60,681 nt of DNA from Motilibacter deserti (GTDB lineage: Bacteria > Actinomycetota > Actinomycetes > Motilibacterales > Motilibacteraceae), in the NCBI RefSeq assembly GCF_011250635.1, contig NZ_JAANNP010000014.1, positions 1-60,681 of the forward strand, given 5' to 3'. The notes under the pieces are model-generated. The model was not told where the DNA came from and ran no database searches. It worked only from the letters and a program-made list of their open reading frames with translations. A program made the position numbers and the translations under genes. How positions within the stretch are numbered: the first letter of the stretch is position 1; the number at the start of each line of letters is the position of its first letter. Positions 1 to 60,681 of the stretch are shown here, piece after piece.

Positions 1-68
1 CTCGGTGCGCCGGCCCGGCCTCGCGCTCGAGGAGGCGGAGAACGGCGAGCACCGGCACAAGCCCGGCG

Positions 69-1052
69 TCAGCGGACGTACATCACGTCCACGTCGAAGC
101 GCGCGAACCCCAGCGACTCGTAGAGCCGCAGCGCCGCGGTGTTGTCCGCGTCGACGTAGAGCATCGCCTCGCTCAGGCCACGGTCGCGCAGGTGTCCGAG
201 GACGGAGAGCGCGAGCGTGCGCGCCAGCCCGGCGCCGCGCGCCGCCGGGGACACCCCGAGCACGTAGAGCTCGCCGATCGGGTCGTGGCCGTGCTGCTTG
301 GGCGGCGGGGCCGGCTCGCCCGCGTCGCGCACGACGGACAGCCGCGGCTTCTCGGTGCCGCCGTGGACCTTGGACCAGCCGAAGCCGAGCAGCTCCCCGG
401 CGCCAGGGCCTGCCGCCCGCTCGGCGAGGAAGAAGCCCGCGGCGTCGAACCACGGCTCGTGCAGCCGCACGTGCAGGTCGTCCAGCGTCCACGCCCCCTG
501 CTCGGGGTGCTGCGCGAACGCCGCCGCGTTGAGCGCGACCCACGCAGCGTCGTCCGAGCCGGGGCGGAACGTCCGGACCCGCACGCCCTCGGCGACCGTC
601 GGGGTCGGCACGGGAGCGCCGAGCGGCCGCCGCATCTGCAGCAGCTCGCGCGCCTGCGTGAGGCCGGCCGCCGCCGCCAGCGCCGCCGAGCCCGGTACGC
701 CGCCGTGCGCCCAGACACGGACGTGCCCCTCCGGCGCCTTGGCCACCACCGCGTCGAGCAGCGCGCGCCCGATCCCGCGCCGCCGCCGGGCCGGGTGCAC
801 CACGAGCTCGGCGCTCGGGCCGGCCACGGCGTCGGTCACGTCCAGGTGCGCGTACGCGGCCAGCTCCTCGCCGTCCCAGGCGAGCAGGCTGCGGGCGGGC
901 CGGTCCCCGCCGTAGCGCAGGTGCAGCTCCACGTGCTCGGACAGCGGGCGTACGCCGTCGGCCTCCGTCGCGGCCTCGACGAGCCAGGTGACCGCGTCCA
1001 CCTCGGGCTTGCTCAGCTGGCCGACGGTCTCGATGCGTAGCGGGTCCGACAC
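69..1052 (-). CDS. mshD: Mycothiol synthase MshD
   Basis: Acetyl-CoA:Cys-GlcN-Ins acetyltransferase, the last step of mycothiol synthesis, acting in the cytoplasm. The 327-residue protein has two tandem GNAT domains: the first (about residues 1-145) carries the acetyl-CoA loop RRRRGIGRAL, and the second (about 155-327) carries ARGAGLARTL and ends in a typical YESLGF segment. Length and two-domain layout fit the MshD family. The GTG start at 1052 is chosen because a TAGCCT hexamer (1059-1064, minus strand) lies 6 nt upstream, the spacing of a leaderless transcript. mshA of the same pathway is at 27.3 kb. The gene diverges from a secreted nucleotidase, the same neighbours as in Streptomyces. 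Confidence 0.93.
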   Translation of the reverse strand: MSDPLRIETVGQLSKPEVDAVTWLVEAATEADGVRPLSEHVELHLRYGGDRPARSLLAWDGEELAAYAHLDVTDAVAGPSAELVVHPARRRRGIGRALLDAVVAKAPEGHVRVWAHGGVPGSAALAAAAGLTQARELLQMRRPLGAPVPTPTVAEGVRVRTFRPGSDDAAWVALNAAAFAQHPEQGAWTLDDLHVRLHEPWFDAAGFFLAERAAGPGAGELLGFGWSKVHGGTEKPRLSVVRDAGEPAPPPKQHGHDPIGELYVLGVSPAARGAGLARTLALSVLGHLRDRGLSEAMLYVDADNTAALRLYESLGFARFDVDVMYVR

Positions 1053-1097
1053 CCCTGCAGGCTAGCCGCGAGCCTCGGCAGGTCCCGACGCCCGCTT

Positions 1098-1142
1098 CGT
1101 CATCGGAAGTTCACCCCAACTGTCGGCCCTTGTGCCTAGCCT
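1098..1142 (+). promoter_or_regulatory. Candidate PHO box and -10 element of nucleotidase 1
   Basis: Two adjacent 11-nt units, CGTCATCGGAA (1098-1108) and GTTCACCCCAA (1109-1119), resemble the direct-repeat units bound by actinobacterial PhoP/RegX3 (consensus near GTTCAYC). A TAGCCT hexamer at 1137-1142 follows after 17 nt, so the box sits where a -35 element would be. The same geometry recurs upstream of the second nucleotidase. Confidence 0.6.
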
Positions 1143-1195
1143 GCCTGCCGACGGACGCTTCCGTCCGAGCCGTCGACTCTCGGGAGACAAACCGT

Positions 1196-2947
1196 ATGAC
1201 CCCCAAGCCCAGTGAGCGGCGCATGCGGCTGCTGGCCGTCGTCGCCGCCGGTGGCGCGCTCGCCGCAGCCGCGACCGCGGCGACCCCGGCGTCCGCCGCG
1301 TCCGCGCCCATCCAGCGCATCCAGCTGCTGGCCTTCAACGACTTCCACGGCAACCTCGAGCCGCCGTCGGGCTCGGGCGGGCGCATCCAGACGGGCACCT
1401 CGTCGACCGGCGCCGCGATCAACGTGGACGCGGGGGGCGCGGCCTACCTGTCCACGCACCTCAAGACGCTGCGCGCGGGGGAGCGCGACTCCTTCACGGT
1501 CTCGTCGGGCGACCTGATCGGTGCCTCGCCGCTGCTGTCGGCCGCGTTCCACGACGAGCCGACCATCGAGGCCCACAACCTCATGGACGTCGACCTCGGC
1601 GTCGTCGGCAACCACGAGTTCGACGAGGGCGTCGCCGAGCTGCAGCGGATCCAGAAGGGCGGCTGCATCCGGGACGACGAGGGCGCGAACAACCAGAACA
1701 GCTGCCCGGCGAAGGACCTCGGCGGCAAGCGCTTCCGTGGGGCGGACTTCCCCTACCTCGCGGCCAACGTCGAATACACCGCGACCGGCAAGACGATCTT
1801 CTCGGCGACCCACGTGGAGAAGTTCCACCAGGGCGCCAAGGTCGGGTTCATCGGCGTCGTCACCAAGACCACCCCGTCGATCGTGACCGCCAGCGGTGTC
1901 GCCGGCCTGACGTTCACCGACGAGGCCGACACGATCAACCGATACGCGGCCCAGCTGCAGGCACAGGGCGTGCAGGCGATCGTCGCAGTGATCCACGAGG
2001 GTGGCAGCCAGAGCGGGCTCTACAACGCCTGCAACAACCTCGCCGGCAGCGTCCTCGGCCTCAACAACCGCATCTCCTCCTCCGTGGACGTGCTGCTCAA
2101 CGCCCACACCCACGCCGGCTACAACTGCAAGCTGAACGACCCCGCGGGCAACCCGCGCGTCGTGATCCAGGGAGCGTCGGCCGGCCGCCTCATCTCCGAG
2201 GTCGACCTCGCGTTCGACCGCCGCACCGGGGACGTCAACCGGGCGCAGACCACCGCCACCAACCACATCGTGACGCGCACCGTGGCAGCGGACCCCGCCA
2301 TCACCAGCCTCATCGACCGCTACAAGGGCTACCTCGGCCCGATCGCCGGCCGTCAGCTCGGCACCATCGCGAGCGGCCTGACCGCGGCCCAGAACGCGAA
2401 CGGCGAGTCCCAGCTCGGGGACATCCTCGCCGACGCGGCCAAGGCCGACGCGTCCGTCACGGGCAACGGCCCGATCGAGGTGGGCTTCATCAACCCGGGC
2501 GGCATCCGGTCCGACCTCCCCTACGGCGACGGCGTCGTGACCTACGAAGAGGCCTTCACCGTTCAGCCGTTCAGCAACTACGTCGTCTCGAAGACGCTCA
2601 AGGGCTCGGACCTCAAGGCCGTTCTCGAGCAGCAGTTCGACAACCCCGGCGTCGGGCAGACCCGCATCCTCGGGGTCTCCGGCATCACCTACAGCTGGAG
2701 CGCCTCGGCCCCCAAGGGGTCGAAGGTCTCGAACGTGCTGGTGAACGGCCAGCCGCTCGACCTGAACCGCGGCTACCGGGTCGCCGGCAACAACTTCCTG
2801 CTCGAGGGCGGCGACAACTTCACCACGTTCGCGCAGGGCACCGCCACGCTCTACGGCGGCCTCGACATCGAGGCGTTCGCGTCGTACCTCGAGGCGAACG
2901 CCCCGCTCGCGCCGCCGGCGCTGAACCGCATCACGCGCCTGCCGTGA
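1196..2947 (+). CDS. Secreted bifunctional metallophosphatase / 5'-nucleotidase (copy 1)
   Basis: Predicted to hydrolyse extracellular nucleotides to nucleosides and phosphate (UshA/CpdB-type family). The 583-residue protein starts with a signal peptide (basic MRLL region, Ala-rich core, cleavage near ASA-AS around residue 36). The calcineurin-like metallophosphatase domain follows, with DFHGN (about 49-53), GNHEFDEG (about 138-145) and a HTHAGYNC metal-site segment. The C-terminal 5'-nucleotidase domain carries NPGGIRSDL and the QPFSNY substrate-binding segment. ATG at 1196 is preferred over an upstream in-frame start because a GGGAGA ribosome site lies 9 nt upstream and the signal peptide then begins at the N-terminus. 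It is a close paralogue of the gene at 4442-6175. A candidate PHO box suggests induction by phosphate limitation. Confidence 0.93.
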   Translation: MTPKPSERRMRLLAVVAAGGALAAAATAATPASAASAPIQRIQLLAFNDFHGNLEPPSGSGGRIQTGTSSTGAAINVDAGGAAYLSTHLKTLRAGERDSFTVSSGDLIGASPLLSAAFHDEPTIEAHNLMDVDLGVVGNHEFDEGVAELQRIQKGGCIRDDEGANNQNSCPAKDLGGKRFRGADFPYLAANVEYTATGKTIFSATHVEKFHQGAKVGFIGVVTKTTPSIVTASGVAGLTFTDEADTINRYAAQLQAQGVQAIVAVIHEGGSQSGLYNACNNLAGSVLGLNNRISSSVDVLLNAHTHAGYNCKLNDPAGNPRVVIQGASAGRLISEVDLAFDRRTGDVNRAQTTATNHIVTRTVAADPAITSLIDRYKGYLGPIAGRQLGTIASGLTAAQNANGESQLGDILADAAKADASVTGNGPIEVGFINPGGIRSDLPYGDGVVTYEEAFTVQPFSNYVVSKTLKGSDLKAVLEQQFDNPGVGQTRILGVSGITYSWSASAPKGSKVSNVLVNGQPLDLNRGYRVAGNNFLLEGGDNFTTFAQGTATLYGGLDIEAFASYLEANAPLAPPALNRITRLP

Positions 2948-2976
2948 CGCACCGCGTCGCCTGACGCGAACCGACA

Positions 2977-3010
2977 GGGGTGGCCCGCCGACCGGCGGGC
3001 CACCCCTTTT
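2977..3010 (+). terminator. Rho-independent terminator after nucleotidase 1
   Basis: A perfect 13-bp stem (GGGGTGGCCCGCC, 2977-2989, with its complement at 2994-3006) closes a 4-nt loop and is followed by TTTT (3007-3010). It lies 30 nt after the nucleotidase stop codon and separates that gene from the sigma factor operon. Confidence 0.92.
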
Positions 3011-3042
3011 CGCGTCCTCCGGACAACGAGCCCGCTGCGGCT

Positions 3043-3072
3043 GGCAACAAGGGCGGGACGGCCGGAGTCGTT
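3043..3072 (+). promoter_or_regulatory. Possible ECF-type promoter of the SigE-type sigma gene
   Basis: GGCAAC (3043-3048) and CGTT (3069-3072) resemble the -35 and -10 elements used by extracytoplasmic-function sigma factors and lie about 30 nt before the start codon. The 20-nt spacer is longer than usual, so this is only a possibility; autoregulation would be normal for the family. Confidence 0.3.
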
Positions 3073-3101
3073 GGGGGAGTGAAGACCTGGAGGGCTGCAT
3101 C

Positions 3102-3611
3102 GTGACGTTCGACGAGTACGTCGCGGCCCGCTCGCTCGCGCTGACCCGGTTCGCCTACGTCCTGACCGGCGACGCGCACCTGGCCGAGGACCTGGTGCAG
3201 AGCGCGCTGCTCAAGGCGTTCCGACACTGGGGCAAGGTGGCCCGCGCCGACAGCCCGGACGCCTACGTGCGCCGCATCGTCGTCAACACCCACCTGTCCT
3301 GGCGGCGCCGGCTCCGGCTGCCCGAATGGCCGGTCGCGGCACCGCCGGACACACCGACCGGCGGGCTGCTCGACGACCCGGCCGACCTGGTGGGCGAGCG
3401 GGACGTCCTGCACCGCGCCCTCACCGACCTGCCGCCGCGCCAGCGCACCGTGCTCGTGCTGCGCCACTACGCCGGCTACGACGACGCCGACATCGCGCGC
3501 ACGCTCGGCTGCACCGAGGCCGCCGTGCGCGGCTACGCCAGCAAGGGCGCTGCCCGCGTCCGCGCCGCCCTGTCCATCTCGTACCAGGAGGCACCCGATG
3601 CCCGGGCCTGA
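3102..3611 (+). CDS. SigE-family RNA polymerase sigma factor
   Basis: A 169-residue ECF-like sigma factor. Region 2 (about residues 5-75) contains the core-binding/-10 segment AEDLVQSALLKAFRHW, and region 4 (about 105-160) contains LPPRQRTVLVLRHYAGYDDADIA with a helix-turn-helix ending AVRGYASKGAARVR. It recruits RNA polymerase to alternative promoters in the cytoplasm. GTG at 3102 has a GGAGGG site 7 nt upstream. The next gene starts 14 nt inside its 3' end, so the two are translationally coupled, the usual arrangement of a sigma factor with its membrane regulator. The signal sensed is unknown. The pair lies between two 5'-nucleotidase paralogues. Confidence 0.9.
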   Translation: MTFDEYVAARSLALTRFAYVLTGDAHLAEDLVQSALLKAFRHWGKVARADSPDAYVRRIVVNTHLSWRRRLRLPEWPVAAPPDTPTGGLLDDPADLVGERDVLHRALTDLPPRQRTVLVLRHYAGYDDADIARTLGCTEAAVRGYASKGAARVRAALSISYQEAPDARA

Positions 3612-4317
3612 GCACCTCGACGACCTGCTGGAGCGAGCCTTCGAGGCGGAGGCCGCCCGCGTCGTACGCCCCGCCGCCGCAGCCGGGCAGATCCGGGCCC
3701 GCGCCCGGCGCCGGTCCCTCGGCTCGGTGGCCACGGCGAGCGCCGCCGTCCTGGGCATGGCGACCGTGGTGGCGGTGGCGGGCGCCGGCCGCGAGGAGGC
3801 GGCGACGCCGGGGACGGGCGCGTCCTCCGTGGCCACGCCGATGACGAGCCTGCTCGGCATCCCGACGACCCCGGACCCCCTGAACTACGACCCGGCGGAC
3901 ATGCGGGTCCCCGCCGGACGGATCACCCAGCTCGCGGGCGGGACGGTGGCGTACATGAGCACGGCCGGGCTGCTCTGCATCCAGTTCGAGGCCACGAGCT
4001 TCGGGTGCGGCGCTCCCGGGCACCGGCCACCCTCCGGCTACACCAGGGACGGCGGCCCACGCGTGATCGTCGGGCAGGTGCCGGCGCGCGCGGCACGCGT
4101 CGTGGTGTCCACGGCCGATGGCAGGAAGCGGGACGCGGCGATCTTCCGGGTCGACGGGCTGACGTCGTGGCGGGTGTGGGCCCTCGCGGTGCCCGTGCCC
4201 GAGGTGCAGGGTGACCCGTCGTCGTCCCGGTCGGCGGTGCAGCAGGCCGAGGAGGCCCTGCGCCAGTCCCGCGGCACGAGCGTCGTCGCGTACGACGCCC
4301 GCGGCAGGAGGGTCTGA
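3598..4317 (+). CDS. Membrane-anchored protein, putative regulator of the upstream sigma factor
   Basis: A 239-residue protein with a cytoplasmic N-terminus (about residues 1-40), one membrane helix (about 42-63, ATASAAVLGMATVVAVAG) and an extracytoplasmic domain of about 170 residues containing two cysteines (LLCIQF and FGCGAPG). It overlaps the sigma gene by 14 nt and has an AGGAGG ribosome site inside that gene. Position and topology suggest an anti-sigma factor or sensor, but no zinc-finger or known anti-sigma motif is visible, so the role is inferred from context. Confidence 0.8.
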   Translation: MPGPEHLDDLLERAFEAEAARVVRPAAAAGQIRARARRRSLGSVATASAAVLGMATVVAVAGAGREEAATPGTGASSVATPMTSLLGIPTTPDPLNYDPADMRVPAGRITQLAGGTVAYMSTAGLLCIQFEATSFGCGAPGHRPPSGYTRDGGPRVIVGQVPARAARVVVSTADGRKRDAAIFRVDGLTSWRVWALAVPVPEVQGDPSSSRSAVQQAEEALRQSRGTSVVAYDARGRRV

Positions 4318-4333
4318 GAGCTCCGGCCGACGA

Positions 4334-4388
4334 GTTCACCTGGAGTTCGCCTGGGCCTCACAGCGGGGGGCGACGGCTGCCCTAGCCT
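4334..4388 (+). promoter_or_regulatory. Candidate PHO box and -10 element of nucleotidase 2
   Basis: Three contiguous 11-nt units are visible: GTTCACCTGGA (4334-4344), GTTCGCCTGGG (4345-4355) and the weaker CCTCACAGCGG (4356-4366). The first two match the actinobacterial PhoP direct repeat closely. TAGCCT (4383-4388) follows 16 nt later. This is the best PHO box candidate in the window. Confidence 0.75.
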
Positions 4389-4441
4389 CCGGCGGGGCCG
4401 CTTGCCCCGCCCGTGCTCGTCCGCTCCCAGGAGAACCCTGA

Positions 4442-6175
4442 ATGACGCCCATCCTCGGCCGCCTGCGCCCGCGCGCGGCCCTGCTCGCGGCGGCCGCCGG
4501 CACCGTCCTCGCCGCGACGGCCATGACCGCCGTCCCCGCCGACGCCGTCTCGATCAAGTCCCAGCCTCTGCGACACATCCAGCTGCTCGCGGTGAACGAC
4601 TTCCACGGCAACCTCGAGCCCCCGACCGGCTCCGGCGGGACCGTGAGCCCCGGCGGCGGCCGGCCGGCCGTGCCCGCGGGCGGGGCGGCGTACCTCTCGA
4701 CGCACTTGAAGCAGCTGCGCAGCGGCAAGAAGGACAGCTTCACCATCGGCACCGGCGACATGATCGGCGCTTCGCCGCTGCTCTCGGCCGCGTTCCACGA
4801 CGAGCCCACGATCGAGGCCCTGAACCTCTTGGGGCTGGACCTCAGCGCCGTCGGCAACCACGAGTTCGACGAGGGCTACGCCGAGCTGCTGCGCATGCAG
4901 AAGGGCGGCTGCATCCGCGACAAGGACGGCGCGCAGAACCAGAACAGCTGCGCCGCGAAGGACCTCGGCGGCAAGCGCTTCCGGGGTGCGAAGTTCGACT
5001 ACCTCGCCGGGAACGTCGAGTTCACCGCCGACGGCACCCCGCTCATGGCCGCCACGCACGTCGAGAAGTTCCACAACGGGGCCAAGGTCGGCTTCATCGG
5101 CATCGTGACCTCGTCCACGCCGAGCATCGTCACCGCGTCGGGAATCAAGGGGCTGTCGTTCAAGGACGAGGCCGAGGTCGTCAACAAGTACGCCGCGCAG
5201 CTGCAGGCGAAGGGGATCGAGGCGATCGTCGTCCTCATGCACGAGGGCGGCAGCGCCGGTAGCGCCTACAACGGCTGCTCCACCCTGGGCGGTGCCGCCC
5301 GCGGCATCAACGCGAACGTGACACCCGCCGTCGACGTCATCGTCACGGGCCACAGCCACTCGGCCTTCAACTGCAAGGCGGCCGACCCGGCCGGCAACCC
5401 GCGCCTCGTGACGCAGGCCGGCAACTACGGGCGCCTCGTGACCGACATCGACCTGGTGATCGACCGTCGCACCGGCGACGTCGACCGGCAGGCTACGGCG
5501 GCGAACAACGTCATCGTCACCCGCACTGTGACTCCTGATGCGAAGATCACCGATCTGATGGACCGCTATCGGACGTACCTCGGCCCCATCGCGAACAAGA
5601 CGATCGGCTACATCGGCTCCGACATCACGCGCAGCACGAACGCCGCGGGCGAGTCGGCCCTCGGAGACCTGCTCGCCGACTCGGTGCGCGCCGACCAGTC
5701 CATCGCCGGGCGCGGGCCAATCGACATCGCGTTCATGAACCCGGGCGGCATCCGGGCCGACCTGCCCAGGGGCGACGGCGCAGTGACTTACGAAGAGGCG
5801 TTCGCTGTCCAGCCGTTCAGCAACTACAACGTCTCGAAGACCTTCACCGGCGAGCAGGTGAAGCGGATCCTCGAGGCGGGCCGGTTGCCCGTCTCGGGGC
5901 TGACCTACACCGTCACCGCCTCGGCCCCGGCCGGGAACCGGGTGTCGAACGTGCTCGTCGGCGGCCAGCCGCTCGACCTCGCGAAGAAGTACCGCGTCGG
6001 CGCCAACAACTTCCTCATCGAGGGCGGCGACGGCTACACGACCTTCGCCGAGGGGACCGACCCGCTCTACGGCGGCGTCGACATCGACGGCTTCGCCAGC
6101 TTCCTTGCGGCCAACTCGTCCGCGTCGGCTCCGTACGTGGTGCCGCCGCTCGACCGGATCACGCGACTCCCGTAA
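4442..6175 (+). CDS. Secreted bifunctional metallophosphatase / 5'-nucleotidase (copy 2)
   Basis: A 577-residue paralogue of the gene at 1196-2947, with the same predicted role in phosphate scavenging from nucleotides outside the cell. It has a signal peptide (cleavage near PADA around residue 35), the metallophosphatase motifs DFHGN, GNHEFDEG and GHSHSAFNC, and the nucleotidase domain with NPGGIRADL and QPFSNY. Long stretches are near-identical to copy 1, including the RFRGA and GLDLSAVGNHEFDEG regions. The main difference is a shorter segment before SGLTYT. ATG at 4442 has an AGGAGA site 7 nt upstream. A strong PHO box candidate precedes it. Confidence 0.93.
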   Translation: MTPILGRLRPRAALLAAAAGTVLAATAMTAVPADAVSIKSQPLRHIQLLAVNDFHGNLEPPTGSGGTVSPGGGRPAVPAGGAAYLSTHLKQLRSGKKDSFTIGTGDMIGASPLLSAAFHDEPTIEALNLLGLDLSAVGNHEFDEGYAELLRMQKGGCIRDKDGAQNQNSCAAKDLGGKRFRGAKFDYLAGNVEFTADGTPLMAATHVEKFHNGAKVGFIGIVTSSTPSIVTASGIKGLSFKDEAEVVNKYAAQLQAKGIEAIVVLMHEGGSAGSAYNGCSTLGGAARGINANVTPAVDVIVTGHSHSAFNCKAADPAGNPRLVTQAGNYGRLVTDIDLVIDRRTGDVDRQATAANNVIVTRTVTPDAKITDLMDRYRTYLGPIANKTIGYIGSDITRSTNAAGESALGDLLADSVRADQSIAGRGPIDIAFMNPGGIRADLPRGDGAVTYEEAFAVQPFSNYNVSKTFTGEQVKRILEAGRLPVSGLTYTVTASAPAGNRVSNVLVGGQPLDLAKKYRVGANNFLIEGGDGYTTFAEGTDPLYGGVDIDGFASFLAANSSASAPYVVPPLDRITRLP

Positions 6176-6192
6176 CTCCCGCCGGGACTCCT

Positions 6193-6223
6193 CCGCCCCC
6201 TGCCCGCACCGGGCAGGGGGCGG
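6193..6223 (+). terminator. GC-rich hairpin after nucleotidase 2
   Basis: A perfect 14-bp stem (CCGCCCCCTGCCCG, 6193-6206, with 6210-6223) closes a 3-nt loop 17 nt after the stop codon. There is no T tract, which is common for actinobacterial hairpin terminators. Confidence 0.7.
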
Positions 6224-6272
6224 TGCCGTCTCCCGGCCCGGGGGAGCGGGCGTCGACCGACGGACTTGCTGC

Positions 6273-6294
6273 GTTCGTCGGGGCTTCACGGGGA
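6273..6294 (+). promoter_or_regulatory. Possible PHO box upstream of the DUF6454-type gene
   Basis: Two 11-nt units in register, GTTCGTCGGGG (6273-6283) and CTTCACGGGGA (6284-6294), resemble the PHO repeats upstream of the two nucleotidases. A following TTCA is one base out of register, and the downstream -10 is weak (TAGTTG, 6308-6313). Confidence is lower than for the nucleotidase boxes. Confidence 0.4.
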
Positions 6295-6349
6295 TTCAAG
6301 CCGCGAGTAGTTGCCTGCCCCGGTCATCCCCAAGACCTGAGGAGCCGTC

Positions 6350-7297
6350 GTGACCGAAATTCTGCGCGTACGCCCGCCGCGCCGCGCGCTCGCCGCCGCC
6401 GTTCTGGGCCTGGCGGTAGCGGCCGTGGGCACCGCGACCGTGCACGCCTCCGCCGACACCCCCGCGCTCGTGCAGACCGTCCAGAAGCTCACCCGCTCCA
6501 CCGCGTGGTCCCAGACCGGGGACGTCCCGCTCCGCTTCGACGCCCACCACCCGCAGGGCATGCTCCGCATCGGCGGCCTGTGGTGGATGAGCAGCGTCGA
6601 GATCCTCGAGCCCACCGTCCGCTACCCGACGCCGGTCGACGGCTACGACCGCACGCCCGGCAAGGGCCAGGGCCACCTCTTCGCGTTCGACGACGACGGC
6701 GTTCTCAAGGCCGACATCCTGCTCGGCGAGGGCACCGTCTACCACCCGGGAGGCATCGACTACGACGGCGAGAGCCTGTGGGTGCCGGTCGCGGAGTACC
6801 GCCCGAACAGCAGGTCGATCGTCTACCGGGTCGACCCGGCGACGCACGAGGTGCACGAGGAGTTCCGGGTCGCGGACCACCTCGGCGGCATCGTCCACGA
6901 CACCGAGCGAGACCGGTTCGTGGGCGTCAGCTGGGGCTCGCGGACGTTCTACGACCTCAAGCGCAACGGGCGGGTCGCCGGCACCCAGCCCAACGAGAGC
7001 CACTTCGTGGACTACCAGGACTGCAACTACGTCAGTGGGCGCTCGGTCGTCTGCACAGGCCTCGCGGAGACGGCCGGCCCGTCCGGGGCGATCCGGCTCG
7101 GGGGCATCGCGGTCGTCGACACCAAGAAGCTGACGGTCGGCCACGAGGTGCCGGTCTTCCGTTGGTCGGCGACGGGCAGCAGCGTCCTGCGCAACCCCAG
7201 CGACCTGCAGCTGCTGCCCGGCGGGGCCCTGCAGCTGGCCGTCGTGCCCGACGACGGCGCGACGGCGCGGCTGCTGACGTACACCGCCCGGCCCTGA
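6350..7297 (+). CDS. Secreted DUF6454-type protein
   Basis: A 315-residue exported protein of unknown function. A signal peptide (basic RPPRRA, hydrophobic core, cleavage near VHASA around residue 34) precedes a domain rich in Trp and Gly with repeated short blade-like segments (HPQGMLRIGGLWW, HPGGIDYDGESLWVPVAEY, LGGIVHDTERDRFVGVSWGSR), which suggests a beta-propeller-like fold. I recognise it as the DUF6454 type. GTG at 6350 has a TGAGGAG site 5 nt upstream. The gene follows nucleotidase 2 and has a possible PHO box, so a phosphate-starvation role is plausible but inferred. Confidence 0.8.
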   Translation: MTEILRVRPPRRALAAAVLGLAVAAVGTATVHASADTPALVQTVQKLTRSTAWSQTGDVPLRFDAHHPQGMLRIGGLWWMSSVEILEPTVRYPTPVDGYDRTPGKGQGHLFAFDDDGVLKADILLGEGTVYHPGGIDYDGESLWVPVAEYRPNSRSIVYRVDPATHEVHEEFRVADHLGGIVHDTERDRFVGVSWGSRTFYDLKRNGRVAGTQPNESHFVDYQDCNYVSGRSVVCTGLAETAGPSGAIRLGGIAVVDTKKLTVGHEVPVFRWSATGSSVLRNPSDLQLLPGGALQLAVVPDDGATARLLTYTARP

Positions 7298-7301
7298 CCT
7301 C

Positions 7302-7352
7302 CGGCGCGGCTAGGCCGTCGGCGCGGCTGGGCCGTCGGCGCGGCTAGGCGGT
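7302..7352. repeat. Three 17-bp tandem repeats across the glnR stop codon
   Basis: The 17-mer CGGCGCGGCTAGGCCGT is repeated at 7302-7318, 7319-7335 and 7336-7352 with one or two changes. The third copy contains the glnR stop codon (7344-7346), so the duplications extend outward from the end of that gene. Confidence 0.85.
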
Positions 7353-8060
7353 GGGCGCGGCGATGCGCTCGTCGGCGCCCTTCTCCGGAGCGACGAACCG
7401 GTAGCCGACGTTGCGCACCGTGCCGATGAGCGCCTCGTGGTCGGCACCGAGCTTGGCGCGCAGGCGCCGCACGTGCACGTCGACGGTGCGGGTGCCGCCG
7501 AAGTAGTCGTAGCCCCAGACCTCCTGCAGCAGCTGGGCGCGGGTGAAGACCCGGCCCGGGTGCTGGGCGAGGAACTTGAGCAGCTCGAACTCCTTGAACG
7601 TCAGGTCGAGCACCCGGCCGCGGACCTTGGCGACGTAGGTCGCCTCGTCGATCGAGAGGTCGCCGTTGCGGATCTCGCTCGGGGAGTCGGGGTCGCTGGC
7701 CGCCGCCATCGCCAGCCGGCCGGTGGCGAGCCGGAGCCGTGCCTCGACCTCGGCCGGGCCGGCGGTGTCGAGCACGACGTCGTCGACGCCCCACTCGGCG
7801 GTGACCGCGGCGAGCCCGCCCTCGGTGACGACCAGGATGAGCGGGCAGTTGAGCCCGGTCGTACGCAGCAGCCGGCAGGTCGCCCGCGCGTGCGGGAGGT
7901 CGCGGCGGCCGTCGAGGAGGAGGACGTCGCACGGGGGAGCGTCGAGCAGGGCAGACGCCTCGGCCGGGCCCACGCGTACCGAGTGCAGGAGCAGCCCGAG
8001 GGCAGGAAGCACCTCGGCCGACGGCTGCAGTGCGTTGGTCAGCAGGAGGACGCTCGCCAT
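7344..8060 (-). CDS. glnR: Orphan OmpR-type nitrogen regulator GlnR
   Basis: Global transcriptional regulator of nitrogen assimilation in actinobacteria. The 238-residue protein has a receiver-like N-terminal domain (about 1-120, starting [10 protein letters not shown] and containing [10 protein letters not shown]) and a C-terminal winged helix (about 135-230, [18 protein letters not shown], then [16 protein letters not shown]). Both match Streptomyces GlnR closely. GlnR proteins have no partner kinase, and none is adjacent. ATG at 8060 has a strong GGAGGTGG site (8064-8071); an earlier in-frame start would add 44 residues foreign to the family. A palindromic hairpin (GGGAGC ATGA GCTCCC, 8139-8154) lies in the long 5' leader. 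Confidence 0.92.
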
Positions 8061-8289
8061 GTCCCACCTCCACCGGGCGGGATGCCGTGGCACCCCGAGC
8101 CCCTCGTGTCCGGTCCGGGCCCCACGGCACTGTGGGCTGGGAGCATGAGCTCCCGGTTGCTGAGCGGAAGGATAGTGGGGTGCTTGTGTCATCCGCGTGT
8201 CATCGCCCCTTTACTTTCGATCGGCTCAGTCGGGGTTTGACCGGGTTCAGCCGGCTACCGTCCGCAACACCAGCACCGGAGGAGGGCCC

Positions 8290-8544
8290 GTGGCACAGGT
8301 GACGGTCCGCTACTGGGCCGCGGCCAAGGCCGCTGCCGGGCGTGTCGAGGACGTCGTCGACGCCGGCACCGTCGCTGACGCGCTCGAGCAGGCCGGGCGT
8401 GCGCACGGGGAGCGGCTGCGCGCCGTGCTGGGGGCGGCGAGCTTCCTGGTCGACGGCGTACGCGTCTCGCGGGAGGCGGCGCCCGGGCGGGTGCTCGCCG
8501 ACGGCGCCGTGGTCGAGGTCCTCCCGCCGTTCGCGGGTGGATGA
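8290..8544 (+). CDS. MoaD/ThiS-family sulfur carrier protein
   Basis: An 84-residue ubiquitin-like protein ending in the Gly-Gly tail (PFAGG) that is adenylated and thiocarboxylated to carry sulfur, most likely for molybdopterin synthesis. It starts with the beta-strand VTVRYWAAAKAAAG, typical of MoaD. GTG at 8290 has an extended GGAGGAGGG site (8278-8286). No MoaE is nearby. The neighbouring sulfurtransferase makes a sulfur-transfer link plausible, but MoaD and ThiS cannot be separated firmly by eye. Confidence 0.85.
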   Translation: MAQVTVRYWAAAKAAAGRVEDVVDAGTVADALEQAGRAHGERLRAVLGAASFLVDGVRVSREAAPGRVLADGAVVEVLPPFAGG

Positions 8545-8634
8545 CCCCCCGTTCGGGTCATGAGACGCAGGTCAGAGGTCTCGAAGCGCGGACGGCCGCC
8601 ACCCGGGGCTTGACGGCCCCCTACGATGCGGACC

Positions 8635-8709
8635 ATGGCAGGACTGCTGATCCGCCGGCGCGCCGTCGACCTCTGTCGGGTCGCGGCGAGCCTCTGTCGC
8701 GTCGGCTGA
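8635..8709 (+). CDS. Cys-containing leader peptide upstream of the sulfurtransferase
   Basis: A 24-codon open frame (start MAGLLIRRRAVDLC, then two Cys codons, both TGT followed by Arg codons) belongs to the actinobacterial family of short Arg/Cys leader peptides found upstream of sulfur and cysteine genes. In mycobacteria such upstream ORFs attenuate downstream genes when cysteine is available. TACGAT (8622-8627) lies 7 nt before the ATG, so the peptide would be made from a leaderless transcript. A GC-rich region of about 140 nt separates it from the sulfurtransferase and could hold the attenuating structure. Confidence 0.75.
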   Translation: MAGLLIRRRAVDLCRVAASLCRVG

Positions 8710-8852
8710 GGCCCGCGCGCCGCCGCCGCGCCCGCGTCCTGCACGCGCGCCGGCACCTCCTCCCCGCTCGTCGCCCGCGGCTCGGACCCGGGCCGGGCTG
8801 CCGTACGTCTGCCACGCTGATCCCCGTAGAACTGGACAGGAAGAGGGACTCC

Positions 8853-9695
8853 ATGAGCCGCGAGACCGCGCTCGTCGACGCCGACTGGGTCGAGGCCCAT
8901 CTGGACGACCCCAAGGTCGTGCTGGTCGAGGTCGACGAGGACACCACCGCGTACGACCGGAACCACATCAAGGGCGCCATCAAGCTCGACTGGCGCAAGG
9001 ACCTGCAGGACCCGGTCCGCCGCGACTTCGTCAACAAGGAGGGCTTCGAGGCGCTGCTGTCGTCGAAGGGCATCTCCAACGACGACACGGTCATCCTCTA
9101 CGGCGGCAACAACAACTGGTTCGCGGCCTACGCGTACTGGTACTTCAAGCTCTACGGCCACGGCGACGTCCGCCTGATGGACGGTGGGCGCAAGAAGTGG
9201 GAGCTCGACGCCCGCGAGCTGTCGACCGACGCGGTCGAGCGCCCCGCCACGACCTACACGGCGCAGGAGCCCGACAACTCGATCCGCGCCTTCCGCGACG
9301 AGGTCGTGGCCGCGATCGGCAAGCTCAACCTGGTCGACGTGCGCAGCCCTGACGAGTTCAGCGGCAAGCTCTTCGCCCCGGCCCACCTGCCGCAGGAGTC
9401 GGCGATGGTCGCCGGCCACGTCCCGACGGCGAAGAACATCCCGTGGTCCAAGACCGCGAACGACGACGGCACGTTCAAGGACGAGGCCGAGCTCGCGGAG
9501 CTCTACGTACAGGCCGGCGTCGACCTCGCGACCAGCGACACCATCGCGTACTGCCGCATCGGCGAGCGCTCGGCGCACACGTGGTTCGTGCTGCACGAGC
9601 TGCTCGGGCAGCCGAACGTGAAGAACTACGACGGCTCGTGGACCGAGTACGGCTCGCTCGTGGGCGTTCCGGTCGAGACCGGCTCGGGTAGCTGA
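8853..9695 (+). CDS. sseA: Thiosulfate/3-mercaptopyruvate sulfurtransferase (tandem rhodanese)
   Basis: Transfers sulfane sulfur from thiosulfate or mercaptopyruvate to thiophilic acceptors in the cytoplasm. The 280-residue protein has two rhodanese domains: an inactive N-terminal one (about 8-130, HIKGAIKLDW) and a catalytic C-terminal one (about 150-275). The catalytic loop is CRIGERSAHT, with the active Cys near residue 234. ATG at 8853 follows a GAGGG site by 5 nt. It is probably transcribed with the Cys leader peptide upstream and the SseC-type gene 5 nt downstream, the arrangement known for cysA2-sseC2 in mycobacteria. Confidence 0.93.
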   Translation: MSRETALVDADWVEAHLDDPKVVLVEVDEDTTAYDRNHIKGAIKLDWRKDLQDPVRRDFVNKEGFEALLSSKGISNDDTVILYGGNNNWFAAYAYWYFKLYGHGDVRLMDGGRKKWELDARELSTDAVERPATTYTAQEPDNSIRAFRDEVVAAIGKLNLVDVRSPDEFSGKLFAPAHLPQESAMVAGHVPTAKNIPWSKTANDDGTFKDEAELAELYVQAGVDLATSDTIAYCRIGERSAHTWFVLHELLGQPNVKNYDGSWTEYGSLVGVPVETGSGS

Positions 9696-9700
9696 CCGGC

Positions 9701-10000
9701 ATGTGCGGAGCACCCCCTCAGGACCTCGACCTCACCGGGGTCGACCTCTCCAACCAGGCCATCGTCGCCGGGATCATCTCCCGCGAGGAGGCGCCGCTCG
9801 CCGGGGCGTACGTCCGGCTGCTCGACTCCTCCGGCGAGTTCGTCGCCGAGGTGCCGACGTCGGCCACCGGGCAGTACCGCTTCTTCGCCGCCTCGGGGGA
9901 GTGGACCGTCCGCGTCCTCGCCCCCGGCGCGCAGCCGACCGACCGGAAGGTGCGCGCGACGACCGGCGAGATCGCGCGGGTCGACGTCACCGTCGGCTGA
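9701..10000 (+). CDS. sseC: DUF1416 protein SseC
   Basis: A 99-residue protein of the DUF1416/SseC family that almost always follows a CysA/SseA sulfurtransferase gene in actinobacteria. It begins MCGAPPQ, with a conserved early cysteine that could accept sulfur, and continues as a small all-beta domain of carboxypeptidase-regulatory type (GAYVRLLDSSGEFVAEV, TGQYRFF, GEWTVRVLAPG). It starts 5 nt after the sulfurtransferase stop codon. The exact function is not established. Confidence 0.88.
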   Translation: MCGAPPQDLDLTGVDLSNQAIVAGIISREEAPLAGAYVRLLDSSGEFVAEVPTSATGQYRFFAASGEWTVRVLAPGAQPTDRKVRATTGEIARVDVTVG

Positions 10001-10021
10001 CGCCCACAACCGGCGCGCGTC

Positions 10022-10112
10022 CGCGGGCGCCCCACCCCGCGATCCGCAGCCGCGTACCGCCTTGCGCGTCCGCGGGCGCACCACCCCGCGTTCGCGGGCG
10101 CACCACCCCGCG
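10022..10112. repeat. Three copies of a 20-bp intergenic repeat
   Basis: CGCGGGCGCACCACCCCGCG, itself partly palindromic, occurs at 10071-10090 and 10093-10112, with a one-base variant at 10022-10041. The copies lie in the 200-nt gap after sseC, which contains no gene. Confidence 0.8.
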
Positions 10113-10128
10113 CTGATCATGCGATGTT

Positions 10129-10168
10129 GGCGAGTTGTCCACAGCCTCTGGGCTGTGGGCAACTCGCC
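10129..10168. terminator. Bidirectional hairpin between sseC and dsrE
   Basis: An 18-bp stem (10129-10146 with 10151-10168) with a single G-T wobble closes the 4-nt loop TCTG. It lies between convergent genes (sseC on plus, dsrE on minus) and probably terminates both. The stem contains TTGTCCACAG. Confidence 0.75.
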
Positions 10169-10200
10169 ACGTCTGCATGACCAGCGGGTGAGGGACGTGG

Positions 10201-10572
10201 TCAATAGACGACCGCCTGCGCGCCTGCGGCGAGCGCTTCCTCCACGAACACCGCCGCCCCCGCGATGCGTACGCCCGGCAGCACGTCGGCGCCGGTGATC
10301 TCCCGGCGCGCGGCGCACTGGGTGCACAGCGTGACGGTCCCGGCCGCGAGCACCGCCTCGAGCAGGTCCGGCAGCGCCGCGGCGTGAGGGAGCTCGAACT
10401 CTGCGGCACGCCCCGGCAGCGCGAACCACGCCGACTCGCCGGTGAGCCAGAGCGAGACCGGGACGCCTGCGGCGGCGGCGGTCGCGGCCACCGTGAACGC
10501 CTGAGAGCAGCGCTCGGGGGCGTCGGCCCCGGCGGTGACCTTCACGACGAGAGTGCGGGACGTCTCGGGCAT
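10201..10572 (-). CDS. DsrE-family protein
   Basis: A 123-residue cytoplasmic protein of the DsrE/DsrF-like fold, used in sulfur-relay and peroxiredoxin-like proteins. The sequence reads VVKVTAGADAPERCSQAF at the N-terminus, then VSLWLTGESAWFAL and a TLCTQCAARRE segment with two cysteines spaced as in sulfur-handling DsrE proteins. ATG at 10572 follows a TACTGT hexamer (10580-10585, minus strand) by 7 nt, so the transcript is probably leaderless. Proximity to sseA/sseC fits a sulfur-transfer role, though this is inferred. Confidence 0.85.
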   Translation of the reverse strand: MPETSRTLVVKVTAGADAPERCSQAFTVAATAAAAGVPVSLWLTGESAWFALPGRAAEFELPHAAALPDLLEAVLAAGTVTLCTQCAARREITGADVLPGVRIAGAAVFVEEALAAGAQAVVY

Positions 10573-10579
10573 GCCCCGC

Positions 10580-10589
10580 ACAGTAGACT
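10580..10589. promoter_or_regulatory. Overlapping divergent -10 elements
   Basis: The 10-bp ACAGTAGACT contains TACTGT on the minus strand (10580-10585, for dsrE) and TAGACT on the plus strand (10584-10589, for the small membrane protein), sharing two bases. Each lies exactly 7 nt from its start codon. RNA polymerase could occupy only one orientation at a time. Confidence 0.7.
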
Positions 10590-10596
10590 CCGGGCT

Positions 10597-10698
10597 GTGC
10601 TGGAGGTTTTCTATACAGGCCTGCTGGCCTTCGCCGCGCTGCTGATCACGTGGTTCGCGTTCTACGCGGTCTACAAGCTGTTCAAGTCCCAGGCCTAG
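10597..10698 (+). CDS. 33-residue single-helix membrane protein
   Basis: A tiny protein of 33 residues that begins VLEVFYTG and is almost entirely one hydrophobic helix (LLAFAALLITWFAFYAVY) followed by a basic tail (KLFKSQA), giving an inner-membrane protein with a cytoplasmic C-terminus. GTG at 10597 lies 7 nt after TAGACT, so it is probably leaderless. It sits between divergent dsrE and the nitrobindin-like gene. Function unknown. Confidence 0.75.
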   Translation: MLEVFYTGLLAFAALLITWFAFYAVYKLFKSQA

Positions 10699-10726
10699 CC
10701 GGGGCTCGCGCGGCTGTGGACGCAGC

Positions 10727-11272
10727 ATGGAGCTGACCCCTGACCTGCCCCCGGAGCTGGTGCCCGTGGCCTGGCTGCTCGGCGTGTGGCAGGGCGCCGG
10801 CGTCATCGGCTACCCCACGATGCAGGAGTCGCGCTTCGGCCAGCAGGTCGTCTTCGACCACGCCGGCGGCGCCTACCTGACCTACGAGAGCCGGCTCTGG
10901 ACTCTGCGCGAGGACGGCGAGCGCGGCGACGTCATCACGGTCGAGACCGGCTACTGGCGGCCGCAGCCGGAGAGCACGATCGAGGCGCTCATCGTGCAGC
11001 CGACCGGCGTCGTCGAGGTCTACGTCGGCGAGATCCACCCGGCTCGCATCGAGATGCGCACCGACGTCGTCGCGCGCACCGTGTCGGCCGAGGAGCACAC
11101 CGCCGGCCACCGGCTCTACGGGCTGGTCGAGGGGGACCTGCTGTGGGCGTACGACAAGGCGGCGCTGGGCCAGCCGCTCTCCCCGCACGCGTCGGCCCGG
11201 CTGAAGAAGGTGCCGGCCGCCGACGCGATCGCCCTGTCGGCGCACGCACCCGCCCCGAGGGCCGGGGGATGA
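10727..11272 (+). CDS. Nitrobindin-like FABP-family protein (DUF1794)
   Basis: A 181-residue beta-barrel protein of the nitrobindin/THAP4-like family, some members of which bind ferric heme and scavenge peroxynitrite. The family signature GxWxGxG is present as LLGVWQGAGVIGYP (about residues 17-30), and the C-terminal segment RLYGLVEGDLLWAYDKAA carries the conserved late strands. The heme-ligand His is not obvious by eye. It overlaps the next gene by 4 nt (ATGA), which suggests coupled translation with the Fur-family regulator. Confidence 0.85.
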   Translation: MELTPDLPPELVPVAWLLGVWQGAGVIGYPTMQESRFGQQVVFDHAGGAYLTYESRLWTLREDGERGDVITVETGYWRPQPESTIEALIVQPTGVVEVYVGEIHPARIEMRTDVVARTVSAEEHTAGHRLYGLVEGDLLWAYDKAALGQPLSPHASARLKKVPAADAIALSAHAPAPRAGG

Positions 11273-11685
11273 CCGACTGGCAGGCGACGCTTCGTGAGCG
11301 GGGCTACCGGCTCACGCCGCAGCGCCAGCTCGTCCTCGAGGCGGTCGCCACGCTCGGGCACGCGACACCCGAGGACGTGCTGACCGAGGTCCAGCGCACC
11401 GCCAGCGGAGTCAACGTCTCCACCGTCTACCGCACGCTCGAGCTCCTCGAAGAGCTCGGCCTGGTGACCCACACGCACCTCGGCCACGGCGCCCCGACCT
11501 ACCACCCGGCCAGCGAGGCCGACCACCTGCACCTGGTCTGCCGCGACTGCGGGCGCGTCACCGAGGCCGACACGTCCGTGGCCGACGAGCTGGTCCGGCG
11601 CGTCGCCCAGGAGCAGGGCTTCGAGACCGACGTCAGCCACTTCGCGATCTTCGGGCGCTGCCGGGACTGCGCCCGGTCGGAATGA
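11269..11685 (+). CDS. nur: Fur-family metalloregulator, Nur-like
   Basis: A 138-residue DNA-binding metal sensor. It begins TDWQATLRERGYRLTPQRQ and shares long stretches with Streptomyces Nur, the nickel-responsive repressor, including the STVYRTLELLEELGLV recognition helix. Structural zinc cysteines are CRDC (91-94) and CRDC near the C-terminus. His68, His70 and His124 match the Nur M-site. Of the four Nur nickel-site histidines, three appear conserved (His31, His86, His88), but the fourth position is Ala84. It overlaps both neighbours by 4 nt, forming a three-gene unit with the nitrobindin-like gene and ygfZ. Confidence 0.85.
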   Translation: MTDWQATLRERGYRLTPQRQLVLEAVATLGHATPEDVLTEVQRTASGVNVSTVYRTLELLEELGLVTHTHLGHGAPTYHPASEADHLHLVCRDCGRVTEADTSVADELVRRVAQEQGFETDVSHFAIFGRCRDCARSE

Positions 11686-12734
11686 GCGGCGCGCCCCGCG
11701 AGGTTGCCCCTGTCATGTCCGTCGTGCTGAGCACCCCCGGCGCGGTCCCTGCCGAGCCCCCCGACGCGGGCGTCGCGTGGCACTACGGCGACCCGCTGGG
11801 CGAGCAGCGCCGGCTGGACACCGGCGTCGGCGTAGTCGACCTGTCGAACCGCGGCGTGGTCCGCGTCACCGGCCCCGCCCGGCTCGGGTGGCTGCACGAC
11901 CTGACCAGCCAGCACCTGCGCGGCCTCGAGCCCGGCCGCCCGACCGAGCTGCTCGTGCTGGACCCGAACGGTCGCGTCGAGCACCACGCGAACGTCGGCG
12001 ACGACGGCACGAGCACTTGGCTCACCGTCGAGCCGGGGCGCGCCGGCGGCCTGGTCGACTACCTGGTGAAGATGCGCTTCTGGACCGAGGTCGAGGTCGA
12101 GGACGTGACCGCCGACTGGGCCTGCGTCTGGGAGCCGGCCGCCGCCCCGCACCAGCGGCTGCTGACGACGTGGCTGCCCCCCGAGGGCCTCGGCCTCGCC
12201 GGGCGTGAGGTGCTCGTGCCCCGGGCGGAGCTGGCCGCGTACGTCGCCGCCGACGGCTTCCCCGCCGGGCGCTGGGCGTACGACGCCCTCCGCGTCGCCG
12301 CTGGCCTGCCCCGGCTCGGGGTCGACACGGACGAGCGCACGATCCCGCACGAGGTCGGCTGGCTCACGAGCGCCGTCCACCTGGACAAGGGCTGCTACCG
12401 CGGGCAGGAGACCGTCGCCCGCGTGCACAACCTCGGGCGGCCTCCCCGTCGCCTCGTCCTGCTGCACCTCGACGGGTCCGCGGAGACGCTGCCTGCCCCG
12501 GGTGCGACGGTCGAGGCCGAGGGTCGGGCCGTCGGGGTCGTCGGGACGGTCGTCCAGCACTACGAGCTCGGCCCCATCGCGCTCGCGCTGGTGAAGCGGT
12601 CGGTCCCGGCGGACGCGCAGCTGCTCGCCGGCGGCGTCGCGGCCGCGCAGGAGGAGCCGGCCCTGCTCGCCGCCGCGCCGGCGCCTCCGGGGGCGGGCCG
12701 CGCCGCCCGTGCCGCCCTCCGTTCGGGTGCTTGA
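11682..12734 (+). CDS. ygfZ: Folate-binding YgfZ/GcvT-like protein
   Basis: A 350-residue tetrahydrofolate-binding protein of the YgfZ/IBA57 family, which supports repair or maturation of certain Fe-S enzymes. The signature KGCYRGQE is present (about residues 236-243), preceded by the GcvT-like fold (DLSNRGVVRVTGPARLGWLH, then VLDPNGRVEHH). ATG at 11682 overlaps the regulator stop codon (ATGA); an alternative ATG at 11715 would give a start closer to the usual family N-terminus (MSVVLSTPG). The C-terminal 40 residues are Ala/Pro-rich and not conserved. Confidence 0.9.
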   Translation: MSGAPREVAPVMSVVLSTPGAVPAEPPDAGVAWHYGDPLGEQRRLDTGVGVVDLSNRGVVRVTGPARLGWLHDLTSQHLRGLEPGRPTELLVLDPNGRVEHHANVGDDGTSTWLTVEPGRAGGLVDYLVKMRFWTEVEVEDVTADWACVWEPAAAPHQRLLTTWLPPEGLGLAGREVLVPRAELAAYVAADGFPAGRWAYDALRVAAGLPRLGVDTDERTIPHEVGWLTSAVHLDKGCYRGQETVARVHNLGRPPRRLVLLHLDGSAETLPAPGATVEAEGRAVGVVGTVVQHYELGPIALALVKRSVPADAQLLAGGVAAAQEEPALLAAAPAPPGAGRAARAALRSGA

Positions 12735-12843
12735 CCTGGCGGGATTCCCCGTCCGGCCGCCACGGGCGGTAGCCTGCACGACTGACCGGCCCGTGGCCCC
12801 GGCGCGGCTGCGCCGACGACCGCCCTGACGGAGGTTCGAGGAC

Positions 12844-14358
12844 TTGCTCGAGGCCGAGACGTTCGTGGCCCCTCGGAGCGGCACCGGTCCCGCCGCCGAC
12901 GAGGCCTCGTCCGTCGCCTCGCGCCGGCCTGCCTGGCTGCGTACCTTCGGGCTGACCCTCGTCGTCGCCGACCTCGTCGTCGTGGTGGTCGCGATGACGG
13001 TCGCCGTCGTCGTCGGGTTCGACGGGGGCCGCAGCGCCGAGCCGCTGAGCGGGGAGGACGTCCTCTCCCAGCGCTGGCTCGCCGCGCTGCTCGCGATCGC
13101 CTGGATGTCGAGCCTGTCGCTGCACCTGTCGCGCGACCGGCGCGTGGTGGGCACCGGGCCGGACGAGTACAAGCGCGTCGTCACCGCCAGCGTCCGCCTC
13201 TTCGGGCTCGTGGCGATCATCGCCTACCTCGGCTCCGCCCCGTACGCCCGCGCGCTCGTCGCGATCGCCTTCCCGCTGGGGACGGTCGGGCTGCTCGTCG
13301 AGCGGTGGGTGGCCCGCAAGTGGCTGCACTCGCGGCGCCGCCGCGGCGGCTGGGCGCACCGCGTGCTCGTCGTGGGCAGCCCGGACAACGTGCGGCACCT
13401 CGCCGCGGAGCTGACCCGGGAGAAGTACGCCGGGTTCGAGGTCGTCGGCGTCTGCCTGCCTGGTGGTGCCGACGAGCCGGTCGCGGTGACCACCGCCGAG
13501 GCGGCCGGGCTGCCGGTCGTCGGCTCGCTCAACACCGTCGTCGACGCCGTGCGGGCGACCGGCGCCGACACGGTCGCGGTCGTCCCCTCCGTCGGGCTCA
13601 CCCCGACCGCGCTGCGCCGGCTCGGCTGGACGCTCGAGGGCACGGGGACCGACCTCGTCGTCGCTCCCGCGCTCACCGACGTCGCCGGCCCGCGCGTGCA
13701 CGTGCGCCCGGTGGCCGGGCTGCCGCTCCTGCACGTCGAGCCGCCGCAGTACGAAGGCCCGATGCGCGTAGCCAAGGGCGTGTTCGACCGGGTCGTCGGC
13801 AGCGTCCTCGTGCTCGCCCTCTCGCCGGTCCTCGTCTCGATCGCGCTGGCCGTCAAGCTCACCAGCAAGGGGCCGGTCTTCTTCCGCCAGCAGCGCGTCG
13901 GGCGCGACGGCAAGACGTTCACCGTCTTCAAGTTCCGCTCGATGGTCGTCGACGCCGAGCAGATGCTCGCGACGCTGGCGGCCAAGAACGAGCACGACGG
14001 CGTCCTGTTCAAGATGCGCGAGGACCCGCGGGTCACCAAGGTCGGCCGGTTCATCCGGCGCTACTCCCTCGACGAGCTGCCGCAGCTGTTCAACGTCCTA
14101 CGTGGCGAGATGAGCCTGGTCGGGCCCCGCCCGCCGCTGCCGTCGGAGGTGGAGCGCTACGCGTTCGACGTACGCCGCCGGCTTCTCGTCAAGCCCGGCA
14201 TGACCGGGTTGTGGCAGGTCAGCGGCCGGTCGGACCTGTCCTGGGAGGACACCGTCCGGCTCGACCTGTACTACGTGGAGAACTGGTCGATGACCGCCGA
14301 CCTGCTCATCCTGTGGAAGACGCTCGCGGCGGTCGTCAGGGGGTCCGGGGCGTACTAG
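12844..14358 (+). CDS. Exopolysaccharide polyprenyl glycosylphosphotransferase
   Basis: Starts exopolysaccharide or capsule repeat-unit assembly by transferring a sugar-1-phosphate to undecaprenyl phosphate. The 504-residue membrane protein has about four N-terminal helices (residues 35-60, 78-95, 115-135, 138-155), a Rossmann-like CoA-binding-type domain (about 165-300, RVLVVGSPDNVRHLA) and a C-terminal bacterial sugar transferase domain (FFRQQRVGRDGKTFTVFKFRSM, SLDELPQLFNVLRGEMSLVGPRPP, PGMTGLWQVSGRS). The TTG start at 12844 is chosen because GGAGGTT lies 8 nt upstream. A TAGCCT hexamer (12770-12775) could be its -10. No other polysaccharide genes are adjacent. Confidence 0.9.
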   Translation: MLEAETFVAPRSGTGPAADEASSVASRRPAWLRTFGLTLVVADLVVVVVAMTVAVVVGFDGGRSAEPLSGEDVLSQRWLAALLAIAWMSSLSLHLSRDRRVVGTGPDEYKRVVTASVRLFGLVAIIAYLGSAPYARALVAIAFPLGTVGLLVERWVARKWLHSRRRRGGWAHRVLVVGSPDNVRHLAAELTREKYAGFEVVGVCLPGGADEPVAVTTAEAAGLPVVGSLNTVVDAVRATGADTVAVVPSVGLTPTALRRLGWTLEGTGTDLVVAPALTDVAGPRVHVRPVAGLPLLHVEPPQYEGPMRVAKGVFDRVVGSVLVLALSPVLVSIALAVKLTSKGPVFFRQQRVGRDGKTFTVFKFRSMVVDAEQMLATLAAKNEHDGVLFKMREDPRVTKVGRFIRRYSLDELPQLFNVLRGEMSLVGPRPPLPSEVERYAFDVRRRLLVKPGMTGLWQVSGRSDLSWEDTVRLDLYYVENWSMTADLLILWKTLAAVVRGSGAY

Positions 14359-14445
14359 CCGCCGGCCGTCCGCCGCCGCGCCGTCCGCCCGCGCCGCCAC
14401 GCGGTCCGCCCGCGTCGGGCGCGCTCCAACGGCAGGGTCGCGAGA

Positions 14446-14587
14446 ATGCGGCATCGTGCCAGCTCGGGACGGCCACGATGCGCCACCGTGCCGATAGGTT
14501 CGCGTGAATGCGGCATCGTGCCAAGTCGGGACCGTGACAGTGCGGCATCGTGCCAACTCGAGACGGCGACGATGCGGCATCGCGACG
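14446..14587. repeat. Array of five 16-bp repeats with about 32-bp period (locus A)
   Basis: The 16-mer ATGCGGCATCGTGCCA or a close variant starts at 14446, 14478, 14508, 14540 and 14572, giving spacings of 32, 30, 32 and 32 bp with 14-16-bp spacers. The second copy is ATGCGCCACCGTGCCG. The 240-nt gap between the polysaccharide gene and dtd contains this array and no gene. A homologous array with the same 32/30/32 spacing is at 28801-28910. Confidence 0.85.
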
Positions 14588-14599
14588 AACGGCGGCGCG

Positions 14600-15037
14600 T
14601 CAGCCGGGCGGCGGCAACTCCAGGAGCACGGTGACCGGGCCGTCGTTGACCAGCGCGACCTGCATGTCGGCGCCGAAGACCCCCGTCTCCACGTGCGCAC
14701 CGCGGGCGCGCAGCTCCTCCACGTACGCCTCCACCAGCGGCTCGGCCACCGGGCCGGGGGCGGCCGGCGACCAGCTCGGCCGGCGCCCCTTGCGGGTGTC
14801 GGCGTACAACGTGAACTGGCTGATCACGAGCAGCGGCGCGGCGAGGTCGGCGGCGCTGCGCTCCTCGCGCAGGATGCGCAGCTCGTACGTCTTGGCCGCC
14901 AGGGCGCGCGCGGTCGCCTCGTCGTCGCCGACCGCGACCCCGAGCAGGACGACGAGCCCCGGGGCGGGCAGTTGGCCGACGACGTCCCCGTCGACGGTGA
15001 CGCTGCCGGACAGGGCACGCTGGAGGAGGGCTCGCAC
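14600..15037 (-). CDS. dtd: D-aminoacyl-tRNA deacylase
   Basis: Hydrolyses D-amino acids from mischarged tRNA. The 145-residue protein shows the Dtd signatures [15 protein letters not shown] at the N-terminus, the [18 protein letters not shown] active-site segment and the C-terminal [13 protein letters not shown], which corresponds to the Gly-cisPro-type conserved NDGPVT motif. GTG at 15037 matches the usual N-terminus (M/V-R-A); an in-frame GTG two codons earlier is possible. The gene is divergent from rsiG. Confidence 0.92.
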
Positions 15038-15128
15038 GGGCACATCCTTGCCCACGGTCCGTCGCCGCGAGGTGGCACGATGTGCAGTGACACGCGCAGG
15101 TAGTCGAGCACTACAAACGGGAGTGGCC

Positions 15129-15689
15129 ATGACGCAGCCGATGGAGGGTGGCCGGCGCCGGATCGACCGGGTCCTCGCGCCCGGGTACCTCGACCGCCTG
15201 TCCGAGCGGCCGCTCGACGAGGTGCGCGAGCTGCGTCGCGACGCCGAGCAGGAGGAGTCGGACCTGTCGTACGTCCGCCGCCTGCTGCAGGGCCGGCTGG
15301 ACATCCTGCGCGCCGAGGTCTCGCGCCGCGCGGGCGGCGGGCAGGAGGAGACCGAGGAGGACTTCGTCAAACGGCTCGCGCGCACGCTGACGGACTCCGG
15401 CCCGCGCAGCGACCAGAGCCACGCCCGCGTGCCGCACGTCGACCCGTCGCGGGTCGGCGAGCACCGCCGCCGCGTGGAGCAGATCGTGGCCGACGTGGGC
15501 TTCTCCGACCTCGGCGGCCTGTCCGACGACGAGCTCTCCGGTGCGATCAGCCGGCTGGCCGGCTTCGAGGAGGAGGTCTCTCACTCCCGGCGTCAGGTGC
15601 AGGAGGTCGTCGACGCCTGCACAGCCGAGGTGGGCCGCCGCTACAAGGAGGGCGCCGCCTCCGTCGAGGACCTGCTGACCGGGCGCTGA
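15129..15689 (+). CDS. rsiG: RsiG, c-di-GMP-binding anti-sigma factor of WhiG
   Basis: A 186-residue, mainly helical protein. It contains two exact copies of the RsiG c-di-GMP motif E-X3-S-X2-R-X3-Q-X3-[17 protein letters not shown] (about residues 39-54) and [16 protein letters not shown] (about 151-166). In Streptomyces, RsiG with bound c-di-GMP holds the sporulation/motility sigma factor WhiG inactive through this antiparallel coiled coil. WhiG is not in the window. ATG at 15129 has a GGGAG site upstream. Two motifs make it the monomeric Streptomyces-like form rather than the single-motif dimeric form described in Rubrobacter. Confidence 0.88.
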
Positions 15690-15711
15690 GCCGGGCGCGA
15701 ACGGACCGCTC

Positions 15712-16155
15712 GTGCCGCCGCGCGACGAGCCGGCGGGCGACGCCCTGGCCCTGCGGCCGGGCCTCGTCGTGCCCGCCGCCGAGCTCAGCTGGCGCTTCTC
15801 CCGCTCCTCCGGGCCGGGCGGGCAGTCGGTCAACACGACCGACAGCCGGGTCGAGCTCGCCTACGACCTGGCCGCGAGTGCCGCGCTGCCACCGCCGCTG
15901 AAGGAGCGCGCTCTGCAGCGCCTCCAGGGCCGCCTGGTCAACGGCTCGCTCGTCGTCACGGCGAGCGAGCAGCGTTCGCAGCTGCGCAACCGGGAGGCCG
16001 CTCGCGAGCGGCTGCGCGTGCTGCTGCTCGAGGCGATCGCCCCGCCGCCGCGTACGCGCCGGGCGACCAAGCCGACCCGGGGGTCGGTGGAGCGCCGGCT
16101 GCGGGCGAAGAAGGCGCGCTCGGACGTGAAGCGGATGCGGCGGGGCGACGACTGA
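15712..16155 (+). CDS. arfB: Peptidyl-tRNA hydrolase ArfB (ribosome rescue)
   Basis: Releases peptides from ribosomes stalled on mRNAs without stop codons. The 147-residue protein has the class-I release-factor GGQ motif (RSSGPGGQSVNTTDSRVEL, about residues 32-50) and the Lys/Arg-rich C-terminal tail (RRATKPTRGSVERRLRAKKAR) that enters the mRNA channel, but no codon-recognition domain. The length is normal for ArfB. GTG at 15712 begins 22 nt after rsiG; no strong ribosome site is visible, so the exact start is less certain. Confidence 0.92.
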   Translation: MPPRDEPAGDALALRPGLVVPAAELSWRFSRSSGPGGQSVNTTDSRVELAYDLAASAALPPPLKERALQRLQGRLVNGSLVVTASEQRSQLRNREAARERLRVLLLEAIAPPPRTRRATKPTRGSVERRLRAKKARSDVKRMRRGDD

Positions 16156-16201
16156 CCCCGCAGGCCGAGCACCAGCGGCGGGCGAGGGCCGGCTCCCGAG
16201 C

Positions 16202-17359
16202 TCAGCGCACCTCGGCGTCCAGCAGCGTCGCCTCACGCGGGCGCGCCACCGCTAACGACCGCGGCCCGCTGCTGCGCAGGTCGGCCGGACGGTCCCGCAC
16301 GGGGGGCGGCTCGGTGCCGGGCGCGGTGCGTACGACCAGCCGGGTCGGGAGGACCACCGTCCGCGGCGGGCTGTCGTCGCCGTCGAGCCGTGCGAGGGCC
16401 GCGCGGGCGGCGAGCCGCCCCATCTCCTCCGGGTCGTGGGCGACGACGGTGACTCCGAGGACGTCGGCGAGGTCGAAGTCGTCGAAGCCGACGATCTCCG
16501 GGCGCGCCGGCAGCCCGGCGACGGCGCGCAGCGCGCCGGTCGTGCAGCGGTTGTTCGTGGTGAACAGCGCGGTCGGCGGCTCGGGGAGGGCGAGCAGGTC
16601 GCGCGCTCCCTGCGCGGCGGCGTCGAGGTCGTGGCAGTCGGCGCGGACGTACGTCTCCCAGCCCTGCACCCCGGCGGCCTGCATCGCGTCGGCGTGGCCG
16701 GCGACCCGGGCGCGATGGGTCGAGAGCCGGGAGAAGTCCCCGACCAGCCCGATGCGCTCGTGGCCGGCCTTGAGCAGGTGCTCGACCGCGGCCCGCGCGC
16801 CGGCCCGGTCGTCGAGGACGAACGTGTCGGCGTCGATGTGGCCGGCGGGCCGGTCGAGGAAGACGACGGGCAGCCCGTGCGCGCGCTCGGACTCCAGGTA
16901 GCGGTGGTCCTCGGACGACGGGACGACGAGCAGTGCGGCGACGCGGCGCTCGAGCAGGCCGGCGACGGCGACGCGCTCGCGCTCGGGGTCGTCGTCGGTG
17001 CTCGAGGTGATGAGCTGCAGGCCGCGGGCGTCCATCTCACGCTCGACCCCGCGGGCTATGCGCGAGTAGTACGGGTTGCCGACGTCGCCGATCACGAGGC
17101 CGGCGGTGGTCGAGGTGGCGCCGGAGCGCAGCTCGCGGGCGAGCGCGTTGAGCCGGAAGCCCAGCTCGTCGGCGGCCCGGCGGACGCGCTCACCGGTGGC
17201 CTCGGCCACGTGCGGCTCGCGGTTGAGCGCCCGGGACGCGGTCTTGAGGCTCACGCCGGCACGGTCGGCGACCTCCTGCAGGGTCGGCCGGTGCGGGCGC
17301 GGGCCGCCGCCCCCCGCGCGGTTGCCCGGAGTGGCGGGCCCCGAACTCGACGCGGTCAT
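16202..17359 (-). CDS. LacI-family transcriptional regulator
   Basis: A 385-residue DNA-binding repressor. It has an N-terminal LacI helix-turn-helix (RPTLQEVADRAGVSLKTASRALN, about residues 24-46), a hinge helix with the usual LNALARELRSG (about 72-82) and a periplasmic-binding-like effector domain (GLVIGDVGNPYYSRIARGVE onward). A 40-residue tail after VVRTAPG is unusual for the family. ATG at 17359 has a GGAAGGAG site. No sugar transport or catabolic gene is adjacent, so the ligand cannot be guessed. Confidence 0.9.
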   Translation of the reverse strand: MTASSSGPATPGNRAGGGGPRPHRPTLQEVADRAGVSLKTASRALNREPHVAEATGERVRRAADELGFRLNALARELRSGATSTTAGLVIGDVGNPYYSRIARGVEREMDARGLQLITSSTDDDPERERVAVAGLLERRVAALLVVPSSEDHRYLESERAHGLPVVFLDRPAGHIDADTFVLDDRAGARAAVEHLLKAGHERIGLVGDFSRLSTHRARVAGHADAMQAAGVQGWETYVRADCHDLDAAAQGARDLLALPEPPTALFTTNNRCTTGALRAVAGLPARPEIVGFDDFDLADVLGVTVVAHDPEEMGRLAARAALARLDGDDSPPRTVVLPTRLVVRTAPGTEPPPVRDRPADLRSSGPRSLAVARPREATLLDAEVR

Positions 17360-17531
17360 GGGCGGGCTCCTTCCGTCCGGAGCCACGAGTGTAGGGGCCG
17401 ACCGCGACGCCGGCGGCGACGCCGCGTCCCCCTTTCGCGACTCGATGCACAACCGTGCCCGGGCCGCGATCGAGCCGTGGCTGCTCCTCGCCGCCGCACT
17501 TCCGAGCCCGTCGTTGCCCTCGCCGCGAGCG

Positions 17532-17623
17532 GCCGGGCGGGGCCGTCAGTCCTCGTCGCCGCACGTCCCCGCCCATCGTCCGCTCTCGTCGCCGAGAGCC
17601 GGGCGGGGCCGTCAGTCCTCGTC
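17532..17623. repeat. 26-bp duplication spanning the end of the XRE-cupin gene
   Basis: A 26-bp sequence beginning GCCGGGCGGGGCCGTCAG occurs at 17532-17557 and again at 17598-17623, 66 bp apart. The second copy contains the stop codon and last codons of the XRE-cupin gene. The 250-nt gap between the LacI and XRE genes holds no other recognised feature. Confidence 0.8.
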
Positions 17624-18217
17624 CCGCCCCCGCGGCCGGGCACGCACGTGCAGCCGCTCGCCCTGCGGGCCGAACAGCGACAGCACCTCGGCCGGCCCTG
17701 GCCCGGGGCTGCCCAGCCAGTGCGGCAGCCGGGTGTCGAACTCGGCCACCTCCCCGGCCTCCAGCGTGAAGTCCCGGTCCCCGAGCACGAGCCGCAGCCG
17801 CCCGGACAGCACGTAGACCCACTCGTAGCCCTCGTGCGTCTTGAGCTCGGGCGTGCGCGCCTGCGGCTCGGCCGGGAAGACGACCTTGTAGGCCTGCAGC
17901 CCGCCGGGGCGGCGGGTGAGCGGCAGGAAGGTCCGCCCGCCGCGCGTGATCGGCCGGAGGCGTACGCGCGGGTCGCCCGTCGCCGGGGCGTCCACCAGCT
18001 CGTCGAGCGGCACCTGGTGGGCGCGCGCCAGCGGGAGCAGCAGCTCCAGGGTGGGCTTGCGCTGCCCCGACTCCAGCCGCGACAACGTGCTGACGGAGAT
18101 GCCCGTGTCCTCGGACAGCTGGGCGAGCGTGGTGCCGCGCTGCTGGCGCAGGTCGCGCAGCCGAGGGCCCACCCCGTCCAGCACCGCGGTGAAGTCGTCC
18201 GGCGGCGTCTCGTCCAT
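17612..18217 (-). CDS. XRE-family regulator with C-terminal cupin domain
   Basis: A 201-residue transcription factor. The helix-turn-helix is at about residues 17-72 (LRDLRQQRGTTLAQLSEDTGISVSTLSRLESGQRKPTL), and a cupin sensor domain is at about 115-195 (THEGYEWVYVLSGRLRLVLGD, then LEAGEVAEFDTRLPHWL). It is divergent from the oxidoreductase-methyltransferase fusion and is probably its regulator. ATG at 18217 lies 6 nt after CAAAGT (18224-18229, minus) with TTGACA further upstream, giving a possible leaderless start. The 3' end is duplicated downstream. Confidence 0.9.
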   Translation of the reverse strand: MDETPPDDFTAVLDGVGPRLRDLRQQRGTTLAQLSEDTGISVSTLSRLESGQRKPTLELLLPLARAHQVPLDELVDAPATGDPRVRLRPITRGGRTFLPLTRRPGGLQAYKVVFPAEPQARTPELKTHEGYEWVYVLSGRLRLVLGDRDFTLEAGEVAEFDTRLPHWLGSPGPGPAEVLSLFGPQGERLHVRARPRGRDED

Positions 18218-18223
18218 GCCCCC

Positions 18224-18276
18224 ACTTTGCCATTCCAGCAATAGAACTTGTCAACCCAGCAGGACGGGCCGATAGT
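18224..18276. promoter_or_regulatory. Divergent promoters with overlapping -35 elements
   Basis: Plus strand: TTGTCA (18248-18253), 17 nt, GATAGT (18271-18276), a near-consensus housekeeping promoter for the fusion enzyme, followed by the ribosome site AAGGAGG (18290-18296). Minus strand: TTGACA (18254-18249) overlaps it, with CAAAGT (18229-18224) 19 nt on and the XRE gene ATG 6 nt after that. A regulator bound here would control both genes. Confidence 0.65.
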
Positions 18277-18301
18277 CGGGACAACGACGAAGGAGGACGA
18301 C

Positions 18302-19894
18302 GTGGAGCAGACGTACGACGCAGTCGTGATCGGTGGCGGCGCCGCGGGCCTGAGCGGCGCGGTGGCCCTCGCCCGGTCTCGCCGGTCCGTGCTCGTGGTC
18401 GACGCCGGCGAGCCGCGCAACGCACCGGCGGGCCACATGCACAACTACCTCGGCCGGGAAGGGACGCCGCCGCGCGAGCTGCTGGCGATCGGGCGCGCGG
18501 AGGCCGCCGCGTACGGCGCGGAGATCGTCGAGGGCCGCGTGACCGCGGTGGAGCGGCTGGACGGCCCGCGGTTCCGGCTCTCTCTGGCCGACGGGCGCGC
18601 GGTGGAGGCGCGGCGGCTGCTGGTCGCGACGGGCCTGGCCGACGGGCTGCCGGACGTGACGGGGCTGCGCGAGCGGTGGGGGCGCGACGTGCTGCACTGC
18701 CCCTACTGCCACGGCTACGAGGTACGCGACCGGGCGCTCGGCGTGCTGGCCACCGGGCCGCTCTCGATCCACCAGGCGCTGATGTGGCGCCAGCTCTCGG
18801 CCGACGTCGTGTTCTTCTCGCACACGCTGTCGTTCAGCGACGAGGACCGCGAGAAGCTCCTCGCGCGCGGCATCGCGGTCGTCGACGGCGAGGTCGCCGC
18901 CGTGGAGACGGCCGACGACCGGCTCACGGGCGTCCGCCTCGCCGACGGCCGCACGGTCGCTCGGGACGCGCTCGCCGTCGGCACCGTGCTGCGGGCCCGC
19001 GGCGAGCTGCTCGAGCAGCTCGGGCTGGCCGCCGAGGAGCGCGAGATGCACGGCGTCGTCATCGGCACGGCGGTGCCCGCCGACCCGATGGGCGCGACGT
19101 CCGTGCCCGGGGTCTGGGTCGCGGGCAACGTGGCCGACATGACCGCGCAGGTGATCGTGGCGGCGGCCGCCGGGATGCGGGCCGGCGCGGCCATCAACGG
19201 CGACCTCGTGATGGCCGACACCGCGGACGCGGTGGCCCAGCGGCGGCGCGTCGCCGAGCAGCTGCGCAGCGAGCAGGGCGCGGCGTTCTTCGACGAGGGG
19301 TTCTGGGAGGAGCGCTACGCCGGGCCGGAGAAGGTCTGGAGCGGCCGGCCCAACCCCCAGCTGGTCGCTGAGGCCGAGGGCCTCGCGCCGGGCCGGGCGC
19401 TCGACGTCGGGTGCGGCGAGGGCGCGGACGCCGTGTGGCTCGCGGCGCGGGGCTGGCAGGTCGACGGGGCGGACATCTCGCCGAGCGCGTTGAAGAAGGC
19501 TGCCTCGCACGCCGACGACGAGGGCGTCGGGGACCGGTGCCGCTGGCTCCACGCCGACCTCGCCGAGTGGGTCCCGGACGCGGGGGCGTACGACCTCGTC
19601 TCGGCGCAGTTCATGCACCTGCCGCCGCAGCAGCTGCAGGCGGCGCAGGCCCGGTTCGCCCGCGCCGTCGCCCCCGGCGGGTCGCTGCTGGTCGTCGGGC
19701 ACGCGCGCTCGATGTTCGAGGAGGACGGCCACCACCCGGCGGAGATGTTCTTCACCGCGGACGACGTCGTGCGCACGCTCGACCCGGAGCAGTGGGAGGT
19801 GGTCGTCGCCGAGGACCGCGCCCGCGAGGGGCACCGCGACGGGAAGCCGATGACGATGCACGACACCGTCGTCCGCGCCCGCCGGCGGAGCTGA
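18302..19894 (+). CDS. Fused FAD-dependent oxidoreductase / SAM-dependent methyltransferase
   Basis: A 530-residue fusion of two enzymes. Residues 1 to about 315 are a thioredoxin-reductase-like flavoprotein with the FAD-binding loop GGGAAGLSG near the N-terminus, a CPYC redox pair followed by HGYE (about 132-138) and a C-terminal FAD segment (GVWVAGNVAD). Residues from about 340 to 530 are a class I methyltransferase with motif I DVGCGEGADAVWLA (near 368-380), of the tellurite/thiol S-methyltransferase-like type. GTG at 18302 has AAGGAGG 5 nt upstream. Such fusions occur in other actinobacteria; the substrate is unknown. It is divergent from, and probably regulated by, the XRE-cupin protein. 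Confidence 0.9.
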   Translation: MEQTYDAVVIGGGAAGLSGAVALARSRRSVLVVDAGEPRNAPAGHMHNYLGREGTPPRELLAIGRAEAAAYGAEIVEGRVTAVERLDGPRFRLSLADGRAVEARRLLVATGLADGLPDVTGLRERWGRDVLHCPYCHGYEVRDRALGVLATGPLSIHQALMWRQLSADVVFFSHTLSFSDEDREKLLARGIAVVDGEVAAVETADDRLTGVRLADGRTVARDALAVGTVLRARGELLEQLGLAAEEREMHGVVIGTAVPADPMGATSVPGVWVAGNVADMTAQVIVAAAAGMRAGAAINGDLVMADTADAVAQRRRVAEQLRSEQGAAFFDEGFWEERYAGPEKVWSGRPNPQLVAEAEGLAPGRALDVGCGEGADAVWLAARGWQVDGADISPSALKKAASHADDEGVGDRCRWLHADLAEWVPDAGAYDLVSAQFMHLPPQQLQAAQARFARAVAPGGSLLVVGHARSMFEEDGHHPAEMFFTADDVVRTLDPEQWEVVVAEDRAREGHRDGKPMTMHDTVVRARRRS

Positions 19895-19905
19895 CCGGGG
19901 CAGGA

Positions 19906-19933
19906 TGTCGAAACCGCCCGGCCCGCTCCGATC
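19906..19933 (+). promoter_or_regulatory. ECF42-type promoter of the DGPF/sigma operon
   Basis: TGTCGA (19906-19911), a 17-nt spacer and CGATC (19929-19933) match the bipartite promoter reported for ECF42 sigma factors (TGTCGA with CGA/TC). It lies about 50 nt before the DGPF gene, whose downstream partner is an ECF42-like sigma factor, so autoregulation is likely. Confidence 0.7.
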
Positions 19934-19981
19934 GGGAGGTGTCGGCGCCGGAGGGCGGCGCCCGGGCGAGGGGATGGCGAG

Positions 19982-20342
19982 ATGAAGTACATGGTGCTGA
20001 TCTACGGCAACGAGGAGATCTGGCGCGGCACCGGGCCGGAGGAGTTCAGCCGGCTGGTCGCCGAGGTGGACGCGTTCAACTCCGAGCTGCGGGCCTCCGG
20101 GGAGATGGTGGCGGTCGACGGCCTGCTGCCGCAGCCGCGGTCGATCCGCGCGGTGTCCGACGGAAGCGTGCCGGTCGTGACCGACGGGCCGTACCTCGAG
20201 GCCAAGGAGTACGTCGGCTCCTACTTCGTGGTCGACGTGGCTACGGAGGAGCGGGCGCTGGACATCGCGCGGTCCTACCCGGCGCTGCGCTACGGCAACG
20301 GGCTCGGCGGCGGCGTGGAGGTCTGGCCGCTCATGGAGCACG

Positions 20343-20356
<14 letters not shown>
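19982..20356 (+). CDS. DGPF/YciI-family protein
   Basis: A 124-residue protein of the YCII/DGPF family (KYMVLIYGNEE at the start and the signature VTDGPYLEAKEYVGSYFVVD, about residues 61-80). Its ferredoxin-like fold is shared with muconolactone isomerase-like proteins. DGPF genes are typical neighbours and targets of ECF42 sigma factors, and here the sigma gene begins 14 nt before its stop codon. ATG at 19982 has a GAGGGGA site. The catalytic role is unknown. Confidence 0.9.
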
Positions 20357-21626
<1,270 letters not shown>

Positions 21627-21630
21627 CGCC

Positions 21631-21924
21631 GTGATCCGACACACCGTGGTGTTCACGCTGAAGCACGCAGCCGGCTCGGCCGAGGAGGCGGAGTTCCTCG
21701 CGACGGCGCGGGCGCTCGCCGACATCCCCGGCGTCGAGCGCTTCGAGCAGCTCCGGCAGGTGAGCCCGAAAAGCGAGTTCGCCTTCTCCTTCTCGATGGA
21801 GTTCGCGGACGAGCAGGCCTACCAGGGCTACAACGAGCACCCGGTGCACGTGGCCTTCGTCCGTGACCGGTGGCAGTCGGAGGTCGTGGACTTCCAGGAA
21901 CTCGACTTCGTGCCGCTGGGCTGA
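21631..21924 (+). CDS. Dabb-family (stress-responsive A/B barrel) protein
   Basis: A 97-residue protein of the dimeric alpha-beta barrel fold (VIRHTVVFTLKHAAGSAEEAEFLATA at the start, then FSFSMEFADEQAYQGYNEHPVHVAFV, the conserved Dabb segment). GTG at 21631 lies 4 nt after the sigma gene stop codon, so it probably belongs to the same transcript. Function unknown; Dabb proteins range from small enzymes to stress proteins. Confidence 0.87.
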   Translation: MIRHTVVFTLKHAAGSAEEAEFLATARALADIPGVERFEQLRQVSPKSEFAFSFSMEFADEQAYQGYNEHPVHVAFVRDRWQSEVVDFQELDFVPLG

Positions 21925-21939
21925 CCCCGCCCCGGGGCG

Positions 21940-23832
21940 TCAGATCCCCGCGACGAAGCCGTCGATCCACGTCTGCGGGCGGCCGGGCGTCGCGAGCGCG
22001 ACCAGGCGGACGTCGTGCCCCTTGAAGGCCAGCCGCGGGGAGCTCCAGAGCACCTGGCGCGTCTTCAGCGTGGCGGAGTGGGTGTCGACCGTGGCGACAC
22101 GGCGGCCGTCGAGGTAGACCGCGAGCCGCCCGCACTTCGCGCAGCGGTCGCCGACGACCCGCAGCACCGCCCCGGTGCCCTTGAAGGACACGCTGCGGCC
22201 CGCCGTCGAGGTCGTGTGCGCCGTGGCGAGCCAGCGGTTCTTCGCGGCCACCTTGCGCCAGCCGCGGGAGAAGTCGGCACTGGCCTCGTCGAACGTCATC
22301 GCCAGCGGGCCGCCTTCGACCCACGCGGACACGTTGCCGAACTGGTCCACGGTGCGGGCACGGAAGACGTACGACGTGCCGAGCCGGGGGACGATCGGCT
22401 GCTTCGGGCCGAAGACCGCGCTCAGGCCGCCGTAGGACGACAGCCACGGCTGCCACTCGCCGCGCATCTCGCGCGAAGCCGCGAACGTGTATTGCACTTC
22501 GTAGTCGAAGTTGCCGACGACGTCCTGGCCGGCGGCCAGCTCGATCGGGACGCCGCGGGTCGCGCTCGCCGAGGAGGACACCACCGGGACCTTCAGCGCG
22601 GGCGGCAGCACGGCGTCGAGGCGTACGCGGACGACCCCGCGCTGGGCGCCGGAGGCGTCGAACCCGACGAGCGAGTAGGTGTAGGCCTGCCCGAGCTCGA
22701 CGGTGTCCGTGACCGACGTGCCCGTGCCGGAGTAGACCCGCTGGCCCCATGCGGTCGGGATGCGGCCGAGCGCGCGGTAGACCTCGGTACGCGCCCACTC
22801 GGGGCTCGTGGCGTTGGACCAGGCCAGGGTGGGCCTGGTGCCGTTGACGGTGGCGGTGACAGCGGCGGGGGCGAGGCCGGCGGTCGGGCGCTGTGCCACC
22901 GACAGCGGCCCGGTCTCCCAGGAGCCGGGCGTGTCCGTGACCTGGACCGGCGCGCCGCCGTCGACGGGCACGCGGTAGACGTCGCTGCCGGAGGCGTCTC
23001 CGCGCGGGTTGCGCAGGACGTAGACCGAGCGCCCGTCGAGGGACCAGGCGGGCATCATGGCGTTGTCCACGGGCAGGCTCCGCGGCTCGGCGCCGTCGAG
23101 GCGCTGCACGATCACGTCCGCGACGTATGCGGCGCCGACCTGACGGGTCCTGTTGTAGGCCACCCAGGCGCCGTCCGGCGAGACGTCGAGGCCGGCTCCG
23201 TAGACCGGGAGCACGCTGCCGGGCACGAGTACCGGCGCCTCGCCGATGCGCGCGGTCACGACCCCGCCCAGCCCGCCAGCCACGATCCGCGCCGGGTCCG
23301 TGGGGACGAAGGCCGCCTGGCTCAACCCCTCCGAGTGCGGCACCGGCGTGGGGGCCGAGCCGTCGGCGTACGCGACGAAGACGCCCGGCCGGGCGGGCGA
23401 GCCCGAGGTGACCGGGGCGTCGACCGAGACGAGCAGCCGCTGCCCGTCAGGGGACCAGTCGATCGCGTTGACGCCGGTCTCCCCGGCGCCAGTGCGGGCC
23501 AGGACGCGCCGGTTGCGGCCGGACAGGTCGGCGACGTAGACCGTCTGCTGCCGCTGGTCCTCCGACGTCGTCAGGGCGTACGCGACGCGCGTGCCGTCGG
23601 GGGAGACCGTGGCGTTGGCGCCGATGCCCGCCCCCATCAGCTCACGCCGCGAGCCGTCCGGCGCCGACGCGTAGAAGTCCCGTCCCAGCACCTGGGAGGT
23701 GCTTCCGGCCGGCCCACCACGGGAGAAGACGGCTTCCTCGGTGGGCGTCCCGGCGGCGCGTGCGGACGGGCCCGCGACGGCCCCGCCCGCCACGACGGAC
23801 AGGCCGAGCACGAGAGCTGTAGTGCGCTTCAT
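21940..23832 (-). CDS. Secreted TolB-like beta-propeller protein
   Basis: A 630-residue exported protein. A signal peptide (MKRTTALVLGLSVVAGG, cleavage near ARAAG around residue 27) is followed by WD40/PD40-type repeats with the typical SPDG signature (VSPDGTRVAYAL, WSPDGQRLLVS, VSPDGAWVAYN, SLDGRSVYVL) over about residues 40-300. Fibronectin-like and jelly-roll-like beta domains then follow, with FDYEVQYTFAASREMRG and a late CAKCGRL segment. ATG at 23832 has a GAGGATC site. It starts 29 nt after the gene at 23862-25094 and is probably co-transcribed with it. Likely a surface or binding protein; no catalytic motif seen. Confidence 0.85.
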   Translation of the reverse strand: MKRTTALVLGLSVVAGGAVAGPSARAAGTPTEEAVFSRGGPAGSTSQVLGRDFYASAPDGSRRELMGAGIGANATVSPDGTRVAYALTTSEDQRQQTVYVADLSGRNRRVLARTGAGETGVNAIDWSPDGQRLLVSVDAPVTSGSPARPGVFVAYADGSAPTPVPHSEGLSQAAFVPTDPARIVAGGLGGVVTARIGEAPVLVPGSVLPVYGAGLDVSPDGAWVAYNRTRQVGAAYVADVIVQRLDGAEPRSLPVDNAMMPAWSLDGRSVYVLRNPRGDASGSDVYRVPVDGGAPVQVTDTPGSWETGPLSVAQRPTAGLAPAAVTATVNGTRPTLAWSNATSPEWARTEVYRALGRIPTAWGQRVYSGTGTSVTDTVELGQAYTYSLVGFDASGAQRGVVRVRLDAVLPPALKVPVVSSSASATRGVPIELAAGQDVVGNFDYEVQYTFAASREMRGEWQPWLSSYGGLSAVFGPKQPIVPRLGTSYVFRARTVDQFGNVSAWVEGGPLAMTFDEASADFSRGWRKVAAKNRWLATAHTTSTAGRSVSFKGTGAVLRVVGDRCAKCGRLAVYLDGRRVATVDTHSATLKTRQVLWSSPRLAFKGHDVRLVALATPGRPQTWIDGFVAGI

Positions 23833-23861
23833 GAATAGATCCTCGTTCGAAGCTCTGGCGC

Positions 23862-25094
23862 TCAGGACGCGCGCACGCGGAACGTCGGGCTGGCCGACCC
23901 GAGCGCGCGGTAGGGGTCGGTCAGCGCCCGGACCCGGTAGGTCCCCGTGCCGCGCGCGGTCGGCTTCAGCGCGACCTTGTAGGTCCCGTCGTTCTGCGCG
24001 TACGCCGCGGCCACGCGCCGCCACGTGCGGCCGGACAGCCGCTCGAGCTGGAGCCCGAGCGCCGGGGTGACCTTGCCGGTCACGTTCACCGTCCGCCCGA
24101 GCCGCACGCTCGCGGCCGCCGCCCGCGCCGTCACCACCGCGCGCACGAACGCCCGGGTCTCCGCGACCTGGCTGACCGGCTCGAGCACGCCGGCCACGTC
24201 GCCGACGCGGGCGCACCAGGAGCCGGAGGCCTCCCGGGTGGCGAGCGCCCACTCGCCCTGCGCGTTCGTCCGGGCCGACCCCACCACGACCCCGCCGGCG
24301 CCGTCGACGGAGTAGCACATCTCGCGGCGGACGGTGACGCGCACGCCGGCCGCGGGCTTCCTGCTGGTCGCGTAGCGCGCCGTGCCGCGGACCACGAACC
24401 TGCTGCCGGCGCGCACCGGGGCCTTCGGGAGCTGCAAGGTGAGCAGCGGCCAGTCGGTGCCCGTGACGAGGAACGACGGCAGCTCGGGGACGAGCGGCTC
24501 GAGGCTCACGAGATTGTTGTCGTACGGCCCGTCCTCCGGCCGCCACAGGTCGCCGGCCACGATCCGGGTCGCCGTCCACCGTCCCGCGCTGGCGGCGCCG
24601 ACCACGAAGGAGCCCTCCCAGACGCCGTCCTGGGCGGAGCCCGACGCGAGCTTCAACGGCACGTCGCGCCCGTTCCAGGCCTGGGAGCGGCTGCGGCCGG
24701 AGAACGTGACGGACACGCACGGGCAGCTGGGCAGCCACTGGTCCGGGCCTACCGCGGCGCCCTTCACCTGCACCCCGCCGGGGTCGGGGTCGACGAGGTG
24801 GGCGCGCACCCTCACGGTCGACAGCTCCCCGCGCGTCAGCGACGTGTCCGCCGGGGCCAGGGTCAGCGACTCCAGCCGCGTCTCGGTGCCGGGCGGGGGC
24901 TCGAGCGCGGCCGCGGGAGCGGCGGGCACGAGGGCCGCGGCGGCGAGCGCCGCGAGCGCGGGGACGGCGGGCAGCGCGGCTCGGCGCGGGGCCGCCGGCA
25001 CGGTGACGGGCAGAGCGGCTCGACGCAGGGCTGCCGGCACGGTGACGCGGAGAGCGGCTCGACGCAGCGCTGCGGCGGGACGTAGGCGGGGCAC
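23862..25094 (-). CDS. Secreted protein with Ig-like domains and repetitive signal region
   Basis: A 410-residue exported protein of unknown function. The N-terminus (about residues 9-47) consists of three 13-residue repeats (ALRRAALRVTVPA and variants) running into a hydrophobic signal segment ending near PAAPAAA. The rest is all-beta and contains several Ig-like/bacterial surface repeats, including a late segment (TYKVALKPTARGTGTYRVRALTD) typical of C-terminal Ig-like domains in actinobacterial secreted proteins. GTG at 25094 has a GGAGGA site; a start inside the repeats would also give a workable signal peptide. It heads a two-gene unit with the propeller gene. Confidence 0.8.
   Translation of the reverse strand: MPRLRPAAALRRAALRVTVPAALRRAALPVTVPAAPRRAALPAVPALAALAAAALVPAAPAAALEPPPGTETRLESLTLAPADTSLTRGELSTVRVRAHLVDPDPGGVQVKGAAVGPDQWLPSCPCVSVTFSGRSRSQAWNGRDVPLKLASGSAQDGVWEGSFVVGAASAGRWTATRIVAGDLWRPEDGPYDNNLVSLEPLVPELPSFLVTGTDWPLLTLQLPKAPVRAGSRFVVRGTARYATSRKPAAGVRVTVRREMCYSVDGAGGVVVGSARTNAQGEWALATREASGSWCARVGDVAGVLEPVSQVAETRAFVRAVVTARAAAASVRLGRTVNVTGKVTPALGLQLERLSGRTWRRVAAAYAQNDGTYKVALKPTARGTGTYRVRALTDPYRALGSASPTFRVRAS
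24954..25070 (-). repeat. Three 39-bp tandem repeats inside a signal-peptide coding region
   Basis: The coding DNA for residues 9-47 of the downstream protein is a 39-bp unit repeated three times. The shared core CCGGCACGGTGAC (plus strand) starts at 24995 and 25034. Each unit encodes a 13-residue peptide starting A-L/P-R-R-A-A-L, in frame. Confidence 0.8.
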
Positions 25095-25211
25095 GGTTCC
25101 TCCAGTGGGTCGCAGCAGACAGGAGGCGCTGGCCCGTCGCGGAGGTTGCCTCGGGCCCGGCTGGTGTCCGCGGCTGCACCGAGGCGCCCGCGACGTGGCA
25201 CCGTAGGAGGC

Positions 25212-25601
25212 ATGGGCAAGCTCGACGTGGGGGCGCTGGGGGAGTCGCTGCGCGACCCGCGGGCGCTGGCCGGCCAGTCGCTGCGCAAGGTCGCCGAGGC
25301 CGCGACCTCGGCCGGGCCGTACCTCGAGCAGGTCGAGCGCTCCGCCCGCGGGCCCGCCGCGGACGTCGTCTCGCAGGTCGCGCGCGGCCTCCGGCACGGT
25401 GTCGACGCGCTCGGGGCGCAGGCCGGGCTGCTCGCCGACAGCGCGGAGGCGGGCGCGCCGCGCCCGGAGCCCACGGGAGTGCGCGACGCCGTCCGGGATG
25501 ACCCCGCGCTGACCGATGCGCAGCGCGCCGTCCTCCTCGACATCTACGGCTCGTTCCTCGAGGAGAACGCGCGCAACGCGCCGGACGTGCGCGACCACTA
25601 G
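25212..25601 (+). CDS. Degenerate XRE-like helix-turn-helix protein
   Basis: A 129-residue protein whose middle (SLRKVAEAATSAGPYLEQVE, about residues 24-43) aligns with the XRE helix-turn-helix of a common actinobacterial regulator family that reads approximately SLRQLAEKAGVSNPYLSQIE. The C-terminal TDAQRAVLLDIYGSFLEEN also fits that family. The turn and recognition helix have changed (AATSAG for KAGVSN) and the N-terminal helix differs, so DNA binding may be lost. ATG at 25212 lies 7 nt after CACCGT (25199-25204). Function unknown. Confidence 0.7.
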   Translation: MGKLDVGALGESLRDPRALAGQSLRKVAEAATSAGPYLEQVERSARGPAADVVSQVARGLRHGVDALGAQAGLLADSAEAGAPRPEPTGVRDAVRDDPALTDAQRAVLLDIYGSFLEENARNAPDVRDH

Positions 25602-25612
25602 CATTGCCGGGT

Positions 25613-25960
25613 ATGAGCCCGCTCGACGTCACCGGCTGGATCCTCGACCTGATCTGGTTCATCGAGCTGGGGATCGGGGTGTTCGCCTTCGTCGACTGCC
25701 TGCGGCACAAGAACGACGCCTTCGTCGCGGCCGGCAAGCGCACCAAGGGCCTCTGGTTCGGCATCACCGGCGTGGCCCTGCTGCTGATCCTGCTCGCCTA
25801 CCCGTTCCAGGGCGCCGGCCGGCTCGACCCGCTGAACTTCCTCGTGATCATCGCCGTCGTCGCGTCGGCGGTCTACCTCGCCGACGTCCGGCCCGCGGTC
25901 TCGCAGATGCGCGGCCGGCGGGGCGGCGGCGGGCGGATGGGCCCGTACGGCCCGTGGTGA
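25613..25960 (+). CDS. DUF2516-family membrane protein
   Basis: A 115-residue inner-membrane protein with three predicted helices (about residues 8-30, 46-65 and 74-92) and a Gly/Arg-rich C-terminal tail (RGRRGGGGRMGPYGPW). It matches the DUF2516 family, small actinobacterial membrane proteins of unknown function. ATG at 25613 is preferred over an in-frame TTG three codons upstream because TAGCAT (25599-25604) lies 8 nt before it. It follows the degenerate HTH gene by 11 nt. Confidence 0.85.
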   Translation: MSPLDVTGWILDLIWFIELGIGVFAFVDCLRHKNDAFVAAGKRTKGLWFGITGVALLLILLAYPFQGAGRLDPLNFLVIIAVVASAVYLADVRPAVSQMRGRRGGGGRMGPYGPW

Positions 25961-25985
25961 CCGCCGCTGCCGGGGGACCGCGGAC

Positions 25986-26516
25986 GTGAGCGCACTGGAG
26001 ATCGTGCTCGTCCAGGGCGACATCACCGAGCAGGACGTCGACGTCGTCGTCAACGCCGCGAACTCCTCGCTGCTCGGCGGCGGGGGCGTCGACGGGGCGA
26101 TCCACGCCCGCGGCGGCCCCGAGATCCTCGCCGAGTGCCGGGCGCTGCGCGTTACGGCGCTGCCCGACGGCCTGCCTGCGGGCAAGGCCGTCGCGACGAC
26201 TGCCGGGCGGCTCCCCGCGCGCTGGGTGGTGCACACCGTCGGTCCCGTCTTCTCCACGCGCGAGGACCGCACGCCCGTCCTGCGCAGCGCCTACCGCGAG
26301 TCGCTCCGCGTCGCCGACGAGCTCGGGGCGCGCACCGTCGCCTTCCCCGCGATCAGCGCGGGGGCGTACGGCTGGCCGACGGACGACGCCGCCCGCGTCG
26401 CAATCACGACCGTGCTGGATACCCCAACCGAAGTTCAGGAAGTGCGGTTCGTGCTCTTCGGCGCGGCGACGTACGACGCGTTCAGCGCGGCGCTACAGCA
26501 CTCCAGGCGAGGGTGA
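25986..26516 (+). CDS. Macro-domain O-acetyl-ADP-ribose deacetylase
   Basis: A 176-residue macro-domain protein expected to hydrolyse O-acetyl-ADP-ribose or mono-ADP-ribose on targets (YmdB/MacroD type). Signatures include VQGDITEQDVDVVVNAANSS (about residues 8-27), GGGGVDGAIH (about 31-40) and the late FPAISAGAYGWP phosphate loop (about 118-129). GTG at 25986 begins 25 nt after the DUF2516 gene. Its 3' end overlaps the convergent methyltransferase gene by 35 nt. No ADP-ribosyltransferase gene is nearby. Confidence 0.92.
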   Translation: MSALEIVLVQGDITEQDVDVVVNAANSSLLGGGGVDGAIHARGGPEILAECRALRVTALPDGLPAGKAVATTAGRLPARWVVHTVGPVFSTREDRTPVLRSAYRESLRVADELGARTVAFPAISAGAYGWPTDDAARVAITTVLDTPTEVQEVRFVLFGAATYDAFSAALQHSRRG

Positions 26517-27285
26517 CCTCGCCGAGCCGCCACCGCGCCGGCCCGTCCGCCACGGGCCAGCCCGTGTCGCGCAACGTTCGGCAGGCCGCCATCCAGCGTT
26601 GGCGCGCCCCGAAGGACGCGTAGGGCGCGGCCGAGTCCCAGGCGGAGTCGAAGGCCCGCAGGAAGGCGAAGACCGCTTCGCCCTCGACGTTGCGGTGGAT
26701 GAGCGCCTTGGGCAGCCGCTCGGCGAGGTCCGACGGGCGGCCGAGGCCGGCCAGCCGGGCGGCCAGGGTCAGCGTGCGGGGGCCCTCCGGCGTGACCGCG
26801 ACCCAGGTCGCGCGGCGGCCGAGCTCGTCGCAGGTGCCGTCGACGAGCAGCCCGCCGGGCGCGAGCCGGGCCTGCAGCGTCGCCCACGCCCCCCACGCGG
26901 CCGCCTCGTCGTACTGCCGCAGCACGTTCAGTGCGCGCACCAGCACCGGGCGCCGGCCGCCGAGGGCCAGCTCGAACCCGCCGCGGCGGAACGACAGCCC
27001 CTCCCGCGCGAGCGGCTGGGCGGCCGCGACGCGTACCGGGTCGATCTCGATCCCCACCACCTCGACGTCCGGCCGGACGGCGCGCAGCCGGTCGGCCAGC
27101 TCCACGGTGGTGACGGGGGAGGCGCCGTAGCCCAGGTCCACCACGAGCGGGTCGTCCGCGGCGCGCAGCAGCCGCGCGTACGTCCCGGTGACCCACCGGT
27201 CTATGCGGCGCAGCCGGTTCGGGGCCGTCGTGCCGCGGGTCGGGATGCCCAGCGGCCGGTCGCCGGTTGAACGAGGAGCGGGCAC
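26482..27285 (-). CDS. Class I SAM-dependent methyltransferase-like protein
   Basis: A 267-residue protein with a Rossmann-type SAM-binding core: motif I VVDLGYGASPVTTVEL (about residues 47-62), an acidic end of strand 2 (VEVVGIEIDP, about 74-83) and motif IV-like GGLLVDGTCDELGR (about 144-157). It is a conserved actinobacterial protein found next to mshA; the substrate is unknown. GTG at 27285 lies 7 nt after CACCCT (minus strand, 27293-27298), a likely leaderless start. The C-terminal end overlaps the convergent macro-domain gene by 35 nt. Confidence 0.85.
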   Translation of the reverse strand: MPAPRSTGDRPLGIPTRGTTAPNRLRRIDRWVTGTYARLLRAADDPLVVDLGYGASPVTTVELADRLRAVRPDVEVVGIEIDPVRVAAAQPLAREGLSFRRGGFELALGGRRPVLVRALNVLRQYDEAAAWGAWATLQARLAPGGLLVDGTCDELGRRATWVAVTPEGPRTLTLAARLAGLGRPSDLAERLPKALIHRNVEGEAVFAFLRAFDSAWDSAAPYASFGARQRWMAACRTLRDTGWPVADGPARWRLGEVTLAWSAVAPR

Positions 27286-27338
27286 GGCAGCGAGGGTGGC
27301 ATGCGTGACCGCGCGATCGATCGGGGAGGATGGGGGTC

Positions 27339-28661
27339 GTGCCGGTGCGAAGCGAGATCGCTCGTCCCCTGCGCGCCGGCCGTCGGGGACGTCGGCTGCG
27401 CCGGGTGGCGATGCTCAGCATCCACACCTCGCCGCTGGACCAGCCCGGCACCGGTGACGCAGGCGGCCTCAACGTCTACGTCGTCGAGCTGTCGCGCCGG
27501 CTGGCTCGGCTCGGCACCGAGGTGGAGATCTTCACCCGCGCGACGCGCAGCGGCCTCCCGCCGGTGACCGAGCTCGACGACGGCGTGCTCGTGCGCCACA
27601 TCGCGGCCGGGCCGCTCGAGGGGCTCTCCAAGGAGGACCTCCCCGGCCAGCTCTGCGCCGTCGCGGCCGGCGTGCTGCGGGCCGAGGCCCAGCACGAGCC
27701 CGGGTGGTACGACCTGGTCCACTCCCACTACTGGCTCTCCGGCCAGGTCGGCTGGCTCGCCGCCGAGCGCTGGGGCGTCCCGCTCGTGCACTCGATGCAC
27801 ACGATGGCTCGCGTCAAGAACCTCACGCTGGCCGACGGCGACCGCCCCGAGCCACTCACCCGCGAGATCGGCGAGCAGCAGGTCGTCGAGGCCGCGGACC
27901 GGCTGCTGGCGAACACCGACGACGAGGCCCGCCAGCTCGTCGACCTCTACGCCGCCGACCCCGCCGCCGTCTCCGTCGTCGCCCCCGGCGTCGACCTCGA
28001 CGTGTTCGCCCCGATGGACCGGCGGGCCGCCCGACGCGCGGTCGGGCTGCGCGGCGACGCCCTCGTGCTCCTGTTCGTCGGCCGCGTCCAGCCGCTCAAG
28101 GCCCCCGACGTGCTCGTCCGGGCCGCCGCCCGCATGGTCGCGCAGGACCCCGCGCTCCGCTCGCGGCTGCAGGTGGTCGTCGTCGGCGGCCCCAGCGGCA
28201 CCGGGCTCGAGCGGCCCGAGGCGCTCGCCGCGCTGGCCCGCTCGCTCGGCATCGGCGACCTCGTCCGCTTCCAGCCACCGGTCGGCCGCGAGGAGCTGGC
28301 CCGGTGGTACGCCGCGGCCGACCTCACCGTCGTCCCCTCGCACAGCGAGTCCTTCGGGCTCGTCGCCGTCGAGTCCCAGGCCTGCGGCACTCCGGTCGTC
28401 GCGGCCGCCGTCGGCGGGCTGACCACGGCCGTCGCGGACGGCGTCTCCGGCGTGCTGGTCGAGGGCCACGACCCCGAGCGCTGGGCGCGGGAGCTGCGCG
28501 AGCTCGCCGCGGCGCCGGGGCGGCTCGCCGCGTACGCCGTCGCCGCGCGGGCGCACGCCCTGCGCTTCGGGTGGAACGCCACCGCCGGCGCCGTCGCGGA
28601 CGTCTACGCCGAGGCCGTCGAGGCCGCGCGGACGCCGCAGCGGCTCGCCGCCGGTAGCTGA
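27339..28661 (+). CDS. mshA: D-inositol-3-phosphate glycosyltransferase MshA
   Basis: First step of mycothiol synthesis: transfers GlcNAc from UDP-GlcNAc to 1-L-myo-inositol-1-phosphate. The 440-residue GT4 enzyme shows the [10 protein letters not shown] acceptor loop (N-terminal part), [29 protein letters not shown] and the donor-site EX7E region [24 protein letters not shown] at 27339 is preferred because GAGGAT (27326-27331) lies 7 nt upstream, a leaderless layout; an ATG at 27330 would add three residues. mshD of the same pathway opens this window. Confidence 0.93.
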
Positions 28662-28677
28662 CGCGCTGGCGCTGGCG

Positions 28678-28987
28678 GAGGTCGGCGTACGCGCCGGAGT
28701 GCGGGCCTGGGTGGCGCGGGGGGCTGGTCTGCGCGGCGCTGAGGCAGCGCTGCCGTGGCGGCGTGCCCGTCATCGAGGCGCCCGCTCGCGGGTTGTCGCA
28801 ATGCCGCATTCTCGCCACGTCCGGTCGCCACGATGCGCCATTGCAACGGACCTATCGCATGAATGCGGCATCGTGCCAGGCGACGTACGCATGAATGCGG
28901 CATTGCGCCAGAACGCGGGCCGGCGCGCGGGGGCGGGGGACCGCGGGCGCGGCGGGGCGCGGCTGGAGGTCGGCGTACGCGCCGGAG
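28678..28987. repeat. 23-bp direct repeats flanking the repeat array upstream of gpm
   Basis: A perfect 23-bp repeat beginning GGAGGTCGGCGTACGCGCCG occurs at 28678-28700, just after mshA, and at 28965-28987, in the upstream promoter region of gpm, 287 bp apart. The 350-nt gap between mshA and gpm holds these repeats, the 16-bp array and no gene. Confidence 0.85.
28801..28910. repeat. Array of four 16-bp repeats with about 32-bp period (locus B)
   Basis: Copies start at 28801 (ATGCCGCATTCTCGCC), 28833 (ATGCGCCATTGCAACG), 28863 (ATGCGGCATCGTGCCA) and 28895 (ATGCGGCATTGCGCCA), with spacings of 32, 30 and 32 bp, the same order and register as locus A at 14446. The first copy is the most diverged. 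Confidence 0.85.
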
Positions 28988-29011
28988 CGCCGCCCCCTTA
29001 GGCTCGGGCGC

Positions 29012-29785
29012 ATGGCGAACGAGGACGCGAACGAGGGTGCGGCGTACACGCTGATCCTGCTCCGGCACGGTGAGAGCGAGTGGAACGCGAAGAACCTCTT
29101 CACCGGCTGGGTCGACGTCGACCTGTCGGAGAAGGGCCGCGCGGAGGCCGAGCGCGGTGGCCAGATGCTGGCCGAGTCGGGACTGCTGCCCGACGTCCTG
29201 CACACCAGCGTCCTGCGCCGGGCGATCCGGACCGCGGAGATCGCGCTGCACCGCGCGGACCTGCACTGGCTGCCCGTGAAGCGGTCGTGGCGGCTCAACG
29301 AGCGGCACTACGGCGCGCTGCAGGGCAAGGACAAGGCGCAGATCCGGGGCGAGTTCGGTGACGAGCAGTTCATGCTGTGGCGCCGTTCCTACGACGTGCC
29401 GCCGCCGCCGATCGCCGACGAGGACGAGTTCTCCCAGTTCGGCGACCTGCGCTATGCCGACCTCCCGCCGGAGCTGCTGCCGCGCACCGAGTGCCTCAAG
29501 GACGTCGTCGGGCGGATGCTGCCCTACTGGTACGACGCGATCGTCCCCGACCTGCGCTCGAACAAGACCGTCATGGTCACGGCGCACGGCAACTCGCTGC
29601 GCGCGCTCGTCAAGCACCTGGACAAGATCGACGACGAGACGATCGCCGGGCTCAACATCCCGACCGGCATCCCGCTGGTCTACCGGCTCGATGAGGACCT
29701 GCTGCCGGTGACGCCGGGTGGGGAGTACCTCGACCCGGAGGCCGCGAAGTCGGCCATCGAGGCGGTCAAGAACCAGGGCCGTTAG
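29012..29785 (+). CDS. gpmA: 2,3-bisphosphoglycerate-dependent phosphoglycerate mutase
   Basis: Interconverts 3- and 2-phosphoglycerate in glycolysis and gluconeogenesis. The 257-residue protein has the catalytic [12 protein letters not shown] (phosphorylated His near residue 20), the [15 protein letters not shown] segment and the second catalytic His in [19 protein letters not shown] at 29012 lies 7 nt after TAGGCT (28999-29004), so the transcript is probably leaderless. The family N-terminus normally starts close to the RHG motif; here an extra acidic stretch of about ten residues precedes it. A compound hairpin follows the gene. Confidence 0.94.
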
Positions 29786-29794
29786 TCCCGCTCG

Positions 29795-29844
29795 GCACAA
29801 GGGCTCGACCCCCGGAGGCATCCGGACGGGTTGAGCCCTTGTGC
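29795..29844 (+). terminator. Compound hairpin terminator after gpm
   Basis: A 17-bp stem (GCACAAGGGCTCGACCC, 29795-29811, with 29828-29844; one G-T wobble) encloses a second small hairpin (CCGGA/TCCGG). It begins 9 nt after the gpm stop codon. Confidence 0.8.
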
Positions 29845-29933
29845 TCGTTCTGGGGCTGTTCCCCGCACTAAGCGGCTACCCCCACGGACCCTGTTCGCCA
29901 GGAAGGGACGTCGCACGGCTGCGGGGGTTGGCT

Positions 29934-30602
29934 ATGGCAAGGGTCGAGCAGGGTCGGGTCCGTCGGCCGGTGGACGAGGCCGAGCAGGGTCGGCGCCATG
30001 CCTGGGGAGAGCAGGGCCGGGTACGCCGGTGGGCGCCCGCGGTCGTCCCCGTGACGCTGGCGGTGGTGGGCAGCGGGGTGCTCATCGCGCACACGTCCCA
30101 GGCCGCGTTCACGGCGACGACGAGCGCGCCGGGCAACTCGTGGACCGCCGCGGAGATCGACCTCGGCGGCGACCTCACCGGCACCGCCGTCTTCAGCCCC
30201 GACCAGGTCGTGCCCGGCGCGTCCGGCGAGCGCTGCTTCCAGGTCCGTTTCACCGGCAGCGGGGCGCCCGTCGGGCCGGTGCGGCTCTACTCCGACACCT
30301 TCGCCGACACCCAGGGCGTCGCCGACCACCTCACCGTCACGGTCGAGACGGCACCCGAGCGCGCGGCGGGGGCGCCGGCCGACTGCACGTCGTTCGCCGG
30401 GGGCACGCCGGTCTGGTCCGGCACGCTGCGCGACCTGTCCACCCACGGGTCGTACGCCGACGGCGTCGCCGAGTGGCAGCCGGGGGCGACCGACGGCGCC
30501 CGCCAGTACCGCTTGTCCTGGCGCTACTCCTCGACCGCGCCCGACAGCACGCAGGGCGGGGTCGCGGGCGCCGGGCTGGTCTGGCGGACGACGACGCTGT
30601 GA
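29934..30602 (+). CDS. TasA/CalY-like secreted protein with SipW-type signal sequence
   Basis: A 222-residue exported protein. A long basic N-terminus (about 30 residues) precedes a hydrophobic segment and the cleavage-site region SQAAFTATTSAPGNSWTAAEIDL (shown here only to mark residues about 54-76). This is the layout of SipW-dependent TasA/camelysin-like proteins, which form fibres or cell-surface layers in Bacillus. The mature part is a jelly-roll-like beta domain with two cysteines. ATG at 29934 is chosen because the product then begins with the basic n-region; an earlier in-frame GTG at 29841 lies inside the terminator. It overlaps the signal peptidase gene by 4 nt (GTGA). Confidence 0.78.
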   Translation: MARVEQGRVRRPVDEAEQGRRHAWGEQGRVRRWAPAVVPVTLAVVGSGVLIAHTSQAAFTATTSAPGNSWTAAEIDLGGDLTGTAVFSPDQVVPGASGERCFQVRFTGSGAPVGPVRLYSDTFADTQGVADHLTVTVETAPERAAGAPADCTSFAGGTPVWSGTLRDLSTHGSYADGVAEWQPGATDGARQYRLSWRYSSTAPDSTQGGVAGAGLVWRTTTL

Positions 30603-31252
30603 GCGCGACGCTTCCAGCGATGCCTCCCGCGGCGGTCGCGGCCCGCGTGCTCCCCGCGGTCTGCCGGGCCGTGGTGCTGCTCGTCCTCGCCCTGGGCGGC
30701 TGGGGCCTGCTCGCCGTCGCCCTCGGCGCCGACGTCCGGGTGGTTGTCACCGGGTCGATGGCCCCGGCCGTCACCCCCGGCACGGTCGTCGTCACCACCG
30801 CCCCGGACCGGCCCCTCGCACCCGGCCAGGTCGTCGTCTTCCGCCGCCCAGGCAGCCCCGACGAGACCGTCACCCACCGGGTCGTCGCCGTCCTTCCCGA
30901 CGGGTCCGTGCAGACCAAGGGCGACGCCAACGCGGTCGGCGACGGGCCGGCGGTGCCGCGCGCGGACGTCGTCGGGGTGGCCCGGCTGGCCATCCCGTAC
31001 GTCGGTGTGCCGCGGGTCTGGCTCGGCACCGGGGAGCACGCGAAGGCCGCGGGCGTGCTCGCCGGCCTTGGCGCGCTCTCGCTGATCGGCTTCGGGCCTG
31101 GCATGCGGCGGGGAAACGGGTGGCCGGGCGCGGGGCGGCCGGGCGCCGGGTGGCCGGAGAGCGGTCGGCGGCGCGGCGGTCACCGGGGAAAGCGCAGGGC
31201 GCCGGCGGGCCGGAGCCCGCGCGACGCCCTGGCGCTGCGTACGACGGTCTAG
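30599..31252 (+). CDS. SipW-like signal peptidase I (S26B)
   Basis: A 217-residue membrane peptidase. The catalytic Ser lies in VTGSMAPAVTPG (about residues 49-60), and the second catalytic residue is His in ETVTHRVVAVLP rather than the Lys of ordinary LepB, which marks the ER/archaeal/SipW type. N-terminal (about 22-43) and C-terminal (about 141-160) membrane helices flank it, followed by a Gly/Arg-rich tail. It is translationally coupled to the TasA-like gene, its probable substrate. Its stop overlaps convergent phoU by 4 nt. Confidence 0.85.
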   Translation: MSATLPAMPPAAVAARVLPAVCRAVVLLVLALGGWGLLAVALGADVRVVVTGSMAPAVTPGTVVVTTAPDRPLAPGQVVVFRRPGSPDETVTHRVVAVLPDGSVQTKGDANAVGDGPAVPRADVVGVARLAIPYVGVPRVWLGTGEHAKAAGVLAGLGALSLIGFGPGMRRGNGWPGAGRPGAGWPESGRRRGGHRGKRRAPAGRSPRDALALRTTV

Positions 31253-31926
31253 CCGACGACGGCCTGCTCGGCGCCGTTCGGGCTGTGGTTGTGCTCGCCG
31301 GTGACGAGGTAGACGACGCGGCGGGCGACCGAGACCGCGTGGTCGGCGAAGCGCTCGTAGTAGCGGCCGATGAGGGTGATGTCGATGGCCGACTCGATGC
31401 CGTGCTGCCAGTGGTCGTCCAGCAGCAGCCGGAACAGCTGGCGGTGCAGGGCGTCCATCTCGTCGTCGTCCTTCTCGAGCTCGAGGGCGACCTGGACGTC
31501 CTTGTTGGCGATCACGCTGCCGGCCTTGAGCACGATGCGCCCCGCGACCTGGCCCATCTGCGCGATCGAGGCGCGGATGTCGGCCGGGATCGCCGAGGTG
31601 GGGTAGCGCATCCGGGCCACCAGGGCCAGGTGCCGAGCCAGGTCGCCCATGCGCTCGAGGTCCGCGCTCATCCGCAGGCCGGCCACGATGATGCGCAGGT
31701 CCGTCGCCACCGGCTGCTGACGGGCCAGCAGCTGGTAGGCGCGCTCCTCCAGGTCGTGCTGGAGCGAGTCGATCTGGTCGTCGGCGCTGATGACGCTCTC
31801 GGCGAGGCCGAGGTCGGCGTCGAGCAGCGCGGTCGTCGCCCGGGCGACGGCGGAGTGGACCAGCCGGGTCATCTCGACCATCTGGTCGCTGAGGGCGTCG
31901 AGCTCCTCGTGGAAGGCGTCGCGCAT
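31249..31926 (-). CDS. phoU: Phosphate signalling protein PhoU
   Basis: Negative modulator of the phosphate sensor kinase and Pst transporter. The 225-residue protein is an all-helical tandem of two PhoU repeats, each with the E(R/L)MGD-type metal-binding signature (RMSADLERMGDLARHLA in repeat 1, GRYYERFADHAVSVARRV in repeat 2). ATG at 31926 has a GAGGAGG site. It is divergent from senX3-regX3 with a PHO box in between, the arrangement known in Streptomyces (phoU/phoR-phoP). Confidence 0.94.
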   Translation of the reverse strand: MRDAFHEELDALSDQMVEMTRLVHSAVARATTALLDADLGLAESVISADDQIDSLQHDLEERAYQLLARQQPVATDLRIIVAGLRMSADLERMGDLARHLALVARMRYPTSAIPADIRASIAQMGQVAGRIVLKAGSVIANKDVQVALELEKDDDEMDALHRQLFRLLLDDHWQHGIESAIDITLIGRYYERFADHAVSVARRVVYLVTGEHNHSPNGAEQAVVG

Positions 31927-31976
31927 CGGGCCTCCTCTTCGTCGGTAGGCAGGGGGCCGGCGGCCAGTCTGGCCTG

Positions 31977-32009
31977 CCCGGGTGAACGGCCCCCGACAGT
32001 ACGGTGAAC
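31977..32009 (-). promoter_or_regulatory. Candidate PHO box between phoU and senX3
   Basis: On the minus strand, three 11-nt units run GTTCACCGTAC (32009-31999), TGTCGGGGGCC (31998-31988) and GTTCACCCGGG (31987-31977). The outer two carry a perfect GTTCACC core exactly 22 nt apart. The position would allow RegX3/PhoP to control both phoU and its own operon. Confidence 0.75.
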
Positions 32010-32082
32010 ATCCGCTCTGTGCTGCGGCGGGCGCCGCGTGCGGACCCCGGGATACCCGCTGTCGCGGCCTACCATCCCTGCC

Positions 32083-33324
32083 GTGGACGCGACGATCGCA
32101 GTGCTGCTCGCCGTCGCGGTCGTCGTCGCGGCGCTGGTGGGAGCTGCGCTCGCCGGCCGCCGCGCCGGGGACGGAGCCGTCCAACCGCCGGGCCAGGCCG
32201 ACCGGCCGTTGGTCTCGCCCAGCCTCGCCGCGGTGCTCGACGTCCTGCGCTCCTCCACGATCCTGCTCGACCGGCGCGACGACGTCGTCCGGGCCAGCCC
32301 GGCGGCGTACGCCTTCGGCCTGGTGCGCGGGGAGTCGCTCTCCTCGCCGGAGCTGCTCAAGCTCGCCCGGGACGTACGCCGCGACGGGGAGACCCGCCAG
32401 GTCGACCTCGAGCTGCCGCGCGGGCCGCTGGGGCGCGAGCGCCTCGCGGTGACCGCTCGCGTCGCCCGGCTCGAGGACGGGGTGGTGCTGCTGCTCGTCG
32501 AGGACCGCACCGAGGCTCGCCGGGTGGACGCCGTGCGCCGCGACTTCGTCGCGAACGTCAGCCACGAGCTCAAGACCCCGGTCGGCGCGCTGATCCTGCT
32601 CGCCGAGGCGGTGCAGGGCGCCAGCGACGACCCGGAGGCCGTACGCCGCTTCTCCGCGCGGATGCAGGTGGAGGCCACTCGCCTCTCCCAGCTGGTCCAG
32701 GAGCTGCTCGACCTGTCCCGGCTGCAGAGCCACGACCCGCTGGCCCAGGCCCGCCGCGTCGACCTCGACGACGTCGTGATCGAGGCCGTCGACCTCTGCC
32801 ACACGGCCGCGGACGCCAAGAAGATCCAGCTGGTCACCGGAGGGGAGGCCGGCCTGCACGTGCTCGGCGACGCCCCGCAGCTCGTTATGGCCGTGCGCAA
32901 CCTCGTCGACAACGCCGTGAGCTACAGCCCCGAGGGCACGCGCGTCGCGGTGACCACGCGTCGTTGCGACTCCCTCGTCGAGCTGACCGTGACCGACCAG
33001 GGGATCGGGATCCCCGAGCGCGACCTCGAGCGCATCTTCGAGCGGTTCTACCGCGTCGACCAGGCACGCTCGCGCTCCACCGGCGGGACCGGCCTGGGGC
33101 TGAGCATCGTCAAGCACGTCGCCAACAACCACGGCGGCGACGTCAGGGTCTGGAGCGAGGAGGGCTCCGGCTCGACCTTCACCATCCGGCTGCCGTGCGG
33201 CATGGACGAGACTGGTGACGTCATCGGCACGTCCGGTGACGCCCGGGCGGGCTCCGCCGCGCCCGGTCCTTCCTCCGCCGCTGCATCCGCTTCCACCGCA
33301 CCTGCTCCTCGGGAGGCCCCGTGA
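32083..33324 (+). CDS. senX3: Phosphate sensor histidine kinase SenX3 (PhoR)
   Basis: Membrane sensor kinase that phosphorylates RegX3 during phosphate limitation. The 413-residue protein has one N-terminal membrane helix (about residues 4-26), a PAS-like region (about 45-145), the H-box FVANVSHELKTPVGAL (about 164-179) and an ATPase domain with NLVDNAVSYSPEG, DQGIGIPERDLERIF and GGTGLGLSIVKHV. A Ser/Ala/Pro-rich tail ends the protein. GTG at 32083 lies 7 nt after TACCAT (32070-32075), a leaderless layout. It overlaps regX3 by 4 nt (GTGA). Confidence 0.93.
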   Translation: MDATIAVLLAVAVVVAALVGAALAGRRAGDGAVQPPGQADRPLVSPSLAAVLDVLRSSTILLDRRDDVVRASPAAYAFGLVRGESLSSPELLKLARDVRRDGETRQVDLELPRGPLGRERLAVTARVARLEDGVVLLLVEDRTEARRVDAVRRDFVANVSHELKTPVGALILLAEAVQGASDDPEAVRRFSARMQVEATRLSQLVQELLDLSRLQSHDPLAQARRVDLDDVVIEAVDLCHTAADAKKIQLVTGGEAGLHVLGDAPQLVMAVRNLVDNAVSYSPEGTRVAVTTRRCDSLVELTVTDQGIGIPERDLERIFERFYRVDQARSRSTGGTGLGLSIVKHVANNHGGDVRVWSEEGSGSTFTIRLPCGMDETGDVIGTSGDARAGSAAPGPSSAAASASTAPAPREAP

Positions 33325-34001
33325 CCCGCGTCCTTGTCGTCGAAGACGAGGAGTCCTTCAGCGAAGCCCTGTCGTACATGCTGCGCCGCGAGGGCTTCGA
33401 GGTGGAGGTGGCCACCACCGGGCCGGAGGCGCTGGACACGTTCGACCGCAACGGCGCCGACCTGGTCCTGCTCGACCTCATGCTGCCGGGCATCCCGGGG
33501 ACCGAGGTCTGCCGGCAGCTGCGCCAGCGCAGCGGCGTACCCGTGATCATGCTGACCGCCAAGGACAGCGAGGTCGACAAGGTCGTGGGCCTGGAGCTGG
33601 GCGCCGACGACTACGTCACCAAGCCGTTCTCCTCCCGCGAGCTCGTCGCCCGGATCCGCGCGGTGCTCCGCCGTGGCGGGGAGCCGGAGGACCTGCTGCC
33701 CGCGGCCCTGGAGGCCGGCCCGGTGCGCATGGACGTCGAGCGCCACGTGGTGACCGTCGACGGCGCCGGTGTGCAGCTGCCGCTCAAGGAGTTCGAGCTG
33801 CTGGAGCTGCTGCTGCGCAACCCCGGCCGCGTGCTCACCCGCATGCAGCTCATCGACCGGGTGTGGGGGTCGGACTACGTCGGCGACACGAAGACGCTCG
33901 ACGTGCACGTGAAGCGGCTGCGCTCGAAGATCGAGCCGGACCCCGCCGCGCCGCGCCACCTCGTCACCGTGCGGGGGCTGGGCTACAAGTTCGAGCCGTG
34001 A
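33321..34001 (+). CDS. regX3: Phosphate response regulator RegX3 (PhoP)
   Basis: OmpR/PhoB-type response regulator that activates phosphate-starvation genes by binding PHO boxes. The 226-residue protein has a receiver domain with the acidic pair EDEES, the phosphoacceptor Asp in LVLLDLMLPG (near residue 52) and Lys in VTKPFSSRE (near 102). The winged-helix domain follows (LKEFELLELLLRNPGRVLTRMQL, then TLDVHVKRLRSKIE). It is coupled to senX3. The last codons and stop are part of a 41-bp tandem repeat. Likely targets in this window are the two nucleotidase genes. Confidence 0.94.
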   Translation: MTRVLVVEDEESFSEALSYMLRREGFEVEVATTGPEALDTFDRNGADLVLLDLMLPGIPGTEVCRQLRQRSGVPVIMLTAKDSEVDKVVGLELGADDYVTKPFSSRELVARIRAVLRRGGEPEDLLPAALEAGPVRMDVERHVVTVDGAGVQLPLKEFELLELLLRNPGRVLTRMQLIDRVWGSDYVGDTKTLDVHVKRLRSKIEPDPAAPRHLVTVRGLGYKFEP

Positions 34002-34085
34002 CCGCGTCGTCAGCCGGGCCGGGCTACGAGCTCGAGCCGTGACCTCGTCGTCAGCCGGGCCGGGCTACGAGCTCGAGCCGTGACT
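33980..34085 (+). repeat. 41-bp tandem repeat covering the regX3 stop codon
   Basis: Units start at 33980, 34021 and 34062 (GGGCTACAAG in the gene, GGGCTACGAG in the copies), each containing the codons for the C-terminal Tyr-(Lys/Glu)-(Phe/Leu)-Glu-Pro and a TGA. The third unit is partial. The copies are near-identical to each other and differ from the gene at two codons. Confidence 0.9.
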
Positions 34086-34182
34086 TCGATGTCGGCGGCC
34101 GGGCGCTCCTGACCCGAGCGCCCGCGCCGGGACGGCCTGCCGCTCGCGCCGCCCGGGGCGAGCGGTGCGACCGCAGACGGAA

Positions 34183-34215
34183 GAAGGCCCGCCGCGAGCG
34201 TCGCGGCGGGCCTTC
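34183..34215. terminator. Bidirectional terminator after regX3
   Basis: A perfect 15-bp stem (GAAGGCCCGCCGCGA, 34183-34197, with 34201-34215) closes the loop GCG. It lies between convergent regX3 and the lipoprotein gene. Confidence 0.88.
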
Positions 34216-34238
34216 TCGTGCTTCTGGTACGGGCAGCG

Positions 34239-34898
34239 TCAGCCCGTCGGCTCGGGCGTCGGCCCGCCCTCAGCGACGCCGGTCGCCGGGGTGGCCGGCG
34301 GGGCGACCGGCTCGGTCGGCGTGGCCGGGCTGGGCTGCACGGTCGGGACGACCGGCTCGGTCGGCGCGAGGGTGGCGTAGTAGCCGTCGGCCGGGTAGAC
34401 CGTCGCGTTCATCTGCACCTCGCGCTGCGGGTCGAAGCCGAGGGTCAGCGGGGCGTACGTGCCGGGCTGGACCGCCGGGTCGAGGCCGCGGAGCACCGCG
34501 GTGACGTCCGTGCCGACCTGCAGGGTGGCGCCGGGCGCGATCTCGGGCTGAGCGCTCAGCTCGGCGACGGTGGAGCCGCTGGCGACGCCGATCAGCGTCA
34601 GCGGCTCGGTGCCGCGGTTCGCGATCGTCAGCGTGACGTTGGCGGCGTCGCCCTCCTGCACCAGCACCGCGTTGAGGACCCGGATGTCGCCGACGTCTGC
34701 ACGCAGCCCGTCGGCCGGCAGCCGCACGTTGTTGGTCTGCGCGTCGAACCCCGCGCCGCAGGCCGCGAGCGCAGGAGCGAGCAGGGCGGCGGCCAGGGCG
34801 AGCCGGGCGTTCCGGGTACGGCGGGTGCGGGGAGCACCGTCAGCAGCGGCGTGCTCACGGGGCGTGCGCCGATCGGCGCGCGACAGCGGGCGGGTCAC
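34239..34898 (-). CDS. Lipoprotein with PCu(A)C/DUF461-like domain
   Basis: A 219-residue exported lipoprotein. The lipobox LAAC (near residues 44-47, after ALAAALLAPA) marks lipid attachment at Cys47. The mature part is a beta-sandwich domain (VLVQEGDAANVTLTIANRGTEPLTLIGV, then a strand-rich segment ending VQMNATVYPA) resembling the DUF461/copper-chaperone-like lipoproteins of actinobacteria, followed by a Pro/Thr-rich tail. Copper-binding His/Met residues of true PCu(A)C proteins are not evident. GTG at 34898 has a GAGGAG site. It is convergent to regX3. Confidence 0.75.
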   Translation of the reverse strand: MTRPLSRADRRTPREHAAADGAPRTRRTRNARLALAAALLAPALAACGAGFDAQTNNVRLPADGLRADVGDIRVLNAVLVQEGDAANVTLTIANRGTEPLTLIGVASGSTVAELSAQPEIAPGATLQVGTDVTAVLRGLDPAVQPGTYAPLTLGFDPQREVQMNATVYPADGYYATLAPTEPVVPTVQPSPATPTEPVAPPATPATGVAEGGPTPEPTG

Positions 34899-35029
34899 GA
34901 CGATGCGCTCCTCGGCAGTGCGGATCTAGCGGTGCGGGGTTCGTCGGACAGAGCCTAGCCCTGGGGTGCCGACGCGCTCGCTGTAGGTGCCCGTGGCACC
35001 TCCGGCTACACGTCGCGTGTGGTCAGCGG

Positions 35030-35175
35030 GTGGCCCGGTCACTCGGTCACAGCGGGGTTGCCTGGTCGCCTGGTGCGTCGGTCGCCTGGTCTGTCGGTCG
35101 CCCGGTCCGGCGGTCAGTCGGTCGCCCGGTCAGTCGGTCGCCCGCCACTTGGACAGTCGGTCACCCGGTCGCAGA
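35030..35175. repeat. Degenerate 11-12-bp GGTC tandem repeats
   Basis: Units of the type CGGTCGCCCGGT or TCAGTCGGTCGC recur about a dozen times from 35030 to the stop codon of the next minus-strand gene at 35161-35163 and just into its 3' end. No other feature is seen between the two genes. Confidence 0.75.
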
Positions 35176-36060
35176 GGCCGCGGAGCCGGACACGGCGCCG
35201 GGCCGATGCAGCTGCGCCACGTGCTGGTCGAGCCAACGGCCGACCGCCTCCTCATCGGCGGAGGCCACCGGCTCGGCCTCGGTGATCACGCCGTCGGCGG
35301 CGACCAGCACCAGCACGGGGCCTGTCGCACCCACCGCGCGCCCGATTGCCCCCGAGGGGTCGACGGCCGCCATCCCGCGGGACTGGCGGGCGGTCGCCGC
35401 GAGCTCCTCGCCGGCGGCGTCCCGCTCCGGCAGCACCAGCCAGGTCCCGACCCCCGCGACGCCGGCCCGCTGGACCGTCTCGCGGACGAGCTCGGCGCAG
35501 GCACAGTCGGTCGTCGGCAGGACGACGAGGACCGCCGGGCGGATGGCGCGCACGGGCACCGTCCGGGTCGGGGTCTGCAGGCGTACGTCCGGCAGCAGCC
35601 CGCCCACGTCGCCGTCGCGGGCGTAGGTCGCGGCCAGCGGGAGCTGCCGCTGCGGCGGGCGCGGGACCAGCATGACCGACACGGCGCTCACACCGCTGAC
35701 GAGCGCAGCCACGAGCAGGAGGAGCAGGAGCGTCGGGCGAGCGGAGCCGGGCGGCCCGCTCAGCAGGCGGCGGCGGGCACGGGCACGGCGCTGATCGCGG
35801 AGCCAGGCCTGGCGGTCCGCGTCGAGCTCGCGCGCGTCGTCCGGGACCGCGAACCCGGCCGGCAGCTCGACGTCCCAGCCCGGCCACCCGCCGTCGGAGC
35901 CGTCAGAATCAGGGGGTACGTGGTCGGCCGCGCCTCCGGTAGCGCCTGCGCCACCGTGGTTGGCCGGGCCACCCGCCCCCGTCGTCCCCGCGGCCTCGTC
36001 GCGGCGGCCGCCCGGGCCCTCGGGCCACGTCCCGTCGGTGTCTGCCGGCCCGCCTGCCAC
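35161..36060 (-). CDS. Membrane protein with extracytoplasmic thioredoxin-like domain
   Basis: A 299-residue protein with a disordered Gly/Pro-rich N-terminus (about 1-85), one membrane helix (about 108-130, LLLLLLVAALVSGVSAVSVML) and an extracytoplasmic domain with a redoxin-like pattern (PDVRLQTPTRTVPV, AVLVVLPTTDCACAELVRE, a GTWLVLPERD strand, then VLVLVAADGVI). The CAC motif replaces the usual CxxC, so redox activity is uncertain. GTG at 36060 lies 7 nt after CAGACT (36068-36073, minus), a leaderless layout. Function unknown. Confidence 0.75.
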   Translation of the reverse strand: MAGGPADTDGTWPEGPGGRRDEAAGTTGAGGPANHGGAGATGGAADHVPPDSDGSDGGWPGWDVELPAGFAVPDDARELDADRQAWLRDQRRARARRRLLSGPPGSARPTLLLLLLVAALVSGVSAVSVMLVPRPPQRQLPLAATYARDGDVGGLLPDVRLQTPTRTVPVRAIRPAVLVVLPTTDCACAELVRETVQRAGVAGVGTWLVLPERDAAGEELAATARQSRGMAAVDPSGAIGRAVGATGPVLVLVAADGVITEAEPVASADEEAVGRWLDQHVAQLHRPGAVSGSAASATG

Positions 36061-36397
36061 CTGAGCCAGTCTGCCACCGCGGAGCCCGGCGCGCCGCTCC
36101 GGAACCGGGCGCGGGGAGGAGCTCGGAGGGCCGCCTGGCTCCCTGCCTCTCGAGCGGCGCGGGTGGGGAGCGGTCCGAGGGCGTTCGGCTCGTCGCCATC
36201 GTCGTGGGTGGGAGCGCCGAGGGCGCCTAGAGCGCTGCCTTCGATGCGGGCGGGTGGAGCCGTTGCGGGACCCGCGCTCTCCGCGTTGATGCTGGGGGGT
36301 GGAGTCGTTCCGGGGACCCGCGCTCGCCGTGCTCGGTGCTGGCCAGTGGGGCCGCTCTCGCGGAATCGGGCTCGCCGCGTCGATGCTGGCGCTTGAG

Positions 36398-36445
36398 CAG
36401 GTCCGGGCGCAGGTCCGGGCGCAGGTCCGGGCGCAGGTCCGGGCT
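36398..36445. repeat. Four 12-bp tandem repeats
   Basis: CAGGTCCGGGCG is repeated at 36398, 36410, 36422 and 36434, the last with a single final change. The units are head-to-tail without spacers. Confidence 0.9.
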
Positions 36446-36700
36446 CAGCCAGGGCGGTCGGCTGAGGTCCCAGGGGCGCGGGGCCCGGCGGCGGGACGGC
36501 CCTCCTGCCCCCTCCGTGCCAGGCTGACCGGCCGGGTGAGCACAGGCCTTCCGGCCCCTGTTGCCAGGGTCACATCCCCGTCACACGACGTGGCCGTTTC
36601 GCGCCGTCGAGGGGCTCCGCCCGGGCGCTCACAGCGTCCTCACAGCACGATTGTCATGGCTTTGTCAAGCCCCTGACCTGCGACGATGCGCAAACTTGGC

Positions 36701-36730
36701 CTGTCGCTGAGCTCGTCCGCGTGTTAACCT
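36701..36730 (+). promoter_or_regulatory. Candidate carD promoter
   Basis: CTGTCG (36701-36706), an 18-nt spacer and TAACCT (36725-36730) lie 22 nt before the carD start. The -10 is good and the -35 is poor. Confidence 0.45.
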
Positions 36731-36752
36731 CGATGGCGGAAAGGGGATCTGA

Positions 36753-37235
36753 ATGACGTTCAAGGTCGGCGAGACTGTCGTCTACCCCCACCACGGGGCG
36801 GCGCTGATTGAAGCCATCGAGACCCGGTGCATCAAGGGCGTGGACAAGACCTACCTCGTCCTGAAGGTCGCCCAGGGCGACCTCACCGTTCGGGTGCCGG
36901 CGGACAACGTCGACCTCGTGGGTGTGCGCGACGTCGTGGGGCAGGACGGGCTGGACCGAGTCTTCGAGGTGCTGCGGGCTCCGCACACCGAGGAGCCCAC
37001 GAACTGGTCGCGGCGCTACAAGGCCAACCTCGAGAAGCTCGCCAGCGGCGACGTGATCAAGGTCGCCGAGGTCGTGCGCGACCTGTGGCGGCGGGAGAAG
37101 GACCGCGGGCTGTCCGCGGGCGAGAAGCGCATGCTGGCGAAGGCGCGTCAGATCCTGGTCTCTGAGCTCGCGCTCGCGGAGCGGACCAACGAGGACAAGG
37201 CCGAGGCCGTCCTCGACGAGGTGCTCGCTTCCTGA
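36753..37235 (+). CDS. carD: CarD-family transcriptional regulator
   Basis: Binds the RNA polymerase beta subunit and stabilises open promoter complexes, controlling rRNA and housekeeping transcription. The 160-residue protein has the N-terminal RNA polymerase-interaction domain ([21 protein letters not shown], residues 3-23, with [16 protein letters not shown]) and the helical DNA-binding domain with the conserved [17 protein letters not shown] and the invariant Trp in [18 protein letters not shown] at 36753 has an AAAGGGG site. carD precedes ispD-ispF, as in Mycobacterium and Streptomyces. Confidence 0.95.
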
Positions 37236-37253
37236 GCTGCCGTACGCACTGAC

Positions 37254-37291
37254 CCGAAGGCCCGGTTCCCCCATGGGGACCGGGCCTTCGG
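37254..37291 (+). terminator. Terminator after carD
   Basis: A 12-bp stem (CCGAAGGCCCGG, 37254-37265, with 37280-37291) extends through a one-base bulge into CCCC/GGGG. It starts 18 nt after the carD stop codon. Confidence 0.88.
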
Positions 37292-37325
37292 CGTTGTCTG
37301 GGGCAGTGGGGTCGTCGGCACGGTG

Positions 37326-37420
37326 CGTCGTCGCGCCGAACTGGCGATGCGTGCATCGTCGCGCCGCACCGGCGGTGCGTGTGTCGTCGCGCCGCACTGG
37401 CGGTGCGTGCATCCTCGCGT
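37326..37420. repeat. 28-bp tandem repeats between carD and ispD
   Basis: Three 28-bp units (37326-37353, 37354-37381, 37382-37409) and a partial fourth share the core GTCGCGCCGCACTGGCGGTG with a few substitutions. They lie just after the carD terminator, in non-coding DNA. Confidence 0.88.
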
Positions 37421-37489
37421 GTCGGTCGGCCTCAGCGGCGCATGGTTCGTGGTGTTCGTACGCGTCCCACCTGCCGCGGTGATCGAGCG

Positions 37490-37533
37490 CATCCGGGTCC
37501 CAGGGTCGTCCGCGGATACCTAGGACCCGGATG
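37490..37533. repeat. Inverted repeat, 15-bp arms
   Basis: CATCCGGGTCCCAGG (37490-37504) and CCTAGGACCCGGATG (37519-37533) are complementary except for one wobble, with a 14-nt loop. GATC lies just outside both arms. Confidence 0.8.
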
Positions 37534-37549
37534 ATCAAGGTTCCGGCTC

Positions 37550-37621
37550 CACTTAGGGGGTCGTATAGGCACTTCGGAGGTGTTGTGCGCCGTCGGTGGC
37601 GCCCATACGACCCCCTAAGTG
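37550..37621. repeat. Inverted repeat, perfect 17-bp arms
   Basis: CACTTAGGGGGTCGTAT (37550-37566) is repeated in perfect inverse complement at 37605-37621, enclosing 38 nt. It lies 16 nt downstream of the previous palindrome. Confidence 0.88.
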
Positions 37622-37961
37622 CGAGTGGGTGAGCTTCTCCGACCCCGCGGGTTGACGACGTCTACGATGACGGTCCGCCACGCTGACGACCTGACGCGCT
37701 CCGACGACGTGCCGGCACGCGAACTTGCCACTGCCCGACGACTCGGCGCAGCAAGGACGACTCGCCGCGGCACGCCGCGGCAACGATGACCCGCCGCGGC
37801 AACGATGACCCGCCGCGGCAACGACGGCTCAGCGGGCAACCCCGGCCACACCACCGACCGGCAGCCCAGCGGCCGCCGCGTCGCCGCCCAGAAAAGGCCT
37901 CCGCGCCCGCGCCCCCCGACGCCCACCACCTCGGCCCGGGCCCGCCCGCTAGCCTTCGCCC
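37622..37961. other. Non-coding leader region of ispD with 19-bp repeats
   Basis: No gene is supported in these 340 nt. A 19-bp unit CGCCGCGGCAACGATGACC is repeated at 37773-37791 and 37792-37810, with a diverged third copy at 37811-37829. The ispD -10 hexamer TAGCCT is at 37950-37955. Confidence 0.65.
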
Positions 37962-38702
37962 GTGCGTACCGCCGCCGTCGTCCCGGCCGCCGGCCGCGGG
38001 GAGCGCCTCGGGCCGGGAGGCCCCAAGGCGCTGCGCCTGCTCGCCGGCCGCCCGCTGCTCGTCCACGCCGTGCAGACCCTCGGCCAGGTCGTCGACGTCG
38101 TCGTGGTGGCGGCTCCGCCGGACCCGGGTGCGGTCGACGACGTGACGGCGTTGCTCGCCCCGGAGGTCGGGACGGCGCAGCTCGTCGTGGTCGCGGGGGG
38201 CGCGACGCGGCAGGAGTCGGTACGCCGTGCGCTGGCCGCCCTCCCCGCCGACGTCGCGTCGGTGCTGGTGCACGACGCCGCCCGCCCGCTGGCGCCCGCA
38301 GCGCTGGCTCGCTCGGTCCTCGCGGCGCTGGAGGCCGGGGCGCATGCCGTGATCCCCGCGCTTCCGGTGACGGACACGGTCAAGCGGGTCGACGCCGACG
38401 AGGTCGTCGTGGAGACCGTCGACCGCTCGGTTCTGCGCGCGGTGCAGACGCCGCAGGGGTTCCGCCGCGTCGTGCTCGAGCAGGCCCACGCGGCGCCGGG
38501 GGCCGACGCGCTGGAGGCCACGGACGACGCCGGCCTGGTCGAGCGGCTCGGCCTGCCCGTCCAGGTGGTGCCCGGCTCGGAGGAGGCGTTCAAGGTGACC
38601 CGCCCGCTCGACCTCGTGCTCGCCGAGGCGGTCCATGCTGCGCGCGCTGCGCGACCCGCCAGCTCCGGCCGAGCCGGCGACGACGAGGCGGTGACCGCGT
38701 GA
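37962..38702 (+). CDS. ispD: 2-C-methyl-D-erythritol 4-phosphate cytidylyltransferase
   Basis: Third enzyme of the MEP isoprenoid pathway; couples MEP to CTP. The 246-residue protein has the CTP-binding loop [16 protein letters not shown] (about residues 8-23), the VHDAARP motif (about 104-110) and the late [12 protein letters not shown] and KVTRPLDL segments. GTG at 37962 lies 6 nt after TAGCCT (37950-37955), a leaderless layout. The C-terminal 30 residues are variable. It overlaps ispF by 4 nt (GTGA). Confidence 0.94.
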
Positions 38703-39181
38703 CGCCGCTCCCTAGGGTCGGGACCGGCGTCGACGTCCACCCCTTCGAGGACGGGCGCGAGCTGCACGTCGCCGGCCTGCACTGGCCGGGCGAGCGCGGC
38801 CTGGCCGGCCACTCCGACGCGGACGTGGCCGCGCACGCGGCCTGCGACGCGCTGCTCTCGGCCGCCGGCCTGGGGGACCTCGGCGCGCAGTTCGGCACGT
38901 CCGAGCCGGAATGGGCGGGGGCGCCGGGGGTGCGGCTGCTCGGCGAGACCGCCCGCCGCGTACGCGGAGCCGGGTTCGAGATCGGGAACGTGTCGGTCCA
39001 GGTGGTCGGCAACCGGCCGAAGATCGGCACGCGCCGCGCCGAGGCCGAGGCGGTGCTCTCGGCGGCCGCCGGCGCTCCCGTCACGGTGTCCGGGACGACG
39101 ACCGACGGGCTCGGGCTGACCGGTCGCGGGGAGGGGCTGGCCGCGGTCGCGGTGGCGCTCGTGGTCGCCAGGGCGTCGTAG
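38699..39181 (+). CDS. ispF: 2-C-methyl-D-erythritol 2,4-cyclodiphosphate synthase
   Basis: Fifth enzyme of the MEP pathway; cyclises CDP-ME-2-phosphate with release of CMP. The 160-residue protein has the zinc ligands in GTGVDVHPF (Asp and His near residues 10-12) and in AGHSDADV, plus the CTP-contacting segment and the C-terminal [14 protein letters not shown] motif. The GTG start overlaps the ispD stop codon, so the two are coupled. Between these two steps lies IspE, which is not in the window. Confidence 0.95.
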
Positions 39182-39221
39182 GAGGCGTGGCCGGCCCTGC
39201 CCACGGGTACGTTGGGCAGAC

Positions 39222-39857
39222 GTGAAGATCACCAAGCTCGGCCACTCGTGCCTGCTCGTCGAAGAGTCCGACGCCCGCATGCTCGTCGACCCCGGCGCGT
39301 TCTCCGCGTTCGACGGGCTGACCGGCCTGTCCGGCATCCTCGTCACCCACCAGCACTTCGACCACGTCCACGTGGACAAGCTGCGCCCGCTGCTCCAGGC
39401 GAACCCGGAGGCGACGCTCGTCGTCGACCCCGGCACGGCCGAGCAGCTCGCCGACGCGGGTATCTCCCCAGCGCGGACCCTGTCGGACGGCGAGACCGTC
39501 GACATCGCCGGGGTCGAGGTGCGCGGCTTCGGCCGGGACCACGCGCCGTTCCACCCGGACGCGCCGAACATCGTCAACACCGGCTACCTCATCGGCGGCC
39601 GGCTGTTCCACCCCGGCGACGCGCTCACCGTCCCGGGCTTCGACGTCGAGGTGCTCGCGGTCCCGATCGTCGCCCCGTGGTCGAACATCGGCCAGACCGT
39701 CGACTTCGTGCGCGCGGTGAAGCCGAAGGTGGCCTTCCCGATCCACGACGCGATCATCGTCGCGCCGGCGTACGGCATCTTCGACGGCACGGTGCAGGGC
39801 CTCGGGCCGCAGGACACGACGTACCAGCGGATCGACGACTCCCCGCTCGAGGTCTGA
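39222..39857 (+). CDS. MBL-fold metal-dependent hydrolase
   Basis: A 211-residue single-domain metallo-beta-lactamase-fold protein of the UPF0173/UlaG-like type. Metal-binding motifs are GHSC (residues 7-10), THQHFDHVH (about 42-50, the HxHxDH signature) and later HPGDA and PIHDA histidines. The substrate is unknown. GTG at 39222 lies 8 nt after TACGTT (39208-39213), a leaderless layout. It sits between ispF and cysS. Confidence 0.88.
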   Translation: MKITKLGHSCLLVEESDARMLVDPGAFSAFDGLTGLSGILVTHQHFDHVHVDKLRPLLQANPEATLVVDPGTAEQLADAGISPARTLSDGETVDIAGVEVRGFGRDHAPFHPDAPNIVNTGYLIGGRLFHPGDALTVPGFDVEVLAVPIVAPWSNIGQTVDFVRAVKPKVAFPIHDAIIVAPAYGIFDGTVQGLGPQDTTYQRIDDSPLEV

Positions 39858-39902
39858 GCCGCAGCAGGTCGATGCGGGGGCACGCCTCGCTAGGCTGGGG
39901 GG

Positions 39903-41342
39903 ATGGTCGGCCTACGTCTTCACGACACCGCGACCCGGAGCCTGCGCAGCTTCGAGCCGCTCGTCCCGGGACGGGCCGGCATCTACCTCTGTGGCGCGAC
40001 GGTGCAGGCGCCGCCGCACGTCGGGCACGTCCGTAGCCAGGTCGCGTTCGACGTGCTGCGGCGCTGGCTCGCGCGCTCCGGCTACGACGTCACGTTCGTG
40101 CGCAACGTGACGGACATCGACGACAAGATCCTGCGCCGCGGCGCCGAGGAGGGCGTGCCCTACTGGGCCGTCGCGGCGCGCAACGAGCGCGCGTTCGAGC
40201 ACGCCTACGAGCTGCTCGGCTGCCTGCCGCCGACGGTCACGCCGCGCGCCACCGGGCACGTGACCGAGATGGTCGAGCTCATGGACCGGCTGATCGACCG
40301 GGGCTCCGCCTACGCCGCAGGTGGGGACGTCTACTTCGACGTCCGCTCCTACGCGGACTACGGCGCGTTGTCCGGGCAGCGGCTCGACGACGTGCAGCCG
40401 GCGGCGGACACCGACGTCGAGACCTGCAAGCACGACCCGCGCGACTTCACGCTGTGGAAGTCGGCCAAGCCCGGCGAGCCCTCGTGGCCGACACCGTGGG
40501 GCCGCGGCCGCCCCGGCTGGCACCTGGAGTGCTCAGCCATGGCCCGCACCTACCTCGGGGCCGAGTTCGACATCCACTGCGGCGGGATGGACCTCGTCTT
40601 CCCCCACCACGAGAACGAGATCGCCCAGTCCAAGGCCGCCGGCGACGGGTTCGCCCGCTACTGGCTGCACAACGGCTGGGTGACGACGGCCGGCGAGAAG
40701 ATGAGCAAGTCGCTCGGCAACTCGCTGCTGGTCACCGAGGTCGTCAAGCGCGTACGCCCCGTCGAGCTGCGCTTCTACCTCGCCGGTGCGCACTACCGCT
40801 CGCACCAGGAGTACTCCGAGGAGGCTCTGCGCGAGGCGGCCGCGGCGTACGGGCGGCTCGAGGGGTTCGTGCTGCGCGCGAGCGAGCGCTTCGGTGTGCG
40901 GCCGGGCGGCTCGTACGCCTTCGTCGACCGGGTGCCGGAGGCGTTCGCCGCGGCGATGGACGACGACCTCGGCGTGCCCGCCGCGCTCGCCGTGCTCCAC
41001 GACACGGTCCGCGAGGGCAACAAGCTGCTGGCCGAGGGCGGCGCCGACGACGACGAGCTGGGCAACGTCCTCGGCGCGGTCGTGGCGATGCTCGACGTGC
41101 TGGGGCTGAACCCGCTCGACCCGCAGTGGGCGACGTCGGGCGGCAGCGACGACCGGCTCGTCTCGGCCGTCGACGCGCTCGTCGCGCTTGCGCTCGAGCA
41201 GCGGCAGGCCGCCCGGGCGCGCAAGGACTGGGCCTCGGCCGACGCCGTACGCGACCGGCTTGCCGCAGCAGGCATCCTGGTGGAAGACACCCCGACCGGG
41301 GCGCGCTGGTCGCTCGCCGCGGCGGGCGAGAACGGGAGCTGA
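39903..41342 (+). CDS. cysS: Cysteinyl-tRNA synthetase
   Basis: Charges tRNA-Cys with cysteine. The 479-residue class I synthetase has the HIGH-equivalent [13 protein letters not shown] (about residues 34-46), zinc ligands in LCGATVQ, HLECSAM and HHENEIA, and the KMSKSLGN loop (about 265-272). A DALR-type helical domain follows. ATG at 39903 lies 6 nt after TAGGCT (39891-39896), one of the clearest leaderless promoters here. It is followed at 1 nt by rlmB. Confidence 0.95.
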
Positions 41343-41343
41343 C

Positions 41344-42327
41344 GTGGCCGGCAACAGCAGGCGACAGGGGGCCGTCCGCAAGACGGGCTCGAAGAAGGGC
41401 CCCACCGTCGGGTCCGGCGGGCAGCGGCGACGCGCGCTCGAGGGCAAGGGCCCGACGCCGAAGGCGATCGACCGCCCGGCGCACAAGGCGGGCCGCAAGG
41501 CCGCCTTCATCGCCAAGAAGGCCGCTTCAGCGAACACCGTTTCGCCGAAGCGGTCTTCTCCTCCTCGGCGGGGCACGGACAAGGAAGGGCGGGAGCTCGT
41601 CGCGGGCCGCAACAGCGTCGTCGAGGCGCTGCGGGCGTCGATCCCGGCCACGGCGCTCTACGTCGCCGAGCGCATCGAGTCCGACGACCGGGTCAAGGAG
41701 GCGCTCAAGCTCTCCGCCGAGCTCGGCATCCCGCTGCTGGAGTCCCCGCGCACCGAGCTCGACCGCATGACCGACGGGGCGATCCACCAGGGCCTCGCGC
41801 TGCAGGTCCCGCCCTACGACTACGCCGACGTGCCCGCCCTCGTGCGCCGCGCGCGCAACAAGGGCGAGGTGCCGCTGCTGCTGGCGCTGGACGGGGTCAC
41901 CGACCCGCGCAACCTCGGCGCGGTCATCCGCTCGGCCGGGGCGTTCGGCGCGCACGGCGTGATCGTCCCTGAGCGCAGGGCCGCCGGCATGACGGCGAGC
42001 GCGTGGAAGACCGCCGCCGGCGCCGCGGCCCGCATCCCGGTGGCGCGGGCGACGAACCTGACCCGCGCCCTCGTGGCGCTCAAGGAGGACGGCGTCTTCG
42101 TCGCCGGGCTCGACGGGAGCGGCCCGGTCGACGTCGGCTCGCTCGAGGTCGGCACCGACCCCATCTGCCTGGTCGTGGGCTCGGAGGGCAAGGGGCTGTC
42201 GCGGCTCGTCCGCGAGACGTGCGACCTGGTCGTACGCATCCCGATCGCCGCCTCGACAGAGTCGCTCAACGCCGGCATCGCCGCCTCGATCGCGTTGTAC
42301 GAGGTGGCGAAGCGCCGCTCGGCCTGA
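41344..42327 (+). CDS. rlmB: 23S rRNA (guanosine-2251-2'-O)-methyltransferase RlmB
   Basis: SpoU-family methyltransferase that modifies Gm2251 in the peptidyl-tRNA site. The 327-residue protein has a basic, low-complexity N-terminal extension (about residues 1-80, typical of actinobacteria), an RNA-binding L30e-like domain (about 82-160) and the SPOUT knot domain with ALDGVTDPRNLGAVIRSA, CLVVGSEGKGLS and the C-terminal SLNAGIAASIALYE. GTG at 41344 starts 1 nt after the cysS stop codon. A terminator follows. Confidence 0.94.
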   Translation: MAGNSRRQGAVRKTGSKKGPTVGSGGQRRRALEGKGPTPKAIDRPAHKAGRKAAFIAKKAASANTVSPKRSSPPRRGTDKEGRELVAGRNSVVEALRASIPATALYVAERIESDDRVKEALKLSAELGIPLLESPRTELDRMTDGAIHQGLALQVPPYDYADVPALVRRARNKGEVPLLLALDGVTDPRNLGAVIRSAGAFGAHGVIVPERRAAGMTASAWKTAAGAAARIPVARATNLTRALVALKEDGVFVAGLDGSGPVDVGSLEVGTDPICLVVGSEGKGLSRLVRETCDLVVRIPIAASTESLNAGIAASIALYEVAKRRSA

Positions 42328-42347
42328 GCCGGCACGACCTCAGAGAC

Positions 42348-42385
42348 GTCAAAGCCCCTGTCGCCGGAGCGGCAGGGGCCTTGAC
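42348..42385. terminator. Bidirectional terminator after rlmB
   Basis: A 17-bp stem (GTCAAAGCCCCTGTCGC, 42348-42364, with 42369-42385; two wobble pairs) closes a 4-nt loop between convergent rlmB and the CBM2-like gene. Confidence 0.85.
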
Positions 42386-42408
42386 GAGAGCAAGACGCGG
42401 AACGTCGA

Positions 42409-42999
42409 TCAGGCCTTGCTCTCGGCCTTGGCTGCCTTCTCCGCCGCCTTGGCGGCGTCCTTGGCGGCCTTGGCCGCGGCCTTCGCCTCGGACTTGAGCT
42501 GACGCTCGACGGCGCGAGCCTGCTCCTTGTCCGCCTTCTTCGCCGCACGGAGGACGTCCGCCGACGGTGCCCCGCAGGCGATGCCGTTCATCCGCACGTT
42601 GGCCGGCGCCGCCTTCCCCGAGACGACGTAGCCCAGCGTCAGGGACTTGCCCGGCTGGATCGTCCGGTTCCAGGTCTGGCCGAAGACGACGAGCGTGCTC
42701 CCGTGCTGGAACCACGTCTGCTTCTCGTCACGACCGTTCCACAGGTCGCCCACGGCCTCGCCCTGGGCGACGTCCCAGTTGAGCTGCCACTTCACCGGCT
42801 TGTCGCCGGTGTTGTAGAAGCGGACGGTCCCGCTGGTGGCGTCCTTGGTGACACCGCTCGCCTTGACCACGACGGCGCAGCTGGTGGCCACGTCCGTCGT
42901 CGGGCTCTTGGCGGCGAAGGCCGGGGTGCCGGCCCCTGCCGCCATGGCGACGGCAAGCGTGGCCGCACCAGCGGCCCCTGCCAGTCGTCGTGCCTGCAT
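42409..42999 (-). CDS. Secreted CBM2-like protein with Ala/Lys-rich helical tail
   Basis: A 196-residue exported protein. A signal peptide (cleavage near FAAKS around residue 30) is followed by a domain that resembles a family 2 carbohydrate-binding module: paired cysteines near both ends (TSCAVVVK and NGIACG), the Trp-containing KPVKWQLNWDVAQGE, and FGQTWNRTIQPGKSLTLGYVV with the W-N-x-x-I/L-x-P-G-x-S signature. The last 50 residues form an Ala/Lys/Glu helix (AKAAAKAAKDAAKAAEKAAK). No catalytic domain is present. ATG at 42999 has a strong AGGAGGAA site; TAACCT (43053-43048, minus) could be the -10. Confidence 0.8.
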   Translation of the reverse strand: MQARRLAGAAGAATLAVAMAAGAGTPAFAAKSPTTDVATSCAVVVKASGVTKDATSGTVRFYNTGDKPVKWQLNWDVAQGEAVGDLWNGRDEKQTWFQHGSTLVVFGQTWNRTIQPGKSLTLGYVVSGKAAPANVRMNGIACGAPSADVLRAAKKADKEQARAVERQLKSEAKAAAKAAKDAAKAAEKAAKAESKA

Positions 43000-43292
43000 T
43001 GCTTCCTCCTGTCACACCCGGCCTCCGGGGGCCGCGTGCACTCGGGAGGTTAATCGGTGTCGACGGCTCGCACACCTGCATCAGGAAGTAGTCGCTCGGA
43101 CGTGGCCGCAATCGCATGTGAGAAACAAGGAGTGCGTGATCAGAATGAGCGACGCCGGCGTTGAGGACGCGTGACACGACTCGGCGAAATCGCGAACAAT
43201 GCGTGACGCGCGGTGACTCGTCGTCGGGCGCGCGCCCGAATTGCCACGGTTCAGCACGACAATCGTTGAGCCGCTGCTGCGGCCCTAGCGCG

Positions 43293-43661
43293 CTACCGCT
43301 CCGGGAACCGGTCGATGTTGTCCTCGACCCAGGAGCGCAGCGCGGCCAGCGGCTTGCACGCGTCGGCTCCGAGGGGCGTGAGCGAGTACTCCACGTGCAG
43401 CGGCACGGCGGGATAGACGACCCGGTCCACCAGTCCCGCGTCCTCGAGGCGCCGCAGCACCGCCGTCAGCACCTTCGGGCTCACCCCGTCGAGGCGCCGC
43501 TTCACGGCGCCGAAGCGCTGCGGGCCGTCCTCGAGCGCGCCGAGGGCGAGTGCGCTCCACTTGTCGGCGAGCAGGTCGAGCACCGACCGGCACGGGCAGT
43601 TGGCGGCGTACACGTCCTTGGGGCCGCACGTCGGTGCATGAGCGGAGGTGGTCATGGACAT
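43293..43661 (-). CDS. HxlR-family transcriptional regulator
   Basis: A 122-residue winged-helix regulator. The conserved cysteine is in CPCRSVLDLLADKWSALALGAL (about residues 22-43), followed by RFGAVKRRLDGVSPKVLTAVLRRLEDAGLVDR, the HxlR recognition region. Members of this family often sense reactive electrophiles through that Cys. ATG at 43661 is preferred over the one at 43655 because TAAGCT (43668-43673, minus) lies 6 nt upstream. It is divergent from, and probably represses, the quinone oxidoreductase gene. Confidence 0.92.
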   Translation of the reverse strand: MSMTTSAHAPTCGPKDVYAANCPCRSVLDLLADKWSALALGALEDGPQRFGAVKRRLDGVSPKVLTAVLRRLEDAGLVDRVVYPAVPLHVEYSLTPLGADACKPLAALRSWVEDNIDRFPER

Positions 43662-43667
43662 GGGGCG

Positions 43668-43728
43668 AGCTTAGTACCCGAAGGGAACCAAGCGCTCTTG
43701 CGGGTAACCAGTACCGATCGCATAGCGT
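43668..43728. promoter_or_regulatory. Divergent promoter/operator region of the HxlR and oxidoreductase genes
   Basis: Minus-strand TAAGCT (43668-43673) and plus-strand TAGCGT (43723-43728) serve the two divergent leaderless genes. Between them the inverted pair TACCCG (43675-43680) / CGGGTA (43701-43706) and repeated GTACC/GGTAACC motifs form a likely HxlR operator overlapping both promoters. Confidence 0.6.
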
Positions 43729-43735
43729 CGCCGCC

Positions 43736-44743
43736 ATGGAGACCCCCACGACAACGAAGGCCGTCGCCTACCTGCACAACGGCCCTATCGACGCCCCGGA
43801 CGCGCTGATCGACGTCGAGCTCGAGGTCCAGCCTCCCGGCCCGCACGACCTGCTCGTCGAGGTGCGCGCCGTCTCGGTCAACCCGGTCGACGTCAAGGTA
43901 CGCGCCTCCTCCGACCCCGCCGGGACGCCGAAGGTGCTCGGGTACGACGCGGCGGGCGTCGTCGTCGCCGTCGGCGCGCAGGTGTCGGCGTACGCGGTCG
44001 GAGACGAGGTCTACTACGCCGGCGACATCTCCCGCCCGGGCACGAACGCGCGGCTCCACCTCGTGGACGAGCGGGTCGTCGGGCACAAGCCGAGGACGCT
44101 CGACTTCGCCGAAGCCGCCGCGCTGCCGCTCACGAGCATCACGGCCTGGGAGGTGCTGTTCGACCGGCTCGGGCTGGACAGCGGCAGCACCGGGACGCTG
44201 CTCGTCGTGGGGGCGGCCGGAGGCGTCGGCTCGATGGTCCTGCAGCTGGCCCGCGAGCTTCCGGGCGTGCGGGTGATCGCCGCCGCGTCGCGTCCGGAGT
44301 CCGTGGAGTGGGTGCGCGCGCTCGGCGCCGACGAGGTCGTCAACTCCCGCGACTTCGTCGACGAGGTGAAGGCGCTCGCGCCCAGCGGTGTCGACTGGGT
44401 CTTCTCGGCGTTCTCCGCGGGCAACGCCGAGAAGTTCGCCGAGGTGCTGAAGGTGCGCGGCGAGGTCGTCGCGATCGACGACCCGGTCGGTCTGGACCTG
44501 ATGCCGCTGAAGCCCAAGAGCCAGACCTGGCACTGGGAGCTGATGTTCACCCGTCCGCTCTTCGAGCCGGCCAGCGCATATCAGCACCAGTTGCTGGACG
44601 AGGTCGCGCGCCTCGTCGACGAGGGCGTCGTGCGCACGACGATGACGACGCGGCTTTCGCCGATCGGAGCGGAGACCCTGAAGCAGGCCCACCGCCAGGT
44701 CGAGAGCTCCACCACCGTCGGCAAGGTGGTCATCGCGGACTGA
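43736..44743 (+). CDS. Zinc-type alcohol dehydrogenase-like quinone oxidoreductase
   Basis: A 335-residue NADPH-dependent MDR-family reductase of the quinone oxidoreductase type, acting on quinones or reactive carbonyls. It has the N-terminal GroES-like domain (EVRAVSVNPVDVKVR, VLGYDAAGVVVAVG) and the nucleotide-binding GAAGGVGSMVLQLAREL (about residues 161-177). The catalytic zinc cysteine is absent, as usual for this subgroup. ATG at 43736 lies 7 nt after TAGCGT. It is divergent from the HxlR gene, a familiar electrophile-response arrangement. Confidence 0.92.
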   Translation: METPTTTKAVAYLHNGPIDAPDALIDVELEVQPPGPHDLLVEVRAVSVNPVDVKVRASSDPAGTPKVLGYDAAGVVVAVGAQVSAYAVGDEVYYAGDISRPGTNARLHLVDERVVGHKPRTLDFAEAAALPLTSITAWEVLFDRLGLDSGSTGTLLVVGAAGGVGSMVLQLARELPGVRVIAAASRPESVEWVRALGADEVVNSRDFVDEVKALAPSGVDWVFSAFSAGNAEKFAEVLKVRGEVVAIDDPVGLDLMPLKPKSQTWHWELMFTRPLFEPASAYQHQLLDEVARLVDEGVVRTTMTTRLSPIGAETLKQAHRQVESSTTVGKVVIAD

Positions 44744-44815
44744 CGCGCCCTGCTGGAGTCGGTGCCCGGCGGCGCGGCCGCCCGGGGCCGGGCCGGCGAC
44801 GCAGGGCCGGTACGC

Positions 44816-44974
44816 CTACGCCGCGAGCGCCTGGCCGTGCTCGCCCGCGTCGCGCCGGGCACGGTCCACGGCTCGCCGTCCAGGGCCGCGCCAGCCGCAG
44901 CCGCAGCGGGCGTACGCGAAGCTGCCGGCGTGCTCGATGTCGACGGAGCAGGCGATCTCGGTCGCTACTGTCAC
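44816..44974 (-). CDS. Small Cys-rich protein with CGCGW motif
   Basis: A 52-residue open frame with GTG at 44974 and TAG at 44816-44818. The product contains one early Cys (IACSVDIEHAGSF) and a YARCGCGWRGPGRRAVDRAR segment, which resembles small actinobacterial zinc-ribbon-like proteins of unknown function. Length and codon pattern support it, but the upstream promoter is not clear and no ribosome site is visible. It lies in the gap between the quinone oxidoreductase and the RsbW-like gene. Confidence 0.55.
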   Translation of the reverse strand: MTVATEIACSVDIEHAGSFAYARCGCGWRGPGRRAVDRARRDAGEHGQALAA

Positions 44975-45082
44975 GTCGTCTGGAACCGGAGGTGCGGGCG
45001 GCCGATTCCCGCCCAGGGCGGCGGCTTTGCGGCCGGCACAGTCGTCGCGTCGGCGGTGGCCGGGCCAGCCGAGGTGGCGCGG

Positions 45083-45478
45083 TCAGGCCAGAGGCGCTGC
45101 CGGCTGGAGGACGGCCCAGACCCGCTTCCCGCCGTGCCTCTGCTCGATCCCCCAGCTCTGGGTGAGCGACTCGACGATGCGGATGCCTCGCCCGCCCTCG
45201 GACTGCTCGTCACCGCTGCCGGCGACGGGCAGCACGTCCGACCCGTCCACGACGGCGACGACGACGTGCCCGCCGTTCGCCTGGACGTCGAGAGTGACCT
45301 CGCTGCCTCCGTGGCGTACGGCGTTGCTGACCAGCTCGGTCACCAGGAGGGCCGCGTCGTGCAGCCAGTCCTCGTCGGCGAAGCCCCACGCCCGCAGGGT
45401 GTCGACGAGGCAGCGCCGGGCCAGCGCGGAGGCGTCGTGGCGCAACGGGAGGTCCAGCGAAAGGTTGAGTGTGCTCAT
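45083..45478 (-). CDS. RsbW-like ATP-binding protein
   Basis: A 131-residue GHKL ATPase-domain protein of the RsbW/SpoIIAB-like group, common in actinobacteria as partner-switching anti-sigma factors or kinases. The N box is VTELVSNAVRHGGSEVTLDV (about residues 47-66), followed by VAVVDGSDVLPV and the G box EQSEGGRGIRIVESLTQSWGI. No sigma factor or anti-anti-sigma gene is adjacent, so the partner is unknown. ATG at 45478 is the family-like start. The 290-nt gap upstream holds only a small inverted repeat (45559-45579). Confidence 0.88.
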   Translation of the reverse strand: MSTLNLSLDLPLRHDASALARRCLVDTLRAWGFADEDWLHDAALLVTELVSNAVRHGGSEVTLDVQANGGHVVVAVVDGSDVLPVAGSGDEQSEGGRGIRIVESLTQSWGIEQRHGGKRVWAVLQPAAPLA

Positions 45479-45558
45479 CTCCTGGACAGGGCGAGTCGCC
45501 CTCCTCCTTCCGCTCCCGCGCCCCACGCGGCCCGACCACGGTACGCGTGCTCGGAGCT

Positions 45559-45579
45559 CTCGCAACTCGGCGTTGCGAG
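45559..45579. repeat. Small inverted repeat, 8-bp arms
   Basis: CTCGCAAC (45559-45566) and GTTGCGAG (45572-45579) with a 5-nt loop, upstream of the RsbW-like gene. It could be an operator or a weak hairpin. Confidence 0.45.
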
Positions 45580-45767
45580 TCGCGCCGCCCGCCCCGGGGG
45601 TACGGACGGGAGGGCCGGCGGGCAGGCCCACCTGCCGGATGCTCGGGGGGCGGCGTTGATACGCCGGGTCGCGTGACGCCTGACACAGTTGCTGGGTCAG
45701 CTGGCCGACGGAAGTGCGCGCGCGACAGAGCGAGCCCTCGGACGTCGACACGTGCCACGATGCCCGG

Positions 45768-46424
45768 ATGAACGAGCCGCGCGACTGGGACCTGTGGGCG
45801 GACGAGCTGTCTGCTCGTGCGCTCGCCGCCGGCCAGCCGACCCGGTGGTTCGAGGAGCTGTACGCCGCAGGCAGGAGCGGCGCCGTGTCGATGCCATGGG
45901 ACCGGGACGCGCCCCACCCGCTGCTGCAGGCATGGACGCTGGAGCACGGTGTGCGCGGCGAGGGCCGCTCGGCCGTCGTCGTCGGCTGCGGGCTGGGCGC
46001 GGACGCGGAGCACCTGGCGCGGCTGGGCTTCCGCACCACGGCGTTCGACCTCGCGCCGACCGCGATCGAGACGGCTCGCGCGCGCCACCCCGGCAGCTCC
46101 GTCGACTACCGGGTCGCGGACCTGCTCGACCTGCCGCCGCAGTGGGCGCGCAGCTTCGACCTCGTCGTCGAGGTCTTCACGCTCCAGGCGCTGCCGGACC
46201 CGCCGCGTGCACAGGCCGGCCGGGCCGTCGCCGGGCTCGTCGCGCCCGGCGGCACGCTGCTGGCGGTCGCATTCCGCCGCAGCGCAGGGGAGCCGGCCGA
46301 CGAGGGGCCGCCGTTCGCGCTGACCCGGGCAGACCTGGCCGGCCTCGCGACGGACGGGCTGGAGCTCGTCGCGATCGAGGAGGCCGACGGGCCGAGGTGG
46401 CGGGCGGAGTACCGCCGGGTGTGA
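45768..46424 (+). CDS. Class I SAM-dependent methyltransferase
   Basis: A 218-residue methyltransferase. Motif I is VVVGCGLGADAEHLARLG (about residues 69-86), the acidic strand-2 end is TTAFDLAPTAIE, and the post-I motif is FDLVVEVFTLQALP. The N-terminus (WDLWADELSARAL, TRWFEELYA) resembles the thiopurine S-methyltransferase-like group, which acts on small molecules. ATG at 45768 lies 6 nt after CACGAT (45756-45761), a plausible leaderless start. Substrate unknown. Confidence 0.87.
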   Translation: MNEPRDWDLWADELSARALAAGQPTRWFEELYAAGRSGAVSMPWDRDAPHPLLQAWTLEHGVRGEGRSAVVVGCGLGADAEHLARLGFRTTAFDLAPTAIETARARHPGSSVDYRVADLLDLPPQWARSFDLVVEVFTLQALPDPPRAQAGRAVAGLVAPGGTLLAVAFRRSAGEPADEGPPFALTRADLAGLATDGLELVAIEEADGPRWRAEYRRV

Positions 46425-46494
46425 CAGCCGTGCTTCCGGCCCGCAGGAGGAGATGACCGGCTGAGCCTCCAGGGCCCAGCCGTCGGGGGAGCCG

Positions 46495-47079
46495 TCAGTC
46501 CGCGGAACGAGGCCGCGCGCTGTCCGGCAGCACATGCCGGAGCCAGTGCTCCGTCTCGTCGTGGCTGCCCAGCCGGACCACGGGGAGATCGGGCCGCTGC
46601 TCCAGCAGTGCGCGCACTCGTGGCCCCGTCCTCGGATGGTTGGCCCACGCCCAGCGCACGATGTGCTCGGGATCGGTGAAGAAGGTCCGCAGCGGCGGCT
46701 CGACGTTGCCGTTCCAGAGCCGTTCGCGGCGCAGCCGGCGTCGGACGGTGCGCCGGACGACCTGCCGCATGACCCGGCTCCTCGGCAGGTCCAGCCAGAC
46801 GAGGAGGTCGGCGGCTCCGGCGAGGTGGTCGCGCACCGCCGGGTACTGCCACTCGGTCACCCACCCGGGGCCTGCGCTGAAGCGGTGCACGTCCTCCTCG
46901 AAGGTGGCGCGGGGCGTCCAGTCGGGACCGTGGAACAACGCGTCGATCTCCACATGGGGCACATCCAGCGCAGCCGAGACCCGACGGGCCAGCGTCGTCT
47001 TGCCGGCCCCCGAGGTCCCGGCGACGAGCACTCGCCGTGGCCCGGGCGGCAAGGCGTCGGCAGGGCCCAGCAGCGGCAT
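46495..47079 (-). CDS. P-loop kinase-like protein (DNA topology modulation/adenylate kinase-like)
   Basis: A 194-residue P-loop NTPase. The Walker A motif is VAGTSGAGKTTLARRVSAAL (about residues 18-37), followed by VPHVEIDALFHGPDW, and a hydrophobic strand with acidic end (LLVWLDLPRSRVMRQ) in the Walker B position. It resembles the FlaR/topology modulation and adenylate-kinase-like family; the substrate is unknown. ATG at 47079 lies 7 nt after TAGCGT (47087-47092, minus), a clear leaderless layout. Confidence 0.87.
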   Translation of the reverse strand: MPLLGPADALPPGPRRVLVAGTSGAGKTTLARRVSAALDVPHVEIDALFHGPDWTPRATFEEDVHRFSAGPGWVTEWQYPAVRDHLAGAADLLVWLDLPRSRVMRQVVRRTVRRRLRRERLWNGNVEPPLRTFFTDPEHIVRWAWANHPRTGPRVRALLEQRPDLPVVRLGSHDETEHWLRHVLPDSARPRSAD

Positions 47080-47101
47080 GCTGCTGACGCTAGCCGGTAG
47101 C

Positions 47102-48064
47102 TCAGCCGCGGATGGCCGCGACGTCTTCGGGGTGGGCGGCCAGGAAGTCGGTCAGGCGCAGCCACCGGGGATTGACGGCGTGCGCGGTCTCGAGGTCGCG
47201 GCGGCCGTTGTAGGAGTCGGGGAACTCCGCGTAGTACTGGAACATGTTCCCCAGCTCGTCAGCGCCGGGGAAGCCGAAGCCGCGGAACTGCTCGGCCGTC
47301 AGTGGTCGGTAGGCGACGTCCTCGCCGAGCACCGTGGTGAAGGCCGCGGCCATCTCCTGGCCGGTCAGGATGTCGCTGACGGCAGGGATCCTGGCGCCGA
47401 TCGTCTGCGAGGGCTGCTGGAGGATGCCCAGCACGGTCCGGCCGATGTCGTCGGAGGCGATGCCGGCGACGGGCGCCGTCCCGACGGGCAGGTGCAGGGC
47501 CAGCGTGCCGTCGTCATCGCGTTGCGGCTTGAGGTCGCCGAGCAGCTGGTCCCAGTAGAAGGACATCAGCAGGTACGTCACCGGCAGGCCGGACTCGGCG
47601 AAGAGCGCGTCGGCTGCACCGCCCTTGACGTCGAAGTGCGGCACCCGGTACGCCTCGCCCCGGCCGTCGCCGAGCAGGGGCATCCGGGTGTCCGATGCGG
47701 GGATTGCCTCCCGGGTGTCCTCCAGCGTGGACCAGACCACGTGCTGGAGCTGCGTGGCCCGTGCAGCGCTGATGAGGGTGCGCACCTCGGTCAGTTCGCG
47801 CTCGGGGGAGCGGTGCTCCCAGAACGGGGTGACCACGTACGCGCCGTACGCGCCGTCGAAGGCCTTGCGCAGGCTGTCCTCGTCGGTCAACTCCGCTTCG
47901 ACGACCTCGGCGCCGAGGCCGGTGAGGGCCTGCGCCTTCGCGGACGTGGCGTCGCGGGTGACGGCGCGGACGGCGAACGTGCCGTCGGCCAGCAGGGCGC
48001 GCGCGACCGCGCCGCCCTGGGTTCCGGTGGCACCGATGACAGTGATGAGCTGAGTTGCCGGCAT
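47102..48064 (-). CDS. NmrA-like NAD(P)-binding protein
   Basis: A 320-residue atypical short-chain dehydrogenase of the NmrA/HSCARG type. The Rossmann loop is ITVIGATGTQGGAVARALLADG (marking about residues 7-28), followed by the acidic patch and a C-terminal substrate domain (GLPVTYLLMSFYWDQLL). The active-site Tyr-Lys pair of classical enzymes is not seen, so it could be a redox sensor or an isoflavone-reductase-like enzyme. It follows the NADP oxidoreductase gene on the same strand, and the two may be co-transcribed. Confidence 0.87.
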   Translation of the reverse strand: MPATQLITVIGATGTQGGAVARALLADGTFAVRAVTRDATSAKAQALTGLGAEVVEAELTDEDSLRKAFDGAYGAYVVTPFWEHRSPERELTEVRTLISAARATQLQHVVWSTLEDTREAIPASDTRMPLLGDGRGEAYRVPHFDVKGGAADALFAESGLPVTYLLMSFYWDQLLGDLKPQRDDDGTLALHLPVGTAPVAGIASDDIGRTVLGILQQPSQTIGARIPAVSDILTGQEMAAAFTTVLGEDVAYRPLTAEQFRGFGFPGADELGNMFQYYAEFPDSYNGRRDLETAHAVNPRWLRLTDFLAAHPEDVAAIRG

Positions 48065-48165
48065 TGCGTTTCTCCATTCAGGCCGAACGATGTTCGTTCA
48101 ACGAGTGCCTCGGGGGCGAGGCTTCCTCGATCTGGTGGACGCGGCTTGTGCGTCCGTGTCGTGGG

Positions 48166-49110
48166 TCAGGCCGAGGGCGCCAGGACGACGACCTTGCCCG
48201 GCAGCTCACCGGCGCCGGCCTGGGCGTGAAGCGCAGGCAGGTCGGCCAGCGCCACCCGCTGGGCGACGTCGACGACCAGCTCGCCGGTGCTCACGCGGGC
48301 GACCAGGTCGGCGAGCTGGTCGGCGTCACTGCGGACGAAGAGGTCGATGCCCTGCACGTCGCGCTCCGCGTCGGAGGGCGCGGGCATCCACACCGTCGTG
48401 TTGACGAGCTTGCCGCCGTCACGGATCAGCGTGAGCAGCGCGGCCAGCTGTTCCGGGGCGACCGGCGCGAGGTTGAGGACGAGGTCGACCGGCTCGCTCA
48501 CCGCTGTGGTCACGTCGGTGACGGTGTGGTCGATCACCTCGTCGGCGCCTGCGGCCTTGACCCGCACGGCGCTGCGCGGGCTTGCCGTGGCGATCACGTG
48601 GGCGCGGGCCTCCTTGGCCAGCTGCACGGCGTACCCGCCGACCGCTCCGCCGGCGCCGTTGACGAGGACCCGCTGGCCGACGGTCAGGCCGCCGTGGTCG
48701 AACAGCGCCTGCCAGGCCGTCAGGCCGACGAGCGGCAGGGCGGCGGAGTCGGCCAACGGGATGCTCTTCGGAGCTCCCGTCAACACGTCCGCCGGTGCGA
48801 TCACGTACTCCGCAGCAGCCCCGGTCGCGGTCATCGGCAGGAAGCCGACGACCCGGTCGCCGAGCGCGACGGTCTCGACGTCCTCCCCGAGCGCGTCGAC
48901 CGTGCCGGCGACGTCGATGCCGGGGGTGTGCGGGAGCTGGACGGGGATCGGGCCCTGCATGTAGCCCGCGCGGATGTTGGCGTCCACGCCGTTGAACGAG
49001 GTGGCGGCGACCCGGATCCGGACCTGCCCCGGGCCGGGGGTGGGCAGCTCGACGTCCTCGTAGCGCAGGACTTCCGGACCGCCGAACTCGGAGAAACGCA
49101 TTGCCTTCAT
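48166..49110 (-). CDS. NADP-dependent quinone oxidoreductase (MDR family)
   Basis: A 314-residue medium-chain reductase. It shows the N-terminal MKAMRFSEFGGPEVLRYEDV, LPHTPGIDVAGTVDALGEDV and the NADPH-binding loop VLVNGAGGAVGGYAVQLAKEA (about residues 137-157). Zinc ligands are lacking, as in QOR-type enzymes. It lies between the XRE regulator (upstream) and the NmrA gene (downstream), all on the minus strand, suggesting a small redox or detoxification unit. Inverted GAACCTGC/GCAGGTTC copies (near 49116 and 49171) in the upstream gap could be an operator. Confidence 0.9.
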   Translation of the reverse strand: MKAMRFSEFGGPEVLRYEDVELPTPGPGQVRIRVAATSFNGVDANIRAGYMQGPIPVQLPHTPGIDVAGTVDALGEDVETVALGDRVVGFLPMTATGAAAEYVIAPADVLTGAPKSIPLADSAALPLVGLTAWQALFDHGGLTVGQRVLVNGAGGAVGGYAVQLAKEARAHVIATASPRSAVRVKAAGADEVIDHTVTDVTTAVSEPVDLVLNLAPVAPEQLAALLTLIRDGGKLVNTTVWMPAPSDAERDVQGIDLFVRSDADQLADLVARVSTGELVVDVAQRVALADLPALHAQAGAGELPGKVVVLAPSA

Positions 49111-49186
49111 GGCTGAACCTGCTTCCGTGAGTGCCGATGTCGTGCTCCCGGGGGAGACGTCACCAACGTCGCAGGTTCCGAGGCGA

Positions 49187-50041
49187 TCAACCTGGGCCGG
49201 GTTGGCCCACCTTGATGACGGCCGGCCCGTCGGCTGCGCTGACCACTTCCGCCAGCCGAGCCGCGTCGGCCGACCCTGGCGCCGCGGTCAGCATCAGGGC
49301 CGACAGGTCGTCACCGGGGATGGCGAGCAGGTTCCCGACGAGCGTGACGGAGTCACCGTCCGAACGAACGAACGTGGCACTGCTCTCGTAGGCCTCCACT
49401 GGTCGAGGTGCCCGCCACAAGGTGTCGAACACGCGGCTCCGGCTTCGCAGCTCGTCCACCAGGGCGGCGAGCGACGCATCCCGCGGGTAGCGCAGCAGGG
49501 CGCTCCGCAGACTGGCCACGAGGACCGCTTCGTGATCGGTCGCGTCAGCCGCGGACTGCTTGAAAGCAGTGAAAGGCGCACAGAACGTACGCCAGGCGAT
49601 GTTCCACTCCCATCGGTCGCCGGTGAGGTCCCAGTGCTCCAGAGCCATGAAGGCGCTGTTGACCGCGAGAAGGTTCATCGCCGCGTCGGAGACGAACATC
49701 GGAGTGTCCGAGAACCGCTCGAGCAGCCGCTCTGCGCCCGGTCCGAGGTCGGTCGGCACCTGTCCGTCCGCGGCGGCGTATCCGGCCAACGCGCACAGCC
49801 GCTCGTAGTCCGCCCGTCCGACCCGCAACGCACGGGCGATGGCGTTCACCACCCCGGCCGACGGGTGGCTGCGGCCCTGCTCCAGTCGGCGGACGTAGTC
49901 TGCGGACATCCCGGCGAGCTCTCCGAGCTCCTCGCGCCGCAGCCCGCGTACCCGCCTGCCACCCACCGGCAGCCCGACCGTCGCCGGGTCTGTGGCTTCC
50001 CGCAACTGGCGCACCGCCGCACCGAACTCCTGACGCTCCAC
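49187..50041 (-). CDS. XRE-family regulator with MmyB-like ligand-binding domain
   Basis: A 284-residue regulator. The helix-turn-helix is GLRREELGELAGMSADYVRRLEQGRSHPS (marking about residues 33-61), and the C-terminal PAS-like MmyB domain (about 95-275) includes MFVSDAAMNLLAVNSAFMAL and the characteristic DRWEWNIAWRTF and ALVDELRSRS segments. The GTG at 50041 is chosen because CAGACT (50053-50048, minus) lies 6 nt upstream; an ATG at 50062 would add seven residues. MmyB regulators often control neighbouring oxidoreductases, as here. Confidence 0.9.
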   Translation of the reverse strand: MERQEFGAAVRQLREATDPATVGLPVGGRRVRGLRREELGELAGMSADYVRRLEQGRSHPSAGVVNAIARALRVGRADYERLCALAGYAAADGQVPTDLGPGAERLLERFSDTPMFVSDAAMNLLAVNSAFMALEHWDLTGDRWEWNIAWRTFCAPFTAFKQSAADATDHEAVLVASLRSALLRYPRDASLAALVDELRSRSRVFDTLWRAPRPVEAYESSATFVRSDGDSVTLVGNLLAIPGDDLSALMLTAAPGSADAARLAEVVSAADGPAVIKVGQPGPG

Positions 50042-50145
50042 GCCGCAAGTCTGCCTGTACATCGGCGCGGAGTTAAGCCCAAGCAGGGAAGCGCGCCGTC
50101 ACGCGTGCGCCAGCTGCTGGCGTCGCGTCGCCGGACGGCGAGCAG

Positions 50146-51021
50146 TCAGGCCGGTTGGCTCCTGCGCGTCCAGCCCAGGGCTGCGCAGACCTCGAGCGTG
50201 CTCTTGGCTCGGTTCATCGTGTAGAAGTGCAGCCCGGGCGCGCCTCCGTCGAGCAGGCCCCGGCAGACCTCGACCGTGTGCTCCACACCGACCCGGCGGC
50301 CGGCCTCGGTGTCGCCATCGACGGCCTGCAGGCGGTCGAGCAGGTCGATGGGGACCGGGGCACCCGACATGGCCGCCATCCGCTCGGCCTGGCGCACGTT
50401 GCTGATGATGCGCAGGCCGGGCACGACGGGGGTGGTGACGCCTCGTCGTGCCATCTCGTCGACAAAGCGGTGGTAGTCCTCGGCACGGTTGACGAACTGG
50501 GTGAGCGCGAAGTCGGCCTCGCGCAGCTTGGCGGCCTGATGGGCGAGGTCGGCTTCGCGCGATGGGGCCGCGGGGTGGCCCTCCGGATGAACGGCCACGC
50601 CGACACAGGACATGCCGTGCTCGCGTGCCAGGCGCACGAGGTCGAGCGCGTAGCGCAGCTCGCCCTCCGGCAGCTCGTCCGTGGCGGCCAGCGGGGGATC
50701 GCCGTGCAGGGCGAGCAGGTTCTCCACGCCGACGCCGCGGTAGCGCTTCACGAGCGCGACGAGCTCGTCACGGCGATGAGCTGCGCAGGTCAGGTGTGGC
50801 AGCGGAAGGGCCTCGGACCCGGCGAGCTGCTCGACGAGTGCTTCAGTGCGACCGCGGTCGGAGCCGTTCGCGCCGTAGGTCACCGCCACGAACGCCGGGC
50901 TCAGCGGGGCGAGCTCCTGCACCGCGGCGGCCAGTGCTTCCTCACCCGCCGGCGTCCGCGGTGGCAGCAGCTCCACCGAGACGAAGCGGCCGCCTCTTAT
51001 CCGATCGCTGATCGTCGGCAC
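50146..51021 (-). CDS. metF: Methylenetetrahydrofolate reductase
   Basis: Reduces 5,10-methylene-THF to 5-methyl-THF for methionine synthesis. The 291-residue flavoprotein shows FVSVELLPPRTPAGEEAL (about residues 13-30), FVAVTYGANGSDRGRTE, NLLALHGDPP and the FITQxx-equivalent FALTQFVNRAEDYHRFVD. It is close in length to E. coli MetF. GTG at 51021 lies 6 nt after TAAGGT (51033-51028, minus), a leaderless layout. Confidence 0.92.
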   Translation of the reverse strand: MPTISDRIRGGRFVSVELLPPRTPAGEEALAAAVQELAPLSPAFVAVTYGANGSDRGRTEALVEQLAGSEALPLPHLTCAAHRRDELVALVKRYRGVGVENLLALHGDPPLAATDELPEGELRYALDLVRLAREHGMSCVGVAVHPEGHPAAPSREADLAHQAAKLREADFALTQFVNRAEDYHRFVDEMARRGVTTPVVPGLRIISNVRQAERMAAMSGAPVPIDLLDRLQAVDGDTEAGRRVGVEHTVEVCRGLLDGGAPGLHFYTMNRAKSTLEVCAALGWTRRSQPA

Positions 51022-51249
51022 CCGTCGACCTTAGCGAGGGGTCACGCGGCGTCGCGGGTGCTTGCGCGGTGGCGGTAGATGTGTCCCCGGGCGGCTTGCT
51101 GCTGTGAGTGGCTGGTCCGCGTGCATCGCCCGGGCCGGTGCGCGGACGATGCCTAGGGAATCCGGGCGACGTCCGGCAGTTCTCGCGACGATGCCGTCGG
51201 TGCGATCTGGCGGTCGACAAGACTGCTGGCAGGAGGCGCCGGTGACCCA

Positions 51250-51468
51250 CTAGATCTTGTCGAGGACACCCGTGCCTCCCAGTGCCGCGACCAGCACGCC
51301 CGCGACCACCAGGAAGACGCCGGTGGCGCCTGCGACAGCCGGGTTTCCGTGTGGCAGCAGGCTGGGACTGATCGTCGTCGCGATCTTGTGCCGATGCCGT
51401 ATCCAGTAGATGCCGAAGAGGACCGCGAACGGACCCCAGAGCAGCGACACCACCTGGCCCTCGGTCAT
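51250..51468 (-). CDS. Small two-helix membrane protein, paralogue A
   Basis: A 72-residue inner-membrane protein with two hydrophobic helices (about residues 6-22 and 45-64). The N-terminus MTEGQVVSLLWGPFAVLFGIYW resembles that of the plus-strand protein at 51969-52184 (marking residues 1-22). ATG at 51468 has a GGAGG site 8 nt upstream. It is divergent from the next two small membrane genes. Function unknown; not recognised as a named family. Confidence 0.72.
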   Translation of the reverse strand: MTEGQVVSLLWGPFAVLFGIYWIRHRHKIATTISPSLLPHGNPAVAGATGVFLVVAGVLVAALGGTGVLDKI

Positions 51469-51670
51469 TCGTCAGCCTCCCCTGAGGGTCTGCGGGCGAC
51501 CGCAGCATGTCGTTCCGCTTGCGGCTCGTCCCCGAAGCAGAAAGCGGGGAAACGACCTCGCACGACGCGCGCTGCCCCGATGCCATCGGCACATCGACGC
51601 GTGCCTCTGCGGTGTTAGGCCGAACCGGGGCGTGGGTAGCTGCCGCTGGAGAAGGATCTTGGAGGCATGC

Positions 51671-51901
51671 GTGAGCTCGTTCCGCTATCGGCCCAGCAAG
51701 CCCGCCGCAGTCCTCAGCGCTGTCGTCGGGGTCGGGATGCTGGTCTTCGGTATCAGCACCTTCCACGACGAGGGTGGCTCGGCCGTCGGCTTCCTCGTGT
51801 TCTGGTGTGCTGTCGTCGCAGGAATCGTGGGCCTCAACCTGTGGTCTGCTTTCGCGAAGAACGGCGCTCTGGGCACGTACGAGGAGAAGCCGCGCACGTG
51901 A
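51671..51901 (+). CDS. Small two-helix membrane protein
   Basis: A 76-residue protein with two hydrophobic segments (about residues 12-28 and 38-58, with GFLVFWCAVVAGIVGL) and a short cytoplasmic tail. GTG at 51671 has a TTGGAGG site 6 nt upstream. Third codon positions are less G/C-rich than in the backbone genes. Lies between the two paralogous small membrane protein genes. Not recognised. Confidence 0.65.
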   Translation: MSSFRYRPSKPAAVLSAVVGVGMLVFGISTFHDEGGSAVGFLVFWCAVVAGIVGLNLWSAFAKNGALGTYEEKPRT

Positions 51902-51968
51902 GCGGGTGCCACCGCCCGCCTGACCCGCGTCCCGAGCAGCGTCCCTTCCTTCCGCCGCGGGAGAGCAC

Positions 51969-52184
51969 GTGACAGAAGAGCAGTTGGCCGCTGTCGTGAT
52001 GGGGCCTCTTGCCGTCGTGTTCGGGGTCTTCTTCATCATGACGCGACATCAGGTGGCCGCCGAGGCGCAGAAGCGGGCGAGCCTGGTGCCGCAGACGCCG
52101 GGGGTGATGGCTGCCTGCGGCGCGCTCGCCGTGCTGGTAGGCCTCGGGCTGACCATTGCCGGGTTGGCCGGGTGGGTGCAGTAG
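51969..52184 (+). CDS. Small two-helix membrane protein, paralogue B
   Basis: A 71-residue protein starting MTEEQLAAVVMGPLAVVFGVFF, with the same MTExQ...GPxAVxFG pattern as paralogue A (51250-51468) and a second C-terminal helix (about 46-66). GTG at 51969 follows the preceding small gene by 67 nt. Function unknown. Confidence 0.7.
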   Translation: MTEEQLAAVVMGPLAVVFGVFFIMTRHQVAAEAQKRASLVPQTPGVMAACGALAVLVGLGLTIAGLAGWVQ

Positions 52185-52328
52185 TCGTCGATCGCGCGTT
52201 GGCGGTTGTCGGGCGCGCGGCCTCCAGCCACCACTCCGGCCTTGCTGTTCCGGGGTGAATGCGCGGGCGGGCGGCCGTCGTCGGCAAATGCGATCGACGC
52301 CCGCACGGCGAAAGCGGACACTCGTGCC

Positions 52329-53324
52329 GTGACCCCGTCGATGGGCTCCGGCAGCGATCTGGCCGCCCGACTCCGTGTCGCCTACGGCTGGACCGGCGAC
52401 GTGCGGGTCGAGCCGGGCCGGCGCGGAGCTGAGGGCCGTGTCTGGCGCGTCACTGCGGGCGGTCGCCAGTACGCCCTCAAGGAGGTCGTAGGAGCTCCTC
52501 CCGCCGCGGCGGCCGTGGCTGCTCAGGTCGATCTGATGCAGCGGGCTGCTGCAGCCGGTGTACGCGTCGCCGCGAGCCATCCGGACCGGGCCGGCCGTCA
52601 CGTCATCCCCGGGGACGACGGCAGCTGGCTGCGCCTCTACGACTGGGTCGACGTGCGGCCGATCGAGCCGTCGGCCTGCGGGGCGCGGAGCCTCGGCGTG
52701 CTGCTGGCCCGCCTGCACCGGTCGGCGCCGGCGTGCGGGAGTGAGCCCGGTGGAGGCGTTCCCTCCCGGTGGTACGACCGGGCTCCGGACCTGACGTCAT
52801 GGTCTCCGCTCTGCACGTCGGGCGCGTGGTGGTGCGACCGCCTCACCGCCCGCCTCGCCGAGCTTCCCCTCCTGTGCGAGCGGGTGACGCCGACAGACCC
52901 GCAGCGATGCCTGTCCTGCCACCGGGACCTGCACCCGGAGAACGTCCTCGTGGAGGCATCCGGCGCCCTGGTCGTGGTCGACTGGGACGACGTCGGGCCG
53001 GCACAGCCAGGCCGGGAGCTCGCCAAGTTGGTGTTCGACTGGTTCTGTGACGGGCCGGCCTTCGACCTGCAGGCCGCGCGCGAGCTGTACTCCGCGTACA
53101 TCGACGAGGGTGGCCCGGGCCGCGTCGTCGAGGCTTCGGACTTCTCTATGCTGGTTGCGGCTCGGCTCAACTTCCTCCGGCTGCAGTTGCGCATCGCCCT
53201 CGACCCGCATGCTTCCCGCGAGCATCGCGCCTGGGCCGATCAGGAGATCGACGAAGCGCTCAGGATCCTGCCTACGCCGCGGCAGCTGGGAGAGGCGCTC
53301 GAAGCGTTCTCCGACGTCCACTGA
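52329..53324 (+). CDS. Aminoglycoside phosphotransferase-like kinase
   Basis: A 331-residue APH/choline-kinase-fold protein. The ATP-binding lysine lies in QYALKEVVGAP (near residues 45-55), the catalytic loop is SCHRDLHPENVLVEASG (Asp near 200) and the Mg-binding motif is VVVDWDDVGPAQPGRELAKLVFDW. Substrate unknown; it need not be an antibiotic. GTG at 52329 lies 6 nt after GACACT (52317-52322), a possible leaderless start; the in-frame GTG at 52206 would add 41 low-complexity residues. An N-terminal segment (SDLAARLRVAYGWTGDVRVEPG) resembles HipA-unrelated spectinomycin-type kinases. Confidence 0.85.
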   Translation: MTPSMGSGSDLAARLRVAYGWTGDVRVEPGRRGAEGRVWRVTAGGRQYALKEVVGAPPAAAAVAAQVDLMQRAAAAGVRVAASHPDRAGRHVIPGDDGSWLRLYDWVDVRPIEPSACGARSLGVLLARLHRSAPACGSEPGGGVPSRWYDRAPDLTSWSPLCTSGAWWCDRLTARLAELPLLCERVTPTDPQRCLSCHRDLHPENVLVEASGALVVVDWDDVGPAQPGRELAKLVFDWFCDGPAFDLQAARELYSAYIDEGGPGRVVEASDFSMLVAARLNFLRLQLRIALDPHASREHRAWADQEIDEALRILPTPRQLGEALEAFSDVH

Positions 53325-53433
53325 CGGGCCGCTCCGGCTCGGGGAAGCGCGGCCCGAGGCTGTGCCGGCCTCCACCGCCTTGCTTGAGCTGCTCCTCACT
53401 TCGCCCCGTAGGCCGACGTCCCTGTTGCCTGGG

Positions 53434-53718
53434 CTACGTGGAGGGCCAGGTGGTCGACGACCCGGTCATCCTTCCGTTGCGCCGGCGCCGCCACACCACG
53501 TACGCCACGAGGAAGGCGCACACGAGGGCGAGGGCGCTCAGGAGCGCGGCTGTCCTTCCGACGACGAGGGTCAGCAGTCCCACCAGGGCGGCAGCGAGGC
53601 CCGCTCCGATGGCCCGCCAAATCATCAAGGACCCCAGCCGCGCTTCCCTCAGGGGCTGGCCCTGCCTGTAGACCACGCGTTTGTCGTCCCAGCGCCCCAG
53701 TCGCTCCGTGAGTCCCAC
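53434..53718 (-). CDS. Small two-helix membrane protein
   Basis: A 94-residue protein with a basic soluble N-terminus (VGLTERLGRWDDKRVVYRQG), two membrane helices (about residues 30-50 and 54-72) and a basic tail (WRRRRNGR). GTG at 53718 is chosen because GAGGAGG lies about 6 nt upstream; an open frame continues further upstream without coding character. Convergent to the kinase gene. Function unknown. Confidence 0.65.
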   Translation of the reverse strand: MGLTERLGRWDDKRVVYRQGQPLREARLGSLMIWRAIGAGLAAALVGLLTLVVGRTAALLSALALVCAFLVAYVVWRRRRNGRMTGSSTTWPST

Positions 53719-53905
53719 GGCTACCTCCTCGGCGAGAACGTTCTGGTGTCCACACCTACCCTCGGCCTGGAGATCCACAAGCGTGTGCGAGTGCTGCCGG
53801 CCGCGGACGTCGGCGAGGTACGTCCGCTCGTACGAGCCGTTCTCGCGATCCCGGCTGAAGGCCAGCTGAAGGCAACTCGACCTTCGCCTCACTAGCGTGC
53901 GTGTC

Positions 53906-54475
53906 GTGACGAACCTCGAGAGCGCCACGTCGGCGATCGTGCTCGGAACTGACGGCCGCGGTGGCGAGGACCAGTGGCGGGCGCTCCTCAGTGAGGACAC
54001 GGCGCACGTGGACCTGGGGGACCCGGACCAGGTCTTCCTCGTTCACGTCGTTGCCGTGCCACGAGCTCGCGTGCCTGTCGAGGGTTCGACCGTCGAGTTC
54101 GAGGGCCTCGAGCTGCGACTGGTCAGTGTCGCGGTCGACAACTTCGTCACACTGGAGCTGGAGGGAGTGGGACCGCTCGCGGCCGAGCGTCGCAGCGCGT
54201 ACGAGGCCGAGTGGCGAGCGTGGACGGAGACCGGCGCGCAGACGGGCGAGGCGCCGCCTTCCTGGCCGGCGGAGGTGCTCGCGCAGGTACCTCTCACGGT
54301 CAACGATGACCGGGGCACGCAGTACCAACTGAACAGTGGAGAGGCAGGCGGGACGGGCACGCCCTGGAGGTACCTCGCCCGCTTCCGCCCGGCACCACCA
54401 TCCACCGTCCGGGAGCTGGTCGTCTCGGTCGCGGGATTCGAGCACCGCCTGACGTGGACCCCGGACGCGTTCTGA
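53906..54475 (+). CDS. Hypothetical protein
   Basis: A 189-residue cytoplasmic-looking protein, mostly beta with acidic character (HVDLGDPDQVFLVHVVAVPRARV, then LELRLVSVAVDNFVTLELEGVG and a C-terminal VSVAGFEHRLTWTPDAF). No signal peptide or membrane helix. GTG at 53906 lies 7 nt after TAGCGT (53893-53898), a clear leaderless layout, chosen over three in-frame codons upstream. Not recognised. Confidence 0.75.
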   Translation: MTNLESATSAIVLGTDGRGGEDQWRALLSEDTAHVDLGDPDQVFLVHVVAVPRARVPVEGSTVEFEGLELRLVSVAVDNFVTLELEGVGPLAAERRSAYEAEWRAWTETGAQTGEAPPSWPAEVLAQVPLTVNDDRGTQYQLNSGEAGGTGTPWRYLARFRPAPPSTVRELVVSVAGFEHRLTWTPDAF

Positions 54476-54576
54476 CCCTTCCCTGAGCCGCCGCAGTCCT
54501 GGGGACGCTGGTCATCCGGGAAGCAGGCTCCTGCGGTCGCGTACTGCCTTCCGTGCGAGGGGCCTGCCCAGCGTTG

Positions 54577-55170
54577 CTACCGCCGGGCCCCGCGCCACGC
54601 GTACACAGCCCCTGGAACCAGCGCCAGCACCAGCGCGACGGCTGCCGCTGGGAGCCAGGTGGTGTCCTGCAGCGGCCAGCTCGCGTATCGCGCCCACCCC
54701 CGGTCGGCCGCTCCGGTGAACACTGGAGGAACGAGGCACAGCGTCGGCATGACCCAGGCCGCGCGTTCGCCGAACAGCACCGCCCCGAGAGCGAGCAGTC
54801 CTGTCGCAGCGAGCGCCGCGCGCAGGACGACCACCGAGAGGCCGTCGACGGAAGCCCCGTAGGTCTGCGCGGCGAGCAGCAGTGGCACCGCGACGCCAGC
54901 GGTCACGAGCACCACGTGCAAGGCCCGCTCGCCTGCACCCAAGCGAGGCATGCTGCGCTCCACCTCGGCGCACGGCCCCGCGAGGGTGGTGCCGGCGGCG
55001 GCCGCGGCGAGGGTGACCGCGAGCAGTAGGAGGGAGACGGGGTGGACGCTGCCCGAGTAGCGGGTGAGGTGGAGCAACGCGCCGGCGCCTGCGGCGACGG
55101 CCAGGATCAGGCAGGCTGCGACGGGCAGCCCGCGCCACCGCGCGTGCAGCCGGAGGCCGGCCGCGCTCAC
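54577..55170 (-). CDS. Integral membrane protein of the sigma/ABC operon
   Basis: A 197-residue protein with about six hydrophobic helices across its length. It overlaps the upstream permease gene by 4 nt (GTGA) and ends the operon that starts with the ECF sigma factor at 58633. It is probably a second membrane subunit of the ABC system. No conserved motif recognised. Confidence 0.8.
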   Translation of the reverse strand: MSAAGLRLHARWRGLPVAACLILAVAAGAGALLHLTRYSGSVHPVSLLLLAVTLAAAAAGTTLAGPCAEVERSMPRLGAGERALHVVLVTAGVAVPLLLAAQTYGASVDGLSVVVLRAALAATGLLALGAVLFGERAAWVMPTLCLVPPVFTGAADRGWARYASWPLQDTTWLPAAAVALVLALVPGAVYAWRGARR

Positions 55171-56426
55171 TGGAGCACCGTGAGCGGGTCGGGGGCGCAC
55201 CGGGCCAGGGCGTCGCGCATGCGGGTGATGCGTTGGGCCTGCTCCGCCTCGGGCATGTCGTTCAGCCGGCTCAGCGCGACCGAGGCTGCGGCGGGCGCTC
55301 GTTCGTCGGGCGCGCTCTGTGCGAACCACGCCGCGACGACATCCGTCGAGGCCTGCTGCTCGGGCGTGGGCGAGTGGTCCGTCGCGCACCCGCTCCAGCG
55401 GTACGCCTGCCAGGCCCCGAGAAGGTAGCGGACCTGGTCCGGTCCTCCGTCGAGCTCGAAGCGCTGGAGCTCGGGCAGGACCATCACCCGCGGGTCCTGC
55501 GTGATCGAGGAGAACGGCTGTTCGACCACCGAGGTGGGGCCGCCCGGGACGAGGGCGGCACGGCGCAGGGTCGCCCGGGCGGGCTCGACGACCTGGGGGA
55601 GGAGCGACCTGTGCAGCGTGGTCATGCACACCGTGGGCTCCCCGGGCGTGCACACGGGAGCGGCGGCGGCGGGGTCGGGCTCGTACGGGCTGGTGCCCCC
55701 GGGCAGCAGGGCGACCCCCGCGGCTATCCCGGCGGCTGCCGGGGCCAGCGCGAGGGCGCGTGACCTCGAGGACGAAGCCAGCGCGGCGGTCAGGCCGGCG
55801 ACCAGCAGGCCGGTGAGCAGCGCGGCCTGAGCTCCGGCCACGTCCAGGCGCAGCTGGGTGAAGGCCTGGGCCGGGTCGGCGCCCGGGTTGAGCCGGGCGG
55901 CGGGCCCGTAGGCTGTCATCAGGAGAAGCAGCGTTCCTGCAACGGTGATCAGCGGTGCGGCGAACGGCACAGGGAAGGCTCGGCCGACCGCAAGGCCGAC
56001 GGCCACTGCGGCGGCGACGGCGAGGACGAGGAGAGCCGCGCTGAGCGGCCAGCGCCCGCCCGTGTAGCCGGAGTCGGCTAGCACCCGTCCGACGTAGGCC
56101 GCGGTCGACGCCGAGACCCCCACGACCGCGGCGGTCAGCAGTGCGAGCGCACCGGGCAGACGCTGTGCGCGTAGCGGCCGCGCCGTCGTCGAGACCAGCT
56201 CCTCGAGGCCCGCGCGCCGCTCTCGTCCGCCGTGCCAGACGGCTGCGCCGAGGGTCAGCGGGAGCAGCAGGACCAGGTTGCTCTTAGCCGTCGAGGTGAC
56301 GCCGGCGGCCATGCCCTGCCAGTGCCCTGAGCGGTACTCGAGGAGCGCCGTGTTGAGGACCAGGGCGAGCAGCAGCAGTGGGCCGGCGGCAGAGCGCCGC
56401 AGCTCGGTGAACAGGACGCGCGTCAT
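55167..56426 (-). CDS. ABC transporter permease-like membrane protein with extracytoplasmic domain
   Basis: A 419-residue protein. The N-terminal 250 residues carry about six membrane helices of the ABC-2 type (VLFTELRRSAAGPLLLLALVLN at the start). The last 160 residues form an extracytoplasmic domain with three cysteines (VCTPGEPTVC and WSGCATD). It overlaps the ATPase gene by 4 nt (ATGA). The transported substrate is unknown; drug or lantibiotic-type exporters share this layout. Confidence 0.8.
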   Translation of the reverse strand: MTRVLFTELRRSAAGPLLLLALVLNTALLEYRSGHWQGMAAGVTSTAKSNLVLLLPLTLGAAVWHGGRERRAGLEELVSTTARPLRAQRLPGALALLTAAVVGVSASTAAYVGRVLADSGYTGGRWPLSAALLVLAVAAAVAVGLAVGRAFPVPFAAPLITVAGTLLLLMTAYGPAARLNPGADPAQAFTQLRLDVAGAQAALLTGLLVAGLTAALASSSRSRALALAPAAAGIAAGVALLPGGTSPYEPDPAAAAPVCTPGEPTVCMTTLHRSLLPQVVEPARATLRRAALVPGGPTSVVEQPFSSITQDPRVMVLPELQRFELDGGPDQVRYLLGAWQAYRWSGCATDHSPTPEQQASTDVVAAWFAQSAPDERAPAAASVALSRLNDMPEAEQAQRITRMRDALARCAPDPLTVLQ

Positions 56427-57253
56427 GCCCCTTCTCCCGTCGCGCGGGCAGAGCGCAGCAGCGCGGTGTAGGCGCGCTCGACGGCACTGTCTCCCACCGT
56501 GCCCGAGCTGGCGCCGGGGTCGGCGGCGAGCAGGCCGTCGAGGCTGCCGGCGAACACGCTCCTGCCCGACTCCATGAGGACGACGTCCTCGCAGGACGCG
56601 GCGACGTCCTCGACCAGGTGGGTGGAGACGAGGACGCAGGCGTCGCTGCCGAGGTCGCGCAGGAGCTCACGGAACGAGACCCGCTGCTCAGGGTCGAGGC
56701 CGGTGGTGGGCTCGTCAAGCAGCAGCAGGTCCGGGTCGTTCACGATCGCCTGCGCCATGCCGACGCGGCGCACCATGCCCCCGGACAACGTCTTCATCTT
56801 GTCCCCGGCGCGGTCGGCCAGCCCGACCCGCTCGATGGCGCGCTGCGCCGCCGGCCCGATCCGCTGGGACGGGACCTCCTTGAGCCAGGCGAAGTACTCC
56901 ACCAGCTCGCGAACCGTGAAGCGCGGGTGGAAGCCGAAGTGCTGCGGCAGGTAGCCGAGGCGGCGCCGCACCACGGCAAGGTCCGCGTCGGGGGACATCG
57001 GCACCCCCAGCAGTTCGAGGGCCCCGCCGCCGGGACGGCTCACCGTCGACAGCGCGCGCATCAGCGTCGTCTTGCCGGCACCGTTCGGGCCCAGCAGCCC
57101 GTGCACCCCGGTGCCGAGGGCGAGGTCGAGCCCGTCGACCGCGCGGCGGCGGCCGGCGTTCACGACGAGTGACTCGGCCCGCACGGCAAAGGCGAAAGCG
57201 GTCGGCTCGAAGGTGGTCGGTCGGATGGTCCTTGTTCGCAAGGGGCTCTCCAC
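56423..57253 (-). CDS. ABC transporter ATP-binding protein
   Basis: A 276-residue ATPase subunit. Walker A is LLGPNGAGKTTLMRAL (about residues 51-66), the signature LSGGMVRRVGMAQAI (about 149-163), Walker B LLLLDEPTTGLDPEQ and the H-loop STHLVEDV. GTG at 57253 gives a short N-terminal extension and lies 20 nt after the upstream gene; an alternative start further in cannot be excluded. It is the third gene of the sigma-anti-sigma-ABC operon. Confidence 0.88.
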   Translation of the reverse strand: MESPLRTRTIRPTTFEPTAFAFAVRAESLVVNAGRRRAVDGLDLALGTGVHGLLGPNGAGKTTLMRALSTVSRPGGGALELLGVPMSPDADLAVVRRRLGYLPQHFGFHPRFTVRELVEYFAWLKEVPSQRIGPAAQRAIERVGLADRAGDKMKTLSGGMVRRVGMAQAIVNDPDLLLLDEPTTGLDPEQRVSFRELLRDLGSDACVLVSTHLVEDVAASCEDVVLMESGRSVFAGSLDGLLAADPGASSGTVGDSAVERAYTALLRSARATGEGA

Positions 57254-57272
57254 GCAGGAACGAGTTCGGGTC

Positions 57273-58058
57273 TCAGCGGGGCAGCGCGGCGTACGCGCTG
57301 CGACGCAGGACGAGGACGAGGAGCGAGAGGGCGCAGACGGCGGCCCACCACGGGCCGGCCTGAGCGGTGACGGCGGCCGGTACGCCGGTGCCGGCGATGC
57401 CGGGCAGCACGACCGCCGCAGCCCACGCGGCTCCGAGCGTGGCTGTCGCGCGCTGCAGGCCGACCACGCCGCCGAGCGCAAGCGCGACAGCGGTGACGCC
57501 GAGGCACGGCAGCAGCCACAGTCCCGGGCCGGGAGCGCCCCTGACCAGGCCCACGCCGCCGGCGACGGGCACCACCGCCAGCAGCACCGTGAGCGTGCGC
57601 CGCAGTAGCAGGGACAGCCCGGCTGCCGGGGTGGAGGCGGTGACCTCGGCGTAAGGGTCCAGGCGGCTTCCCCACGCGGCGGCGACACCGATCAACGGCA
57701 GGGCCGGGCTGAGGAGCAGCACCAGCGCAGGCCGCTGCGTCGACCCCACGTCGAGGGCGCTGGCCGAGGTGAGGACCGCGAGACAGCCGAGGAGCCACGC
57801 CAGCGGCGCGCTGCGCACGACTCGGGAGCGCCAGCGCCGCGCCGGCACCGGGGACGGCTCGCTGGCCACGCGGGCCAGCACGCCCGCACGGGCGGTCGCG
57901 AGCACGGACGCGGTCGCGGCGGGAAGTGCCTGCGCCAGTCGGGCGCGGCAGTCGGCGCAGGTGTCGAGGTGAGCCTCGAGCGAGACCGCTGCGGCTGGAG
58001 GGGCCGCCTGTGCGGCGTAGGCCCGCAGCAGGGCTTCGGGTGCGTGCCACGTGGTCAT
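57273..58058 (-). CDS. Membrane anti-sigma factor-like protein with zinc-finger (zf-HC2)
   Basis: A 261-residue protein. The N-terminus has the anti-sigma zinc-binding motif H-x3-C-x2-C (LEAHLDTCADCRARL, about residues 26-40), followed by about six membrane helices. It overlaps the sigma gene by 4 nt (ATGA). Position, motif and membrane location support an anti-sigma factor of the adjacent ECF, though six helices is more than the usual one. Confidence 0.85.
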   Translation of the reverse strand: MTTWHAPEALLRAYAAQAAPPAAAVSLEAHLDTCADCRARLAQALPAATASVLATARAGVLARVASEPSPVPARRWRSRVVRSAPLAWLLGCLAVLTSASALDVGSTQRPALVLLLSPALPLIGVAAAWGSRLDPYAEVTASTPAAGLSLLLRRTLTVLLAVVPVAGGVGLVRGAPGPGLWLLPCLGVTAVALALGGVVGLQRATATLGAAWAAAVVLPGIAGTGVPAAVTAQAGPWWAAVCALSLLVLVLRRSAYAALPR

Positions 58059-58633
58059 GCGGTCCCTCCTTCGGTCGTCAGCCCGTCGCGCAGGGCGATG
58101 CGGGCACGGCGGGCACGGGTCTTGACCGTGCCCTCCGGAAGCCCCAGCAGGGTCGATGCCTCCCGGGTGGTGAGGCCGTCGACCACGACCGCCTGCAGGA
58201 CCTCGCGCAGCTGCGGTGAGAGCCCGGCCCACGCCGCGGCCAGCCCTGGGTCGAGCTCACGGGTCAACGCCTCGTCCTCCGCGGAGGGCATTGCCGACGG
58301 AGTGGACCCGGCGGCCGCGAGCTCCGGCCGCTGTGCCCGCGCCCGGGCCCGCATGGCGTCGATGAGCTTGCGGGCCGCGATGGTCCACAGCCAGCCCGCG
58401 GCACTGCCGTCCGCACTGAACGACCCTGCCGAGCGCCAGAGGCTGACGTAGGAGTCCTGCAGGACCTCAGCGACGAGGTCCTCGTCGGAGCAGCGGCGGC
58501 GCAGCCGCAGCAGCAGCCACGGGGACGTCCGGGCGTAGAGCTCTTCGAAGGCGGCCCGGTCGCCGTGGGCGACCAGCTTCACCAGCCTCTCGTCGTCGAG
58601 CTCGCCCACCGGGCGGGCGGGTCTTCTTCGCAT
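58055..58633 (-). CDS. ECF-family RNA polymerase sigma factor
   Basis: A 192-residue sigma factor. Region 2 (about residues 20-90) includes EDLVAEVLQDSYVSLWRSAGSF and GWLWTIAARKLIDAMR; region 4 (about 130-190) includes LSPQLREVLQAVVVDGLTTREASTLLGLPEGTVKTRARRAR. ATG at 58633 or GTG at 58636 are both possible. An ECF-type promoter (58644-58673) lies just upstream, suggesting autoregulation. It heads a five-gene operon with anti-sigma, ATPase, permease and membrane protein. Confidence 0.93.
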   Translation of the reverse strand: MRRRPARPVGELDDERLVKLVAHGDRAAFEELYARTSPWLLLRLRRRCSDEDLVAEVLQDSYVSLWRSAGSFSADGSAAGWLWTIAARKLIDAMRARARAQRPELAAAGSTPSAMPSAEDEALTRELDPGLAAAWAGLSPQLREVLQAVVVDGLTTREASTLLGLPEGTVKTRARRARIALRDGLTTEGGTA

Positions 58634-58643
58634 CACGCCCCTC

Positions 58644-58673
58644 AAGACGACGGCCGGCCTCCGGCGGTTCTCC
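58644..58673 (-). promoter_or_regulatory. ECF-type promoter of the sigma/ABC operon
   Basis: On the minus strand GAACC (58670-58666) and CGTCTT (58649-58644) are separated by 16 nt, matching the GGAACC/CGTC pattern of ECF promoters. The -10 lies 10 nt before the sigma start codon. Confidence 0.6.
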
Positions 58674-59016
58674 CTGTGCCATGCGTCACCCGAACGGGCG
58701 GCCGGGTCCGTCCCGCCGGGCGGTTCTTCGGGCTCGAGGGCCGACCGTGCTGCTGCTAGGGGAGGCTGATGAGTCGACCGACCGATTCGGAGCATGCGCA
58801 ACTGCAGGCATCGTCGTGACTGGACCGCGCGCACTCAGTCCCGCCGACCAGTGCGCTCAAAGGCAGCACTGAGCGGGCTCGCAGCGATCGGGCGGCTATT
58901 GCGCTCGCGGGGATCGGCGAGCGGGCCACCGACCCATGGGGGCGCGACCGCGAGCGGGCTGACGCAGCGGTCGGCGCGACCGGTCTGCCGGACCTGGCGG
59001 CAGGCCCGGGAGGCGC
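58674..59016. other. Intergenic region without a supported gene
   Basis: About 340 nt between the sigma operon start and the end of the epimerase gene. Both are transcribed leftwards. Short open frames here lack coding character. No clear hairpin or repeat was seen. Confidence 0.6.
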
Positions 59017-60228
59017 TCAGACCGCGGTGAAGGCGTACACGGTCGCCGAGCGGAAGGTCTGCCCCGGCCGCAGCACCGTGGAGGGGAAGGCCGGCTGGTT
59101 CGGGGAGTCCGGGTGATGCTGGGTCTCGAGAGCGAACCCGTCGGACTGACGGTAGGCCTGACCGCCCGTCCCGAGCACTGTGCCGTCCAGGAAGTTCCCC
59201 GTGTAGAGCTGCACGCCGGGCTCGGTCGTCCACACCGTCAGCCGTCGTCCGGACCGAGGGTCGGTGGCCTGCGCGGCGCGCACGAGCTGGCCCTCTCCTC
59301 CGCCGGTGATGTCGAAGCTGTGGTCGTAGCCGCGCCCGTAGATCAACTGCTGGTCGGAGCTGCGGATGCGCTCCCCGATCGCACGGGGGGTGGTGAAGTC
59401 GAAGGGCGTGTCGGTCACCGGCGCGAAGCCCCCGGTCGGGATCGAGGATGCGTTGATCGGCACGTACCTCGTGGCGTACACCTGCAGCAGCGTGTCGTAG
59501 ATGTCGCCGGAGCCCTCACCGGCGAGGTTCCAGTAGGAGTGGTTGGTCAGGTTGACCACGGTGGGCGCGTCGGTCGTCGCGTGGTAGTCGATCCGCAGCG
59601 CGTCGTCCTCGGTCAGCGTGTAGAGGACGGTGGCCGAGAGCGTGCCCGGGAAGCCGGCCTCGCCGGCCGGGTCCGTGTATTGCAGCCGCAGGCCGAGGCC
59701 CCCGGGGGCCGTGAAGGGCAGGGCCGCTCCCCACACCCTGCGGGCGAAGCCGACGGGACCGCCGTGCAGGGTGTTGGGCCGGTTGTTCAGCGGCAGCTGG
59801 TAGGTCACGCCGTCCAGGACGAACCGGCCGTTCGCGATGCGGTTCGCGTAGCGGCCGATGACGGCGCCGAAGTTGGGCGAGTTGGTGAGGTAGGGCGTCA
59901 GCGTTCCGAAGCCGAGAGCCACGTTGGCGAGCCGGCCCGACCGGTCCGGCACGAGCATCGACTGCAGGACACCGCCGAGCGTGAGGATGCGCGCAGTTGT
60001 GCCACGGTGATTGCGCAGTGTCCAGCGGGTGACGGCGGTGCCGTCTGCGGTGGCCCCCCAGGGCTCGCTGGTGATGCCGCGCTCACCGGAAGGGGGCGGA
60101 GGCTCGGTGTCGACCTGCTCGGCCGCCGGGGCGGCTGCGGCGGCAGGCATGGGAGCGACCGCGCCGGTGAGCGCGAGACCACCGGCGATCAGGGCGCTGC
60201 GGCGGGTCAGGGTCGGGCGCTGCTGCAT
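59017..60228 (-). CDS. galM: Secreted aldose 1-epimerase
   Basis: Interconverts alpha and beta anomers of aldoses; here exported. The 403-residue protein has a Tat-like signal peptide (TRRSALIAGGLALTG, residues 8-22). The mature enzyme shows the mutarotase motifs NRIANGRF, the catalytic His in NTLHGGPVGF and in NLTNHSYWNL (about residues 229-238), and a late GFALETQHHPDSPN that holds the catalytic Glu. ATG at 60228 has a GGAGGAGA site. Most bacterial GalM proteins are cytoplasmic; exported forms occur in actinobacteria. No galactose genes are adjacent. Confidence 0.92.
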   Translation of the reverse strand: MQQRPTLTRRSALIAGGLALTGAVAPMPAAAAAPAAEQVDTEPPPPSGERGITSEPWGATADGTAVTRWTLRNHRGTTARILTLGGVLQSMLVPDRSGRLANVALGFGTLTPYLTNSPNFGAVIGRYANRIANGRFVLDGVTYQLPLNNRPNTLHGGPVGFARRVWGAALPFTAPGGLGLRLQYTDPAGEAGFPGTLSATVLYTLTEDDALRIDYHATTDAPTVVNLTNHSYWNLAGEGSGDIYDTLLQVYATRYVPINASSIPTGGFAPVTDTPFDFTTPRAIGERIRSSDQQLIYGRGYDHSFDITGGGEGQLVRAAQATDPRSGRRLTVWTTEPGVQLYTGNFLDGTVLGTGGQAYRQSDGFALETQHHPDSPNQPAFPSTVLRPGQTFRSATVYAFTAV

Positions 60229-60510
60229 GTCTCCTCCACGGTGAGGACGGACACGCGGCCCCGGCGGGTCGCGCAGGGTCAGGTCTAGGGCTTCCACCCC
60301 CTCGAGCGCAACAGTCGGTGCCTCGGGCTCAGGGACGTGCCAACGCAGCCACCGGGTCCTCGTCAGCGCTCGCGCGGCGGTGTGAGCGGGCGCGGGTGTC
60401 CGGTGCGACCCGCGCTGCGGGGGAGTGCCAGCTCGACCGACCGCATGCGACCGCGATTGTCGGGCGCTCGGGAGCTGCTCCCGGTCGCAGTGGTCACCGG
60501 AGGAGGCCCC

Positions 60511-60681
60511 GTGATCGCAGCACTCAACCGGCTCGTCGACCTCGTCGAGGAGCACCTCGTCGACGAGGTCGACGTGGACGGGTGGGCCAATCAGCTTGGC
60601 ACGACCGAGCACCACCTGCGCCGGATGTTCGCGTCACTGGCCGGCATGCCGCTGTCGGAGCGTGGCTGCCAGTGGAGCCGG
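60511..60681 (+). CDS. AraC-type regulator, N-terminal fragment at window edge
   Basis: The first 57 codons of a gene cut by the window end. The reading AALNRLVDLVEEHLVDEVDV and GTTEHHLRRMFASLAGMPLSE matches the N-terminal half of the AraC helix-turn-helix in the AraC/GyrI-like family. The residues after PLSE (RGCQWSR) do not follow the usual SEYVRRRRM. GTG at 60511 has an AGGAGG site. Confidence 0.7.
   Translation, partial: MIAALNRLVDLVEEHLVDEVDVDGWANQLGTTEHHLRRMFASLAGMPLSERGCQWSR

Follow-up and report, generated by a model that had tools for sequence, protein, structure and literature searches.

A dispersed family of intergenic palindrome arrays with fixed 30- and 32-bp steps in Motilibacter deserti

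Locus B lies between two genes of the same direction in the window analysed here, the whole 60,681-nt stretch of contig NZ_JAANNP010000014.1 of Motilibacter deserti, 132 bp past the stop codon of a glycosyltransferase gene (27405..28661, + strand, identified by translation, with a longer ORF starting at 27330) and 101 bp ahead of a phosphoglycerate mutase gene (29012..29785, + strand, identified by DNA similarity to annotated phosphoglyceromutase genes). The glycosyltransferase is presumably similar to mycothiol MshA, and a Glycos_transf_1 match, not assigned to an individual member, is present among the 34 proteins that flank arrays in this genome. The initial annotation had described four repeat copies spaced 32/30/32, with a variant copy second and the 30-bp gap after it, and the sequence bears this out: ATGNNNCAT cores start at 28801, 28833, 28863 and 28895. 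The corresponding units, none of which has a strand, are unit 1 (28793..28817, core ATGCCGCAT at 28801-28809, lying at +47 relative to the centre box), unit 2 (28825..28849, variant core ATGCGCCAT at 28833-28841), unit 3 (28855..28879, core ATGCGGCAT at 28863-28871) and unit 4 (28887..28911, core ATGCGGCAT at 28895-28903), their 25-bp extent being inferred from copies in G003, a genome of another genus of the same family. The sole 30-bp step is marked by the 5-bp centre of a box on the minus strand (28850..28854; ACCTA on the plus strand, TAGGT on the minus strand). An outer inverted repeat with 34-nt arms, 82% complementary, extends the dyad past units 1 and 4, and the whole unstranded element (28778..28926) has an RNA fold z of -4.0. 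The array region is enclosed by a 23-bp perfect direct repeat (28677..28699 and 28965..28987, both on the + strand, 288 bp apart), which is the core of a 53-nt repeat (77%).

Locus A, on the + strand of the same window, comprises five units (14438..14588) around a centre TAGGT at 14495-14499 and is located between convergent genes, a bacterial sugar transferase gene on the left (12844-14358, + strand) and a gene for a D-Tyr-tRNA deacylase, judged by its sequence, on the right (14600-15055, - strand). Its cores, ATGCGGCAT at 14446, ATGCGCCAC at 14478, ATGCGGCAT at 14508, GTGCGGCAT at 14540 and ATGCGGCAT at 14572, repeat the 32/30/32 spacing with a further step of 32, giving five copies compared with four in locus B. 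The arrays are quasi-palindromic. Their centre box appears as TAGGT in A and as ACCTA in B, so that by the box the two loci are on opposite strands and unit 2 of A corresponds to unit 3 of B. Identity between A and B is 66/105 on the same strand and 60/105 on the opposite strand, or 28/61 and 26/61 outside the cores. The proposal that both loci keep the same order and register therefore holds for the spacing, which is 32/30/32 in both, whereas the order is ambiguous, given that the orientation of the box and the slightly higher same-strand identity disagree. With 66/105 positions identical, a recent duplication of one locus from the other is ruled out. Exact ATGNNNCAT occurs seven times in the window, all within A or B, compared with once in each of two controls, and AATGCNGCATT with at most one mismatch occurs five times against 0.17 expected; ATGCGCCA alone is not enriched there (2 vs 1.68 expected). 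Tandem Repeats Finder at a score of 60 reported locus A and not locus B.

The window also contains other repeats. A 28-bp tandem array of 3.5 copies at 37323-37419, GTGCATCGTCGCGCCGCACTGGCGGTGC, contains ATGCGTGCAT and is possibly another type of palindromic array; a 41-bp tandem repeat at 33975-34097 duplicates the last part of a response-regulator-like gene, stop codon included; tandem repeats with units of 47 bp and 12 bp are found at 36243-36391 (3.2 copies) and 36397-36448 (4.3 copies), respectively; and the stretch 1300-2899 has a paralogue about 3.2 kb away (4558-6115), 70-81% identical to it in blocks, the pair resembling a tandem gene duplication.

The array core ATGNNNCAT, mostly AATGNNNCATT, is paired at distances of 21-49 bp 38 times genome-wide, compared with once for the reversed control. 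The search favoured no spacing within this range, and 20 of the pairs are 32 bp apart, 15 are 30, two are 33 and one is 31. The suggestion that spacing itself is under selection is supported, as 35 of 38 steps are 30 or 32 bp and as six orthologous steps are kept while the spacers drift; in three orthologous arrays of the own genome and the sister species G001, compared as equal-length slices without gaps, all six compared steps are conserved with 102/150 spacer and 89/96 core positions identical. Free variation of spacing among the other copies was looked for and was not found, the exceptions being steps of 31 and 33 bp and a single 29-bp central step in G001 (C3:13).

A centre box (TAGGT or TAGAG, on either strand) is present in 15/15 of the 30-bp steps and in 0/20 of the 32-bp steps. 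Given this confinement of the box, the array can be described as a symmetric element whose dyad units sit 15 and 47 bp to either side of an asymmetric box (-47, -15, +15, +47). Alignment of 26 centres from the own genome and G001 places the box CGATAGGTTCG at the array centre, and conservation fades past about +-60 bp with no shared termini. The innermost 61 bp align without gaps over 24 copies (24 of the 26 centres, L001 and L009b having been dropped). Among the 35 sides on which an outer unit could be detected, the outer step is exactly 32 bp in 31, while shuffled sequence yields any such unit in 2.8%; the single '30' in this tally is L138, whose centre was set one base off. The first unit of a G003 copy (C11:180306) is TTGGCACGATGGCCCATCGTGCCAA, two 11-bp arms with 3 bp between them; the second unit on C16 comes close to it. 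If TTGGCACGATGGCCCATCGTGCCAA represents the full unit, 30 equals 25 + 5 and 32 equals 25 + 7.

The arrays are not placed at random with respect to genes. Among 38 arrays in the own genome, G001 and G003, 24 lie between convergent genes, eight between genes of the same direction and three between divergent genes, with two at contig ends and one inside a gene call, whereas the other gaps longer than 40 nt at the same loci are 20 convergent, 75 same-direction and 38 divergent. This convergent enrichment (24/35 classified arrays vs 20/133 other gaps, Fisher p 2e-9) omits the two contig-end arrays and the one inside a gene call, includes six or seven G001 arrays that are orthologs of own ones and hence not independent, and is based on gene calls by a codon-usage caller built for this analysis in place of an annotation. 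In Prauserella muralis, 17 of 26 classified arrays are convergent, nine same-direction and none divergent, with 5/31 unclassified (Fisher p 2e-8), a count that covers 30 of the 38 fetched loci; over all 38 loci the numbers are 24, 10 and 0, with five unclassified. A promoter reading of the TAGGTT box was dropped in view of this 3' and convergent position. No recurrent family was found among the flanking proteins (57 from P. muralis, 34 own), the commonest being acyl-CoA dehydrogenase with 2/57. One P. muralis gene (L073, 6822-7535), which seems to encode an AbiEi-type/DUF559 protein, is located between two arrays 1.1 kb apart.

A model built from these arrays (R1), whose finds in the own genome and G001 are thus partly by construction, detects 21 full centres in the own genome, 16 in G001 and three in G003, with E up to 1.2e-9, 9e-6 and 6e-8 respectively, together with a weak fourth in G003. 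Two further weak matches in the own genome (E 1e-4 and 0.06; C232:478860-478949) are separated by some 1.4 kb from the C232_480 array. R1 has no match in G002, G004, G017 or Rhodococcus, and by this model the array is not detected in two of four family relatives; P. muralis, G039 and G044 give weak matches alone, with E of 0.01 or worse (0.014 at best in P. muralis). Exact AATGNNNCATT pairs occur in 6 of 393 genomes of the class (12 in the own genome, 10 in G017, 24 in G039, two in G265 and one each in G325 and G328, the last two at spacings of 23 and 43), against a reversed control with scattered matches of up to five per genome. Among the matches listed, the pairs of G017 and G265 are spaced at 30 and those of G039 at 30 or 31. 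The array is thus dispensable, going undetected in two of four family relatives and, at the stringency of the exact core, being paired in so few genomes of the class.

Look-alikes with AATGNNNCATT cores 30 bp apart are found in Prauserella, Amycolatopsis, Rhodococcus and one further family, and a scan of named genomes gave, among the matches listed, P. muralis, several Amycolatopsis, Qaidamihabitans and Rhodococcus tukisamuensis. The word AATGYVRCATT occurs 364 times in P. muralis, 210, 164, 98 and 72 times in four Amycolatopsis, 13 times in Qaidamihabitans and 30 times in R. tukisamuensis, whereas reversed controls in these seven genomes gave 0 to 5 (0 in P. muralis). All 61 P. muralis steps are 30 bp; the first step of each array was picked by a 30-32 search and the 30 second steps were unselected. 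R. tukisamuensis has ten close pairs, all at 30 bp and each an exact reverse-complement pair. Given that R1 finds nothing in G017 and Rhodococcus and matches P. muralis weakly, the look-alikes in other families may be either homologous or convergent. Further repeats were also seen: G039 arrays (L145-L149) with steps of 30-31 and 52 bp, the 52-bp step seemingly holding a half-decayed unit; a repetition of its own block at L148; and in G165 (C1:2210149-2211156) an unrelated 34-bp tandem repeat containing ATGCGGCAT. No prior description of the array family was found in searches of open-access literature, and the available part of the Kineococcus genome paper (PMC2587704) contains nothing relevant to these arrays.

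Six of 18 own array loci are paired in place with G001 arrays (A, C155/C124, C232_480, C232_930, C253 and C132), C208 is a seventh and doubtful match, and the remaining own loci have no counterpart among the 16 array loci of G001; among loci without a partner, the matching G001 place was inspected at B. None of the own loci has a G003 array at the corresponding position. The shared arrays have been kept at about 84-88% flank identity. A second G001 array lies 1.1 kb from the match of C232_480, and a further shared locus is possible there. One G001 array matches the ends of both C155 and C124, from which it follows that arrays break the own assembly; three contigs, at the ends of L001, L002 and L017, break off inside or beside an array or unit.

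A search for empty sites in relatives had been proposed as a check, and at locus B three relatives lack the array: in G001 the matched flanks are 66 bp apart compared with 277 and enclose no array, in G003 hardly any space is left between the genes, and in G004 a short gap contains no cores. In G002 the two flank genes are not neighbours in the order seen here, and that genome therefore carries no weight on presence or absence. Locus B was accordingly either gained in the own lineage or lost in G001. The G001 gap holds one diverged copy of the 23-bp direct repeat; the upstream gap of B, however, fails to align, so that no clean insertion could be traced. The idea of a mobile or duplicated element stands in part: the arrays form a dispersed family with gain or loss, but a REP-type transposase, shared termini and, at B, a clean target duplication were looked for and not found, and A and B are no recent duplicates.

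Two levels of symmetry coexist in the arrays, inside each unit and across the centre. In the own family, dyad pairing within units reaches 82.6% compared with 76.9% after shuffling, and cells in which both positions changed number 28 vs 16.0 (0/500 shuffles as high, slid versions lower), with the caveat that relatedness among the rows can lift values above those of shuffles even where there is no structure. Across the centre, pairing is 70.8% vs 67.6% (4/500 shuffles) and both-changed cells number 50 vs 37.7 (5/500 shuffles); within-unit covariation is therefore the stronger of the two in this family. A first hairpin count, on 20 of 21 hairpins (L001 was one base short), gave 354/500 pairs vs 336.4 (p 0.027). 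Pairing is uneven, from 25/25 pairs at L005, where the RNA fold z is -7.1, to just 8 to 15 Watson-Crick pairs of 25 in 10/21 copies. P. muralis reverses the pattern of the own family: the core's middle and three inner-arm columns covary across the centre (p below 1/2000 each; the cross-centre total is not raised, 980 vs 986.6), whereas inside the units the flanks show no pairing (offset 2 in 31/91 vs 38.0 expected). In the f14 genomes (G017 and G039), units are local palindromes, with offsets 2 and 3 paired in 27/27 and 26/27, and adjacent units of G017 have no cross-centre covariation (185 vs 196.8 expected). On the sense strand of same-direction arrays, G-U wobbles number 18 and A-C mismatches 40, so that the excess goes the opposite way (p 0.005), in a count where C3:13 with its 29-bp step was mis-registered and neighbouring P. 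muralis pairs share units.

Our tentatively favoured reading is that locus B may well be one copy of a dispersed REP/BIME-like intergenic array that is read as double-stranded DNA by a putative oligomeric dyad-binding protein. The four-dyad geometry is held over sequence drift, the arrays lie at 3' ends and between convergent genes, and a like core is present elsewhere in Actinomycetia. Recognition by a protein as double-stranded DNA is suggested by the exact spacing over drift, the dyad of the units, the like core in several families and the lack of a G-U preference. An oligomeric protein would occupy the four dyads, about three helical turns apart, as four dimers, as an octamer-like assembly of the Lrp type or as an enzyme such as gyrase at BIMEs; it might wrap or mark the DNA where convergent transcription meets, and the DNA so bound could limit read-through or collect supercoiling. 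The family would spread rarely and then be inherited in place. By their position, arrays could act as a boundary, roadblock or supercoil sink. Counted against this protein-based reading are that neither 30 nor 32 bp is a whole number of 10.5-bp turns, that the long hairpin across the centre covaries too, that the flanks of P. muralis units show no pairing inside the unit, that the array is dispensable, and that R1 matches the look-alikes of P. muralis weakly and those of G017 and Rhodococcus not at all.

The main rival, which we regard as possible if doubtful, is an RNA hairpin element, either a bidirectional intrinsic terminator or a 3'-end stabiliser, whose transcripts would fold into short triloop hairpins or a long stem. 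It would account for the location at 3' ends and between convergent genes, for the covariation of the long hairpin with its complete pairing at L005, and for the strong folds of B and L005, though palindromic repeats fold well by nature. Terminators, however, can do without a conserved core and without exact 30/32 spacing, the profile of 26 centres has no conserved T-run, wobbles on the sense strand do not exceed A-C mismatches, nearly half of the copies retain at most 15 of the 25 pairs, and adjacent G017 units do not covary over long range. No Rfam family reached the gathering threshold in the five sources scanned, which also speaks against a known RNA family, the sub-threshold match to a miRNA (E 0.42) being taken as chance.

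A non-autonomous mobile element of REPIN or MITE type, on whose palindrome a transposase would act with the enzyme requiring the spacing and the host deriving no function, appears quite improbable to us. Dispersed copies, the absence of B at orthologous sites in three relatives, the small share of own loci (6-7/18) with a G001 counterpart and the direct repeats around B would agree with mobility, but conservation falls off without shared termini and arrays have stayed in place while their flanks diverged. A search confined to Y1_Tnp was positive in 0/15 genomes, of which ten carry arrays or look-alikes, compared with 5/14 controls. Neither B nor one P. muralis element had a match in phage or plasmid collections, and an origin as a plasmid or phage element was rejected. 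A CRISPR-like array is likewise ruled out, the units being short palindromes at dispersed loci. Hardly credible is a set of uptake-signal-like words pairing up as terminators at 3' ends; Haemophilus uptake words do form dyad pairs in terminators (PMC5217627) and the arrays share the 3' position, yet centres number only about 20 in a genome, and the array words are themselves palindromes at fixed 30/32 spacing instead of single oriented words.

A bolder form of the protein-based reading, which we consider rather unlikely, is that a dedicated putative oligomeric protein in several Actinomycetia families binds AATGNNNCATT dyads at steps of 30-32 bp and forms with the DNA a nucleoprotein barrier that separates convergent genes. 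If true, it would constitute a protein-built transcription boundary in bacteria, an insulator or roadblock terminator, either ancient or transferred from family to family, and lost in the majority of them. High-GC actinobacteria often lack classical T-run terminators, the separation of their convergent genes is poorly known, and a RAYT-free, rigid REP-like family offers a testable handle on it.

Among known systems, REP, BIME and REPIN elements come closest, consisting of short palindromic units, often paired or regularly clustered, that are intergenic, near 3' ends and mostly between convergent or same-direction genes (PMC3733652; PMC2817692). The arrays described here likewise consist of short palindromes scattered between genes, on their 3' side, in regularly spaced clusters, but REP copy numbers usually exceed 100 (PMC2817692), compared with about 21 centres, and for the majority of REP dimers the spacer is anywhere between 20 and 100 bp long (PMC3733652), whereas array steps are 30 or 32. 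No conserved GTAG or CGTC tag is seen at a unit end in the profile or the 24-row alignment; the centre box contains ATAG in most rows and GTAG in 2/24 (L016 and L140), but it is sited between two units. The transposase RAYT (Y1_Tnp, PF01797) is absent from the 15 genomes searched, and CGTC REPs likewise have no dedicated transposase (PMC3733652). The asymmetric centre box and the symmetric four-unit layout also set the arrays apart from GTAG and CGTC REPs, and six actinobacterial names sought in the main text of PMC3733652 do not occur there. Being REP/BIME-like in structure and position and having neither tag nor RAYT, the arrays are not filed as REP, and membership is ruled out on these two grounds. 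Their 3' and convergent position fits BIMEs, at which gyrase acts, binding and cutting BIME-2. BIMEs bind several proteins (PMC2817692).

MITEs would be expected to carry terminal inverted repeats and a target-site duplication; the profile contains no shared termini, and at B the 23-bp direct repeat is found outside the array but the flank does not align as a clean insertion; of the features of intrinsic terminators, hairpins are predicted by folding and a conserved T-run is missing from the profile. Haemophilus uptake signal dyads resemble the arrays in that a recurring word forms dyad pairs at 3' ends, and differ in their roughly 1300 copies (PMC5217627) from the palindromic, rigidly spaced and far less numerous word described here. 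Proteins of the Lrp/AsnC type recognise dyad sites two or three helical turns apart, three dimers wrapping about 100 bp (PMC2995911). Their arrays act at gene control regions, whereas the present sites lie at many 3' ends; four dyads about three turns apart would nevertheless fit an oligomer such as those formed by Lrp-type proteins.
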